A stretch of 64,000 nucleotides of DNA from Polychytrium aggregatum. Its lineage: Eukaryota > Chytridiomycota > Chytridiomycetes > Polychytriales. The notes beneath the pieces are model-generated. The model was not told where the DNA came from. It made no database searches and was given only the letters and a program-made list of their open reading frames with translations. Shown here in pieces: positions 1 to 64,000 of the stretch. A program made the position numbers and the translations under genes. Every line of letters begins with the position of its first letter. The stretch's first letter is position 1. The stretch is from positions 1-64,000 of the forward strand of contig NW_026516205.1 in the NCBI RefSeq assembly GCF_025602895.1, in the 5' to 3' direction.

Positions 1-881
1 TCGCCTCCACCGTCTCCGACCTTTCCATCAAGAACATCGAGACCCGATGGCACAAGCTCCCCGAGTGCGAGCAGGGCGCCATTGCTGATGTTCTCGCTGA
101 GGCCCAGAAGGGTGACTGGAAGAAGCTCTCTCTGGATCAGAAGCGTGCTGGTACGTGCAAGCATTGGTTCCTATCAAGCGCCTCTCCGACACTACCGCAT
201 CCAATCGCGGGGAGCGGGAGGGCGGACGGTCGTTGCAGCACAGCATGCATGCGAATGAGGACACGCAGACCAAGCGGCGCTTAGCGTAATAGCCGTCACC
301 CGCAGCGGTGGTCCGCAGCGCGGGTCAAGAGCGACAGAATCCTGAGCATCGTGGGCCCGCTGTCCTGCTGCATCTTCCTGACAAGCCAATCTCTCTTTTA
401 CCTTCCGTGATGCGCACACCTCGCTCCTGCAATCATTCTGCCAACACCACTGGGATTCCGATTTGCGATCAAATCACCTATCTGTCGCTGTTATGCTCGA
501 CCGGCCCATCCAGCCTACTTTGTCGCCTACGGCACCTACGGCCCCCGCACCCTCCCTGACCCCATCCTGAAGTACAAGGTTGCCACCTGGGTCGGTTCCT
601 TCCTCCTCCTCACCTACGGCCTCTGGGCCTACTACGTCAACGAGTGTAAGTCTCCCGACCCTCGTTAGTGCTTGCTTTTGAGATTCGGTGCATTCGCCTT
701 TGCTCGGGGTGCCCGTATTCGTTCTTACCGAGCCTCGTCCGCATGCCCTCTCCCAGACACCCCCAAGCTCGTCACCCAGACTCCCGAGTGGCAGGAGGAC
801 GAGAAGGTCCGTGCCATCGAGGCCAAGCAGAACCCCTACTACGGTCACTACGCCGAATACCTCAAGTCTCAATCCAAGTAG
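1..881 (+). CDS. COX5: Cytochrome c oxidase subunit IV family (fungal Cox5), 5' end outside window
   Basis: Nuclear-encoded inner-membrane subunit of respiratory complex IV. Three exons are visible: up to 150, 514-645 and 757-881 (stop TAG). Introns are GTACGT...CAG (363 bp) and GTAAGT...CAG (111 bp), and both junctions keep frame. The protein shows the family pattern: a tryptophan-containing matrix segment (RWHKLPECEQ), an acidic/basic stretch ending GDWKKLSLDQKRAAY, the motif AYGTYGPR, one transmembrane helix (about VATWVGSFLLLTYGLWAYYV) and a short C-tail with TPEWQEDEKVRAIEAKQNPYYG. The start codon and mitochondrial presequence lie left of the window. The family match is strong; Cox5a-type and Cox5b-type paralogues cannot be told apart. 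Confidence 0.9.
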
Positions 882-1553
882 ATTTCCAATTTTGTCTACC
901 CAGGAACTTGTTCTGATGCCTGACCATATACGAGTTTACAGCTCAGACAAAAACAAATGTGACACCCAATTTTTCGCCTCATCACTGTAATTAGTTAACC
1001 AGTGTTTGTCATCGGCCGGGGAGGGTGACTCGCTGAATCATCATATCGCCGCTTTGCCGTCAGTCGCCGGCGACAAGTTCAGATAGCGTGCATCTCCATG
1101 GACATTGATATACCGCGATCCCCTTGAGCGACGATCGACTGGGCTTGCCATGCCATTGGCGAGCTGTGAACTGATCCAGATGACGACTCGTCGCCATCAT
1201 CAGCCAAAACGCATAGCCCCGTACGGAGGCGAAATTGAGCTCCAGGGCGCGGAAGGGAACCTTTGCTCCATTGGTGATTGAGCATAGATCTACTGCGGCG
1301 TGTTTGGAAATGCAATGAGCCACATCTTCCTTCAGACATATGAGTTCTTGGATCGACTGGTTGCTTTGGACCACATGCCGATTGTGGGACCTGGGCCGGC
1401 AGTGCTTGGCATGCTGTGAACTGGGAGTTGCGCAAGGCCCTTGAAACCCCGGCTTGGCCGGAGCTGGCTTTGCCTCCTTTGCCGTCTTCGTCAACCCGAT
1501 CCCAACCGCTCCCCATCCGCCAGCCGAGTTGCTGTCCACCAACGTAGTTGCCA
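882..1553. other. Intergenic COX5-NXT1, no gene called
   Basis: 672 bases between the COX5 stop and the proposed NXT1 start. A 164-codon open frame exists on the minus strand (1060-1554) but resembles no family I recognise and overlaps the NXT1 promoter region. I see no RNA gene or repeat. Confidence 0.5.
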
Positions 1554-2627
1554 ATGCAGGTAGTTCTCATACCACTGTGTCCTCGCTGGTTCGTTTCCTT
1601 CTTGCATCGTTTGGCCAGCCGGATGATCGCTCACACACCATGTCGGGCTCGTCCAACAGAGCGCCGTCGATTACAACCAGGTATACACCTAGCCCCGTCA
1701 TCGGCCGTACCTTGCTCGACTCTTCTGCTCCTTTGACCTCGGCGCTACCGTTGCGATGTCTCGGGGCGCGAATCAACTCCCCGATCCCTTGGTCTCCAGC
1801 GTCGGCATCGCCAACTCAGGCTGTGGGAACTATCAAGCCCGTCGGCGTTCATTTTTGTTTCGATCTCTGACGAGTTTGCTTCTACGATCGAATCAATGGT
1901 TCATCCTGAATGAACCACAATAACCACGGCTGGATGCAATCGGCAGCTCGCCGACGTGGCCGCCAGAGGCGCCGATGCATTTGTCGAAACGTTCTACAAG
2001 CTCTGGGACACGCAGCGACATCTGCTGATACGATTGTACAAGGATACCACCCCGATTCTCTTCAATGGCATGCCCTTTAGCGGCGGATCCAGCTTCGAGG
2101 AGCATTATCAACGCCTGCCGGCCACGGGTAAGTTTGCCCCAACGCACAAGGCACATGCCCGAGTGACGCTGTTCGGGCGATCTCCCCAGATGATCGTCAT
2201 TGAGCAGAGTAGACTAGACCAGAGCAGAGTGTCTGATCGAATATGGTTTTCCTCTCCTCTGCCGTCACGGAATAATCTATAACATGGCTGCTCAAGTCCA
2301 CGAAATTCAATCGTATGACTGCCATCCGCTCTACTTTGGACAGGAGCGAGCCGACATCGTCATTACCGTCACAGGTAGGGCAGAGTCAACCGCGGCTTCT
2401 GACAAGTCTGGAGAATCGCGCACTGTCGCTGAGATTCGGCATCGCCATCCATGTCCTTACTCTATTGTTATCCTTGCTCTGCTCGTGGATATCGCGCCGC
2501 AGGGATCGTCAAGTTTGGCGCCTCCGTTGGCAGACCTTTCTCAGAGACCTTTCTGCTGACCCCCGAGACAGATCCCGGCAAGAAGGGCACTTACTTTATC
2601 GGCTCGGACTGCCGACGCTTTGTCTAG
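1554..2627 (+). CDS. NXT1: NTF2-related mRNA export factor NXT1 (p15)
   Basis: Small NTF2-fold partner of the TAP/NXF1 (Mex67-type) mRNA exporter; acts at the nuclear pore. Five exons are proposed: 1554-1559, 1660-1680, 1947-2127, 2297-2374 and 2503-2627, totalling 411 nt (136 residues plus TAG), against about 140 residues in animals. The core exons read ADAFVETFYKLWDTQRHLL, then IRLYKDTTPILFNGMPFSG, YDCHPLYFGQERADIVITVTG and GTYFIGSDCRRFV, which follow the p15 pattern through the final beta strands. The first two exons are tiny (6 and 21 nt) and were chosen because they alone supply ATG, phase and a p15-like N-terminus (M-Q-S-A-V-D-Y); they are the uncertain part. Family confidence is high, the exact start moderate. 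Confidence 0.85.
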
Positions 2628-3400
2628 CAAAACCTGGATGGCACTCGAGATCCAGGCTCATTGCCTGGAGTCATCATCGTGCAGTTTCATTCAGAACGAG
2701 GCGGGCCGGCACCCATCTGCGTTATTTTGTTAGTTTGGGGGACCGTAGTCTTGGGAATAGAATATGCATTTGGCCATCCGGACAGGCTCCATCGCTGCTG
2801 TTCGCAGCCCAGCCTCGCCAACGCATCTCGCGATCGCCACCCATCGCTTCGGGCAGCGCGCCGTCGCACAGCTTTCCGTCGCCAATCCCGGCCGCCCAGA
2901 GCACAACCGCCTTTCGGCCTCCTCCTTGGTCCTCCTCGGTCTTCTCGACCACATCAGACCATCTGCCCCACGGCGCCTCGGCTGTCCCCGATCGCTGATC
3001 GCCACGGAGCACCCTGTTCTCCGGTCCGCCCGCTTCCCTTGACCGCCGCGGCCCTGACCCAGATCCACCATCGCACGGTCGTTGCCCTGACATCGACCCT
3101 CCGAGCCACATCCAAGAGCAGCAGCAGCAGTCCTCTCTCATCTCCCGTGCATCCAGACTCTCTCAACAGGTATCTGGCCAGGCACTCAAATCTACCCGTG
3201 CGTAGCCGATTATCGGCGACCCGACTCGCCTCCTCAGCATCTGTCCGTCATATCCTGTGCCTTGAATTCATCGGTGTTCTCGCTTGTCGGCTCTCAATCA
3301 CCCGGGAGGGGGATGCTAATCCAGGTCCGTGCACGATATTTCCATCCCACAACCAACAGCGCATCGGTCCCTCCATCCCTTTTCTGCGTATCCGCTGGAC
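2628..3400. other. Intergenic NXT1-PACT gene
   Basis: 773 bases, GC-rich and pyrimidine-biased, with overlapping open frames on both strands that look like compositional shadows. It probably holds the promoter and leader of the PACT-domain gene. No repeat or RNA gene seen. Confidence 0.5.
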
Positions 3401-6400
3401 ATGCATCGCGGCGCCAAGCTAGCAGCCGCCAAGAGCAAGCTCCAACGGTTCCAGAAGGCCCGATTTGTCACCGCTGGCTCCTATGGTTCCCAGACGAATC
3501 TTTATGAGGGCTCGCTGAGCGAGGCAAATGCGTCGCCCTTGACCTCGTACGAAGGCACCCCTCGGCTTTCTGATGCTCCTGAGCCCACTTACTATGGATC
3601 GGCTCCTGACGACGCCCCTGAACATGACTATCCGACTTTGTCGGGCTTCAGTCGCTCGGCCGCCCCTTCCCCTCGGCAAGCGCCGCTCGAGCCTTTGTCT
3701 GGCCCACAAGACCCTGCTCGAGCCACTGCGACTTCCCAAGAGTATCATCGCTACCAAAGCACAGAATCTTCGTACGGCGGAGAGTCTGTGCCTCGGAATG
3801 AGTCGGCAACCGAGATCTCGATCGAATCAACAACTGCCACTCGGCTTAAGCTGTAAGTGCGACGCTGTCCGCTTCGTCTGTCCGGTTGCCTGTATGCCTA
3901 CTCGCCTGTATGCTTGCCCGCCTTTTGCTTGTATGCCTGCTGCTGCTCTTTGAGGTCTTGATTGTTTGCAGGCGATCGTCGATCCTAATCTGCCTCTGCT
4001 CCGCGGCCGTATATGACTGTCGACTACCGGATATCCAATCTCGTGATGGCTCGATCGCAGCCCTCCCCGGCCTCGATCGCAAAGTCCTGTAGGTATCAAA
4101 GCTCCCTCCAGTAAGCGAGCATCGACGCATATCCGAGTACTAACCTTTCAATTTGCAGACAAGGCGAGATCCTCCGGCAAAGTCCCCTGCGATGGCCTAT
4201 GCGTCTGAGTCCGAACCTGCCCCCGTCCCCGTCCCCGGCCCAACTCCATACTCCCCCGAACGCCGGCCTGAGGTACTGAGAGACGCGGTGGATACAGCGC
4301 ATTTGTCGGATCTGGAGCATTCCCCAAATCTACACCTTGTCTACAGCGAATAGCGGCAATCGCCACAGTCGGGGTCCTGACCTTTTGAATTGTGTCCTCT
4401 GGCTTCAGGAGCACCTGACTTCGGTCCAAGCCCACAATACGTACCTGTCGGTCATCAACGCTGATCTAGAGTCCGAAAGCTCTGAGAAAACTGCCCACAT
4501 TCGCCGGCTTGAGCAGTCCATTGTGCAGCTTTCTGCCGAGCAGCAGACCGCATCTGAGCGCATTCTGGATATGGCTGCGGAGCTTGTCCAGCTCCGAAAT
4601 GATTTGGCCGAAGCCCACCGAACTGTTGAAGTCCAGCAAGAGTCGCTCCAGCAACTGAGCGCCCAGCAGCAACGTATCCTGGAACTCGAGGAGAGCATAT
4701 CAGCCAGCGCGGCGGAGCGGCTCGATCTTGAGTCGCAGCTACAGGAGCGATGGACTTTGATCCAGGACATGGAGGCGGAGCTCGACCAGCTGCGCTCTGC
4801 TGTGCAAACGACACAGACTCTCAGCGAAGATGCGGATCGCAACAAGATCAATATGGAGCTGACAAACGAGGAGCTCGCAACTGCAAACGCTGCGCTCGAA
4901 TACGAGGTCGAGTCGCTAAAGAGCCAGATCAAGGAGATCCAGGCCCGTGACTCGGCTGCGCTTTCAAACTACGAAGACAGCCTGCAGCAGAGCCATACCA
5001 AGTACGATGAGCTGCAGGCCAGGTACGATGATCTGCAGGCCAAGTGCGACGGTCTGCAGTCGCAGCAGATTCTGCAGCAAGATTTGGCGCTTGAGCTGGC
5101 TGCTGCTCAAAGCAATGAAGCACAGCTTGAAAAGCTGCAGTCTTTAGAAGCCAAACTGCATGAAGCCGATGCCCGCCATACTCACGAGTTACGACGGAAT
5201 GCCGCCCTGCTTGACGAAAAGCAAACGACCCAGCAACAACTTCAGGAGTTTGGCAACAAACTTCTCGATCTACTTGCCGACAGCTCGCACACATACAGCG
5301 AAAAGTCTTTCCAGGCCTACCACCTTCTCCAGCAATATCTTTCCGAGCGTGGCCTTGAAGTCACTGCCGCGCTGTGGACGGTTCCTCTGCCGGCAGAGTC
5401 TGACTCCGCGAACGCGTCCAAACGTATTGAAGTACTCGAACACGAAGCCGCCCAACAGAGCCAAACGATCGCCCGATTGGAGGACACCGCCGGGGAAGTG
5501 CACGTTCTTCGCGAGCAGATCGATGCCCTCACCTACGAAAACAAGACGCTCTCTGCACATCTCTCGATCGAGTCCCAGAAGCGACTCGAATCTGAGATCT
5601 ACAACCAGTCTCTTCTCAGCGATCTGGAGCAGCTTCGACAGCCCCACACTTCCCTGGCGCCAAGAGCAGCACCCGAGCCCACACGTGCGCCATCCCCTAT
5701 TGCCCAGGGCGACTGGGGCATCGACGATGACCTCGATGCCCTCCTTAGCGACGAAGGTGCCGCCGACCACTCGACCAATGTCGACCACCCTGAGGAGTCT
5801 GCGCTCTCAGTGGAACCGCGAGCCGAATCGTCCAGCCAGCTGAACGATCAGCTTCGACAGTTACGCGAGCAAGTCATCGCCCTCGAAAAGTCCAATGCCA
5901 CTTTTGCGCTCGAGGGCGAGAGAGCCGCTCAACAGCTCGCGCGCGAGAGGCAGCTCCTTGAGGATGCCGATCGCGACCGTCGATCAGCCAATGAGAAGCA
6001 AATGCGGCTGCAGGAGGAGTCCTGGTCGCTTCAGCAACAAGTAGAGTCGCTTGATACCCATTGCCGCGAGATGCGGTCTCAGCTGGAGACCCAGGGGGCC
6101 AACTTGGCGCAGAGCCAGAAGGAGCTTGCCCGTGTTCGTGCGCTCCTCCGAACGCAATCCGAGCAAGCAACGGCGCACGACGGATATCAAGAGCAGATCG
6201 TGCAATACGAGGCCAAGCTCACCGAGAGTACCATCAAGATCGAAGACCTCGAGAGCGAGATCGCTCGTATCGACGCAGTCTTGGTTGAGGTTCAGGCACT
6301 CAACGAGAGCCTCGAGCGCCAGCTTGAGCAAGAGCAAACGGAGAGAGAGTCTGCTACAAACAAGGCCAACAAGATCAAAGCAGACATGTGGGAATTGGAG

Positions 6401-9400
6401 CAAAAGGTTGCCCAAGATTCTGCCGTCTTGATTGAGAGCCTGCATGAACTGACGGATGCCAACTCGAAGATGAAGGCCCAAATCAAGAGCTATCGAGAGG
6501 AAGTCGAGCGCCTGAAGCAAAGCATCCAGAGCCACCAAACTGAGCATGCCGAGACCCATGCCTCAAGCGCCGAGGAGGTTGAGCGACTCAACACCGTCGT
6601 TGCCGGTCTCCGAGAGACCATCAAGGAAAAGCTGGCTGACATTGCTCATCTCGAATCTGAAAACGAGTCGCTGGCAACGGCTGGTGCAGAGGTCACGGCT
6701 CAGCTTGGCGTGCTGCGCGGCCAACTTCGCGACATTGAGGCTTCTCATAACACTGCCCTGCTTCAGCTCGAGGAAGCTCAAGCGGAGGTTGCTGGTCTCC
6801 GTGACGACAACGAGACTTTGCGCTTGGCCGGAATCGAGGTCACCGAGAAGCTCTCAGCTCTGCGCGAGCAGTTTGAGCAATCGAACGAAGAGCGCCAGCA
6901 CATTGCCCAGCTCTACGAGACGCTGCGAGCGTCGCTCGTCCAGACCGAGGACCAAACCAAGATCCTGGAACAAGCTGGAATCGAGGTCTCCGAGCAGCTG
7001 AAGACAGTCCGTGAAGAAGCCACTTACATTCGCCAAGAGCGCGACGAGGCCATCGGAGAGCTTAGCCAACATCGTGAGCGTCTGGCCGAGCTCGAGATTG
7101 AGAACTCGACCCTGCGGTTGTCCGGTATCGAGGTCACCGACCAGTTGACGGTCTTGCGCGATGCACTCACTGGATCGGAGGACCAGTGCGCCAAGCTCGT
7201 TGAACAACTGAACGAGACCGCCCAGTCGCTCTCGGTTCTTGGCGGCGAAAAGGATCACCTGTGCGCTGAAGTTGACGATCTGACCCACCAGCTTGAGTTG
7301 CTCCGCGAACAGGCTCTGATATCGCAGTCCTCCCAATCCGAGATCGCTCTTCGAATCGCCGAGTTGCAAGCCAAGATCGACGCTCTCGAGAGCGAGAACG
7401 CCGCACTCCATGCTGCAAATGCCGACACTGCCGCGCAGCTCGCCATCGCAACCAATGAGCGCAATGACGTGATCGGGCAGCTCGAAGATGCCCATTCGAT
7501 GCTCCACGACCTGGAATCCAAGAACGAGGCCCTTCAGTCGGCCGGCATAGAAATTACCGAGCAGCTCGATAGCTTGCGCCGGGAGCTGCTCAGCTCGGAG
7601 GAACAGAACGAAGCTGTCGTGGCCGAGTGCGAGCGCCTGCGGCTGGCAAGCGAGGCCATAAGTAAGGAGCTCTTGGACAAGGATGTCGTCATTGCGGACC
7701 TCAGCAGCAAAATCCAGCATCTCCAGGAGAGCTACGATCTTCTCGAGCACGAGTATCGTCAAAAGATCGACCATGTTGAGACGATCGATCGTCAGAACCA
7801 AGGTATGCACTTTGAGCGGGAGGACTTGCAGGCGCAGCTCCAGGTTGCCCAGCAGTCGGTCCACAGTCTCGAGGAGCACATTCATGAGCTTGAAGCCGAG
7901 CGCAGCCGTCTCGCTGCCGAAGCGGCTGATGTAAGGCAGATTCTGTCGGCGGCCACATCCGAAAACGACCAGCTCCAGAAGCATATCGAAGAGCGCGAGC
8001 ACACCGTCACGGATCTCCGCAACCATCTTGAGTCTCTCCACCTGCAAAGTGTCGGCGATACCGAGCGTACTCATGCTCTGGAGCTCGAGCGCGAGGAGCT
8101 GTCCGCGCAGCTGCATGATGCTCAGGAAAGACTCGAGCGGTACATCCTTGAGACCGAGGCTGTTGTTGAGCAGCACCGAACCGAGGCCGCACAGCACTCG
8201 GACGAACGATCTAGGGCCCTCTCGATGCTTGAGCAGACGCAGCAGGATCGCGACGACACGATCGCAGAGTACCAGCAGCACGCCAAGGATTTAGAAGGTC
8301 AAATCGATCGGCTCAACCAGGAGTTGCACGCCATCAAAGACACTATGGGTGCGACCGAGCAACTCTTGGCCGCCAAAGTGGCTTCTCTCGAGCAGGAGGT
8401 CTCGGATGTCCGCAACGATGGCGACCACCATCGCGCTCATGCCGAGGAGCTCTCGGCGGCCCTGGAGGCGGCTGATCAAGCACTACAGCAGCTGCAAGGC
8501 GAGAGTGTCAAGTGGCAGGGCGAGAGAGACGCGTTGATCCGGCAGCTCGCCGACCTTGATGATCAGCTCACAAAGAGCAGCGCTCTTTGCGATGAGCTGT
8601 CCTTTGAGCGCGATCGCCTCGAATCCGAACTCCATGTTATCCGCTCGACCTCCGAAAACGATAAGATTCAGCAAGCCCAGATCCTGACGAGCCTAGAGTC
8701 GGAACACCGTGCTCTGTCGACCCAGGTGACCGAGCTTCTGGACCGCAACAGCCAGCTGGTTGTACAGAACGAGCAGCAGCACTCCGTTATCGAGGAGCTA
8801 CAACACGAAAGAGATCATCTCGCCGGGCACATTGAGGAAAGCGAGGATAAGGTGGGTTGCCGCTGTATGTTGAACGCCATTGGCTGCACTTGGTTAGTTG
8901 GCTACTGACAACCGTGTTGGTTCTGATCTTCAGATCCGTGTGTTGCACGAGACGAAGGGTCACGTCGAGTCCGAAGTCAGTGAATTGGCCTCTCGAATGG
9001 CCTACAACGACGGCCAGGTTCAAGAACTTCAAACGCAGATCGAGATCTTGATGCAGGAGAAGCTTCATGCAGAAAACTTGGCTGCTTCTTTGCAAGTCAA
9101 ACTCGAGGGCGTCGAGGGCTCGTTTGCGGACAACATGCACAAGGTCAACGACGAGCTACACCGCACGCTCGAAGACAAGATTGTGCTCCGCGACAGTCTT
9201 TCTCGGGTCGAGAGCGATTTGTTGATGCTCCGGCAGTCGTTTGCTCAGCTGGAGCAGGAGCGTGATCACCTTCGAGACTACGCCGTTCCGGATCTGTCGC
9301 ATCAGCTCGAGAGTCAGTACAGCTTGCTCACCCAGGAGCGCCAGTCGATCCTGATTGCCCTGGAGCAGCTCGGTGCCGTCATCCCGAGCGACATATCTGG

Positions 9401-12400
9401 ATACGATATTGACGCTATCCATGTGGCCATCTCAACCGTCCACCAAGTTGTCGTCGAGCAAGCACAGCAACTGGAAGCGACTTACCAGGAGCTCGGCCAG
9501 CTTCGCGACGACTCGCTCTCCAAGGAGGCGGACTTGCGCGCGCAGCTTGAATATGTCCAGGCTCGATATGAGGAGATCACCAGCAGCTCGAATCTCAGTG
9601 CACACGCGCTCCGGGATGTCGAGGCTCAGCTCGCCGCCGCCAAACAGTCCAACAGCATCCTTGAGAAGCAAACCAGCGAATACAAGTCCGAGCACAAGCG
9701 CGCGCTCGATGCAGAGCTCACCGTCAGCCAGCTCCGTCAAGAGCTTCAGGAGTTGCGCGCGCAGTACTCTGGCTCCCAGGCCCAGACGCAGGACCTGCAG
9801 CAGTCGCTTGCCCAGCTCCGAACCGAGTACGACGAGACGCACAAGCTGCTGGAGCTGAGCAACGAGAAGATACGCCGGCTCCAGGGCATTGTTGATGTCT
9901 TCAAGCTCAAGGAGCGCGACTACATCCTGACTATCAAGTCTTTGAGTGCCGCCGATGCCTCGGTACCGAGCCCAAATCGGTCACAATATCTTTTGGAGCT
10001 AGACGAGAGGCTCAAGCAAGAAGAGTCGGCTCTCCAGGAACAAGAACGGCAGATTGTTGCGACCGAGTCGGAGCTTGTAACAGAGCAGCAAAAGTCCCAA
10101 CAGCGTGACTTGATCAAGAAGATCGATGCGATCGACGCTCGGCTATCGCCCCGCTCGTCCAAGCCCCACCAGCTGGATAGTGCACAAATCGCTGCTCTGG
10201 AGCACCAAATCTCGCTTCTGCGCAACGAGCTGACTGTTCAATCCCGCGATGCAGACGATGCCAAGGAGCGCTATGAGGCCGAGCTCAAAGGCGCCAACGA
10301 GCGTGTCCAGAACTACTTTGACCTCTCGGAGAGCTCGACAAAGAGCATGGAGGTCTACCGCCAAGAGCTGCGAAAGTGTCGCGAGCGGCTTGCTGCCACA
10401 GAGACAGAGCTGCTGAAGCTTCGCGGAGCCAGCATGGGTGTACATGGCGACGCCGTGCCGGACGCAAGGTATGTATGGCGCATTCGGTCTTATTTGCAGT
10501 CTGCGGAATTCGGGGCTTGTTGTCAGCTCGCACATATGTCCAGCCCTGTCGGAGTGCGCGCATGCATGCCGATTCACTGAATGGAGTTCTGATTGATTCT
10601 TGCCAGCTCGAGTGATCAGCTATACAGCGCTCTTGCTCGCGCCGAGGAGACCCAGGAAGCCATCGGCCAGATTCTAAGCCTCGCGCAAACCAAAGTGAAC
10701 TCGAGCGTACTCTCTCACAACAGCCCCGCCCTTCCCTCGGTTGCTGTTCTGCAGAACGTTGTGTTGGAGCTCCACCGCCTGATCAGCTCGACTGAACGGC
10801 ACGTCATGACGATCAAGCAGTCCGCGTCTCAGGCCGGCTATGAGACCCTGTCCAACGGTAGCGACCCACTTTCCTCCATTCAGGAGTCTGTCGAGCATCA
10901 CAAGCGTGTCGCCGCGACACTCGAGGCCCTGCTTAAGCTCTATCCGGTCGAGGAGCTCGAAAAGCTGCACGCTGGAGAAGAATACCAGGTTTTGATTCCC
11001 GCTGTCGAACTAGACCCAAGCCGATTCTCATCGCGAGAAGAGGTTCTCCGCGGAGCATATGTCGGCATCTCCCCTGGACATGCCGAAATCAGCCTGTATG
11101 CCCTTGGCAGGGAGGACTACATCCGTCTCATCTCCGAGTCGGCACACCTTGGTCTATACCAGTTCCAGGCTGAACAAGCATGGGCCCTCCTCGACGAACA
11201 CCGCACTGAAATTGCTGCCCTTCGAACGGCCATCGAGGCCTACATCGCTATCGAGGAGCCGCGGTACTCGGGCTCACATACACCGCTCCAGAAGCTACAG
11301 ATGCAGCTGGACGAAGTTTTCAAGCTCTGGATCCACGAACTTGACGCCAATGGCCACCTTCGGCTGTTGATCAGCAAGATCCAGGCCGAGGGCATTGCTG
11401 CTGTTGCCCAGAACCGCACCCGAATCTCTCAACTGTGCACCATGATCGACAAGCTGATCTTGCTGCTGAAGCTCTCCGACGAAGAGTCTCAGGCATACAA
11501 AAGTTCGAATGAGCAAATCCAGCAAAAGTACGACCAACTCAATGCCCAGTTCCTGGAACTCCAGGAGCACACCATGGGCATGGATGAAATGCACAACGAA
11601 GAGGTGGTGGCTATCAACAAGGTCGTGGCGGTTCTTGAACAAGAGCGCGATCGACTCTCGGCCGATCTGAGCAGGACCAAAGAGCACTACGAAGCCACAG
11701 CCGCCGATCTCGAGAGACAAAAGACCGAGCTCGAAGCCAGTCTCGAGGGAATGGAGGCCAAGTTTGAGCTCTTGCTGCAAGAGGCGGAGCAGAAGACCCG
11801 TCGCGCCGAGATTGACGCCAACGACGATCGTGTTGAGGAGCTGACGCGAGAGAAGCTCAAGGTCGAGGCCAGCCTCAAGTCTGCCTCGCTGCAGTGGACC
11901 ACGGAGCGTGAGCAGCTACTCACCAAGATCCTAAAGGCTGAGCAACAAGCGGGCACCCTGGCCGACCAAAAGACCGAGCTCGAAGAGCGCTTCCAGCAAA
12001 AGATTCAGATTCTGACCGAGGAGCTCAAGGACTACCAGCGGCTGCTGGAGCGAAAGGACCAACTGTGGAAGGAGGATTTGCAGAGTCTGGAGCAAAAGCT
12101 GGCGCGCTCGGAAAGCAGCTGGGTGGCCGAGCGCAAGGCGCTGACCGACGAATTGGTGAAGACGAAAGAACGAGCACCGACTGCCGACTGGAGAATGTCA
12201 GAACAGGAGGCTAGCTGGCTGCAGGACCGCAAGATTCTTATTTCGGAGCTGACCAAGGCTCGTGATGATGCAGCCATTCAGATGGCATCTCTGGCCGAAG
12301 AGAAGGATGCGCATATTCGCGCCCTTCATCTTGACAAAGAGGTAGGTCGAGAGGAACCCCACAGCCTCTACATCTTGGCACAGCGGCGGCTCATGGTGCA

Positions 12401-14082
12401 GCAATCGAGACTGGGTGCGGCGGAGCTGCTGTGTGTGTGCTGCCGTCCAACCCCGCCATGTCCTGCGGTTTGCCTGTCATTGTTGTTTCCCGGCTAACAA
12501 TTCATGGGACTCCCTCAACGCGCCTAGACCATTGAGAAGGAGCTGATCCTGCGCGATAACCGCATTCGCCACCTCGAGTTCCAGCTCCGTGATCTCACGC
12601 CAAGTACGTATTTTCACGGCAGCTCGACTGACCGTCTGGGCTTAGCATCTGGCTATAGCAGCATCTCTTGGCGCGAGTCGCGAATGAGTGTTTCTGACAC
12701 ACGGCTCTCATCAGGCGGCTCTCTCATCACGGTGCAAGAGGCAAACTATCGAATGGAGGAGCTACATCAAGAACTACAAAACTCCTTTGGCCAGATCCGC
12801 AAGCTCCAGTTCCAGTTGGCCGGGGCGATCGACGTAAGTCTTTTGCTAGTTGGCACCTCGGGCTCAGTGGCCACGGGCTTACCTGCTGCTTCCAACCACA
12901 CTGCCGTTACCAGGGCCGCCGTATGGCCGAGGCTCAGAGCAAGGTTGAAAGGGACCGGGCCGTGCGCCTGGCCACCAAGCTGGAGCTTGCAGAGAGGCGC
13001 ACAGCCTTTTCATCGCAAGAGGGATACAAGGTAGGGAGGCACTTGCATAGAGGCTTCGAACTCCCGTGTGCTCCGTGCAGTCTTTGTGTCGAGAGCTTGC
13101 CCATTGCAGCCGATCATACGCTGATCCTTTGTTCGATTTGCATCGATTGATGGCCGGAATCCTATCCAGATGCGATACGAGGGCCCTCGTGAAGATCTCC
13201 ATCTTCTCCTGGATACGCTCCAGAGCGAGCTCAGCGCCGAGAAGCAGCAGTCAACCAATCTCGTTGGAGTCATCAACAAGATTTTCAGCAAGGTCGTCGA
13301 TCGCAGCTTGATATCCAGCGACCAGCGTGGCCATGTCCAGATTGACTTGGCCCGCTTCCAGGACGAATGCATCTTGCTCTCGCAGGAGATTCTATATCTG
13401 CGATCGCTTGTAAACAAGCTGCTGCTGTGGCGCGCCGACCTCAAGTTCCAGAAGCTCTACCTCACTCTTAAGATCGATGATTTGATGCGAAGGTATGAGA
13501 AGCAGTCATTTGTCGCGGACATGTATTCCGTGTCGTTTGGTGCCCTGCGCCAGTTAGTACCGCAACTAAGCTCCTTCGCATACCATACTGCAGCGAGAAA
13601 GCCACGCTGGAGTACCTGAAGACGATTGGCATTGCTCAGGTGGATCAGGATGGCTCTCTTCCACTGACACCTCGAGTGAAACTACGCCGATGTATCTACA
13701 TGGTCATCGCCATCATCCGAATGAGGTGAGCACACCGCCCGAATGATACCGCACTTTGGGTCGGCATGCTGTGTTTGCGCGGTTGCCATTACGCAGTTCC
13801 TTGGATATCAGCCACTCACGAACGAGTATTTCTCGGCTCCATAGATCCCTCGCCCAAGGTTGGCAGCATACTGTCAACGAAAGTGCTTCGGTGTTCTACA
13901 CGGACATGCCTTCTTTGACGGACTTGGCCAAGGACGAGGACCCTGCCGGCCGCGCCGCCGGGCGCGAGGGCGCAGTATCTGGCTATTCGTCCTTTGGAGA
14001 GACTTGGCGAAGCCCCTCGGGTTCTCAGCCAAGTCGGCCCGACGCCTATGCCCTCAACGGCACCCCCCGGCGGCACCAGTAA
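3401..14082 (+). CDS. Giant PACT-domain coiled-coil protein (pericentrin/AKAP450-type spindle-pole or centrosome scaffold)
   Basis: Twelve exons, all in phase: 3401-3852, 3972-4008, 4159-4272, 4409-8851, 8934-10468, 10607-12341, 12528-12603, 12646-12833, 12914-13030, 13170-13492, 13594-13725, 13797-14082 (9438 nt, 3145 residues). A perfect TACTAAC branch site precedes exon 3. The N-terminus (GAKLAAAKSKLQRFQKARF) is basic and is followed by about 180 Ser/Pro-rich residues. Residues about 202-2900 are almost continuous heptad coiled coil, broken by a more globular stretch near 2318-2490. Exons 10-11 (about 2980-3051) match the PACT domain: LLLWRADLKFQKLYL, then KLRRCIYMVIAIIRM. PACT domains anchor pericentrin, AKAP450 and fungal Pcp1/PcpA proteins at centrosomes or spindle poles, where they recruit gamma-tubulin complexes. 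Assignment rests on the C-terminus; coiled coil alone would not identify it. The N-terminal motif also recalls golgins. Confidence 0.85.
6640..7600 (+). repeat. Degenerate internal protein repeats within the PACT protein coiled coil
   Basis: Six related segments occur at about residues 945-1260, each with a core like LESENEsL-x-x-AGIEVTEQL-x-x-LR. Examples start near 6650, 6800, 6970, 7090, 7380 and 7510: GAEVTAQLGVLR, GIEVTEKLSALR, GIEVSEQLKTVR, GIEVTDQLTVLR, NADTAAQLAIAT, GIEITEQLDSLR. Spacing is irregular (roughly 40-95 residues), so this is an old duplication array, not a recent tandem. Confidence 0.75.
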
Positions 14083-14170
14083 TCACGGTGGCCCACTGAA
14101 GAGTCGTCCACGACCTCAGCTTGAAGTGAACACCATTATCAGGGGAATCGGAACACCCACCCTTTTCCTG

Positions 14171-14333
14171 CATGTCAGTGTAGTATTCGACGGACTGCGT
14201 CAAGCAAAGCCATATTCAATAACACAGATTACTTTCACAGCCTGCGAGTGGACCGCTGCCTCTTGGGGCTGGGTGCAATAGCCCTTGTCTTGACGCCAGG
14301 AGGCCTTTCCAAAGGCGACCGCCACTTCGGTCT
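14171..14333 (-). pseudogene. Decayed fragment of a Fanzor element (3' end plus part of the ORF)
   Basis: This sequence aligns by eye to two separated parts of the Fanzor element at 44094-47702. Its first half, containing GCGTCAAGCAAAGCCA and then CAGAT/CACTTT-like sequence, corresponds to about 44137-44216 (end of the ORF and downstream). Its second half, containing ATAGCCCTTG and CCAAAGGCGA, corresponds to about 44505-44590. The stretch between is deleted. No open frame and no inverted terminal repeat remain. It sits between the PACT gene stop and the 3' end of the minus-strand gene. Confidence 0.75.
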
Positions 14334-14414
14334 CATTGGACACACTGTTTGGCTATGGTTGCGATGGGTGTGCTGCAGAATCCAATTCACCATACGGCCG
14401 TGCACCCAGCACTG

Positions 14415-17400
14415 CTATTTCGGCGGCTTCGTTGCTGAATCTTTACTGGGGCTGTGTCCCTGGATTCCCTCGATCGACAACTGCGATGCACGCCAAATCA
14501 GCTCCGACGAATCGAGTGCGACATATCTTCACGGCGATACACTTGCCTCGGGCATGCAGAGCCATTGGACGCACTTACCGCATCGATTTGCATCGAGACG
14601 CCAAATCCAAGCTTTGTCGGTGTTCCAGAGGCATTGCCTGATTTTGCTGTACGGATGGAGCGGTAGGCAAATCCAACAAGTCAGCCAGTCAGTACAGAAG
14701 CCAACTGACTGCATCATCAACCTAGCGGATACTTACCGCTGCCAATTCCTGAGGGTGACGCCCGTCCCATGCTCGCAGTGCTGGGTCGGCTCAGGCGCTT
14801 GGCAGAGTGCGGCCGGGACTCGGGTGTGTCTGGGTCTCGGTCCACGAACGAATTGCGCTGCGAAGGACCAAAGAAGCGCGGGGTGGGGCCGACGGTGTTG
14901 GAGAGCCACGGTTTCGTTGCCCCTGGAGCCCAGCGATTCCCGGGGAGGTCGTCGTGTATGTATGATTCCGATACAGACGACGCATTGGATGCCATCGAGA
15001 CCCGTGGGGTTGGCGAGAACATCGATCGCCGGGGCGTTGCCGTGGTCGAGTTGGCCATCTCGATCGGATCGACGAACAGGCTCTCCTGCGCCTCTTCGTC
15101 GGAGACCTCCGCAATGGTCAAGGAGACGTCGTGCTTTTTCACCGATGGAGGGGCTACGCTGGCTGTGAGCTTTGTTTCCTGCTGCTTGAGCTGCCGCTTC
15201 ATTGTTTTGTGGTCTGTCACCAGCTTCCGAACCATTACAACAAACTCGTTATCGTCATCGGCGCCTCCGGTGCTCTTGTCCCATGGCCTCGTTGCCGTTT
15301 TTGGACGGACTAAAGGTGCAGCTCTCGGGCTCTTGACGCTGGGTAGGGATGTCATAGGGCGTTGGGGCGTGCTCATACGTGCTCGACCGGTCCCGGCTAC
15401 CTCGGTTATAAAGGACTCGACTGTTTGACGCTCTCTGACAAATCGCTCCAGGAGCGCTGTTTTCTCTGCAAGTTCGTTCATCAGACTTGTGGATGTTGCA
15501 GGGGCTGACTTATCGGGGACTGATTGCAGAGGAGTTTTTGACTCGGGCGGTGTCGACCGAGTCCCCGAGGCACTGGCTGGCGACCTCGCATGTCGGGCTC
15601 CAGCGGACTGTGCTCTATCATTTGACTTTTGGTTGGCTGCCAGCTGTCGGGATCGCGCTTGCTGTTTGCGGGTGGGCAAACGAGCATAGTACAATTCGAA
15701 TTAGAGCACGACCGACTGGCCTCGTATGAGCACAGGCTCAAGCCAGGGGGCATACCTCTTCCTTGAGCAGCCGTTGCAAAGTCTCGTTTTCGGTGTCAGC
15801 CGACACTTGTGCCTGCTCCGCCAGTGTTCATCGGTGTGTTGTTACCCAAGACAGTCGATCCAAGGCGTTGATGTAGCAAATACCAGTCGAGTTTGAGACA
15901 AAGGTCAGCGCCAGATTTCAGTCTGGGCCCCCCACCTCCGAGAGATACTCATCGCCCTCGATCAGCTGTGAGGTTTATCTTGCCTCATGGCACATGTATG
16001 CGAGGGCACTTGGGTTCAGTAGACGGAGCGCATACCTTCTGGACGATTGTAAGCTGCTTTCGAAGAGCGCGCTCTCTGGCTTCGGCCTCCCGATAGCTGT
16101 CCCAGAGCTTTTCCTCGGCGTTTTTGTTGTCCTCAGTAAACTTCCGGATCTGTGGATTCAATCCACAGAGATTTGAATCAAGATCTGCCTGTACTTATCA
16201 GCAACGTGATTCCCATGACACCTGAATGCTTCAACACAAACCTTTTTGTCGTACGAGTTTCGAAGTGCCTGTTCTTTGATCGTGTACATTGAGCGGACCT
16301 TGAGCAACTGCAACGTTTCCAAGAGCTCACACCGGTAAGTGTCCGACGAACTGAACAATCGATCTTCCTTCTTCTCCTCGTAAAGGATAGGAAAGAGGGC
16401 CCAGCACATCTCCTGAGCCATTCAGCAGCAATCACAGCTTGGAGATAATCCAGAGAGCGGTTTTCGGCAGCATACATACAGTCATCTTGAGCTCGTGGTT
16501 TTCTGTTCGCAGCTGATCCATTTGATCCTCATGGTCGATTGCAACGACAGCTCGGTTGCGCATCGTCTTTGGAATCTCATGGTTGTTGACGACGATGGCA
16601 AGCTCTTCCTTCTTGGCCTCGCTCATGATTCCCATGACTTGGTGCACAGTGTTGATGCGATACTCATGGAAGCGGTTGCGCAGAACGTGAATTTCCATCA
16701 CGAGTTCGTTTACGAGGTCATCGTACTCATCGATGATGCGGTTGCGCAGCTTGCGTTCCTCGGCTCGTCGAGCCTTGCGGAGTTCGTGAAGCTCCACAGC
16801 AAGGGAGGCTGTGTTCGCGACGCTGTCCCAAGCCAGCTTGCTTGCTGCCAGCCGAACATCGCGCTTGTAATTCTGCGAGTCATCAAATAAGCATAGATAG
16901 AGCCAATATGAGCACTACATGTCGCGGACCGACTCAGAGACAGGAATCGGCGCCTGCCACGGATCGAGCCAATAATACCGGTGGCCGATAGAGCGGGGCT
17001 GCCAAGGCTCAACGCGAAATCCACACAATGGTTTGAATGCGATGTCGTTCTCCAGCATGTTGTGCTCCGGTCCAGAGATGCCTACCTCGATGAGCTCTTT
17101 CCGCTCCTGAGCCAAAAAATGGACTAGTCGTTCGCGGTTCTTGATCGTCTCCAGAAGCCGGTTGACCAGCGCGTTGTTCAGGTCATCCTTCTCCAGCTGT
17201 CGAGACTCCTTCCATTTGGTAAAACTCTGGGCCAGTTTCGTGATCTTTGAGTGTGTCAGACACATTGGGTCAAGACACATCGGGACCAGTTACGTTGCTT
17301 ATTGTCGGGTAAGCCACTCCAACCTACCACAGTTGTGAGATCATCGCGAGGGCAGACAAAGACCTTGGAGTCTTCAATCAGATTCATCAGATTCTGCGAG

Positions 17401-20400
17401 GGAGCTTTTGCATTGGCTGCAGCCTTTCCTCGAAGCTTAACGTTGATTTTTGATTCGTTGAACTCTTTTGTCTGGGTAATGGTACTACGGTTTGAGTCAT
17501 GTCGGCACTCGCCGTCTGAGCTATCGACGCTTTGTCGGAGTCGTGTGCCACAGGACTCGACACTTTCCACATTCAATACCCACTTTATCGTGAACATACT
17601 GGTGCCCGATTTTGTAGAGCTCCGACACAAACGAGTTTATGATGTTTTGCTTGGACGAGTAATCTTCTTCCGTCAGCGTCACGGCGTATTTGATGTCGCC
17701 GTTGATGCTCGGCAGCTCGATATTCTCGTTCACCTTGAACAGTCTACCCATTCGTTCATCTGACAGGCGGTCGCAGTATACCTTTGCTTCCTGCAAGATA
17801 TGTAGTGTATATTCTCTGAGGAGATCGGTCTGCAGTATTGCAATTTGGCATTTCTCGAATGTCTGCGCAACGATGGGAGGCACATGAGTATAGACACGCC
17901 ATCGTCGATAGACAGCAAACCACGAAATGCTTGCGCACTGACCGCCTGTGCTATTCGGTTGAAGTTCACGTCGATGTCTCCAGATATGACCTCATCTTGC
18001 AGGAGCGACTCTGTTGCAGTTCATAAGCGGCAGAGAGCACGTTTGTCGTATCAATGGCCCAACAAATGAAGCAACGGCACATGAAATGCTGTCAGCGGAC
18101 GCTATCGAGCATGGTGAATAGTACCCACTCATGATTGGTGCAGCTCATTCTGGGAAAAATCCATGCAGAACAGTGTGGACCGCAAGCTTTCCACAGAGCA
18201 GCGGGTTCGGGTCTCTCCACTACCCACGTGGCGACTTTATATACAGAACACACTTACCGGCACTGGCTCCTCCACGAGCGCCAAGACGGTAGTATAGTCT
18301 GACGGCATCCACCAATATGCTCTTTTTGTACGAAAGGAAGAGCTCTCTCCTCTTGGACTCGTCCTAAATACAAATGAGTGAGTTAAACGACACTCGTTCA
18401 TATGCGGCGACTGCTCCCCAGTGGCCGCTTGGACACTCGACACAGCGCGTTCGGCTCTTGGTACCCACGTTCAAAGGCTGGCCGGCGAGCTGGATCCGGA
18501 CAAACTCGTTCCGGAGAGCTATCAGCTTGAGTGCGTGGCTCATGTACTCGATCTGTGACTTGGTGACCTCATCCGTGTTTTCACCAAAGTTGAGCATCGC
18601 CGCCTGCTGGTACTCGTCGAGACATTCTTCCAGCTCAAGCACTTTCTGATCGCACAACTTTTTCTCCTCGTCATATAGCTCCGAGAAGCAATATATACTT
18701 GGAAACAGTGTCGGATTGACAGTCAGCCCAACCTGTCCCAGCAGTCCATGGAAAATGAGTCAGTCGAACCATGAATAGGGCTTTGGCGCTCGATCACTGA
18801 ATTATCTTGAGCCGATGCATCCAACCTAGCGTACATTTCTTCGCTTCGTAAATGCCTGATAGGGACTCTCCTTTCCCTTTTGATCAGGCTTGAGGTTTCG
18901 CTCGATAAAGTCGGCCAGGATGCTGTATCCGTGCGTCATCTGTCAAGGCATATAAGTCAGTTGCTCTGCGGGTGCTGACAGCCAAGTGAGCAATGTCGTA
19001 CCATTTGGGCCCTCAGTGTATATTGTGAGCTCGAGACGGCCAAATAGAGTCGCATGGACCAGAGCTCCCATTTGAACTTGATATAGGAGAGCACTTTGGA
19101 AAAGTCTGCCGGCCCCTGGTAGGTGATATCCTTCTTCAAGGCGTTCATGGTATTGACAACATAATCGGCAATGCGGAGCCTCTGAACTGTTCGGGCGGAT
19201 TGGGGAACAGTCACTTGGCAGGTAAGTGAATCGAAAGATGGCAGCATCGCGCTGTTTATCCTTCTGTCTTGAGGATGGATGGAATGGAGCCACACCTGCG
19301 GGCGAATATCGCCGATTATCTTGCAGGATGTGCGCAAACATCTGGATAAATCGAATGATGTCAAAGACCATGCTGTGCAGCTGCAGAGACTTGGAATAGA
19401 CTTGACTGTTGACGTAGAGTTTGTGGTTGGAATCCATGACACCTTTTGGGGCTTTCTCCGATACTCCCATCCCCTAAAGATCATCCACAATTGGTGAAAA
19501 AATATGGTGGACGAGCTTCAGTTTGAAACCCAGCTCTACGGAGGCGGTAAATCACTGCGGCACTCTGCGTGAAGCACATTTACAACGTGCGCATTCTTGG
19601 GGTGCATCACAATTGACTTGACGGAGCCGGAATCGCAATAGTAAAGGCTGTGCACTGTACCAATATTATCTCCGTGACATGCGGCAGATACCACAGCTTA
19701 GCGATGCTGTGTGATCCATATATATCAACCGAAAGAATATCTTGCGTTTGGACTTCCTGCGAACTCTCAAGCTCTTCTTGCGAACCCCCTTTCTCTTGTC
19801 CTGTGGAGTTGCACAAAGCGATGGTAAGCCTATCGGAGATCGGAGGATCAAGGCAGAGAGACCATTGCCATGATACAAAGGCCCATTTGCGCAATGAAGA
19901 CATACGTGAGAAGAACTCGACGTGACGAGATACACGCGACAGTTTGAAAATCAACTTTCCGTAGGAGCACTGTGAATTCAGACAGTCAATCGGTGGTCAA
20001 GGATATAACGAGCCGCTAGGCCGGTGAAGGTGATGTCAACGTTGCGCAATGTGACCGATATTGCACGCGACCAATATATGTTGCAATGGAACTCGTCAAC
20101 TACGTCCGATGCCCAACAGACAGTCGATTCACAAAAGGATATGATTTGTGATTGTCTTTCGTAGTTCGATGATTGTTTTTGTGAATGTGAGCCGCTCGCA
20201 CTCCTCCGTCACAACCTCCACGAGATTTTGAAAGTACCACTCGATCAATTTGTCCTGCGATGACGGTTGTGATCGAGTTAGAGGCACGATTTGTTGGCCC
20301 GCTTTGTACCTTGCCCAAAACAGTGTCTGTATTGGAGCGACGCAATACCTTGTAGTTTGAAAAGTAAATATCGCCGTGATCCTTCTCGGGGAATTCGGCC

Positions 20401-23400
20401 TTTGTCTTTCTGAATCTGTTTGACGGATATTAGTTGCAAGGAAGAGTTTGAGTGAATCAAAAAGGTATGCCAAGAAGCACGGCACACGCATGCATTTGGC
20501 ACAGACGCCTTGCTCCATACTGCTGTTGCATGCGTCAATGCATGCGCCGTTGCATCACGAAAAATGCAACCGGCACAAACGGACTCTTTGTTATATTCAA
20601 TCAACATGAGCTTTCGCAGTTGCTTTTTCTTCACCAGGATACTGGAAAACAGCGTTTTGTAGTCAACGTCCAGGTTTGTGTTGCTGATCTGCGATTTGGA
20701 GTCAACCCCCCGAAGCGGCTGCTTCTTTGACGTCGTCTGTGATGTAGTATCGCCGGCAATGAGAGGTGTGTCCATAACACCGAGCCACACGGCTTGGATA
20801 TTCATCAATGCCAGAATGAACCTTCGTGGCCCGACTGCCACAGCGCATGGCACACATCCTCAATCTCCGTTCGAAGCAATACTCCGTGCAAACGCATCTG
20901 AGCCGCAGTGTTACCTTTGATCTCTCTGAAGTCTTCTGTCGGTCCTCTTCCTTCTCGGTAAGGAGCTTGTTGTGAATCTCGGACAGGATGACTGAGTGCA
21001 TCTCGACTGCACCCATTATGTAGTTCTTTTCGAGAAGCTGAAGCTGTTGCAGAGGCAATCGGTGCACAGAGATCAGCTGCACGGCCTGTCGTCGTGGGTT
21101 CGGCGCGTCTATAGCCACGATTGTGGTGCTCAAAGGCGTGCGTTACCTTCAGGGCTCGTGTCCACAGATCGGTTGAGGGGCTGTTTGCCATATCCACCAA
21201 TAGGTCAAAGTTGCTGCAGTCAAACCTGTGCTGCAAGTCTTCCAGCTCGAAGACAGCCAGTCCGCCGAGCTTCATGATGTTTGGGTCCATAAGGAACCGG
21301 GAGACGCTTTTTTGTCCACCACCGGTCCAATCGTTGCTATCGCCGGCATCGTTGTTCAGGGCATCCCCTTGGTGATCATCGTAATCATCCTCCTAACAGA
21401 GTGCGCGTTTGGAGAAGCACAACGAAAGTGTTGGCACAAGCGGCAATGAATGTGATCGTGTACTTGCATACAGCCACGATCGTGCCGCTGCCCCGTTGCT
21501 TGTTTCCGGTCTCACCTCAGCCATGGTTGTGTCAACTAGATCCGGCAAATCGAATCTGAGCGAGTTGAGTCGACCAGAATAGCCCTCGCTGCTCATGCCC
21601 ACGAGCGAGAATTGGCCATCGTATGTTTTTCGCCAGTATTCTGGTTGAGATGATAAAGATATTCATCCAAAGGGATATGTTACTCGATCAAAATGGCCAT
21701 TAAACTAGAGTAGGATCCAACAATCAGCAAATATATAGGGACATCAACGATGGATCGCTCACCGCTTTCTAGCCATGAGCTCAGTATCCTTTTCCGTAAC
21801 TCAAAGAGTCTGAAAAATTGAACTAGGACTGACGTTCCTTTGGATTTGAATGCTGGCTCGGTAAAGACGGTCTTTGGCAGGACGGCGATTTCGGATTTTC
21901 CTCTCGTCATCTGCGGCTCTGTGCTGCTCACCACCTTCGGTGTCTCTTCGCGAAGCCGTCCGATAGATTCCAGCAGCAAATAGTCCGGAAGTCTCGGGTT
22001 CTCCAGAAGCACATCGGAGCAAAGGTTTCCAACAAGGCGCCGGGTTCGAGGGGAAAAATTGAAGCTGTTTTCGTTCATGCTGGTCCATATTCCCTGTCCG
22101 TGTCCAATAAACGGTGCGGATGAGTCCTCGTTGATAGGAGACATGAACGGGCGCTATTCAAAGTGGTTTCTCAATTGGTCTAACTGGCTGACTGTCCACA
22201 TTCGCTCGCATTGCTTTGGAGCGGTAGTGCATAACTGCGTTTCTTACCCAAACATATTTCCAGACGATGCACTCGACGTCATTCTGGTTTATAGCTTGCG
22301 ATGGTGCAATGTACTCCAGCGCCTTGACGGCTTCCTTGATGCACAGCTCGACTTCTTCCGGCAAATAAGCGATTGTACTCAGACAGGGGACGATTTCCGT
22401 GATATTGAACACGACTGACGGATGATGCATTACAATGCTGTGGGGCTCGTGCTCTGATTGTCGCGCAGCAAGAGGCAGCAGAATTAATTCAAATGCACAG
22501 TTACAGAATCATGCTCCGAGGTTACAGTTGCTGTACAAATACCTGGCGGAGGGAGACCATCGTACAGCAGAGTCTCAATCGGTCGGAAGAAATTGATGGA
22601 ATCTTTCACGGCACTCTGAGGAGCGCCGCTCTCTGTAGATGGATCTTTCATACATCGCTGAGTCCACTGGCGGTGCTCTGCGATTCCGTGGCGCACCATC
22701 TGGACCACAATACTAGACTGAAACTCCAGCGATTTTGTGTGTATGACATAGTCTCGCCCAAAGTAAGCGGCCTGAGAGGGCAAATGGCGACAAAGTCTTC
22801 ACATCAGTACATGTGGAGCTTTAGTGGCTCACGCACCTTGGTGGTGCAAGGTCTCGAGCTGCGTCCTGTTGGTCAGGACACCTTGACCATAACACCATAT
22901 ACCACATTTAGCATCGCTCTCTCTGGAGTCATATAGGTACCGGTCACACTGGCTCACACAGCAGTCTGCACGCCAACGTACCTCTAGATTGAGGTTCGGT
23001 CGAAGGTAGCATAGGTCCGTTATGACTTGCCCAAGGGTCGTGATCTCTTTGATGTTTTCAGAGTTTTCCAGCGCCTCCATATATGCATTTGTCAGCTACA
23101 GAAACAGGGAGACACATCAGCAGGAGGTTCTGCGTCCCCAGCGTGCCCATCCGCATAAAGACGCCAGGCGGTGTCCGACCTCGAGTTTTGCGTACTGAAA
23201 CTTGACTTCATATTCGTAGAGCTCGAGCAGAAGCTGCATTCGGTCAATGTCAGGGCATAGATACGTCGAGTCGGCCGTGTCGACTGTGGGTGCGTTACAA
23301 CCGAATATTTTGCGCGAGCGTTGACGCACCGGCAGTTGAATCGATGTGGTTCATGAACAGCAAGGCATGTGAGTAAGCCCTGCGGCCCACGCGCTTGACC

Positions 23401-26400
23401 AATTCGGGCGACATAGGAAATTGATGATACAGTGCGATACATAGGTGCATATCGACGATAGAGGTATCAAAAATGCGCTTGTCATCCTCTCACCGTGCTT
23501 GGCCCTCTTTCCCGTTGCTTGCATTAGTCGGAGCTGATCCATATACGCCGAAGTGTTATCCACCGGGCTCGCTCCATTGTTGATGAATATCGTTGCCATC
23601 TTGAGTAGCGAGCTTTCAAGCTTCTCAAAGTCATCCACAGCAACATCTTGCCGTGTTTAAAGGTGAGTCTGTATCAGTGTAAAGTCAAGCAAGTTCGCTG
23701 GTGTCGCGATTGCAACTCACGCTAGCAAAACCCATTCCCTGTGGTAAACCCCTATCGCTCACTATTACCATAAATAAAGCTGACACCGAGGATATCGGTG
23801 ATGACAATACCGCTCTTGCTGATCATCCGAAAGTCCTCGTGAGAGTGCTGCTCCTTTGGCGGGTCTGGCTCGGGCGTATTCGTCGATGCCGGAGCGCTGG
23901 TGGGGGCCGATGGCAGCCTGAAGGCATCGAGATTGTGCAGGTGCTGCATCTGCGCTACAATCGCCTCGACATTGACGGCCGCGGCCGTCTTTCGGACGTT
24001 GCATAGCTATGAAGAGGAGACGCCGATGCATCACACCAGCGCGATGAGTCTCAGCAAGCACAGCGATATCTGCATCGACTCTAGCGCGATGATGGAGGAA
24101 ATGCCCCGCGTTCGACACAGCGAGACAGTTCAGTGCTTTGGGAGAGCATGGTCTTTACTCGGCGTCCTTACGTTATTGACCTTGACACACTGCCGTTTTC
24201 GCGATGCCTGGGTCTGATGATTCATGTATAAAAACCTATCAGACTCCATTCCATTCCAAGACCATTGGCGCGACGAAAGCTCGATCGCAGGCCTCCGAAT
24301 CGCAGCCGCGATTTCCCCTCAGATGCGTGTCACAAACTCGAGTCATTCATCACGCTACCCACATCAATGTTGATGCGCTTCTCGATCGATCGAAAAAAGT
24401 TGAGCTGTTGTAGAAGAGTCATCCGCAGCTGTCTGATGCGGCAGTGCCGGAGCTGGAGATAGGCGTAGACCTCATGCTCCGCAAAAATGGTGGAAATGGT
24501 GGGCTGGTTGGCGGTGATGTTGCGAGTTTGCGATGTTGCGAGGTTAGTGTTTTGCGCAGCAGGGCCTTGGCACTGGACAGCGTGCCGCACTGAAGATGGA
24601 GTGATGGCCATCTGGTCTTCAACGGACTCTTGCAGCGCTGCCAGCCGTATACTGGATCAAGGAACAATATGACAGCGAGCACGACTCCGTGCTGTCTGGA
24701 TGCACGTGGTTAACAGCAGTCGATGGGCCTGTGGTTGCAGCGAAAGAAATACCTCAATAATTTCCATGTCGGGGGTTTTTGTGGGGTCGATGCTCAAAAG
24801 CTCTTGCTCTACTTTGCGGACTTCTTCATTGTGCTTCAGTACAGTGCCAAAATGGTATTTCTTTCCATCGAGAATGTGTTGGTCAATCAAGCGATCACGT
24901 CCATCGGGGATGAGCATGCCCAGATCAAATGGCCGCGGAGTGTGTATCGCGTCGGCGTCCGGTATTGGAGCGGCCTTTGTTGGTGGAAGCTGTCCGATCT
25001 TGGTCTGGACGGGTTTTGAGTTGGCAACATGGGAAGCCCGTTCCCACATCTTTTTGGCCTTGTCTTTGAGCCTCTCAGTCACCAACTCGATGTCGTTGGT
25101 GGTGACCAAATCGTGATCGCAGCGCAGCTCAAAGTCAACGTTTCGTTGCTAAAAGCCAGCGTGTTGTATCGTAAGCAGCGAGTCTGTGGTCGCAGCCAAC
25201 TGGGTCTTGTGCGCCATGATAGCGGATATGCGACACTGAGCCACCAACGCATCTCATACCATCTTGAGAACGGACCTATGCCGCTCCTGGGATATTTTGA
25301 AGTGAGGGACAAACACGATGCTGTCGAGCCATGTGGCCTTTCTTAGTTTGGGTGCCTTCAGGACTTTGACGAGCGATTTAGTTGAAGATCGCGGTTAGTG
25401 CAGGTAAGGAGTGCATCGAAAGGAGATGTGCCTCGAAAGGCTGGCCGAAGCGCACTCAAGAATCAGAGTCCTTCTCGATGTATTAGCACAGGAGGATCAC
25501 ATGCTGAGGACTTACCTCTGTACGAGGATTTGGAAAACAGACCCGTTATCTCAGCCAGAGAGGCTGTACGGGAGTCTTTGTTGTCGGATCTGCTCGACGA
25601 TTCCGCCGTCCCACCGGCCGAGGTCGATCCTGAGGCCGCCGTACTTCCTCCTACCGAGCCCGTGCCCGTTTCGGAGACGCTTTCGTACGGGGACATGGCG
25701 CTTTCAACCGATTGCTCGTTGAATATGTTATGAAACTTGGAGTCAATCTCATACGCAAACGGCCGTCCATCCTCCTGCGATATCGGCGTGTCTATGCGGA
25801 AGTGGGTAACGAGGAGATCAAACTCGGTGATCATATCCTCCACCTTTGGGGATTTGCTTGGAGCTGTTGCGATGAATCTGAAAGATGATTTATGTATGGC
25901 AATTTGGTAACGTGTTGCATTGAGCGGCAATATCGGATGGCGGCTGCATAGCACCAGTGCTACACTTTCCCCGACAGAACCGCCTTCTATCGTATCCTGC
26001 CCATGGCGACAACTCATCGCTGGCTTTGCTGCTGACACCGAGAGGCCGTAAACCTTGGCAGACCAACTACTTATACACTACTTACCCGTCAATCCCTTCA
26101 ATGGCCAGATTTGTTTCCACGGATGGAAACCCCGGTTTCAGGGCCAGCATCGCTCGGTAGTCACGCAGAAGCGAAACGCGCTCGCTGGTGGGAATGTGCT
26201 GTGCCAGAAGGACTAGATCATCAACCGCGCTGTTCGGAGCGATATCTTCGACGGCGAAGAGCAGCGTTATCCTTACCTTGATTCTAGCCAAGAACATGTT
26301 GAAGTGCGTTTTGGGAGCCTCGGACGAGATCATGTGCCGCAGCAGGACGGTGAGGTCGCCCACGGTAAAGTCAAGCTCAGGGGGCTGAGGTGCCTGTGGT

Positions 26401-27799
26401 GTTTGTTGAGGCTGCTGGACCGACGGATTGGTTGCATTGGCTGTCGTTGCTGTCTTTGATTCCTTCTTGGGTACAGCCTTGGCCGATGACGGCGAACGGT
26501 CGATTTTTTCCTTCCCCTTGAGAACGACCAGACCCTTGCGTTCGGCCTCTTTCTTCTGGGCCTCAAGGAGGGCCTCTTCGGCCATTTTTTTCTTGATGCT
26601 GGTATCAAAGACACCCAAGAGACGCTCAAAGCGATCAGCAGAGTCGGAAAACTCTCTGGAGAGGTATCCGAGATGGCGCTGAAACACTGGCATCATTCTG
26701 GCAGCGTCATATGAAGTGATGCCTAAACCACGGATAGAGTGCAGCAAGGATCGAGGGAGCAATGAGAGTGAGGAGGCGCGATCCTATCAAGTCCCGACTT
26801 TGCTGATCGAATGCTTCAGGCAACCTACAGAATCGAGACCACCGGGACATCAGCAGCGAGCTTCTCTCCAGAGTCCAGGCGGATTTGTCATTGAAGAAGC
26901 TCAAGAGCATGTGGAAGAGTGCTTCGTGACCAGTCTCGTTCTCGACGTTCCAGTAGTTTTTGAACTAGGTTGACAGAAGCATGGGGGAGGGAGCGAGGCC
27001 GTGTCAGTGCGGATGCAGCCGCAAACGCGATTCGGCATAACACAGATTGTATTGGAGTGAGGGTCGCTACTACCCATCAGCTCATGCCATTCCCCACAAG
27101 CGCGGAACGCCATTGCAGAGAGCACAGCCCCGGGTACCTCGTCTGCGACTTGTTTACTCGCAGGCTGATCGCCGATGGGCTTTGCGCAGGCGAGGATCTC
27201 GTTGAGTTTTTCTTGGCGCATCTGCTTCCATTGCTCGAAGAGCCTTAGAGTTGAAGAGTGGGAGGGAGTAGTCAGGCCAGATCGACAATGAAGCTCATAG
27301 CTGCTGTCTGTCTTGGCAACAGAATTGTGTCCTCCCCTCCACATAAGAATGGCACCCAAGAGCAACCGTGCGCGAATCACCACGACTTACTGAATGGTGG
27401 ATAGCGCAGCCATGCGATCTTTCCTGCCCTCAGTCTGCTGAAAGTCTTTCGAGCGCGAGTCGATCAAGGCGCGGATATCGGAAATGAGCTGTCGAGAGGC
27501 GGATGCCGAGCATTGGTGATGTTAGTACACGCCATACTTGAGCACGAATCTGCATCCACTTTGCCATTGCCATGAAAAATCAACCCGACACGCTGCTATG
27601 TATGCGTTCGAATGGAGCAGCGACTGCTGACGCCTGGACGACGAGGCAAACGAACGCATAGTCAGAGGTGCTGGTGGACGAGCGAGTTGCGCACCTCCTC
27701 CATGCGCTTGTCGAGCATGAAGAGCGTTTCATTGTTGACGCCCTCTTTGAGGTACGCGGGAATCTCAGCCTCGAGCTTTTCCTGCGCAGATTCATCCAT
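14415..27799 (-). CDS. Giant many-exon protein, possibly CCDC162-like (DUF4549 family); function unknown
   Basis: About 40 short exons over 13.4 kb. The first 19 were phased exactly and give 1382 residues: 27799-27695, 27488-27391, 27243-27138, 26964-26829, 26722-26086, 25877-25516, 25363-25260, 25148-24753, 24626-24363, 24006-23769, 23646-23494, 23283-23180, 23095-22982, 22771-22543, 22414-22248, 22153-21763, 21640-21516, 21392-21147, 21085-20915. The last three are 15661-14737, 14646-14579 and 14468-14415. Between them, coding blocks are plain (for example 18657-18460, 17880-17540, 17250-16930, 16875-16490, 16410-16240) but not fully joined. The protein is mostly helical, with charged coiled-coil stretches toward the C-terminus, a Pro/Gln-rich linker (about 26,300-26,500) and a disordered Ser/Pro-rich tail. 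The CCDC162 suggestion is from memory of layout and composition only; it could also be two adjacent genes. Confidence 0.6.
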
Positions 27800-28349
27800 A
27801 TTGCTGCGGTGCTGTTGGCGAACGCGGCGCTACGGGGGCGCCAAACCTGGCTTTGGCTTTGAAGGCAGCGAAGGGGACAACGGAGGCGGTGAGTGCGAAT
27901 GACGGGCCCGAGGATAGATGAGTGTCTAAACGAGGAAAGGAGAGGGCTCGAGCGATTGGCGGACAGATCAAGGGATGGATTGCCGGGCGAAGCGACGGAT
28001 CGCCGGTCGGCAAGCGGATGGGCCGAGTGGGTGTGGGTGCTGCCATCGACCTGAGAGACGCGTTCCCACGCCACTGTGCCAGGCCGTGTCAGCAGCACGA
28101 CACAGAATGCATTGGAATGCGGATGCAGCCGAGAAGCGAGGGCCCTTCTCGCTGCCCTCTCGTGACCCTCTCGCTGCTCTTGTGTCCGGTCACGTTGACG
28201 ACTGGATTTTGGGTTCGCATCGATCTGCATCAGCATCAGCACCCGCCCAGCTTCGTTCTCTGGATCGGTCTGATCGGCTTCTGCCCTGTCTGCAGCCCTC
28301 CGTCACCAACCAGCGCTGTTGCTGCCGTCGTCGCGCCCACCTGTCTGCC
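27800..28349. promoter_or_regulatory. Shared divergent promoter region
   Basis: 550 bases separate the start codons of the giant minus-strand gene and the KHDC4-like gene, so both must be driven from here. No defined element could be recognised. Confidence 0.45.
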
Positions 28350-31107
28350 ATGTCTGATCCTCAGGATCCTCAGGAGCAAGCTCCCAAAATGTAGGGCTGC
28401 GTCGGTACTCCTTGGACATCTCTTTTGTTTCTGACATCCCTCTTGCGGGTCGTGCGTGGGGGGGGGGCCGTGCGGGGCAGTCGCCTGGGACGATCCGCCC
28501 ATGCGCCGGCGACACTCCGTCTACGACGCTCCATATGTGCGCAGCCATGGCGTCTCATTCCGGGCGAGGTCCGTGCGTTATATTCTCGTCTGATCTGTCT
28601 CTCTCTATCTCTTCCCAACATCCCGTGTCCTTTCCACATTCACTTTCTTTCCTCTTGCATGAATCGCGCTGTCTTCGTCTGATCACCCTGCCCTGGCAAA
28701 AGCATCGTGGTCCCAAGGTAGTCGCGCTGTTGTCGGCCGGAGTGACTTGCGTACTAATGTCTCTTGCCCAACGTCTCTTTTGGCGCATCGGTCCGATCTA
28801 CAGTCGGAAGAGAAAGTGGGATGTTACCGAGCCTGATAACACTCTCACCAAAGCTCCCCACACCTCCACAGATGGTGATGGCGACTTCACACCCCGGTCG
28901 CCCCAAACCCAGGCTGCACAGATCTCTGATACGTCAAGCCCCTCGGCGACTGAGCCTGCGAAGAAGGACACGGTCGATCTTGCGACCGAGGCCGCTCAGA
29001 AGATCAACTCGATCCTGGCCGCCAGAGGCGCCGTTCTGCCAAAAGTTGCTCTTCCAGACATCAAGCTCGACCCAGTGGCACCCAAGATCGATCTGGTCGG
29101 TGCACTATCGCGAGGCAGCTTTGTAGCTTGGTCATTTGCCAGATCGGCTGCGGCATCGTGGTTTATGGATTCATGATGGCCCCAACATGCTGTTCGATCC
29201 GCACGCCGGTTGCATTCAAGCGGCTATTCTGACAAACGATGGGGAATATGGGGGTTGTTGTGGGCCCAAACATGTGTGCGACTCTGGCACTCTGACTCGT
29301 TGCTCCTCTCCTTGCTCTGCAGCCTCCCCTGAAAGAGAAGAAGGAGGAGTTTGTCATGGATATTCCCATCAACGATGTCAAGAACCGCTACATCCTTACC
29401 AAGGGAGCTACACAGCTCAAGATCAAGCAGGATACGGGAGCCGAGTAAGTCATTGATGCTCGAGCCTGCGAGCTATCTCTGTTATCTGGCATCAATATCA
29501 AAATCAGCACCGGCATCAGAATCAGCAACAGCATCAGTGGCCGCAGAATTGGTACTGACCGTATGATTGTAATTGGTGCAGTGTCATCACCAGAGGAAAG
29601 TTCTATCCCGACAAGAATCTTGCGACCGACAAAGATCCGGTATGTGTCTTCGTCCCATGGCGATGACTGTTAGGTGTGCAATGCCACACGACCGTCCTTG
29701 CATCAGGACGAACAACAGGCCCCCCCCCATGGATTCAATTTCGCTAACAATGCTCCGTCCCGTCGGACATGGTTTTGCCGAGTCAGCCCCTCTTTCTGCA
29801 CGTCATCGCTCAGGCTCAGGAGGACTTGGACGCTGCTGTCAAGATCATCAACGATTTGATCGACCAGGCCCAGCTCCCGCCACAGGCCGGCGCTCCCTTT
29901 GTGGATCCACCGAGATCGCACCAACCCCGCGAAAGCCTTCCTCCGGTATGACGATGGAAGCGAGTCTGGTTCGAGCACGTCACCTCGCAGTTGCCGCAAT
30001 CTGCAGTATCAGCGGCATCGGTACTGGTCAGAAACAAGAGAGAGACCCGCAGACCACGTTGCTTTGTTGTTGCTAGCTGTCTTTTGGTGGGGAGGGCCGT
30101 TCTCGATGGCAACGTGTCCTATTGGTGTGGTCTGCAAGCATCAGGATCAAGACCCACACCGCGACTGACACAGTGATCCGAACTGCCTCTGCGTCCTCCC
30201 GCTCTTCCTATTCTCCTCCAGCGATCGATGCTCCAGGGCAAAGTGTTTGTCGGCATCGAGCCTGATCGATTCTTCAACGTGCGCGCCAAGATCATCGGAC
30301 CTGGCGGCCAGTACGTCAAGCACATCCAGCAGGAAACAGGAACCAAGGTTCAGCTCAAGGGCCAGGGCTCGGGCTTCACTGAAACAGGCTCGGGGATGGA
30401 GGCCATGGAGCCTCTCCATCTGCATATCACGTAGGTTTGGTGCTCCGCCAGCGTATCGGGTCTCACATCCGGGTCGGTGCGCGAAGTGGGTGTCGTAACC
30501 GGGCCGCAGCGATGTTGGTGCGTTGCCAGTTATCGTATCCGATCGCTGACGCCAATGTGGCTCTAGCGGCCATTCTCAAGAAGCCATCGACGAGGCCGAG
30601 CGCCTGTGCAAGGACTTGATTGATACGGTCCGTGACGAACACGATCGCTATCGCCAGCAGCCACCCCACAGACTGCACAACTCCTATTCATCCGGCGGAC
30701 ACCACCATCCTCCTCCACGATCTCGGTCTGGATACAACCAGCAGCCATACTACGGCGGACCTCCTCCTCCTCCCCCTCATGGCGGCAGTGCCCCTCCTCC
30801 TCCTCCTCCTCCTCACGGCGGCAACCCCTATCCTCCCCCGCCTCCGCCTCCGGGAGGATATAATCCCTACCCACCCGTCTACAATCCCCCGGCGGCCGCA
30901 TCTGGATCTGCATCTGCATCTGCATCTGCATCTGGATACCCCGGATGGTCCGACAACCAGGCAGCGGCAAGCCAGGCCTCGTACTATGGCTACACTGACC
31001 CGAACGCTTACGGCTCATACGGCTATGGCGAATACTCTGCGACTCCATCGTACGGCCACTACCAACAGCCATCGCACGACTCGTCGAACGGCGCATCGCA
31101 GCAATAA
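28350..31107 (+). CDS. KHDC4: KH-domain RNA-binding protein, KHDC4/BLOM7 homologue
   Basis: Seven exons in phase: 28350-28390, 28804-29095, 29323-29444, 29582-29639, 29787-29945, 30222-30430 and 30567-31107 (473 residues). KHDC4 (BLOM7, KIAA0907) binds pre-mRNA and associates with the Prp19 complex in human cells. Diagnostic segments are RKRKWDVTEP near the start, DIPINDVKNRYILTKGATQ with GADVITRGKFYP (first KH-like unit), and LQGKVFVGIEPDRFFNVR, KIIGPGGQYVKHIQQETG and KVQLKGQGSGFTE (second KH unit with its GPGG loop), then SGMEAMEPLHLHI. The C-terminal half of the last exon is low-complexity: His/Pro/Gly repeats (PPPPPPHGG), an SASASASA run and a Tyr/Ser/Gln tail, as in other splicing-associated proteins. 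The exon 2 donor (GTCGGT) is weak, but the frame across it is correct. Confidence 0.87.
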
Positions 31108-31391
31108 GCGGCGTCGCCGCAGCACCGTCATTTGCATATTATCCGGAGCTATCCGTTGAGCCACAAACACAGCAATCGCAACCCTTTTTCTCGCTGCCCG
31201 GACCGAAAGATTTGTGGTGCCATGTGGTTTAGTCTGTTTTGAACCAGGAGGCGATACTACCTCCCCGCTTGAATCGACTCGCCGAACTTGATGCGGATGC
31301 GCTCAAGTCACTCAGGACATGGCGAGCCAGGCATTTGTGCGTTTGTTCTCGACGGGCTATCTGTCTCCGATGACTCGTCTGCGCGCACTCT

Positions 31392-32533
31392 CTACGACGA
31401 ATAAAGCCTCTTGGCAAGCACATATTCAAGTATTTCCTGGGAAACGAGTTTTCTGAGATGCGTCAACTCGGCTTGAAGCTGCTCAGCGATACTGGTGTTG
31501 GATTCGGATGCATCAGAAGCAAGTCGATGGTACTGCTGAAAAGCCTCTCTGGCCCGGGTGCTGGAGATGGTGGTGGCGAGCGGATCCCAGTTGACAATCT
31601 CCAGGACAGTCTCCACAAATCCGCAAGATCGTGCCAGCTCGAACACCGGGGAGGTGTTGAATCCAGATGCATGGGCGACCGGTACGGACTCAGTTGCGCG
31701 CGGAGCGTAAATCAGGGTGCTCTGCTTGAAGAACTCGCGAAACAGCACAGGCATCGATCCTGGTGGATAGTATTTGGGGTCGACGAAGCGGACGAGGGTA
31801 TCGACCCCCATGGCAAAGAACAGCCGCGGCGACACTGATTCCGCCGGCGCACTGATCGAGCTGAAGAATTGGTGGAGGCTTTTGGATTTGTCGATAAATC
31901 GGCCTGGGAGGGGAGGGGAGAAAAGCCCCATCGAGTGAGCGAGAAAGACTGCAGATATCGGAAACAGAGGACAAGCGACTGTGCTGCATGCATATGCACG
32001 GGCACTGGATATGCCGGTCGTCTTGCCGGCGGCCCTCCGATCGCGGTTGTCCATACAAGTGTCTGCATCCTACCTGACGCAGTCGTTGCGACGATGAATA
32101 TTGTCGCTGGGAAGTGTCGCGAGAGCTGGGCCGCGGAGGCCTTGAGCATATCAATGCGGTCGCTGACCGACGCCCCCGATATGTGGGGCTTGTCGACATT
32201 GTTCGCCGTGAAGAGCAGAACAGCATATTCGAAAGGCTCGCAGCGGACGGGGGTACGGATAGCACCAGGGTCGCTTGGGTCGCCAGCGGCGAGGACAAGG
32301 CTGCCAGAGCAGGCCGTGCGGATATACTGGAGATGTGCCAGCGTCGGCGGGTTGAAGGAGGAGTCCAAAACGAAGACACGGGCAGGGTGACTCTGTTGAT
32401 GATAATCGAGTTAGCATGCGGAGGGAGCCCAGAGTCATGCTGTGCTGGGGGGTCGCGATTGGGCGACAGCGACCTTCCACACGGATCGATCGGTCGAGGC
32501 ATAGTGCAGGACAAAGGACGGGTCTGCCGACAT
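31392..32533 (-). CDS. POF1: Nicotinamide mononucleotide adenylyltransferase-like protein, POF1 type
   Basis: A nucleotidyltransferase of the NMNAT fold; POF1-type proteins are probable NAD+ salvage enzymes joining NMN to the adenylyl group of ATP. Exons 32533-32474, 32392-32074 and 31948-31392 give 311 residues in phase. The first motif reads VLDSSFNPPTLAH, the NPPTxxH form of the (H/T)xxH nucleotide-binding motif. The C-terminal ISSTRAR fits the ISxTxxR signature that holds the ATP phosphates. Between them, FAMGVDTLVRFVDPKYY is the expected substrate-loop region. The acceptor of exon 3 is ambiguous: a second acceptor at 31903 is in the same phase and would remove 15 residues. The first intron donor (GTCGCT) is weak. 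Family is likely; the exact substrate is inference. Confidence 0.78.
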
Positions 32534-33213
32534 GGCTGGGGCCAGCGGGAGATGTGAGATGCGAGAGCGAGGCGATACCCCAGGAAGATTGGCGCTCAGA
32601 AAGACAGATGCGTCTCCAGGAATCGAACCTGGGCCGGTGGATGCGACGGTCGCACAGCGCACGCTGTGTCGCACAGATCACGCACACAAGCCACACAAGC
32701 CACGCCGGCCACGAGTCATCCACACGCACTGTGGACTATTTCGGCTCGGGCGGGCTGAAGGGCACTGCACGTGGAGTCTGTTGTGCTGCGCTGTGTGTTG
32801 CTGCGTTGTTGCTGTGTGTTGTTGTGCTGCCGCTTGTTGGCCGTCCTTTGGCTGTCCTTTGGCCGCTGGCTGTCCTTTGGCTGTGCTGCTCCCGACTGTG
32901 CTGCTTCCGGCTGTCGCTGGCGTTATTTTTGGCTCTTCCCGCTCTGTCTGGCCTGGCTGGGTTTTGCCTCCGAGCCCGGCAGCGAAAGCAAAAGCTCGTC
33001 CACGAAAGCCCGCCTATTCCTCGCACTTTGCGCTCTCTCCCGTCCAGGCACCGTCTCCGTGCCCACAACCTGCCGTCTCGCTGAGCTCGGGTCCAATCGC
33101 CTGCACGTCCTCTCCGTTGCATCGCACTTCGCGGCCCGTCGCCATCGCTGTTCCGAGTGCATATCCGGCTGCTGCTCCATGCAGTCCTTTCCCGGACTCG
33201 CTTCGTCGTCCAG
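32534..33213. promoter_or_regulatory. Divergent intergenic region between POF1-like and coiled-coil gene
   Basis: 680 bases of low-complexity sequence containing runs of GCTGTGTTG/TGTCCTTTGGCTG-like repeats at 32,780-32,910. Open frames here are compositional. It probably carries both promoters and the leader of the 33214 gene. Confidence 0.4.
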
Positions 33214-36200
33214 CATGATTGGTGAGTCCCCGGAATCGCCCCCAATCGCCTTCCCCCATTTGCCTTCAATCGACCTCAATCACCTCCAATTGCCCTGAAT
33301 CACACTTCCAGCCGCCGCTTCCCAATCGCCCACAATCACCCTCAGTCTCCCCCCCCCGCCAATTGCTGCTGTCGCTGCGCTGCATTCTTTGCTTCAGTCA
33401 TGAAAGCATTCCGCATGCTCTGATGTGCGATCGCTGCAGAGTATCAAGCGCTGCGGCATTCGCTGTGGTGCTTATCCGTCATCGCTTTGCTGGCGTCGCC
33501 GTTGCCGTTCTCGGCTTGGGTGCTTTTGTGCATTGCTGACGCCTCCCACATCCTCAGTCCCGAACGATTCTTCCCACGACCACGACCAAGACCATCGGCC
33601 CTCTAATGCCAGTTTGCCGGCCACTCTGTCTCGGTCGGTGCGGGAATCGCCCTCCCCGTCCGTCCACCCGCGACTCCAGCGCCGCTTTTCAGAGCATATC
33701 GACCAAATTCACTCCCGCATCTCGCCTTATGCCTCTCAGTCTCTGCGCTCCTCGCATCAACGACCCACACAGCCCCTCGACTACTACTCTTCACATGGCG
33801 ATGACCGCTTGATGTCGCACTACAGCTCAGACCTTCCCGATGCTGCGTCGTTTGACTCATACAATCGCGACCTGGGCTCGTCGCTGCGATCGTCCTACTC
33901 CCACGACCTGAAGGCCTCCATCCATTCATACTACAGCGACTCAACAAACCCGCCACCCCGCCGAAAGGAGCTCGCTCCATCGGCCACGCTCGAGTCCATC
34001 TACGGCAGCACCTCGGATCTCAATCTGGCGCCGTATGGTTCCCTGGTGACTGGCGCCCCGGATCTCCTGGACGACTATGGCTACAGTCGCCCGGCCGTCC
34101 CAGGCGATGACCATCGTAGCTTCATCATCCACGACGATGCCGAGAACGACGCCGTCGTCGACTACGAGACTCGTCCAAAGTCACTCATTGAGCGCCTACG
34201 GCACCAATCCGAGATCTCAAATATGCAGCTGGCCGAGATCGAGCGGCTCGAGATCGAAAACACCAAGCTTGCCGAGCACAACGATATCCTGGTCGTGGAC
34301 CTGCAGACCAAGGACAGCGCCATCCAGGATCTCAGCCAAGTCATTGAGCATTTCAAGCGCGACATTGAGCACCTCAAGGACCAGCACCGTAAGATCGAGG
34401 ATACGAATATGGCTCTTCTCGAGAAGAAGGAAATCGAAATCGAAGCCCTGAAGGACGAAAATGACAACCTCACCATCCGAGTCATGGAGTCCGAGCGTCG
34501 CGCCTATGCTGAATCGGCTGGCTCGCGTTCCGCCGGCCCAGTCGGCGTTGATGGAGCCGACGAACTCGACGCTGCCGTCGCTTCTTCCTCGGATGTGGCT
34601 TTGGCCTTGGCACCAGAAAGCACCCTCACCAGCGACAACCACGAGCTTTCGATGAAGCTGCAGAGCTCCATTCTTCGCTACCGCGAAACGGTCGCTACTC
34701 GGGACGAGACCATCGAACTGCTCCGCCAAGACAACGAGCAGCTGATCGCCGAGTTGCATCGCATGCAGAACCAGCAGCCGCTCACGAGCGATTCACCCGA
34801 CGGCTTCAGTCGCGAGGGCATCATCGAGTCGATGCATCTCCAGATTGAGTCGCTTGAGAACGAGCTTCGCCAGGTGAAGGCCGAGGCACTCAACCTCATG
34901 TCGCAGTCCAAGTCGCAGTTTGCAGAACACCAAGCCAAGTTCCTGGCAAACGAAGAGGAGAAGCGCATCCTTCGCGACGAAAACCGGTACTATGCTCACC
35001 AGAACCAGCAGCTGAACGAGAAGGTCGTGTCGCTGTCAAAGTCCTTGAGGCACCAGACCGAGCAAGCTCTGTATGCTGCCTCTCAGGCCACCAGCTCATC
35101 CGGCCATGCTGCCTCGGCCTCCAGCGAGTACTACGCCGGCGCGCCCAATCTACAGCTCTCCATTGTCCAGCTTGCCTTGCAAGATCGCCCCTCGCGACCC
35201 AGCGAGATCGCCCTGTCGTCGTCCAATGAGCAGATTGCCTCGGAGCTGTCGCTGTTAGGCCCGAACGAATCGAGCCTCCTCGATGGGTTCGTCGATGCGG
35301 CTGGCGAAGACACTGTCGTGATTCGCGACGTGAACGCAAGCGCCGAGGAGATGGATTCGCTCTATGCCGAAGTCGAAAGACTGCGACACTCTGTGCAGAT
35401 CCACGAGGGCGAGAATCGTGCATTGCGTGCCGAGCTATTGAACCAGCTTTCGCGAAACAAGGACGACCGTGCCAACGCCCAAGCAGCGAAGCACGGAAGC
35501 AAGGACGAGGCCCGCGGCAAGGACAGAAAGATAGCCAAGCTCGAGGCTCGCATTGCCGAGCTCGAGGGCCAAGTCGATGATCTGCAAAGTGAAGTCCACA
35601 CGCGCTCCACCGAGGGGTCGGTCTTCTTCGAGGAGGCCGAGCGGCTCTCGCGCGAGGTCGAAGTGCATGCTGCTGAAAAGACCGCCCTCTCGGACCAGCT
35701 ATCAACAGCCCATCGTCTGCTCGAAGAGGCCGAGACCGACAGTCGGCAGCTCCGAGCAGAGGTCCTCAACCAAATCAACTCGATCAAAGACAGCCAGTCA
35801 GATATCGAAGCCGAGCGTCTGCTCCATCGGCAGTCCCTGCAGGAGCGCGATCAGAAGATTCAAGAGCTGGAGCGATCGCTGGAGAAAGCACATGCGCGAA
35901 CCGAGTCGTTGCAACTCGAGCTTAGGAGCGTCTCCCCCGACTGGTGCAGTCCCCTCGAGCTGGCCAAGTGGGAGAATGAAAAGGAGCAGCTCCTCGAGCG
36001 CCTCAAGACATCCGAAGAAAAGCTTGCGGAAATGCAAGCGATTGTCGTGGCGATCGAACGAGAAAAGTCCGTCCAGATCCAGGCCGCCATGGACGAGATG
36101 GAAGTGAGCCGCTCCAGCCTGCGCGGACAGATGCTCGAGACGGTGTCGGACTACCTCAATCGCCTGGCGGCACAAGAGGCCGAAAAGATGCGTCTTCAGG

Positions 36201-39200
36201 ACCGGCTCTTGGAAGCCGAGCGCAAATGCAAGCAGCTCGAAGTCAGCCTGGAATCGCAGGTCGCCAAGCTCAAGAAGCAGCATCAGAAGGCGCAGAGCCT
36301 TCTTGAAGTCAAGCACGAGCAGACTGTCCTACAGCTCGAGCACGAGCGACTCGAGTTTGAGCTGCGCGTCCAGCAGCTCGAGCTCTCCCTCGCCGAAGTC
36401 AGCGACATGCTCGCCGCCAAGAGCAACGAGCACGACCAACTCGTTGCCGCCCATCGAGACGCGCAATCCAGCTCACTGAAGGCCATCCAAGACATCGAAG
36501 CTGCCATGAAGCAGATTTCTGACGAAGCACAGACGACCATCAAGCAACTCCATCTCTGCGAATCGCTGCTTGAGGAGAAGGAAGCCCAGCTGTCGAATCT
36601 ACAGGAGCAGCACGCGCGTGATAAGGAGCTCGCCGAGATCCAGGTCCGTGAGGAGCTTGCCGCCGTCGTTACGAGTCAGTCAGAGCAGATTGGCAAGCTC
36701 AAGAAAATGGCCGAAAACGTCCTCCGGACTGGCCACGACGAACGCATCGCCAAGGACAAGGAAATCGCCCAGCTCAAGGACGAGGTGAGTGTGCAGTCCA
36801 TCGGCTGTGCTTGCGCATGTCTTGCGGGGTTGTCGTGGAGTGGCTCGGTGTCAGATCCCAGGGCCGTGCACTTGTGCGTCTCATTAATGGTGGCGGTATT
36901 TGTAGATCACTCGCCTCGGCCCATCGAACGACGCTCCCAATCCGGACGCTCTTCCCCACGTTCCTGCTCCGTCGGTCAGCCAAGACGACAGCGTCGACTA
37001 CAAGCTGCTGTGTAAACAGCAGACTCTTGAGCTGGAATCCCTCCGAACCGAGGTACATTCCGCTGCTGCCATTTTGCTCAGCTGGATCGATGTTGCGGCC
37101 GCTTCAGCCATTGTATTTGTCACAGCTGTGATTCATCGCGTGTTCTACTGCGTGAAGCTGATTTGACCGCTGAGCAATTGTATTCTCTCCGTCTATATCA
37201 TGCTTGTAGCTCAAATGCATCCAAAGCCAGACATCGGAGGAATCAATACCGCCGCGCGCCTTGGACGGCGCCCCAGTCGGTGTCGAGGTTCCAGCGTCCC
37301 ATGAGCCACTGGATCAATGTACCGTCGTCTCTGGTCAGGAGCGGCCTGTTCCTTCCGAAGCCTCCTCCGACATGTTTGCCCAGCTCAACACCCTCACCGA
37401 GTCCAACCGGGCTCTCAGCGTGGCCCTCCTCGATGCCCAGAGACGATACGACGAGGCTCAGCAAGCCGTCAAGGCCACCGAAGAAACCTCCAAGGGCATT
37501 GTCGACTCGTTCGAGAAGGAGATTGCGCTCTACCAGAACCTTGGCCAAACCCTGCAGGCACGCACCGACACTGTCGAAATGGAGAACGCTGCCTTGCGCG
37601 AGACGGCGCGCGCCCTCGAGGTCCGGCTCCGGTCCGCCAGCGAGCTTGCCGAGAGTCTGCAAATGCGTCTCACGCTCCAGGACTCGGTCGTCCTCAAGCT
37701 GAGCACACTCTCGGAAGAAAACAACAGACATATCACCTCTCTCCAAAATGCAGCCGATGCCCTCCGCTCAGGCCAGGACGAGGCCCGCACCTTGGTTGCT
37801 CTGAAGACCAGCGAGATCTCGCAGCTCCAAGTGCTGATCAAGAACCGCGAAGATCAGCTCGAGCAGCTTCAGACGTCGCACCAACAAACTCTTGCCGCGA
37901 TGGAGCAAACCTTGGGCCAGGCCACACATGCTGTTGAGGAGCGCGATGCTCATATCCAGTCTCTCGCAGCCGAGTGCGACCAGCTTCACGCACAGGTCAA
38001 GGCGCTCCTTGAAGCTTCCGAGGGAGTGAAGCACCGGAACGGTCTCTTGGAGATTGCCAACGAAAAGCTCAGGCTGGCGGCCGACAACGCCTCCCGGCGC
38101 ATGAGCGAGGTTGGCCAGCTTCATGGCCGCGAGCTCGCCGAGAAACAAGGTCAGATCCTGGAACTGGAGCAGCAGCTCGGAGCCCTGCTCCCGATGAACG
38201 CAGATCTCCGGAGCAGCACAACGATTTCGCGACTGCAGAGCCGGGTCGAAGAGCTGGCGCTTCTGTGGAACACCGAGCAGTCCAAAAACCAGGCTCTCAA
38301 CGAGCAAATGAGCATCATGAACGACGAGATTCTTGAGCTTGCCTCCAAGCACGAGCTTCATCTCGAGACCGCCCAGGCGAAGCAGGCCCTCGAGCAAGAG
38401 TTTATCGAAAGCCTGGATCTGATCCAGCACCTGGAGGTCCAGCTCAACGAGCTTCGGGCCCGACTCTCGACTACCGAACAAGGACAAGAGCAAGGGCCAA
38501 GCACCGACAATTGGCCAGCCTCGAGCCTCTCCTCTGCTGCGTCTATCCCTGGTGCCGCCGGGCTTGCTGGCACATCCGATCCTCCTTCGGGCGCCGTCTC
38601 AGTTACCCATCGCACGGCAGGCACTGCACGCGTCCCTCACTGTGGACCAAGACGCGACCAAGAGGACAGTCAATTTGGCGTCGATGTAGCCTCGAGAGAG
38701 ACCGCCGTGTGGCAACAAGCCCTCGAAAGCACAATCCAGAGCACCGCCCAGACTATTCAGCAACAACAGAGCGTCATTGCTGGCCATGAGACCGAGATCC
38801 GCGCTCTCTTGGCGCGCAATGACGAGCTCGAGCAGCAAGTGGCGTTCCTCAAGATGCAGAGTCAGGCTGCGGCAGAATGTCAGCAGACACAGGCCCATAT
38901 TTTGGCCACCATCGCAGAAGAGCGGCAGCAGCTCGAGTCGCAACTCGAAGCTATCAAGGGTAGAACTACCGGAAGTGCGGGTGCCCCGATCTCGGACGAA
39001 GAAAAGGACGAGCTCGCGGCCACGGTCAGGTGTCTCGCCAAGGCTCTCTCTGCCTCTCAGCTCCAGCTCGACGAGCTTCAGCATCAATTGGATCAGGTCC
39101 CGCAAGTACCGTGCGCTTCTGAGCCCGAGACCGTCGCTGCGTGTGCCGACGCCGATGCTTTGAACGAGCTCAGCCAGGCAAATCAAGAGATCCACAGGGA

Positions 39201-40188
39201 GCTTGAGCAAGCGCAGCAAGCCAACACCTGCTTGGCCCAGGAGCTCGAGGAGCTCAAGCACACTACTGTCGGCCTCGAGCTCCAGGTTGCGCAGCTCCAG
39301 AAGCGCATTCGGTCCAAGGAGCGGCAGGAACGATCGCGCATCGACGAGTTTGAGCGTGTCTTTGCGGAGCTGAATGTGATGATGTGGCAGCTCGAGAACG
39401 CATCGTCTCGATGGCGCCAGCTCAGCGGAAGCGTCCAAGTTCCCGAACACCACCGGTTCAACGACCATCACCATGAGTCCGACGCAGCCTGGAAACAAGA
39501 CCAGCACGGAGCCGATGGTGGTGCGGATGCGCCGATCGCAGAGGAGCCTCTGCACTCGCCCGTGTCGATGCCGCGCAAGGAACCCTCGGAACTCGAGCTG
39601 GTATCCAACATTGCCTTCACGGATGAATATTCGTCGTCCGAGGGCCGTCGCGGCGTTGTTTACGTTTCTCCCTCCGAAATCACCGATACGCCGTCGGTCG
39701 ATGCGCCAACCGCGGAGCAGTACGACGGTGTCTTGCAGAGCTCGTCCCAGTTCAGCCATCGACTCAAGATGATCCTCGACATTCTTGAATCCAACGAGGA
39801 ACAGCGGCGCCGAGAGACGCTCAATCGCGAGCACTTTACCGATCAGATGGCGGACGAGCTCAACCGCATCCAGGGCGAGATGGCCCAGATGCGCAAGCTG
39901 CTGATGACCAAAGAGATGACCATCGAGCGGCTGCAAGCGATCGTCCAGCGCGAGTCCGATGTCGCCGATAACGCCGTCAAGGCCCGCGATACAGCCATCC
40001 GAACGCTTCAGTCGGACCTGGCTCGTGAGCTCAGCCGCTCGGCACAGGCGATTGCCGCTCAGGACAAGATGCTGCAGATGCTGCGGGATGCCGGCGTGAC
40101 CGTCGGAATCCACCACTTTTTCGCCGACGGCGATGAGGACACCGAGCCTGGCGACTCCGAGTCTGCCACCTCCGAGCACCCCGAATGA
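33214..40188 (+). CDS. Large coiled-coil protein, 2112 residues, family not recognised
   Basis: Four exons in phase: 33214-33220 (ATGATTG), 33558-36784, 36906-37052 and 37231-40188 (6339 nt). The start could instead be the in-frame ATG at 33179, adding 12 residues. About the first 220 residues are disordered and rich in Ser, His, Tyr and Pro (for example DYYSSHGDDRLMSHYSSD). From about residue 230 to 1950 the protein is nearly continuous coiled coil rich in Glu, Gln, Leu and Ala. A Ser/Gly linker lies near 38,510-38,640 and a Pro/Asp-rich insert at 36,906-37,330. The C-terminal 200 residues contain a short helical region and end in an acidic tail (DGDEDTEPGDSESATSEHPE). No motor, PACT, GRIP or other anchoring domain was seen. 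Together with the PACT gene it suggests a scaffold at a microtubule or Golgi structure, but that is inference. Confidence 0.85.
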
Positions 40189-40822
40189 GCGTGCGGCGGC
40201 GGGTGCCTTGGCCGCGCCGAATGCCCAAAGTCATTGACCAGACCACGACCATGAACAACCAAGCGATTGACATTGTCAGCCCGGCCCAGCAGCGCAGCAC
40301 ACCGCGGACGCAGCACCAGCAAATACTCACACACGTTTTGATTGCCATGGAGATACAACATCTCATTTGAACTGCAACTCCCCTAATTTACAGCGTTCAT
40401 GAAACGGGACCGCCACGCCCTTGTCGCTTCTATTTTTGATGGGAATACACATTGATCCTCCACAATTGCCATCCACGGTCCCGGGGAGTGCGTCCCGCGG
40501 AGTGCGTCCCAGGGAGTGCGTCCCAGGGAGTGCGTCCCAGGGGCACCCTCAATCGATGGGGTGGGTATACGGCACAATGGATGCAACAATATAGCGGATG
40601 TCATTCCAACAACTGAGGCGAACGATCCCAGGAGTGGGTTGCATGAGCTCCTTGCGGTGCTTTGAAGCTGATTCTGGCCAAGACAAAGCGACCAAAGGCT
40701 TTCCTCGTTCTCGCTTGAACTGTGGCAGTCGCCTTTGGGGGCTTGGGATTCAACACTTGGCCAGTGGGAAAGCTACGATTCAGTGTGTTCGTCCTCGGAA
40801 ACGAGCTCGAAGCACCGTGCAG
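40189..40822. other. Intergenic between two convergent genes
   Basis: 634 bases between the coiled-coil gene stop and the CTF8 stop. Apart from the 14-bp tandem at 40484-40540 nothing is evident; it should hold both polyadenylation regions. Confidence 0.5.
40484..40540. repeat. 14-bp tandem repeat, 4 copies
   Basis: Unit GGAGTGCGTCCCAG; the first copy has CGC in place of CAG and the others are identical. It lies between the convergent genes. Confidence 0.9.
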
Positions 40823-41485
40823 CTACTTCTTCAGCTGAACGAGTCCTTGGTGGCGATCAGCAATGATGGGCTCGGGGCGAAGGTTGAAGACATATTTGGA
40901 TCTGAAGATGGTCAGAACGTCGTAGCAGCTGTCGGTGGTGCGGCTCCGCTGGTCGTCCAGAGCACCATCGCTTGGCGGTGCTTGCTCGATGTGTGGACAC
41001 ACCATGGCGAGAGGCTTGCCAAGATCGACCTTGGTGCCCTCGAGACGATGATGGCCGATGGTAAGGTAAGGCCGACCCTGAAGTAGAGAAGCAACCCGTG
41101 GGGAGGGAATGATGGGGAGCCCCGGAGATGGTCAGAACGTTCGCAGTCCTCCACGATCCAGAGCAGTGGTGTGAGGGGAGGAGAGGAGCGGGTGCGATGG
41201 AGAATCGGGCTCTACCTTTTCGTTGAAGTGGAGCTCGCCGACATGAAGCGGCTGCTCCGCGGCACCGGCCGCAGACCGATCAATCTCCAGCGTGCCCTGC
41301 AGCTCAAGGAGGACCCACGGCAGAGGCGAATCGGCAGTCCCCGAGACCGGCAGGGATGCCACCTGTGTGTCGCTCCGTGCAAGTGGGTCCGATCCCGAGA
41401 GTGAGCCTGCGGGGATGTGGAATTTGTAGGTGCCCTTGGGCACCGATGGGAACGCCGGGCGGGTTGGCAGGGCGATCGTGACCAT
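40823..41485 (-). CDS. CTF8: Chromosome transmission fidelity protein 8 (Ctf18-RFC subunit)
   Basis: Small subunit of the alternative clamp loader Ctf18-Dcc1-Ctf8-RFC, which loads PCNA and supports sister-chromatid cohesion in the nucleus. Two exons, 41485-41216 and 41077-40823, give 174 residues with TAG stop; the intron is 138 bp and in phase 0. Family landmarks are PWVLLELQGTLEIDR with GELHFNEK, then across the intron YLTIGHHRLEGTKVDLGKPLAMV and the C-terminal FRSKYVFNLRPEPI. These match the conserved WVLvELQGxLe and IGHHxLxGkxxxLxKPlaVm blocks. It lies 326 bp downstream of HOP2 on the same strand. Confidence 0.88.
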
Positions 41486-41811
41486 CGCAGAGGGCTTTGG
41501 TGTGTGCAGATAGCGTCGGTGCGGCAGATCTCGACGAACGATGCCTTTGCCGGCTGGCGGTCTGCGTCGCCAGATCGATGAACGACGGATTTTGCAAGCA
41601 CCGCAACAGGCGCGGAAGGCATCGCAGCCCATTTGCCCATATTTGGTCTTGCGCAGCCGATACTGGCCCAGTCTGCAGCAATGCGACACTGCATTCATGG
41701 TGCAGCGGCGAGATTCCCATGGTGATCGAGGCGCTCGCAGACAGCGCCGAGCATGATGTATTGCTGCATCTGCAGTGCGTGGCAGCCAGCCACAAAGGTG
41801 CAAGTACAAGA

Positions 41812-43557
41812 TCACTTTGAGAACGGGTCGGCGTTGACGTCCATTCCCGCCATTTCGTCTGTTTCGATGCCAAGCTCCTCCTGCGGGAACAAAAGATAAA
41901 AACGATGGCATGTGAGCCGACTTGCAGAGCATCGCGGGTGACCATCCAAGTGTGCGGCCAGATCAGCATGGTGGCCGACAGATCAGCATGATGGCGGACG
42001 GTCAGGAAGTGACATCGCAGTTCCAGTGTCCGACGACACACCATGAGCTCCGACGGCTTGCCAGGCATGTTCTCGGTCATGGCGCTCCAAATGTCCTTGA
42101 ACTTTCGCTTGCGCTTCTTCCACATGCCCTTCATCTTCTCATAGTTGTTGACGATCTTCTTTCTCTCGGCATCGGTGATGCGGTCGCTGCCTCCACGGAG
42201 AGACTCGAGCCGCTTGAGGTAGCCTTCGTTCTGGATGAGCCCAGGGACGCACGGATAAGGAGGACATACATATAAAGACCATGTGATTCCCAGCGCCTTT
42301 TCGGCTTCTTGAGCAAGCAGATAGCCCACCTCGGATTTGAGGGTCGCCAGTCGGGTCTTCATCTCGGCGCTGGTCAAGGACGAAGTCAAGCCGCTCAGGG
42401 CTGGGGTGTCGAGCAAACGGTCACATCAGACGCAATGCGCAACGAAGCCGCACCATGCCATTCCAGGAATGCTCGGACAAACTCACTTGCTTGCGCTTGC
42501 TTGTTCTGCGCAGGGATGCGTTGCCAGGGGAGGGATGTGCGTTTCATGGGAGAGATATGGCAAGAAGGCAGAGTGGGGTGCAGCAACAAATGCGACCGAC
42601 AGTTGGTGAGTTGAATCGCTTCTGTTTGCTGGCGCGATGCTCTGTTCGCTCATGCAATCGGAGGTATTAACGACGGACACTGCACGAAAGTCATCGGCGG
42701 TCCATCATGCAGTCGCCCATGTTGTTGGTCTTGAACTCATTCATACATATGTTTTTAGAGTGACGATTTGGTCCCGCAGTTGGACAATCTTCATATCCAT
42801 ATCAGCAAGGATTTCGGTCGAAGGTGCTTCTCCTTCATCCTGAATGAAGCAACGGGGAACTCACTGAGCAAGGCGAACGACTGTCGAATTGATCCGCGGC
42901 TTTGAGAAGTGCTTGGGGAAGCCAGTGGACACGCACGCTCCAGCCAGAACGACAAAAAAAGGAGGGTGAAAGTCTCGAGATGTTGAGCTTCATGTGCGGA
43001 GGCTTGCTGGTCTGATGCCCGGCTTACCTGCTTTGCGGCATAGACCCATTGTTTCCCGTATAGCTTGCCGTGGATTGTTTCTGCCGAAACCGACGACCGC
43101 GGATTTGAGAGATGAGATCAGCTGGGATGCCACTGCTGTGCGGAGGGGTGTTCTGGCGCCTCCACCATCTCTGCAGTTTGTCACTTGTTGCGACCGAGGA
43201 AAGAGGAGGAAGGAGAGATGACTCACGCTCCTCTTGCATCTGCGTCAGGATCTTGGTGACCACGGCCTTGCCGATCTCGCCCTTGAGGTTGTTGAAGACA
43301 TCGACGGCGCTATAGGGGCGATTCTGTTTCCGGAGATAGCCCAGGATCTGCGACTCGTGATCTAGGATTCGACACCGGTTTCAGTGTCGCGATAACGTCG
43401 ACAGGATGAGCACGCTGATCTGGCATGGGGCGGGCGGGACGGTGTTCTGGACAGGAGAGGGACAGAGCGACGATTGGACAGTCCCGATGCACGGCTTCGA
43501 GGGCGGCGCACCTGAAGGCGATCCAGACGAGGCCTTGGCCTTCTGAGGTTTTCCCAT
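41812..43557 (-). CDS. HOP2: Homologous-pairing protein 2 (HOP2/PSMC3IP, TBPIP family)
   Basis: Meiotic partner of Mnd1 that stimulates Dmc1/Rad51 strand exchange. Eight exons in phase: 43557-43512, 43361-43227, 43080-43028, 42839-42747, 42505-42487, 42400-42270, 42230-42042 and 41880-41812 (244 residues). The N-terminal winged helix reads ILGYLRKQNRPYSAVDVF with KAVVTKILTQM and LYGKQWVYAAKQ. The middle is leucine-zipper coiled coil (DMKIVQLRDQIVTL). The C-terminal part has WKKRKRKFKDIW and ends with EELGIETDE plus a short tail, as in animal PSMC3IP. Exon 5 is a 19-nt microexon inferred because it alone restores phase between exons 4 and 6. Identification is firm; the microexon is the weak point. 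Confidence 0.9.
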
Positions 43558-44093
43558 GGCTGAGGGGGGCGAGAGTCTGACAGAGGGAGCTGCTGCTGGG
43601 TGATGGCCGCCAAAGCAGCCAGGTCCGAGCCAGCGCAGGGCGAGACGGAAACAGAAACGGACCAACTGCGCAGTCGGCCAGGGCGAGGGCATGTGTTGGC
43701 ATCTGACGAAGCAAGCCGCCTGCGCTCCAAAATACCCAGCCCCAGAGTCGCCGTGCATCGATGACGTAGACAGTCAAGCCTACGACCCTGCGGACTCTAC
43801 CTTTCGATCCTACGAGAACTGGCCCTTACAAATATTGTCAGCGACTGCGGAGCTTTAACCCCTCACTCGGTTGTCAACACAAACCGAGGACCGGACTTAT
43901 AAGCATCCCCCTTTTCCCTCGAGAGAGGACGATACCCTCGTTTTTACTCCTCATTCACTTACTTTCTTATCTTAAGTGGATTATCCTCTTTCGCCTTGGG
44001 CTCATGATTGTTCATGGGAGCACCTAAGACGTGACCATCGATGTGCTTTTGGCAAAGCATTTGGATGCAACGTGGTTGTTGCGTCCACACCTA
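43558..44093. other. HOP2 upstream region, then 3' flank of the interrupted gag relic
   Basis: The HOP2 promoter should lie at the left. At the right end, read on the minus strand, the bases next to the transposon continue the gag zinc knuckle (G-x4-H-x4-C part of the CCHC pattern), so at least 44040-44093 belongs to the retroelement. A matching pair of LTRs was looked for and not found. Confidence 0.55.
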
Positions 44094-44119
44094 CACTTTA
44101 TTCAGAAAAAAACGGGACA
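44094..44119 (+). repeat. Left terminal inverted repeat of the Tc1/Fanzor element
   Basis: Reads CACTTTATTCAG followed by a run of A and CGGGACA. It matches the reverse complement of the right end at CA, AT, CA and the final 13 bases. TA precedes it. Confidence 0.8.
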
Positions 44120-44191
44120 ATATAGCCGTTTCCATGAACATGTAGTATGTGCTGTGCTTGCGTCAAGCAAAGCCACAAGAAATAAAACAGA
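44120..44191 (-). ncRNA. Candidate guide-RNA scaffold (fRNA/omega-RNA-like) region downstream of Fanzor ORF
   Basis: By analogy with IS200/IS605 TnpB and characterised Fanzors, the guide RNA scaffold is expected to overlap the ORF 3' end and run to the element terminus, with the guide read from flanking DNA. Here only about 98 bp separate the stop from the end, TIR included. Part of this stretch is also kept in the relict at 14171-14333. No structure was computed. Confidence 0.35.
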
Positions 44192-46564
44192 TCACTTTGG
44201 CAGCCTCCGAGTGAACACCACCGGTCGCTCTCCGGTCTCCACAATCGACTTGCACACTATGATCATGTTGCGCGCCGCATTGACGTCGCGATTCCACACT
44301 GTCTGGCAGCTGGGATTCTTGCAGCTCCTGACAAAGTGGGAATTCGCAACGCTGGGCGCATCGAGTTCTTCCAACCGAACTGGCTCCAGGCACTTGGAGC
44401 ACACTTGCGAGGTGTTGAACTCGTTCGTCGAGGCCACCTTGACGCTTCCGTGAGGGTGAGTGGGACGGCGTCGGTGGTGCTCGAACTGCTCAAAGTACTG
44501 AGCAAACCGCTGCCTCCGAGGGCTGGATGCATAGCCCTTGCCCTGTCGCCATGACGCATTGCCAAAGGCGATCACCACATCGGTCCGTATCGGGGCGTGC
44601 TTCAGGACGGCCTTGCACATCCTGTCGACGGCCACTTGGCGTCTCTTGTGGCCTGTGAAGCGATGGTGACGGGCCTTCTTGCCAAGGTGGAAGTCGAGCT
44701 GCACTCGCAGCTCCGGTCGCAGGACATGGGTGAGATGGACCTTGAAGGCCTCCGAGGACGACACCTTGGGCGAGGGAGTGGTCGATATCCAGGTCTCGAT
44801 GCTGAGTCGATACTTCATGGTGTTGTGCCACTTGGTGTTGGACGTATGGCCACACATGTGCTGGTAGTGGGCATTGGAGAATGAGACCACCTCGTCTTGG
44901 TGGCCCGGTGCTTGGATGACCGCCGTGAAGATGGAGCCGACTCCAGGATCGATGCCAATCCAAGTGGTACGGTTGGGGTCTGGGTCGCCGATGTGGGCCT
45001 GGATACGCTGCTCGGCAGTCGGAGGAGGCTCGGAGGTCTCGGTGCGATCGGTTCGAGGCAGAAACTTGACGAGACTGATGGTGCATCCAATGCCATCGGT
45101 GCTGATCTCGTAGTTGAACAGCTTCTTGTTCACGTCCCGTTCTTGGAAGAGGGAACTACGCAGCTTGAAGCAACTGCGCCAGAGACGATCCTGGTTGTTG
45201 ACACCGTCCTCACCTTCTTCCTTGAGCATGTCCCTGGTGAGTCCAAGACGATGTTCGGTGTAAAGGAGTTGCCAGAGTGCGACGGTGTCGATCTTGACAT
45301 ACTTGGCCCTTGCAGTGCATAGAGGAACTATCGTGCACACGGCCGGAGGAGTGTCGACGGCGAGCTACTTGAGTGCCCACTTGAGCCTGGATGCCAGCTG
45401 GTTGATCTTGGCCTTGGTGGTGCCGAGCTCCGACTTGGCCGTGGTGAACCTCTTGTCGTCGGAGGGGATGCCTCGGGCAGTGAGCTCGTCCAGCTTGGCC
45501 TGGCGCTGCAGCTCGGTGACTCGGAGGGCGGGCATGTCACAGTCGATCCACTTGTGGACATTGTCGACCATCTTGTCTCGGGCGAGGATTCCCACATGGT
45601 GTGAGAGGCGATGGAGGGCCCGGAAGCGGTCCTGGTCGCTGCTGTACCGAAACTCGTCCAGGACGTGGCCAAAGTCCGGGTAGAGGAACTCGAGATCGGC
45701 CTTGGGTGGAGTCTGCCCTGGTTTCTCGAAGAGCTCGAGACAGGCCTCGATGGCTTCGTGCTTGTGCTTGTTGGCTGGGAAGACGGCAGCGCAGAAGCGG
45801 CGAAGGAGTCGCCAGTAGGCCAGGTCGAGGTGGGTGGTGCAGTTGGTAGCATAGGCATTGACAGCCAGTGTGAGAAGCTGACTGTGAGCACCATCAGGCA
45901 GACGAGGGGCCGGAGGCAGGTCTGCATGCCGAGTGGTCTGGTAGTCGCGAAAGGAAGCGACCAGATGCTCGTTGTATTTCTTGGTGTCCCTGGCCGTCGA
46001 GAGGGCACCAGCCTGGACGATCGTGAAGCATTGGCGGATGAAAGCAGGGGTGGACTTGGAGATGACGGGGACGGGAAGATCCTGCTCGATGCACCGGAGG
46101 ATGTGCAGGTTGAGCAGCCTGGATGCCTCGAACTGGATCTGGGTCATGGCCTCGACGGTGGCCTGGATCTTGTCGCGGAGAGCGGGATTGAGACAACAGC
46201 CATCCATCGTCTGCTTGAAGCAGCCGAACTGAGGGGCGGATGACCTTCCATCCACGAGTGGGACGACAGAACTCTTGAGGGGCCGGTATTTGGGACACTT
46301 GTTGGTGTTGCAACGTTCGTGGTCGGTACCGTCGCACTGGCGACATCGCTTGCCGGTACTCGAGGAAGTAGATGGACCAGGCTCGGTGGGATCGACATCC
46401 ATTGGATCTGCAGAAGCAGTGGTGGTGAGCAACGGAGCAACAGAGAAACAAGCATGCGTGGGGTCAGAATACGAACCAGAGACAGGCTCCGACTGTGACT
46501 TGGCTTTCTTGGGCCTGGGTGGCCGAGGCTGGCCATCACCGGCACCCTTGCGCTTCGGAGGCAT
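44192..46564 (-). pseudogene. Fanzor RNA-guided nuclease (eukaryotic TnpB homologue), ORF broken by one in-frame UAG
   Basis: A 790-codon frame read from ATG at 46564 to 44192, interrupted only by TAG at 45367-45365 (codon 400). The N-terminal half has a basic NLS-like start (PPKRKG...RPKKAK), a Cys-rich knuckle (CRQCDGTDHERCNTNKC) and a long helical region. The C-terminal half is the RuvC nuclease: IGIDPGVGS carries the first Asp, FGNASW stands where a canonical TnpB Glu would be, NEFNTS supplies the alternative Glu seen in Fanzors, CSKC...CKNPSC is the zinc-finger insert, and NRDVNAARN carries the last Asp. Nuclease residues are therefore all present. Possibilities are a nonsense-inactivated copy, readthrough, or two proteins from split frames (an ATG in phase lies at 45340). 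I found no plausible intron removing the stop. Confidence 0.88.
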
Positions 46565-46766
46565 GGGGGCAGAGGATGCTGGATGCCTGCCAGTGGTACT
46601 GGTCAGAGCAGAGACGCTTCTTTATCGTACAATAGCGCGATGATCAGATCAAGGCGAGATGAGGGAAGAAAGCAGCAGGACGAAGGTGCGGCATTTATAC
46701 CCGAGAGCAGGAACCCGTCTGCGCGGGCTGGTTGGAAGTGACCCTGTTCAAAAATCGCCGAGAGGT

Positions 46767-47618
46767 TCAAGCCAGGGATTTGAGCGTGAAAATGGCGGCG
46801 TGATTGGGGAGCTCAACCCCAAATTGGAGGAACTCAACCCCAAAGAAGTTCTCGATGGGATTGAAGTCGGGCGAGGCAGGTGGGGTGAAGATCACTGACC
46901 ATCCTCGGCGCTCGATGCAGTCCAGGACAGCCCTTGTCTTGTGCATGCTGACATTGTCCATCACAATCACAGAGTCGTCTGGGAAGGTCGCTCGCTCAAA
47001 GAACTCGACCATCGAGTGTGTCTTGAATGATGTGGGGATGTACATGCGATGCAGCACACCAGAGTGGTTGATGGCAAATGCAGCCGAGACAGACTTGTGT
47101 TTCATGTGATTGCGCTGGCGAAGCGGAGCACCCTTCGGCGAGTATCCGTAGAGAGGGAAAATGGATCTCCTGATCCCTGTCTCGTCGACAAAAACGAATC
47201 GCCGTGGGTCGATGGAGCGGACCTGGTCCCTGAACTGTGCCACTCGCTCATCCAGTCGCTTGGACTTGTAGAGGTGTGTTGCCCTCTTGTGTGAGAGACC
47301 TGCTCGGTGGATGGCAGTGTGGCAGAGTGAGAGTGATACTTTCCTCTGGAGGATGGACTCGAGCTTGCATCGCAACACAGGACCAGTCTGGAACGGGTCC
47401 TGTTCAATCAGGGTGCGAATGACTGGATATGCCTGCTCGAAGAAAGTGGATCTGCGAGCTGGGACCCGGGATGGGTCATCCAGCTTGCATCCTCGGTGCC
47501 ATCGATGGATGGTGCTCTTGGATACACTGAATATGGAGGCGACCTTACGCAGGCTATGGATGAGGGCGTAGCATCGCAATGCGGCGGTGCGAAAGTCGGA
47601 TGTGTGGCGAATGGTCAT
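46767..47618 (-). CDS. Tc1/IS630-superfamily DDE transposase (DD34E)
   Basis: A 283-residue frame. The N-terminus has a helix-turn-helix (about 22-42: RKVASIFSVSKSTIHRW) followed by a second DNA-binding region. The catalytic triad is Asp145 in FVFVDETGI, Asp221 in VIVMDNVSMHK and Glu256 in SPDFNPIENFFG, with 34 residues between the last two, the Tc1 spacing. It encodes cut-and-paste transposition acting on the flanking TIRs. The C-terminus ends only 27 residues after the Glu, short for the family, and contains a 21-bp imperfect tandem duplication right after the catalytic motif, so the tail may be altered. It is the first gene of the element on its coding strand, 84 bp from the right end. Confidence 0.92.
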   Translation of the reverse strand: MTIRHTSDFRTAALRCYALIHSLRKVASIFSVSKSTIHRWHRGCKLDDPSRVPARRSTFFEQAYPVIRTLIEQDPFQTGPVLRCKLESILQRKVSLSLCHTAIHRAGLSHKRATHLYKSKRLDERVAQFRDQVRSIDPRRFVFVDETGIRRSIFPLYGYSPKGAPLRQRNHMKHKSVSAAFAINHSGVLHRMYIPTSFKTHSMVEFFERATFPDDSVIVMDNVSMHKTRAVLDCIERRGWSVIFTPPASPDFNPIENFFGVEFLQFGVELPNHAAIFTLKSLA

Positions 47619-47676
47619 GGCCAGCGCGCGATAACACTGGGTAACAAAATATTCGATGAATGATCAAAAACCCGGG

Positions 47677-47702
47677 TGTCCCGTTTTTTATTGGATTGCC
47701 TG
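47677..47702 (-). repeat. Right terminal inverted repeat of the Tc1/Fanzor element
   Basis: On the minus strand it reads CAGGCAATCCAAT, then A-run and CGGGACA. It ends at the TA at 47703-47704. Confidence 0.8.
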
Positions 47703-48035
47703 TAAAACACTTGAGCCCCTTGTTGTGTTTGGACTTGTCACGGGCTTTCCATTGGAAAGGAGAGCTTGGTCACGGGGGTGGATCTCTTGGATTTCCACTT
47801 GGTTGGTGTACTTGGATGGGGCCACTTGAGCGAGCTTATCGAGGACATCTTCGGGTTCGGTCTGTTCATCGACGTTTAAACCCATAATGAACGAGTTAAC
47901 ACCAGGGTTCAACCCCAGGAGGTAATATTGGATCGCTTCCATTGAGGAAATGTTGACACCAGCCGAGCGGGCAGCATGTTCCGCAATTTCATTGGGACCA
48001 CGAGTGGATCCGGAGGAGGATCTCGATGCTACCAT
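47703..48035 (-). pseudogene. Retrotransposon gag-like relic split by the Tc1/Fanzor insertion
   Basis: About 110 residues from an ATG at 48035. The text includes MEAIQYYLLGLNPGVNSFIM and a helical region like LTR-retrotransposon Gag. The last residues before the element shift frame, and in the shifted frame they give the first half of a C-x2-C-x4-H-x4-C zinc knuckle whose second half lies beyond the element at 44093 and below. There is no pol sequence in the window, so this is a fragment. It looks like a fungal retrotransposon, not a virus. Confidence 0.65.
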
Positions 48036-48076
48036 GTTGGCGGAGGTGGATCCGGGGAGTGTGGTAATTAGCTTTT

Positions 48077-48136
48077 AATTTAGAAGTGGATTAGAACGAA
48101 TCAGTCAATTTAGAAGTGGATTAGAACGAATCAGTC
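48077..48136. repeat. Perfect 30-bp tandem duplication, 2 copies
   Basis: AATTTAGAAGTGGATTAGAA plus ten more bases ending CAGTC, repeated exactly at 48077-48106 and 48107-48136, just upstream of the gag relic start. Confidence 0.9.
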
Positions 48137-49692
48137 GCCAAGAGCATGCACTGTGGATCCAGCGTGCTGAAAACAATGGTTCACATCGTCTCGTTCGGTG
48201 GCAAGCGCACCAGAGTTGGCTCATATCATGTTGTTCCCTCGGCCGAGATCGATCAAGCGGGTGGATTCATTTCCTTGGGTGTCTGCTCACGAAATCTGAT
48301 CGGCAGAATCTCGCACACCAGCACGAGGGCCGATCGATCGATTGGCACTGTTCGGACCACGTCATTCTCTCCGTCGTTCGTGCACTTGCTTGTCGATATC
48401 GCTGGTCATGCATGACTCGCTGTGCCTCTTGCTCCCGGCTCGTGCTTTGCATCTGGGGACTCACTCCTGCTCACGGCACATACAGCCGACAGCGCTGGAC
48501 ACTGGCCGCCTGCTCGTCCTTGTCCCCGGAACAAGCTGTCCCAGCCAGCCAGCCCGCAGATTGGGCCAATCGCCATCGAGACCCTTGCACAGACAGTGGC
48601 GTCATGGCCCCTCGCCCTCTTCCCGTATCCCTCCCTCCCCAATATTCCCTCCTGTGTCACTTCCTGCCCTTTCTTTCTGTCCCTGTGGACCTCGGCTCAG
48701 CCGCCCGAGCAGAGTTCAGCGGCCGAACGGGTCTGGCAGCGCCGCGAGGGCAGGCAGATGCACAGGCAAGTCAGTCCTGCGGACCCGGTGGGAGGCACAG
48801 AGACCCAGAAGCAACATTTCGCTCTATTTTTTTTTGGGGGGGGGAACGAGGCGAGCATGAGAGTCGAGTGAATGCGTTGTGATGTGTGTGATGGCTGGCC
48901 CCAAAGCCTGCGGGTCACGCAAAAAAAAAGGAGAAAAACAATCCAAACAACCAACAGCAGGGAACAAAAGAGGGAACGCCGGCATTCGTACTGCGTCTCG
49001 CAGGAGGGGGGGATGAAAAGTGTGAATCCACGGACGCGATGGATGAGGAGAGAGGTTCTCCGTGTCCATCATGGACATATCGGGCACGCCGAGATCGGGG
49101 ACAAGCAAATGGAAGGATGGAGGGGCATCAAGCACGAGACAGAAACAAAGACGATGACCAAAACAAAGAGGATGCTGGCGTGGTGATGGATAGAGGCAGA
49201 GTCGAAGCGTGGGGGGGGGGATCAAGAGCAACAACAACAACAAAAAGGAGGCGCTGGGCCAAAGGTTAGGAACTCTGACAGAAGATCGACGATCGTGACA
49301 AACAGAGCGAGGGCATGGTTGCGTCGAGCACGAGCCGACAACTTTGCAACGCGGCAGCGGTACAGCGAGCGATAGTGCTGCCAAAATAAACCGGCGGATC
49401 GTGAGCGAGCAAAGTGAAGCTGAGTGGAGAGGGAAGGAAGAATATGTACAGTGTCGATCGCAGTGAAGGATCGGGATGAGAACGAGGGGCTCTGCTGTAG
49501 AATGACGGGTGGTGGTGGTGCTTGGACGGCCGGTCTGTCAGGTCAGTTGGTCAGAGATGTGTACGATTCCGGGAACGCCTGATCCGGGAATGGGGGAGGC
49601 GACCCCGATAGATCCCTTTGGCTACGGAGCCCAGGTGTTGCTTCTGCATATGCGCCTCGCGATCGCGGTCGAGATTAAACCGATGGTGGGAA
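48137..49692. other. No gene recognised; mononucleotide-rich intergenic DNA
   Basis: 1.56 kb with G and A homopolymer runs (near 48,832-48,843, 48,920-48,930 and 49,211-49,220). Overlapping open frames on both strands show no family resemblance. The right part is probably the 3' UTR of the zinc-finger gene. Confidence 0.5.
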
Positions 49693-51564
49693 TTAGCGAT
49701 GGGAGAGGCGCATGTGCTGCTGCAGCGACTGGGCATGGTCCGAGTCGAGGCTCTGACTGCAATCTTGCACGGAGCGGAGGTGGGCGTGGACCTGGGCGGT
49801 ATTGAGCCTCGGGTCGCCGTGCTTGGCGTGGCCGAGATCGGGGTGCTTGGCGCTCTTGCAGTGGCCTTTGACCTGGGTCTCAAAGTCGAGATGGGCGTGG
49901 GCAGCCGAGGCATGATATCGGAGCCCATTCAGATTGCGGAAGCGCTTCTGGCAGCCCTCGACGCGGCACCAGTAGGGGCGCTGGGTGATTTTGATCGTGG
50001 ACGAAGGTGATGCGGAGGAGACTAAGCTGGTATCTTGGCTCTGCACCGAGGTGGTGTCGTACTCGCAGGTGCCGTGGTTGGTATGGTAGCGCAGGCCGTT
50101 AGTGTTGCGATAGGTCTTGGTGCAAGCTGCATTCGGGCACTTGTACAGCCTGGGCGGGTTGAGAGGCATCGGCGGAACCGGGGCCTGGCCTTCATGAGGA
50201 TTAGCTGACGGGGTAGGAGACGGGGGCAGATCGACGGCGACCGGGGCGGGTGATTCGATGGACTGCAGCAGAGGCGAGGGCTGCTCAAAATCGAGGTCGG
50301 GGCCGTGCGACGAAGGCAGGACTTGGAGACCGAGCGTTGCGGTGACATCCATGTTCGAGAGCGCGGGCTCATTGAGCGGGGCCGCCCAGCTCTCGAGTTG
50401 GTACTGGGTACAGCTCAGGTCGGTGCCAGGCGAGATCCGCTCATAGACGACATCGGGGAGGGCCAGCTCGGCGTTACCAAACTCGGCCGCATCCGTGGGA
50501 GAGAGGGTGTTGTCGACATAGTAGAGCGACGGATTAGAGAGAATAGCGTTGCTGTCATAGGCAGAGAGTGGATCGAATGTGTTGAGCGAGGCAGGAAAGT
50601 ACGGTGGACGATCGTCGAATTTCGGAGTGTACATGTCGTCCGCTACGCTGGACAGGACCGGAGCCGAGCTGGGCATGACTGAAACCGAGCTGGGCATGAC
50701 TGGGACTGCGCTGCCAAAGACGCTGGCCTCGACAGGGGCATAATACGGGATTGCCGTCGAAGCCGCGGTGCTGGATGGATAGTCAAAGGCTCGCGTCGTG
50801 AGGGGCAGCTGCTGATGGAGCTGAGTCTGCAGAGACTCCAAGGCGTGTTGCCGCAGATGCTGCTGTTGATGATGATGGTGATGATGCTGATGCTGATGAT
50901 GTTGTTGTTGCTGTTCGTGCTGAGGCTGAGGCTGAGGGTGAGGATGCATCTGCAGCTGATGCTGCGGCGAAGCGGTTCGCCCCGAGAACATGCTCTCGGT
51001 CGGGCTGGTCATGGTATTTGCGCCGGCAATGTCGGCGGAGGACACGAGCTGACGGGTGTTGTAGCTCTCGGTGTCCATGAAGCCGTTGGTTGGGACGAGG
51101 TAGCCCAAGACTCCAGGCTTTGCATAGAAATCGGGTCCGGCTGGGCCGACAGATCCGAGTGCCGAGTAGGCCGGCGAGGACATGGCAGAGGACATGGCAG
51201 AGGACGGAACGGGATCAGGCAGCATCGGCTCGGATGAGGCGAGGGAGATCTGGGAGGAGGATGCCTGGGAGATGGGTGTGTCGGGCAGGCACATGTCGGT
51301 GTTGAGGAAGGCCGGCATGGCTGGGCGGGGAAGACCCTCAGGAGACATGAGGACACAGTCAAAGTTTTGGAAGGGGGGCTGCGCGGCAGCAGGATAGCGG
51401 GGCGACGACGGGGCCGAGAGGCTCTGGTTCGACGGGGGTAGCAATGAGGACGATGACGGAGGAGGCAGAGGCGGAGGCGAAATCCATGACTGGTTGGTCG
51501 GATACGGGCTTGAGTAGCGCTTTGAAGGATGGCGGTGAGGGAGAAACCCGCTGTGGGGTTGCAT
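49693..51564 (-). CDS. C2H2 zinc-finger protein, SFP1/JAZF1-like
   Basis: A single-exon frame of 623 residues starting at the ATG at 51564; the frame stays open upstream to 51891, so a longer N-terminus is possible. Two C2H2 fingers lie at about residues 470-560: YKCPNAACTKTYRNTNGLRYH and YWCRVEGCQKRFRNLNGLRYH, both with the C-x4-C spacing and the N-x-NGLRYH helix typical of yeast Sfp1 and animal JAZF1. Sfp1 regulates ribosome-biogenesis and growth genes; that role here is inferred. The N-terminal 450 residues are disordered, with Ser/Pro-rich text and a Gln/His tract (HEQQQQHHQHQHHHHHHQQQ) near 50,860-50,920. A His-rich tail follows the fingers. Confidence 0.75.
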   Translation of the reverse strand: MQPHSGFLPHRHPSKRYSSPYPTNQSWISPPPLPPPSSSSLLPPSNQSLSAPSSPRYPAAAQPPFQNFDCVLMSPEGLPRPAMPAFLNTDMCLPDTPISQASSSQISLASSEPMLPDPVPSSAMSSAMSSPAYSALGSVGPAGPDFYAKPGVLGYLVPTNGFMDTESYNTRQLVSSADIAGANTMTSPTESMFSGRTASPQHQLQMHPHPQPQPQHEQQQQHHQHQHHHHHHQQQHLRQHALESLQTQLHQQLPLTTRAFDYPSSTAASTAIPYYAPVEASVFGSAVPVMPSSVSVMPSSAPVLSSVADDMYTPKFDDRPPYFPASLNTFDPLSAYDSNAILSNPSLYYVDNTLSPTDAAEFGNAELALPDVVYERISPGTDLSCTQYQLESWAAPLNEPALSNMDVTATLGLQVLPSSHGPDLDFEQPSPLLQSIESPAPVAVDLPPSPTPSANPHEGQAPVPPMPLNPPRLYKCPNAACTKTYRNTNGLRYHTNHGTCEYDTTSVQSQDTSLVSSASPSSTIKITQRPYWCRVEGCQKRFRNLNGLRYHASAAHAHLDFETQVKGHCKSAKHPDLGHAKHGDPRLNTAQVHAHLRSVQDCSQSLDSDHAQSLQQHMRLSHR

Positions 51565-52082
51565 GGCGAAGGTATAGCTCGAGAGGGGAAGGGGGGGGAG
51601 AAAGTTGGGTGGGCAGGGAAACGAGCGGGTTTCGCCAGACAGATTGCAGGCAAGGGACACAGGCCAAGGACGATGGCGAGCGAGATGCGGAAAGGGCCGT
51701 CGGTGGGCCGGGGCGGGTGAAGTTGGGCTCGGCCAGCAAGAGAGGGTCGCAGAGGGTATCGGGATCGGCGGCTGGGCGAGGCGGGTCATTAAATAGGCAC
51801 CTCGGGGCAAGGGCGAAGGACAAGACGCCGAACAAGGCCGAGCGAGGGCGGCCGGGCTGGGCACACAACAAGATGTGGCCGGCAGGCACACTTGCCTTTT
51901 CTTGGGGCCTTGGCCGGTGGATGCTGCTCAGCTCGCACCAAGGAGCAGAGGGCGACTGGGGCGGACGGCTCGCTGTGCGGGCGGGCCTGGCGGTGGCTTG
52001 TCAGCGGGGGCTGTATGCGCGGGTGTCGGGAGCCGTTATGGGGGGGTATCTTGGGAATGCGACGGAGTGATATATAATCCGC
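51565..52082. promoter_or_regulatory. Upstream region of the zinc-finger gene
   Basis: About 500 bp upstream of the proposed ATG, ending at a 20-bp tandem array. No specific promoter element was identified. Confidence 0.35.
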
Positions 52083-52200
52083 TGGATGCGATATCCAAGG
52101 TGTGGATGTGATATCCAAGGTGTGGATGTGATATTCAAAGTGTGGATGTGATATTCAAAGTGTGGATGCGGTATCCAAAGTAGCGGATGCGATAGTTAAT
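52083..52200. repeat. 20-bp tandem repeat, about 6 degenerate copies
   Basis: Unit TGGATGTGATATCCAAGGTG with C/T variation in the TATCCAA/TATTCAA core. Copies start at 52083, 52103, 52123, 52143, 52163 and about 52184, with the last two degraded. Confidence 0.9.
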
Positions 52201-53191
52201 ATGTCACCACTTGCTCAAAAGCAGCGGATGCACTGGCTATCCGCCACACTATCGCCGGTGCGTTCCATTGAGCTTCGCCCTCGCAAGGCATGGTTTTGCT
52301 GCCGATTCACCTTGAATCATCCTGCCCCCCCGAATCGTGCGCCTCGCCGATCAAGGCCGCCTTGCTTCTCGTCGCCTCGATCGGTACTCTGCACATCCCG
52401 CCGCACAGGCCAATGGTGCCCATGGCGCTTATCTGCCGCCCGCCGACCTATTGCCTCGCCGCCTCGCTGACTCGATGGCTTGGCGACCAGGACTTGGATG
52501 TCGTTGGTTCGCTGGCTCGGGGATTCAGTGGCTTGCTTGCTGTGCTTGCGTACTTGCTGTGCTTGCAAATTCACTGGCTGGGATGCGTCGTGAGCAGCCC
52601 CGTTTGTCAGGCCCGCGATCGACTCGGCCCTTTGATTACCATTGCAAGTGACCACCCAATGACTCTCCCGCTGCTCATCGTCGTCTTGGCGATCCTCGCT
52701 CTATCATTCGTCGTTTGCCGATCACCTGTGTGCTGACGTTCCCAATGCCACCTCGCATGCCCCTGCATCGGCGCCTTGGCCACCCCTCCCCCACGGCACA
52801 GCTCGAGGCTCCGAACATGCACCCCGCTGCAGCATGCGTCTTCTGGCGCTGGCTGTCCCGCGTCGCTCGCCCTGGCCACCCCCCCTCGACATCCCAAAAT
52901 CCCCGTTTCGCCCATGGCCCGTCCGCCTTGCTGGCTTGGGCAACTCGTGTGCGCGGCCACAACCAATTGCCTCGCCGCCACGACGACGCGGCCATCAGTA
53001 CTTCAGTCTGTGCGCGTGTGTCTGCACTGGCTTGGAGCGCTGTACCGCGGTGTGCGGCGGCCGTGTCCCTGTGGCAGTGACACACACAGCGCCGCTGTGC
53101 TGCGTCGGTGTGACGGATTGCCGCACGCGTCTGCCACTGGGCGCCGTTTGGCGCTGTCGAGGTGGGTTGGCAGTGTGTCCTGGCATGTTAT

Positions 53192-53948
53192 ATGGATACG
53201 ATCGTCATCAGTGCCGTCGACGCTGCTGTTACAATCATGGGCATAGCCATCATCCTCATCATTGTCGCCGCTGCGTCTGGCGTCTTCCTGTTCCATCGCC
53301 GTACCGTCGTCGTGCCGACTGCAATCCCCTCCTCCAGCCAGCCAGGCAGCGACCCTCTGCAGAACTCTGCCGCCACCCAGCCGCCTCATCGAACATGGCC
53401 GGCGGTTTCCGGCTGCCCACGCGTGTCGTCTGCCTTCCCCTTGCACACGCCGCGCTGCGCTGTGTCGGTGCCGCACGCGCACTCTGCGCGGTCGCCTGTG
53501 CCGCCAGACAAGCCAGGCCCGCAGCAAGGCCCGCAGCAAGGCCGTGGACCAGCCCTTGTCGATCGGCCGCGGCGCACGGACCCGCTCTCGCCAAGGCATC
53601 CTATGGATCGCCCTTGTGGATCGGGAATGCCCCCCTCCTTGACGATCGGCGTGCCCTTGAGGACCGCGACGACTTTGTGGATCGGGCGGCCTTGGCGGAT
53701 TGGATGGTCGCTGTGCAGCACAGGACACACCCTCGTCGCGCCAGAGCCCTCTCCATCCGCCATCCACCGGCACACAGGCGGTATACACTCGATACACACT
53801 CGATACACACTCGATACACACTCGATACTCGCTCAACAGGCAAATAGTGCACAGGAGCCAGCCGCCCCGATTCGCTGCCGCCTGTTGGGCGCCGTTATCA
53901 GCCCGTGTATGGACGCCCTCGTCTCCCAGTGGCGACAGCGCTTGCTCC

Positions 53949-53984
<36 letters not shown>

Positions 53985-54214
53985 ACCTCGCAGTCCTCAG
54001 CCTGAACTCGCCGTGCTCGTCGGCTCGTCTGGGTCTTACCGTCCTCTGTCGAACACGGGCCAGCCGCCCCAGCACGGCGGATGATCGTTGCGCCCGGCCT
54101 TCCCGTTCATCCAGCCGGTTCTCCCGTTCATCCGGCCGGTTCTCCCGTTCATCCAGCCGGTTCTTCCCTCTGCCCAGTTCATTTCCCCAGCTCATCCCAT
54201 CCTTTTTTGTATAA
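53192..54214 (+). CDS. Hypothetical single-pass membrane ORF (doubtful)
   Basis: From the ATG at 53192 the frame begins with a short N-terminus and then about 24 strongly hydrophobic residues (VTIMGIAIILIIVAAASGVF) followed by FHRRTVVV, a pattern like a signal-anchor helix. The remaining 300 residues are low-complexity Pro/Ser/Arg text that runs through two tandem-repeat arrays, so this is probably a chance frame or only its first exon is real. No homologue recognised. Confidence 0.2.
53785..53828. repeat. 11-bp tandem repeat, 4 copies
   Basis: ACACTCGATAC repeated four times without change. Confidence 0.9.
53949..53984. repeat. (CCAG)n microsatellite
   Basis: About eight CCAG units in a row. 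Confidence 0.9.
54102..54164. repeat. 21-bp tandem repeat, 3 copies
   Basis: CCCGTTCATCCAGCCGGTTCT, with one A-to-G change in the middle copy. Confidence 0.9.
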
Positions 54215-55244
54215 CCCGTGGCGCCCGGCGGGCTTGTCCTCCCTCGCGCCGCTCTGTTGGCTGTGGCCCTCGCCTGGCTGTGGCCAACCTTAACTCTTTC
54301 TGGGCTGCTGCGCAAGAGGGGGTGCGACCGTTCCTGTGCGCGCCGACAGCAAGGCCCCACCTTGTGTTGCCCCAGCTGCGCTGCATCGATTAGCCTAATT
54401 CGGGCGGGACGCCGTGCGCCGGCGCTGAGTGGTGCTTGTGTGCCCTGTCGACTGCCCCTGCACGCCGCCCGGTGCGGACACGCGTGGCGCATACCCGTCT
54501 CGCTGGGACCAATCCGCGCGCGTCCTCCGCGGCTGTGTCGCTGCGTTGAGCGGGCCGTTGCGCAATGATGGCTCAGGCAGCCGCAAGAGCGCCGTATCGA
54601 GCATGCTCCAACGCTCCTGTGCTCCAAGGCTCCTGTGCTCCAAGGCTCCGATGTCGTGCGGACTAGTCAGTCCTGGCTTGCATCTTCCTGACTCACATAC
54701 CGTTACTCGTGACTCATTGCTCACCACGCCGTGCCTCGGTCATGCGCCCTGGTCACCGTCGTCCTTCTTCCGGATTTCCCTGCCCTGTCCCAGGCGCCCG
54801 CGTTCCTGCACGCACTGCACACCGGCACCAACCCCTGGGCCGCTCACCCTTACCTTCGGTCGCGGCTGTGGTGCTGCAAGCAGGTGACCCGCTTGGGTTC
54901 CTGCAAACCCGCCTGGCTCCTGGGCATGGAACTCCCACGCGGCGTGTGCTGCCAGCCCAGTCCCCGCAGCAGATCGACAAACCCAACCGGGCTGACTCAT
55001 CGGCCAACTTACCTCAAGCCCCCACCAACGTCCTATGCGTCAGCCCGCGCGGCCGCCTCACTCCCTCACCACCAGCGCAACTTTCTTTCTCACGCCCCTC
55101 CCCCGATCGCTCGAGCACTGTGGGATCACAGGAACTGATGCGTTGCTATTGAGCGCCGCCAACAAAGATCAGAGTATCACCCAGAGCATGGAACTGCGAC
55201 GGGTTGTGTTGCTCAACACAACTCCGGCGAGGGCATCTCCCTCT

Positions 55245-58200
55245 CTACACTTCCATCGACGTGCCCGCAGAGGCCGAGTCCAGCTCCTGCTGCGCGAGGA
55301 AGAAAAGCTCAGGGAAGGCGACCTTCTCCTTGCTGAGTAGCTCCTCAAACTTGGGGTTCGAGAACGGATCGTGGATCTGGCTGAGGATGAGCACCGTCTT
55401 GCAGGCGCTCACGGCTGCCTCCTTGATCTTTTCAATTTCCTGCTTCACGGCATTCTCCTTGGCCTTGGTCGTGATTGTGGCACGCAGGGCATCAACGGTA
55501 TCGTCCAGCCTCTGTGCCATGGCGGTCGGGGTCAGAGTCGCAAGCTTCTGCAGAATCATGTGGCACAGGATCTTGACGTCATTCGAGGCATCGCTCAGGC
55601 CGATCAGCACGACGTTGAGGAACTCGTAGATCTCGAGCTGCTGCAGGCAGGTGTCTAGGAGCGTGTGCATGCACTCGAAAGCGCTCTATGTGCCGTCCAA
55701 AGGTAATACGATGTACTTTCAGCAAAGGTTCAGCAGACTTCCAACGCAACAATCGCAGGACCCCCCTCTGTCGACCGCCATACACCATACACCGCACACC
55801 ATACACCGCACACCATACATCGCACACCATGCGCCGTCGGGCATTCGCCATACCTTGCGTGTCTCCAGTCCGTCATCCACAAGGTGCTTGAACGGGCCCA
55901 TGATGACCTCGCGAATGAGCTCTTTCTATCTTGGCATCGCCATGGGTGGCCAACCGTCAGCGCCAAAACAGAAAGGCACCAGGTTAGTTTGCGAATCGCG
56001 GCGAGTCGAGTTTGTCTTCCGCACTCCAGAGCCAGATCAATCTGCCACGATTCACACTCCGGCTCGCCATCCTCTTGTTCCTGTCGTAGAACCGACATGC
56101 TCGCAGACAACGACCAGCACGCCATCCGATACAATCTGCCAGACAGCCCTCATCGACACGGCCCACACTTGCCTTCACAACAGTCTCTTGGTAGAGCAGC
56201 TTCAGCAGCTCCTTGAGCGACTCGCCAAGCAGATGCGGCTTGTTGTGCGCTACCAGGTTGAAAGTGCTCAAGGCAACCTTTCGGACGTTCTGGGTGATGG
56301 CGAGTTCGGTCCAACGTCAGTCTCGAGCAACGATAGCTGTGTCGTCTTGCCAGACCCCCATTCCCGGCCGTTCAAATTGCTCACGGTCCCCCCCCCTTCA
56401 ATTCTGCTCCCTAGCCTATCCTGTGGAGACACTCATACGCACCAGATCCGGATCGCGGACAAGAGTCAAAAAGTCAATGAGAATAGGCTTGAGCATCGCC
56501 TCATACTCGTCGTGCTCGTGATGGTCGGTGAAGATCCAGCGAATGGCAGCCACGACAGTAGAGCGGATGTGTGGGCTCTGGCCGGTCAATCGAGCTTGCA
56601 GCTTGGGAAGGTACTTGACAGGATCGATCAGCGACAGCTTGCCCAGGCACGCCGCAATGATGCTTCGGGTGCCCTCTTCGTGCGTGGCCTCCGTGTTGCT
56701 GAACAGGAGCTCCCAGATTTCGTCAATGTACTCCTGAAGGGCCGTCTGGGAGCGAGCCGAGGTAGAGAACGTGATCGTTTCCTTCAGAGAAACGAGCAGG
56801 AGGTACTGGCTCTTGCCGCCGTCGCGGATACCCTGCAGGATTGGCGGAAGGTACTTGGGCAGGTTGCCAACGGCGATGTTGCCAAGGCCAAAGGCGGCCG
56901 CGTACTTGATCTCCTCTGAAGGAGAGCTGAAGTAGCCGAGGAAGGTGTCGGCCACGTTCGGGTACAGGGTCGAGATATCGCTGGGAGATGCAGGAGGGTC
57001 AGCAACGTCGGCGGACAGGTGCTGTGCCACTTGTTGAGCTTGGAACCCATCCATCCACCCACCCATCTACCCATCCACCCATCTACCCATCTACCCATCT
57101 ATCCATCCCAACAACGGCCCTTTGGTAAACTCCTTACACTTGTCTGCCGATTTCACCCAGGCACAGGAGGCTGAGGTGTCGGACGTGGTCGCTCGAGGCC
57201 CCGTCTTCAACCTTGGCCACAAACTTCTGGATGAGAATGGCAGGCTGGGACGTCGAGCCGGACAGGATCGCAACTGATTTGGCGATCGCAAAGTAACCCT
57301 ATGCGAGAATTGAGCCGATGAGTCAATCGTCTCTGTGTCTTTCGCTACAGAAAGCGAGCAGGGCGTGCTTGCAACAGGGAGCGCATTACCATACCTGCTT
57401 GGAGATGCGAGACTGGGTGCTCTCAAACACAGGTTCGACCAGCAACGCAATCGATTTTTCCGCGATCTGTGGTCCGTACGCCGTCGAGAGGCTGCCCCAC
57501 AGCTTCAACAAGGCATCGAGGCCGGCGCCGGCGCTCACCAAGTGGGGCGTGTCCGTGATCACGGTGATCAGCGGCGGCAAGATCTGCGCCTCCACGACAC
57601 TGACGAGGCCGTGCTCCTTGGGGCTGAACAGCACAATCGAGCAGAGGGTTTCCATGGCGAGAGGAATGATATGCGCATCCGAGTCACTGAGCAGCGGTCG
57701 GAGCTCGTTCAGGATCTCTTGGTAGGACTGCAGCGAGATCTGTGCGCCATAGACGCGCGCAATCGACTCGAGCGCCGCCAGGCTCGAAACTCGGAGCTGG
57801 CGCTGGGTCTTGCGCAAAAAGCCCACAATCTCGGCAATCATTTGGTTCAGGACGGGCTCGAAGCGGAGAGGCGACTTGTCTTGGGCCGGGGCCACCAGAG
57901 GGCTATCGAGAATGACCTTGATGCCACGGACCGTGACCAGGCGGGTCAGCTCGTTCTTGAGGCGGTCGAGCAGGAAGGGGATGGCCTGGGTTGTAACGTC
58001 GTGTTCGGGGATGAGATCGCCAGCTTGGGCCAGCAGCACCACGAGTGCATTGATGGAGCGCTCCTTAACCTCGAGGTCCACGTCGGTGCTCTGGAGGCGC
58101 TCCATCACCACCGTGTAGAACTGGTTGGCATAGCCGGCGGCTGTGCTCGACGGAGCCACTCCCTGCAGGAGCTCGGTCTTAGGTCGCAGAACCTTGACAA

Positions 58201-61038
58201 TCTCGATCGTCACCAAGAGCCCCTCCGAGCGGATCTTGTAAAAGGGATCCGACAGCGTCTTGATGACAAGAGCTACGAGCTTGGCCAGATGTGGGCTGAA
58301 AACCTGGGGCTCGTGGGTCATCAAGAGCACGCGCAGACAGCCGAGCGCATCGATCCGGAGGTTGGAGGTGGTGGCGGTCTTGACCACTTGGGCGTGGGTG
58401 CACGACGTGCTGATCACGGGGATGAGCGCCGAAATGTGGGCTTCGAGGCCGCCCTGGAGCGTGGCGACAAGCTCCTTGAGCAGATTGAAACCAGCCAGAC
58501 GAGTAGGAATGGACTTGCTAGACAGCTGGCGCAGGAGATGCTTGTTGAGCGTGGGCAGCTGCTGCTTGAGAGTCTCGGTCAAGCTGTGTTTGCAAATTGC
58601 AGTGGATAGGCGTACGCGGAGTTGGAATGGGGGGGGCAGTGTGTCAGCAAGGAAGAAAACAGTATGCGCTGCACCAACTGGCAGTGCCGAATCCAGGATG
58701 CACCGATCGTTACTAGCCAGGGCGTGGAGTCATGCCGTGGTTCATCCAACGACCAACGACCAACGACCAACGACCAACGACCAACGACCAACGACCAACG
58801 ACCAACGACCAACGACCAACGACCAACGACCAACGACCAACGACCAACGACCAACGACCAACGACCAACGACCAACGACCAACGACTGACGATCACACCT
58901 GGCCTGCTATCCATCGAGGCCACACGACTGCCACTCACCCAGTGTTGGCCGAAATGGCCGTCTTGCGCGACAGCGTAACGCCCGTGACAATGCCAGTCTG
59001 CTTGACGAGCACCGTCACCGTGTTGATCACATCGATGCGCACGCTCTCTTCTCGCTCGCCAAAGCGTCGGATCAGCGGCAGCAGCGCCACCGAGTAGATC
59101 GTCTCGAGGATCTCTGTCCGTGTGGAGATGATCGAGCCCAGGAGCTTGGCCGAGGCCTTGCGGACCTTCCAAGAGCGGTCGTCGTCGTCCGAGTAGTCCT
59201 CTTCCTCCCTGCAAGGCACCAAGCATATCAAACTTCGTTCAGGATACAGATACACCAGTGGGCGGCTCTGAGGGCCTATCGCGATATTGCCGATGCTGCC
59301 GATGCTACTGGGCGCTTACTCCTCCTCTTCTTCGTCGTCTTCGTCGACATCCATCTCCTCGTCGTCGTCATCCTCATCATCGGTGCCGGCATAGTTGGGA
59401 TCGTACTTGATGTTGACAAGGGCGGTGCTGATCACATCGGGAAGGAAGTCGGTGATTTCGCTTGGGCAGCGCAGAACGAAGGATTCGAGGGTCTGGTAGT
59501 GGCCACGTTATACATGTCAACGCCGTGCAGGCTGGCTGGGTACGTTCTGGGAGACGCCGACCCACGCATGCAGCAGCAGCAGCAGCAGCAGCAGCACAGA
59601 AGCAACACCGACACTGTATCAACATGGCAGAGGTTATACCTGAAGGCACACTTCGCGCAGATCCTCGTCGTCATGTTGAATGAACTGCAAAATGATTGGT
59701 ACAAACGTCGACAGGTGGGGGCCTAGGCGCTGGGGGTCATAGCGGCTGCAAACAACATCAGTAAGGACGTCGGGTGAGCCAGGGGCAAGCAGCGGGCTTT
59801 GGAGGGGGGGGGTACAGATTTTGGATACCGTCGCTCTTGGAGATACCCTTCCGGTGTCCGATGCCCACTCCTCGCCGCTGGACTTACCTGAGCGTGCCAA
59901 CGCATCCGACAAAGGTCCGGATCTGCTCGGCGTTCGAGCCCTTGGCCTCCCCGGTCAACGAGTCCCGGATGTACGAGATGAAGTCGACAAAGATCTTGTC
60001 GGAGGCGGTGGTGACCAGGATGCTGATGGCAAGCGTGCTGCGCTTTCGGACAGCTGGGCGGTTGTGACGAAGCAGCGGGATCAGCGTCTCCTTCACAGCG
60101 CCCTGCAGCTCGGTCTCGCTGGCGACGATACTGCCGAAGCGGGTCAGGATCTCGATCACGACATCGAGGTTGTCGATCTGGACGGTCTGGTTCTCCCTGA
60201 GCAGGGCGAGGAGACGAGGCATCAAGCGCTTCACGATCGTGACGGTGACCTGGGCATCGGGGGCCAGCTCAACAATCACTGTTTTGATTCCGATGCCGGC
60301 AATGTCGCGCAGGTCCTCGCTCTTGTCGACCATCATGGCGGACATGCGATCGACAATCTCGATGACCTGGACCTCGCGGACCTTTTTGATCAGAGGGCCA
60401 AAGCTGGCACCGGACCAAGAGATGAATGTTGTCAGTGTCGATGGAGGGTGAAGGAAGGGGAGTATCCCCACCAGGCCAGCTGTCGGGCGAGGTTTTCGGG
60501 TCGTCCACGCACCCGATCAGCCCCTCATCGCCGCTGATACCCGATTCCTGCAGCATCGGGCGGCAGCAAAGCGCAACACACTCGCCGTCGCTCGCCACCC
60601 GTTCGTTTCCTGGCCGCCAACAGCACGTACCATTTAACAGCCAGATTCTGGACCTCGCCGTTCTTGTCCTGGAGAAGCTTGAGCAGGGCGTTGACCATCT
60701 TCTTCTCAGATGCATCGTCGAGCGAGAAGGACGCTTTCTGGAGCTCGGTGATAAAGTCATTGGCGGCCATGTATCGAAAGTCAGAGTCGCTGTTGCTCAT
60801 CTGCAAGGGACAGACATTGTGAGTTGGAGAGTCGCCGGAGACCGCTGCTTCGGAGTGGATCAAAGGCACACTGGCTCTCCGACACCTCGCTCTCCAAGAT
60901 ATCGTGCAACTCATGTTGCTCCAGCTGCCTGCACCGCCGTCCCTCCTTCCGCCCGCTCCTCCATCCCTCTCCTCTGCGTTGCTCTAGGCTGACCTTTTCC
61001 AAGAGCCCAGCGACCCAGTAGGCTGGATTCGACGACAT
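55245..61038 (-). CDS. CAND1: Cullin-associated NEDD8-dissociated protein 1 (CAND1/TIP120)
   Basis: HEAT-repeat exchange factor that binds unneddylated cullin-Rbx1 and swaps SCF substrate receptors. Twelve exons, all in phase, total 3798 nt (1265 residues; human 1230): 61038-60994, 60800-60631, 60403-59888, 59745-59640, 59492-59320, 59208-58939, 58583-57395, 57298-57138, 56980-56443, 56289-56173, 55925-55854, 55685-55245. Landmarks are [16 protein letters not shown] with [12 protein letters not shown] (N-terminus), the acidic loop [15 protein letters not shown] (exon 5), [82 protein letters not shown] and the TIP120 end ([32 protein letters not shown]). Intron 10 uses a GC donor (GCAAGT). Identification is very secure. 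Confidence 0.97.
55778..55832. repeat. Short degenerate repeat in CAND1 intron 11
   Basis: CATACACCGCACAC-like units repeated about four times between exons 11 and 12. Confidence 0.75.
58746..58887. repeat. Heptanucleotide tandem array, about 20 copies, inside CAND1 intron 6
   Basis: CAACGAC repeated almost perfectly for about 140 bp within the 355-bp intron between exons 6 (ends 58939) and 7 (starts 58583). Confidence 0.95.
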
Positions 61039-61753
61039 GGTGGGGTTTTCTTTTGCCTTTGCGGGGGCACAGCGGTGCAGTCAAGGATCGACGGTGGGCG
61101 TTCGTCAAGTGCTCGCACAGGGAAGCGATTGCAAGGGAAGCGGGCTGGGGGCGATCGAGGCAGAACCCTTTGGGCTGGACACGGCCTTCCAACCCTGGTA
61201 TCACGTGGCGGACACTCCTGGCTTTGGGCGATCTGTCGCTGGTGGCGCCCATGATGCTGGTGCAGCCGCATCGGTCGTTGTTGGGCCATGCTCGTCCCCA
61301 GCAGCAGTCCGGCTCGACACAGACACGCACGATCCACTGGGCCAATGGCTGCACTGCATGGCTCCGAGGCTCCAAATGCAGCTATCATGAACCAAATCCT
61401 TGCCAATCGAGTCATGTTCAAAGCAAGGCCATTTGCCAACTCGTCTCGTTTCATTTGCACAAGATGTACGCATGGCTCGGAGTCACGCAAGCCAAAAGAC
61501 AACCGAGTTCGCTGCACGTGCAGGCGCAAAGACGGCTTGCTCTCTGTCCGCTCAGAGGCTCAGAGGCTCAGGGGCTCAGAGGCTCAGAGGCTCAGAGGCT
61601 CAGAAGCGATATGAGCTTGGTTTTGATGTCCTTCAGCTGCGCAGCGGGGCGGTCCCTGTGGGGCAAGATCGGGGTCGCGAGTAACAAGCAAAACTTGGTG
61701 AGTGCCGTGCCAAACAGCGCCGTGCGAGTGGGAAGGGCACAGTGCGCACGGCC
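61039..61753. other. Intergenic TBCD-CAND1
   Basis: 715 bases between the TBCD stop and the CAND1 start, both minus strand, so the CAND1 promoter should be here. Only an 8-bp repeat array is notable. Confidence 0.5.
61551..61606. repeat. 8-bp tandem repeat, 7 copies
   Basis: CTCAGAGG repeated seven times, with one G-rich variant and a final AAG variant; 56 bp. Confidence 0.9.
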
Positions 61754-64000
61754 TCAAATTAAATCGTAGTCGAGTGCAGTGAGCGCATCGACGCCTTCTT
61801 TGCTGCGGCATGCACGGCCCGAGACAGATAGCAGGTACGAACCAGTCGGTGCCCAGGAGAATATCCTCGATTTCCTGAAGAGGGAGCGACTCGTCCTCGT
61901 CGCTGTAGCCACAAACGATGAGGTACAGGCTCTCTCCAGCAGCTCGGCGGATCTGTTGGTAGACAACGTTGAGTGCGCGGACGCCGAGATGAGATATTAG
62001 TGCTTTCGACTTGAAGGCAGCGCCATCGCTCGGCACCGAAGCTCGCACGACAAGCTCACCTTTGGGAATGGGTGAGTGGTATAGGCCACCAACTCCTTCG
62101 TGCCCTTGCGACGGAGCTGCACGATGGCAGGATCCTTCCCCTCGAGCGAGGCATAGCCAGTGAAGCTGAATCAACGCAGTTTGAATCGTCAGAGCACAGT
62201 ATCAGATCGCGCAACTCCTCTCGACTAGGACACGGCATTTTCACTGAGCACTCTCGGTAGCTGCCACCACTTACACCTTCAGAGCGGCCGCAAGCTTGCG
62301 CGCATCGCGGCATTTGGTAATTTCCTTCTTGGACAAGTGCAAGACCGTCTCGGCCTTGGCAAGCGGATCGTCTCCTTCCTGGCCCGAGGCTGCCGCGAGG
62401 AGGTTGGCGATCCAGTTGGCCATGAGCTGGGACGAAAAGCAAATATCAAGGACCTCAAGAGTAGGGGTTGTAATGTGGTCGACCTGGAAGTTGGACTCGA
62501 GCGTGCTGGCGAGAGTGACAAAGAATGCATCCAATGTGGTGCCCGAGCACTTGGACAGGAAGCTGATCAGAGACTCGCTCGAGTGTCGAACCTGGGCAGC
62601 GGGCGAGTTTGGGTCAGCAAAGCGAGCGACAGAGACGCGCAGCGCAGAAATCCGCGGCCTTTGGGAGCATACATGGCCGCAGCTACAAACAGATCGCCAA
62701 CCCGCAACCGGCCAATCCCGCACCGCTCTAGTGATCCCAAGAGGCGCGGCGGTTATGACTGCATCGACAGCATCTGCACATCGACCTACCAGACTCTCGG
62801 TCAGCCCGCCAACGCTGACAACCATGCCGCGGATGAAATGGGCGCGATAGTCGGGCATCTCGAGGACGCGAACCATCCTGGGAAACACTTCTTCGGGGTA
62901 GGCCCAGTAGATGGTTTCGCTGGAAGAGAATCAAGCAAGTGTAGGAAGCGCAGCGTGCACATGCATGTCAGTGCGATGGCACCGATTCGATGCGGCCGAG
63001 TAAGGCTTCGGCAGATCGGCTCTCTCGCAAATGCTTCCAGCAAGATGCACTGTTGCTCAATCGACCGCGTTCGGCCTGTTTCATTCCGCCAACATACCCT
63101 TCAAGGATACGACCCAGCTCGGCACCTTCCTCGAGCACCGCGGTAAGCTTGATCAGGGCGTTGCCCGCAGCGTCGCGGACCCGATCGATTTTCTCGACAC
63201 TTTGCTGGATCACCGCGCCCAAGATTTGTTTGATTCGGTGCTGGCTGAGGTACTGCTCCTGCAAGCCAGCGCCCTTCAACAAGTAGACCAGAGCGCACAG
63301 GCCCTCAACTGAGGACTGTCGCACCCACGAGCCCACATCGCCGCGGTTGTCGACGCTGTAGTCTTCCAGAGCCAGGAAGTAGATATCAAGGACTTGCTCA
63401 AAGAACTCGGGTGGAACCACTGCAAGGATCACAAAGGATCGAATTAGGCCGCGAGCTTGCTATGAACGCCGGCGATGGACGAGATCCTGAGCCGGACGAG
63501 CCCGTGCTGGACCAACCACGAGCCGCAATCCAGTCACAGCTCCTCACCTGCAGCAAACTTGCTCTGGACCGTCAAGAGCACGGCAGTCAGACTCTTGAGT
63601 GCATTGTTGCGGGCTTCGATGTCGTTGAGACCTTTGTCTTCCTGGATACGGAGCGCCTCGCGGAGCGCAGAAACAAGTCGCTGGAACGCCGCAGGCTCGC
63701 CAACAACCCGGATTCCGAGCTGTCCGATGGCGAGACCGTAGCCACGGCGGACGTGCTCCTTGCCACGGGCCACGGAGATCTGGGACAAATGCTTGTCCAA
63801 GATGGCCGTCCTCCATTCCTCTTGCGCAGCACATGCCATCCATTCGCTGACATGCTTCACGGCGGTGGCAGCGGCCGTTTGAACGGGGACCTCGATGCGC
63901 TCCAGTGAACTGTCGAGAATAGACCAGAATTGGCTCTCGACGGCAGAAAGGGCAGAGTCAGAGGCACTGGTGCTTTGAGGCACGGTGTGGGGCCAGCGAG
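61754..64000 (-). CDS. TBCD: Tubulin-folding cofactor D (TBCD), C-terminal part; 5' end outside window
   Basis: Chaperone that captures beta-tubulin and, with cofactors C and E, assembles alpha/beta dimers. Seven exons are visible: 64000-63548, 63419-63098, 62919-62790, 62591-62275, 62165-62060, 61952-61843 and 61802-61754, all junctions in phase, ending in TGA. Conserved blocks are RGDVGSWVRQSSVEGLCALV, VEKIDRVRDAAGNAL, FPRMVRVLEMPDYRAHF, GMVVSVGGLTESLVRHSSES, LHLSKKEITKCRDARKL and HPFPKIRRAAGESLYLIV. These match the C-terminal half of animal TBCD, with its GLVVSLGGLTES- and CKKEI-type motifs. The last two exons give a shorter tail than in animals. At the window edge the frame continues (RWPHTVPQS...), so the N-terminal half is missing only because of the window. 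Confidence 0.93.

Follow-up and report, generated by a model that had tools for sequence, protein, structure and literature searches.

A probable non-autonomous Tc1/mariner-type transposon copy with a Fanzor1-like gene in Polychytrium aggregatum, and its predicted TTA target motif

The natural role of Fanzors for the transposons that carry them is, to our knowledge, still an open question, and a locus in Polychytrium aggregatum bears on it. In a stretch of 64,000 nucleotides (assembly GCF_025602895.1, contig NW_026516205.1, positions 1 to 64,000 of the forward strand; here called the window), an initial annotation described a complete Tc1-type transposon carrying a Fanzor RNA-guided nuclease gene. 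Is this copy intact, and what might the Fanzor contribute to the element? The pairing of a Fanzor with a Tc1/mariner transposase is already known, since Mariner elements with a transposase and a Fanzor1 together were described in 2013 (PMC3627910). In the most probable reading, the feature belongs to a high-copy Tc1/mariner-type (DD34E) transposon with a Fanzor1-like RNA-guided nuclease, as a non-autonomous copy damaged in both genes, and the TTA beside the insertions reflects the Fanzor.

Borders, genes and damage of the window copy

The feature is a Tc1-type element with a Fanzor gene, and its ends lie where the initial annotation had placed them: both direct reading and alignment of copies give borders at 44094 and 47702, 3,609 bp apart, with TA on both sides. 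An ORF scan of the element finds the transposase and Fanzor frames on the minus strand, confirming that a DD34E transposase and a Fanzor share one orientation. The inverted repeats expected inside the TA flanks were also found, though they are subterminal, with 20 nt that are 85% complementary (44100-44119 and 47677-47696) beginning 6 bp inside the ends; the outermost 6 bp are unlike between the two ends. The features of the element are as follows.

44094..47702, no strand: whole element, an internally deleted copy; ends common to other copies, flanks differing
44092..44093, no strand: left TA, target site duplication; TA in 37/37 non-redundant copies
47703..47705, minus strand: right TA duplication and one A, reading TTA on this strand, the predicted target motif (TAM); A as third base in 34/34 scorable non-redundant copies, 173 TAA against 6 TA with another base at exact ends genome-wide
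44094..44121, plus strand: left terminal repeat, Fanzor 3' end ("RE"), from repeat search, end alignment and genome-wide end count
47675..47702, minus strand: right terminal repeat, transposase 5' side ("LE"), from the same three sources
44192..46564, minus strand: Fanzor gene, 790 codons, with an in-frame TAG at codon 400 (45365-45367); C-terminal piece matching the TNB domain above cut-off, triad D539/E715/D760 by alignment
46767..47618, minus strand: transposase ORF, 283 aa, DDE_3 above cut-off at 1.2e-21; residues 1-266 (46821-47618) match relatives, and the remainder is a changed tail after an internal deletion
46821..46835, no strand: point at which about 130 bp have been lost internally, placed where alignments with full-length copies break off (query 2728/2742)

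The Tc1/mariner assignment is borne out by the 20-nt repeats, by TA duplications among non-redundant copies (left TA in 37/37, right TA in 33/34, with one CA) and by the transposase itself. In a full-length relative, DDE_3 is matched at 5.7e-22, above the Pfam cut-off, and HTH_23, for the helix-turn-helix DNA-binding region, at an E value of 0.0014, below its curated cut-off. The DD34E spacing is present in the relatives, where D145, D221 and E256 are found with 34 residues separating the last two. The window transposase can be aligned to these relatives only over residues 1-266 of 310, because about 130 bp of the full-length copies are missing from it. A comparison of the transposase with solved structures gave no match at E 0.01.

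The Fanzor is read as two ORF pieces on the minus strand, 45365-46564 and 44192-45229, which form one 790-codon frame with a single TAG. The TnpB/Cas12f-like C-terminal domain, Cas12f1-like_TNB, scores 36.3-38.4 bits against a Pfam cut-off of 26.3 in the window C-terminal piece and a full-length relative. The RuvC residues D-E-D are kept among 44 aligned copies (D539 in 44/44, E715 in 43/44 and D760 in 44/44), with DPG at 539-541 and E715 six residues ahead of the zinc finger C722. The published Fanzor fingerprint combines DPG with a glutamate that lies six residues ahead of the zinc finger (PMC10711439). The search expression given in that paper sets 120-160 residues between DPG and the glutamate and a CxxC after 12-18 residues. 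The window family lies outside both ranges, with 173 residues and a second zinc pair CxxxxC 22 residues on. No significant sequence similarity to solved Fanzors was obtained, SpuFz1 being reached at E values of 0.069 and 0.58. The protein is tentatively assigned to the Fanzor1 subgroup, solely from its DDE transposase partner and its size. Copy L028, with K for the catalytic E, raised the idea that the Fanzor population might be catalytically dead; it was dropped because the change occurs in just 1/44 aligned copies. Close relatives on viral contigs were not confirmed in a search from one sequence, which is sensitive to close relatives only.

Both ends and both genes are recognisable, as would be expected if the transposon here were complete and potentially active and its Fanzor functional. 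Such a transposon is very improbable here, given the stop at Fanzor codon 400 and the transposase C-terminus lost through the deletion of about 130 bp. Since both of its genes are defective, the window element is incomplete, and in this respect the initial annotation was wrong. The insertion junction of the window copy is spanned without the element at two paralogous places of 87% identity, where the TA reads TG. For the ORF next to the insertion (47688-48035), Pfam gives no match.

Copies in the genome and a one-sided flank rule

A search of the 64.7-Mb assembly (418 contigs) with at most 3 mismatches recovers 316 left and 418 right ends. Chance matching is excluded, because reversed-pattern controls give 0. 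Forty copies were scored from a larger candidate set found with the element as query, at about 95-96% identity over the main match. The check proposed in the initial annotation, a comparison of the ends and flanks of other copies, supports its borders: most of the 40 start and stop at identical bases (TA then CACTTT on the left, CCTG then TA on the right) and have unlike flanks. The outcomes named there as contrary, similarity ending inside or past 44094-47702 or a transposase and Fanzor never found together, did not occur, and both sequences co-occur in scored copies.

Full-length copies measure about 3,740 bp, the window copy being about 130 bp shorter inside the transposase gene. The Fanzor ORF reaches 790 aa or more in 30/40 copies, the window copy being among the 10/40 where it does not, and the transposase ORF reaches 310 aa or more in 10/40. 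Both full ORFs are carried by 8/40 copies, one of these 8 with an altered catalytic residue. Of the scored matches to the Fanzor N-terminal half, 77/104 are free of stops and belong to open frames of 790 aa or more. Across 37 copies, some of them broken, the Fanzor has a dN/dS of 0.32 and the transposase one of 0.28. Other paired ends in the fetched sequence resemble those of the same group, and no Fanzor-free Tc1 control was found among them.

For the flanks, copies L015, L035 and L038 were set aside as their left flank repeats that of another copy, and L019, L027 and L044 for a right end that was altered or not found (L027 and L044 by hand). The base after the right TA is then A in all 34 scorable non-redundant copies, one of whose TAs reads CA. 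Genome-wide, 173 of 179 exact right ends read TAA and 6 read TA with another base; this count includes homologous contigs, so that not all ends are independent. TAA is also found at 19/20 further loci, 11 of the 20 being complete short derivatives and a few representing one site on two contigs. The background frequency of A after TA is 167/1,358 in the window and 100/764 in the fetched flanks. On the left side, the base outside TA is variable, though C precedes TA in 15/37 copies, which is above background (P 0.003). On the Fanzor strand, the flank on the 5' side reads TTA, and the rule is one-sided.

The closest described parallel is Spu-1 of Spizellomyces punctatus. As characterised in PMC3627910 and PMC10432273, it is likewise a TA-flanked, multicopy Tc1/mariner-like element carrying a Fanzor1 (SpuFz1), with ghost copies that have no ORF. 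It also has additional conserved bases next to the TA at the Fanzor 5' end, and its 3' end gives a guide RNA, which is only predicted in the window family. Spu-1 is described there as about 2.1 kb with one ORF and no transposase, whereas the window family carries a transposase, and SpuFz1 as first described has 633 aa against 790 aa for the window-family Fanzor (PMC3627910; PMC10432273). Activity has been demonstrated for SpuFz1 (PMC10432273) and is predicted for the window-family Fanzor; the extra bases are CA in Spu-1 and T in the window family. The Mariner elements PUl-1 and PGv-1 resemble the window family, by description, in joining a Mariner-like transposase and a Fanzor1 on one TA-flanked element; PGv-1 differs in being single copy with a third gene, while the window family is very numerous (PMC3627910). 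In Spu-1 the CA before the TA is kept in ghost copies too, and the measured SpuFz1 TAM is CATA (PMC10432273). Because the Spu-1 CA and its TA together equal that measured motif, the TAM of the window-family Fanzor is predicted by analogy to be TTA, the extra T joined to the TA duplication.

The extra T could instead be a target preference of the transposase, with the Fanzor a mere passenger. A rule almost as strict as that for TA itself (173/179) is what a mechanical demand of insertion would give, and TAA is kept in derivatives without a Fanzor ORF (19/20 loci, with 11 complete short derivatives). The Tc1/mariner transposase, however, acts as a symmetric dimer, and because its complex is symmetric, we infer that a one-sided rule suits a directional Fanzor better. 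In Spu-1 the same kind of extra bases forms part of a measured Fanzor TAM (PMC10432273). Overall, a transposase preference appears unlikely.

A related rule in family B bears on both sides of this comparison. Family B is a relative of the window family whose elements of about 265-290 bp still contain the right end together with the closing codons of the Fanzor and the opening codons of the transposase, with no Fanzor ORF in the copies seen. Among the matches listed (100 of 237 places, contigs up to C396), the base before TA at otherwise exact left ends is T in 22, A in 18, G in 3 and C in 2, so that among these ends the rule is looser than the 173/179 of the window family (Fisher P 7e-14). The presence of such a rule agrees with a transposase preference. 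Against it, three family-B places have one end sequence repeated at either end, and the outer base, as read from positions, is T in one case and G in the other; two of the three places may be one site on two contigs. Families can thus differ in the extra base, as family B shows, which does not decide between Fanzor and transposase.

The candidate guide-RNA end and the proposed mechanism

A guide RNA would be expected to cross the left end of the element, as the initial annotation had proposed. By analogy with SpuFz1, two features of the window copy can be predicted.

44094..44194, minus strand: candidate scaffold of the guide RNA, between the Fanzor stop codon and the end of the element; present in 11/11 short derivatives
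44072..44091, minus strand: predicted guide of the window copy, host flank past the TA, from the element-end position and the SpuFz1 layout

Each of the 11 complete short derivatives examined has 165 bp or more from the Fanzor end and 97 bp or more from the opposite one. A well-folded guide RNA was looked for and not supported, with z scores of -0.25 (167 nt) and -1.76 (101 nt) that are not significantly better than shuffles. In an alignment of 14 end sequences from families A and B, 1/18 predicted pairs has a compensatory change, which is suggestive only. Non-coding diversity is 0.027 at the Fanzor end, 0.028 at the opposite end and 0.052 in the intergenic part. The diversity of the guide-RNA end is thus no lower than that of the other end, which counts against the guide-RNA reading, though it is below that of the intergenic part.

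In the proposed mechanism, the transposase would mobilise the element into TA sites by a cut-and-paste route. Transcription from the Fanzor 3' end, at the left of the element in the window, would give a guide RNA that runs into the host flank. The Fanzor and this guide RNA would recognise the empty site, where TTA would stand immediately before the guide-matching sequence, and a cut would follow. Repair from the element-bearing chromosome could then restore or copy the element. The extra T would here be part of the Fanzor TAM TTA, as in CATA for SpuFz1, and Fanzor-less derivatives that retain the guide-RNA end could be served in trans. TnpB of IS200/IS605 offers a likeness, as a transposon-borne RNA-guided nuclease that cuts the element-free insertion site and spreads or keeps its element; TnpB is bacterial and its gene drive in plasmids is shown by experiment (PMC11870625), whereas for the window family a drive is only inferred.

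Element versions and flanks on homologous contigs

Joined flanks were searched for 29 loci in three rounds of 12, 8 and 9, in which 40 of 87, all 24 and all 20 candidates were scored, respectively. The same site was found on a second contig for 16/29 loci, and two extra pairs (L027/L035 and L052/L053) were recognised by identical flanks, giving 18 sites in total; for 13/29 loci, the window copy included, a second contig was not found. The element is present on both contigs at 18/18 sites, and among the candidates scored no empty allele was seen at the 29 typed loci (0/18 two-contig sites). By itself, the absence of empty alleles is weak support, since old insertions would be shared too.

The elements on paired contigs differ far more than their flanks. 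In eight pairs compared base by base with gaps set aside, 717 of 25,361 element positions differ (2.8%) against 12 of 7,945 flank positions (0.15%); additional flank stretches hold 2 differences in 1,200 positions and 2 in about 1,900 aligned ones. The elements of seven long pairs differ by 2.8% on average, compared with 4.0% for elements at different sites, and the partner on the homologous contig is the nearest copy for 7/14 members. Pair L027/L035 carries a diverged tract of about 2 kb within otherwise identical ends. Unless repeats were misassembled, resident copies seem to have been overwritten by gene conversion.

Misassembly of repeats is the competing source of these differences, and it is somewhat doubtful. 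Frame-breaking Fanzor gaps occur in 3/4 second-contig copies fetched whole (L076, L077 and L079), differences are fewest close to the element ends, where reads reach unique flank, and an assembly may hold contigs separate exactly where elements differ. However, element length differs by at least 20 bp at 10/18 sites, the extreme being 307 against 3,601 bp. At 618/702 differing positions, both bases are present in other copies, so that the differences are not random errors. The flanks of the pairs bear their own few differences (12/7,945, 2/1,200 and 2/about 1,900), and the contigs are therefore distinct. One short family-B pair (286 bp) has zero differences inside the element.

A tentative proposal for the role of the Fanzor is that of a homing drive for the transposon. 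The nuclease would be able to cut the empty homologue, and the element to be copied onto it, only at insertions that happen to be adjacent to TTA, and repeated break and repair would overwrite residents with sequence from other loci. A drive of this kind would leave TTA at almost all surviving insertions (173/179) and no empty allele (0/18), and its overwriting would produce different element versions per site inside near-identical flanks. We consider it possible, if less than probable, that the Fanzor acts in this way.

To a pairing that was already known, the present analysis adds TTA as a predicted motif and the observation that paired elements diverge far more than their flanks. The family unites more than 100 Fanzor copies, many of them open, with an on-element transposase, Fanzor-less derivatives and homologous contigs, and it yields a concrete motif prediction, TTA, that is testable. 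The genomic signature described here, a one-sided target rule together with versions that are matched by site and mismatched in sequence, could tell a homing drive from simple transposition.

Divergence between same-site copies

In a base comparison of eight pairs of copies, each occupying the same site on two homologous contigs (loci L014/L015, L021/L076, L027/L035, L030/L077, L032/L038, L033/L078, L036/L079, and L041/L080), the elements differ at 717 of 25,361 positions, as against 12 of 7,945 in their flanks, a divergence about 19 times that of the flanks. Internal deletions are also unlike between the two partners in several of these pairs.

Surroundings of the copies

The element of the window lies within or next to a 115-aa ORF (47688-48035, -), which we take to resemble a retrotransposon gag fragment; a Pfam scan of this ORF gave no match. 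Element-free places similar to the insertion surroundings are present on contigs C399 and C384. Elsewhere, four copies (L018, L020, L052, and L065) stand immediately next to the ends of other TA-flanked elements with similar end sequence, the TA being common to both elements or adjoining.

Other ORFs in the window

4571-8908, +, very long ORF
33812-37015, +, very long ORF
37372-40188, +, very long ORF
57386-58321, -, CAND1-like HEAT/TPR repeat protein (TPR_CAND1, 1.4e-27)

The three very long ORFs look like coiled-coil proteins; the one scanned against Pfam (33812-37015) had no match.

A related short family

Family B (L068-L075 and genome places among the matches listed) is short, related to the window's family, and retains remnants of the transposase and Fanzor genes. 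At three places, the listed match positions put an identical end sequence, facing inward, on both sides, with T as the outside base at one end and G at the other:

G000 C223:320672-320946, same end both sides
G000 C223:766218-766489, same end both sides
G000 C325:15530-15801, same end both sides

Among the matches listed, the base preceding TA in family B is mostly T or A, a looser one-sided rule than that of the window's family, T before TA on the Fanzor 5′ side.
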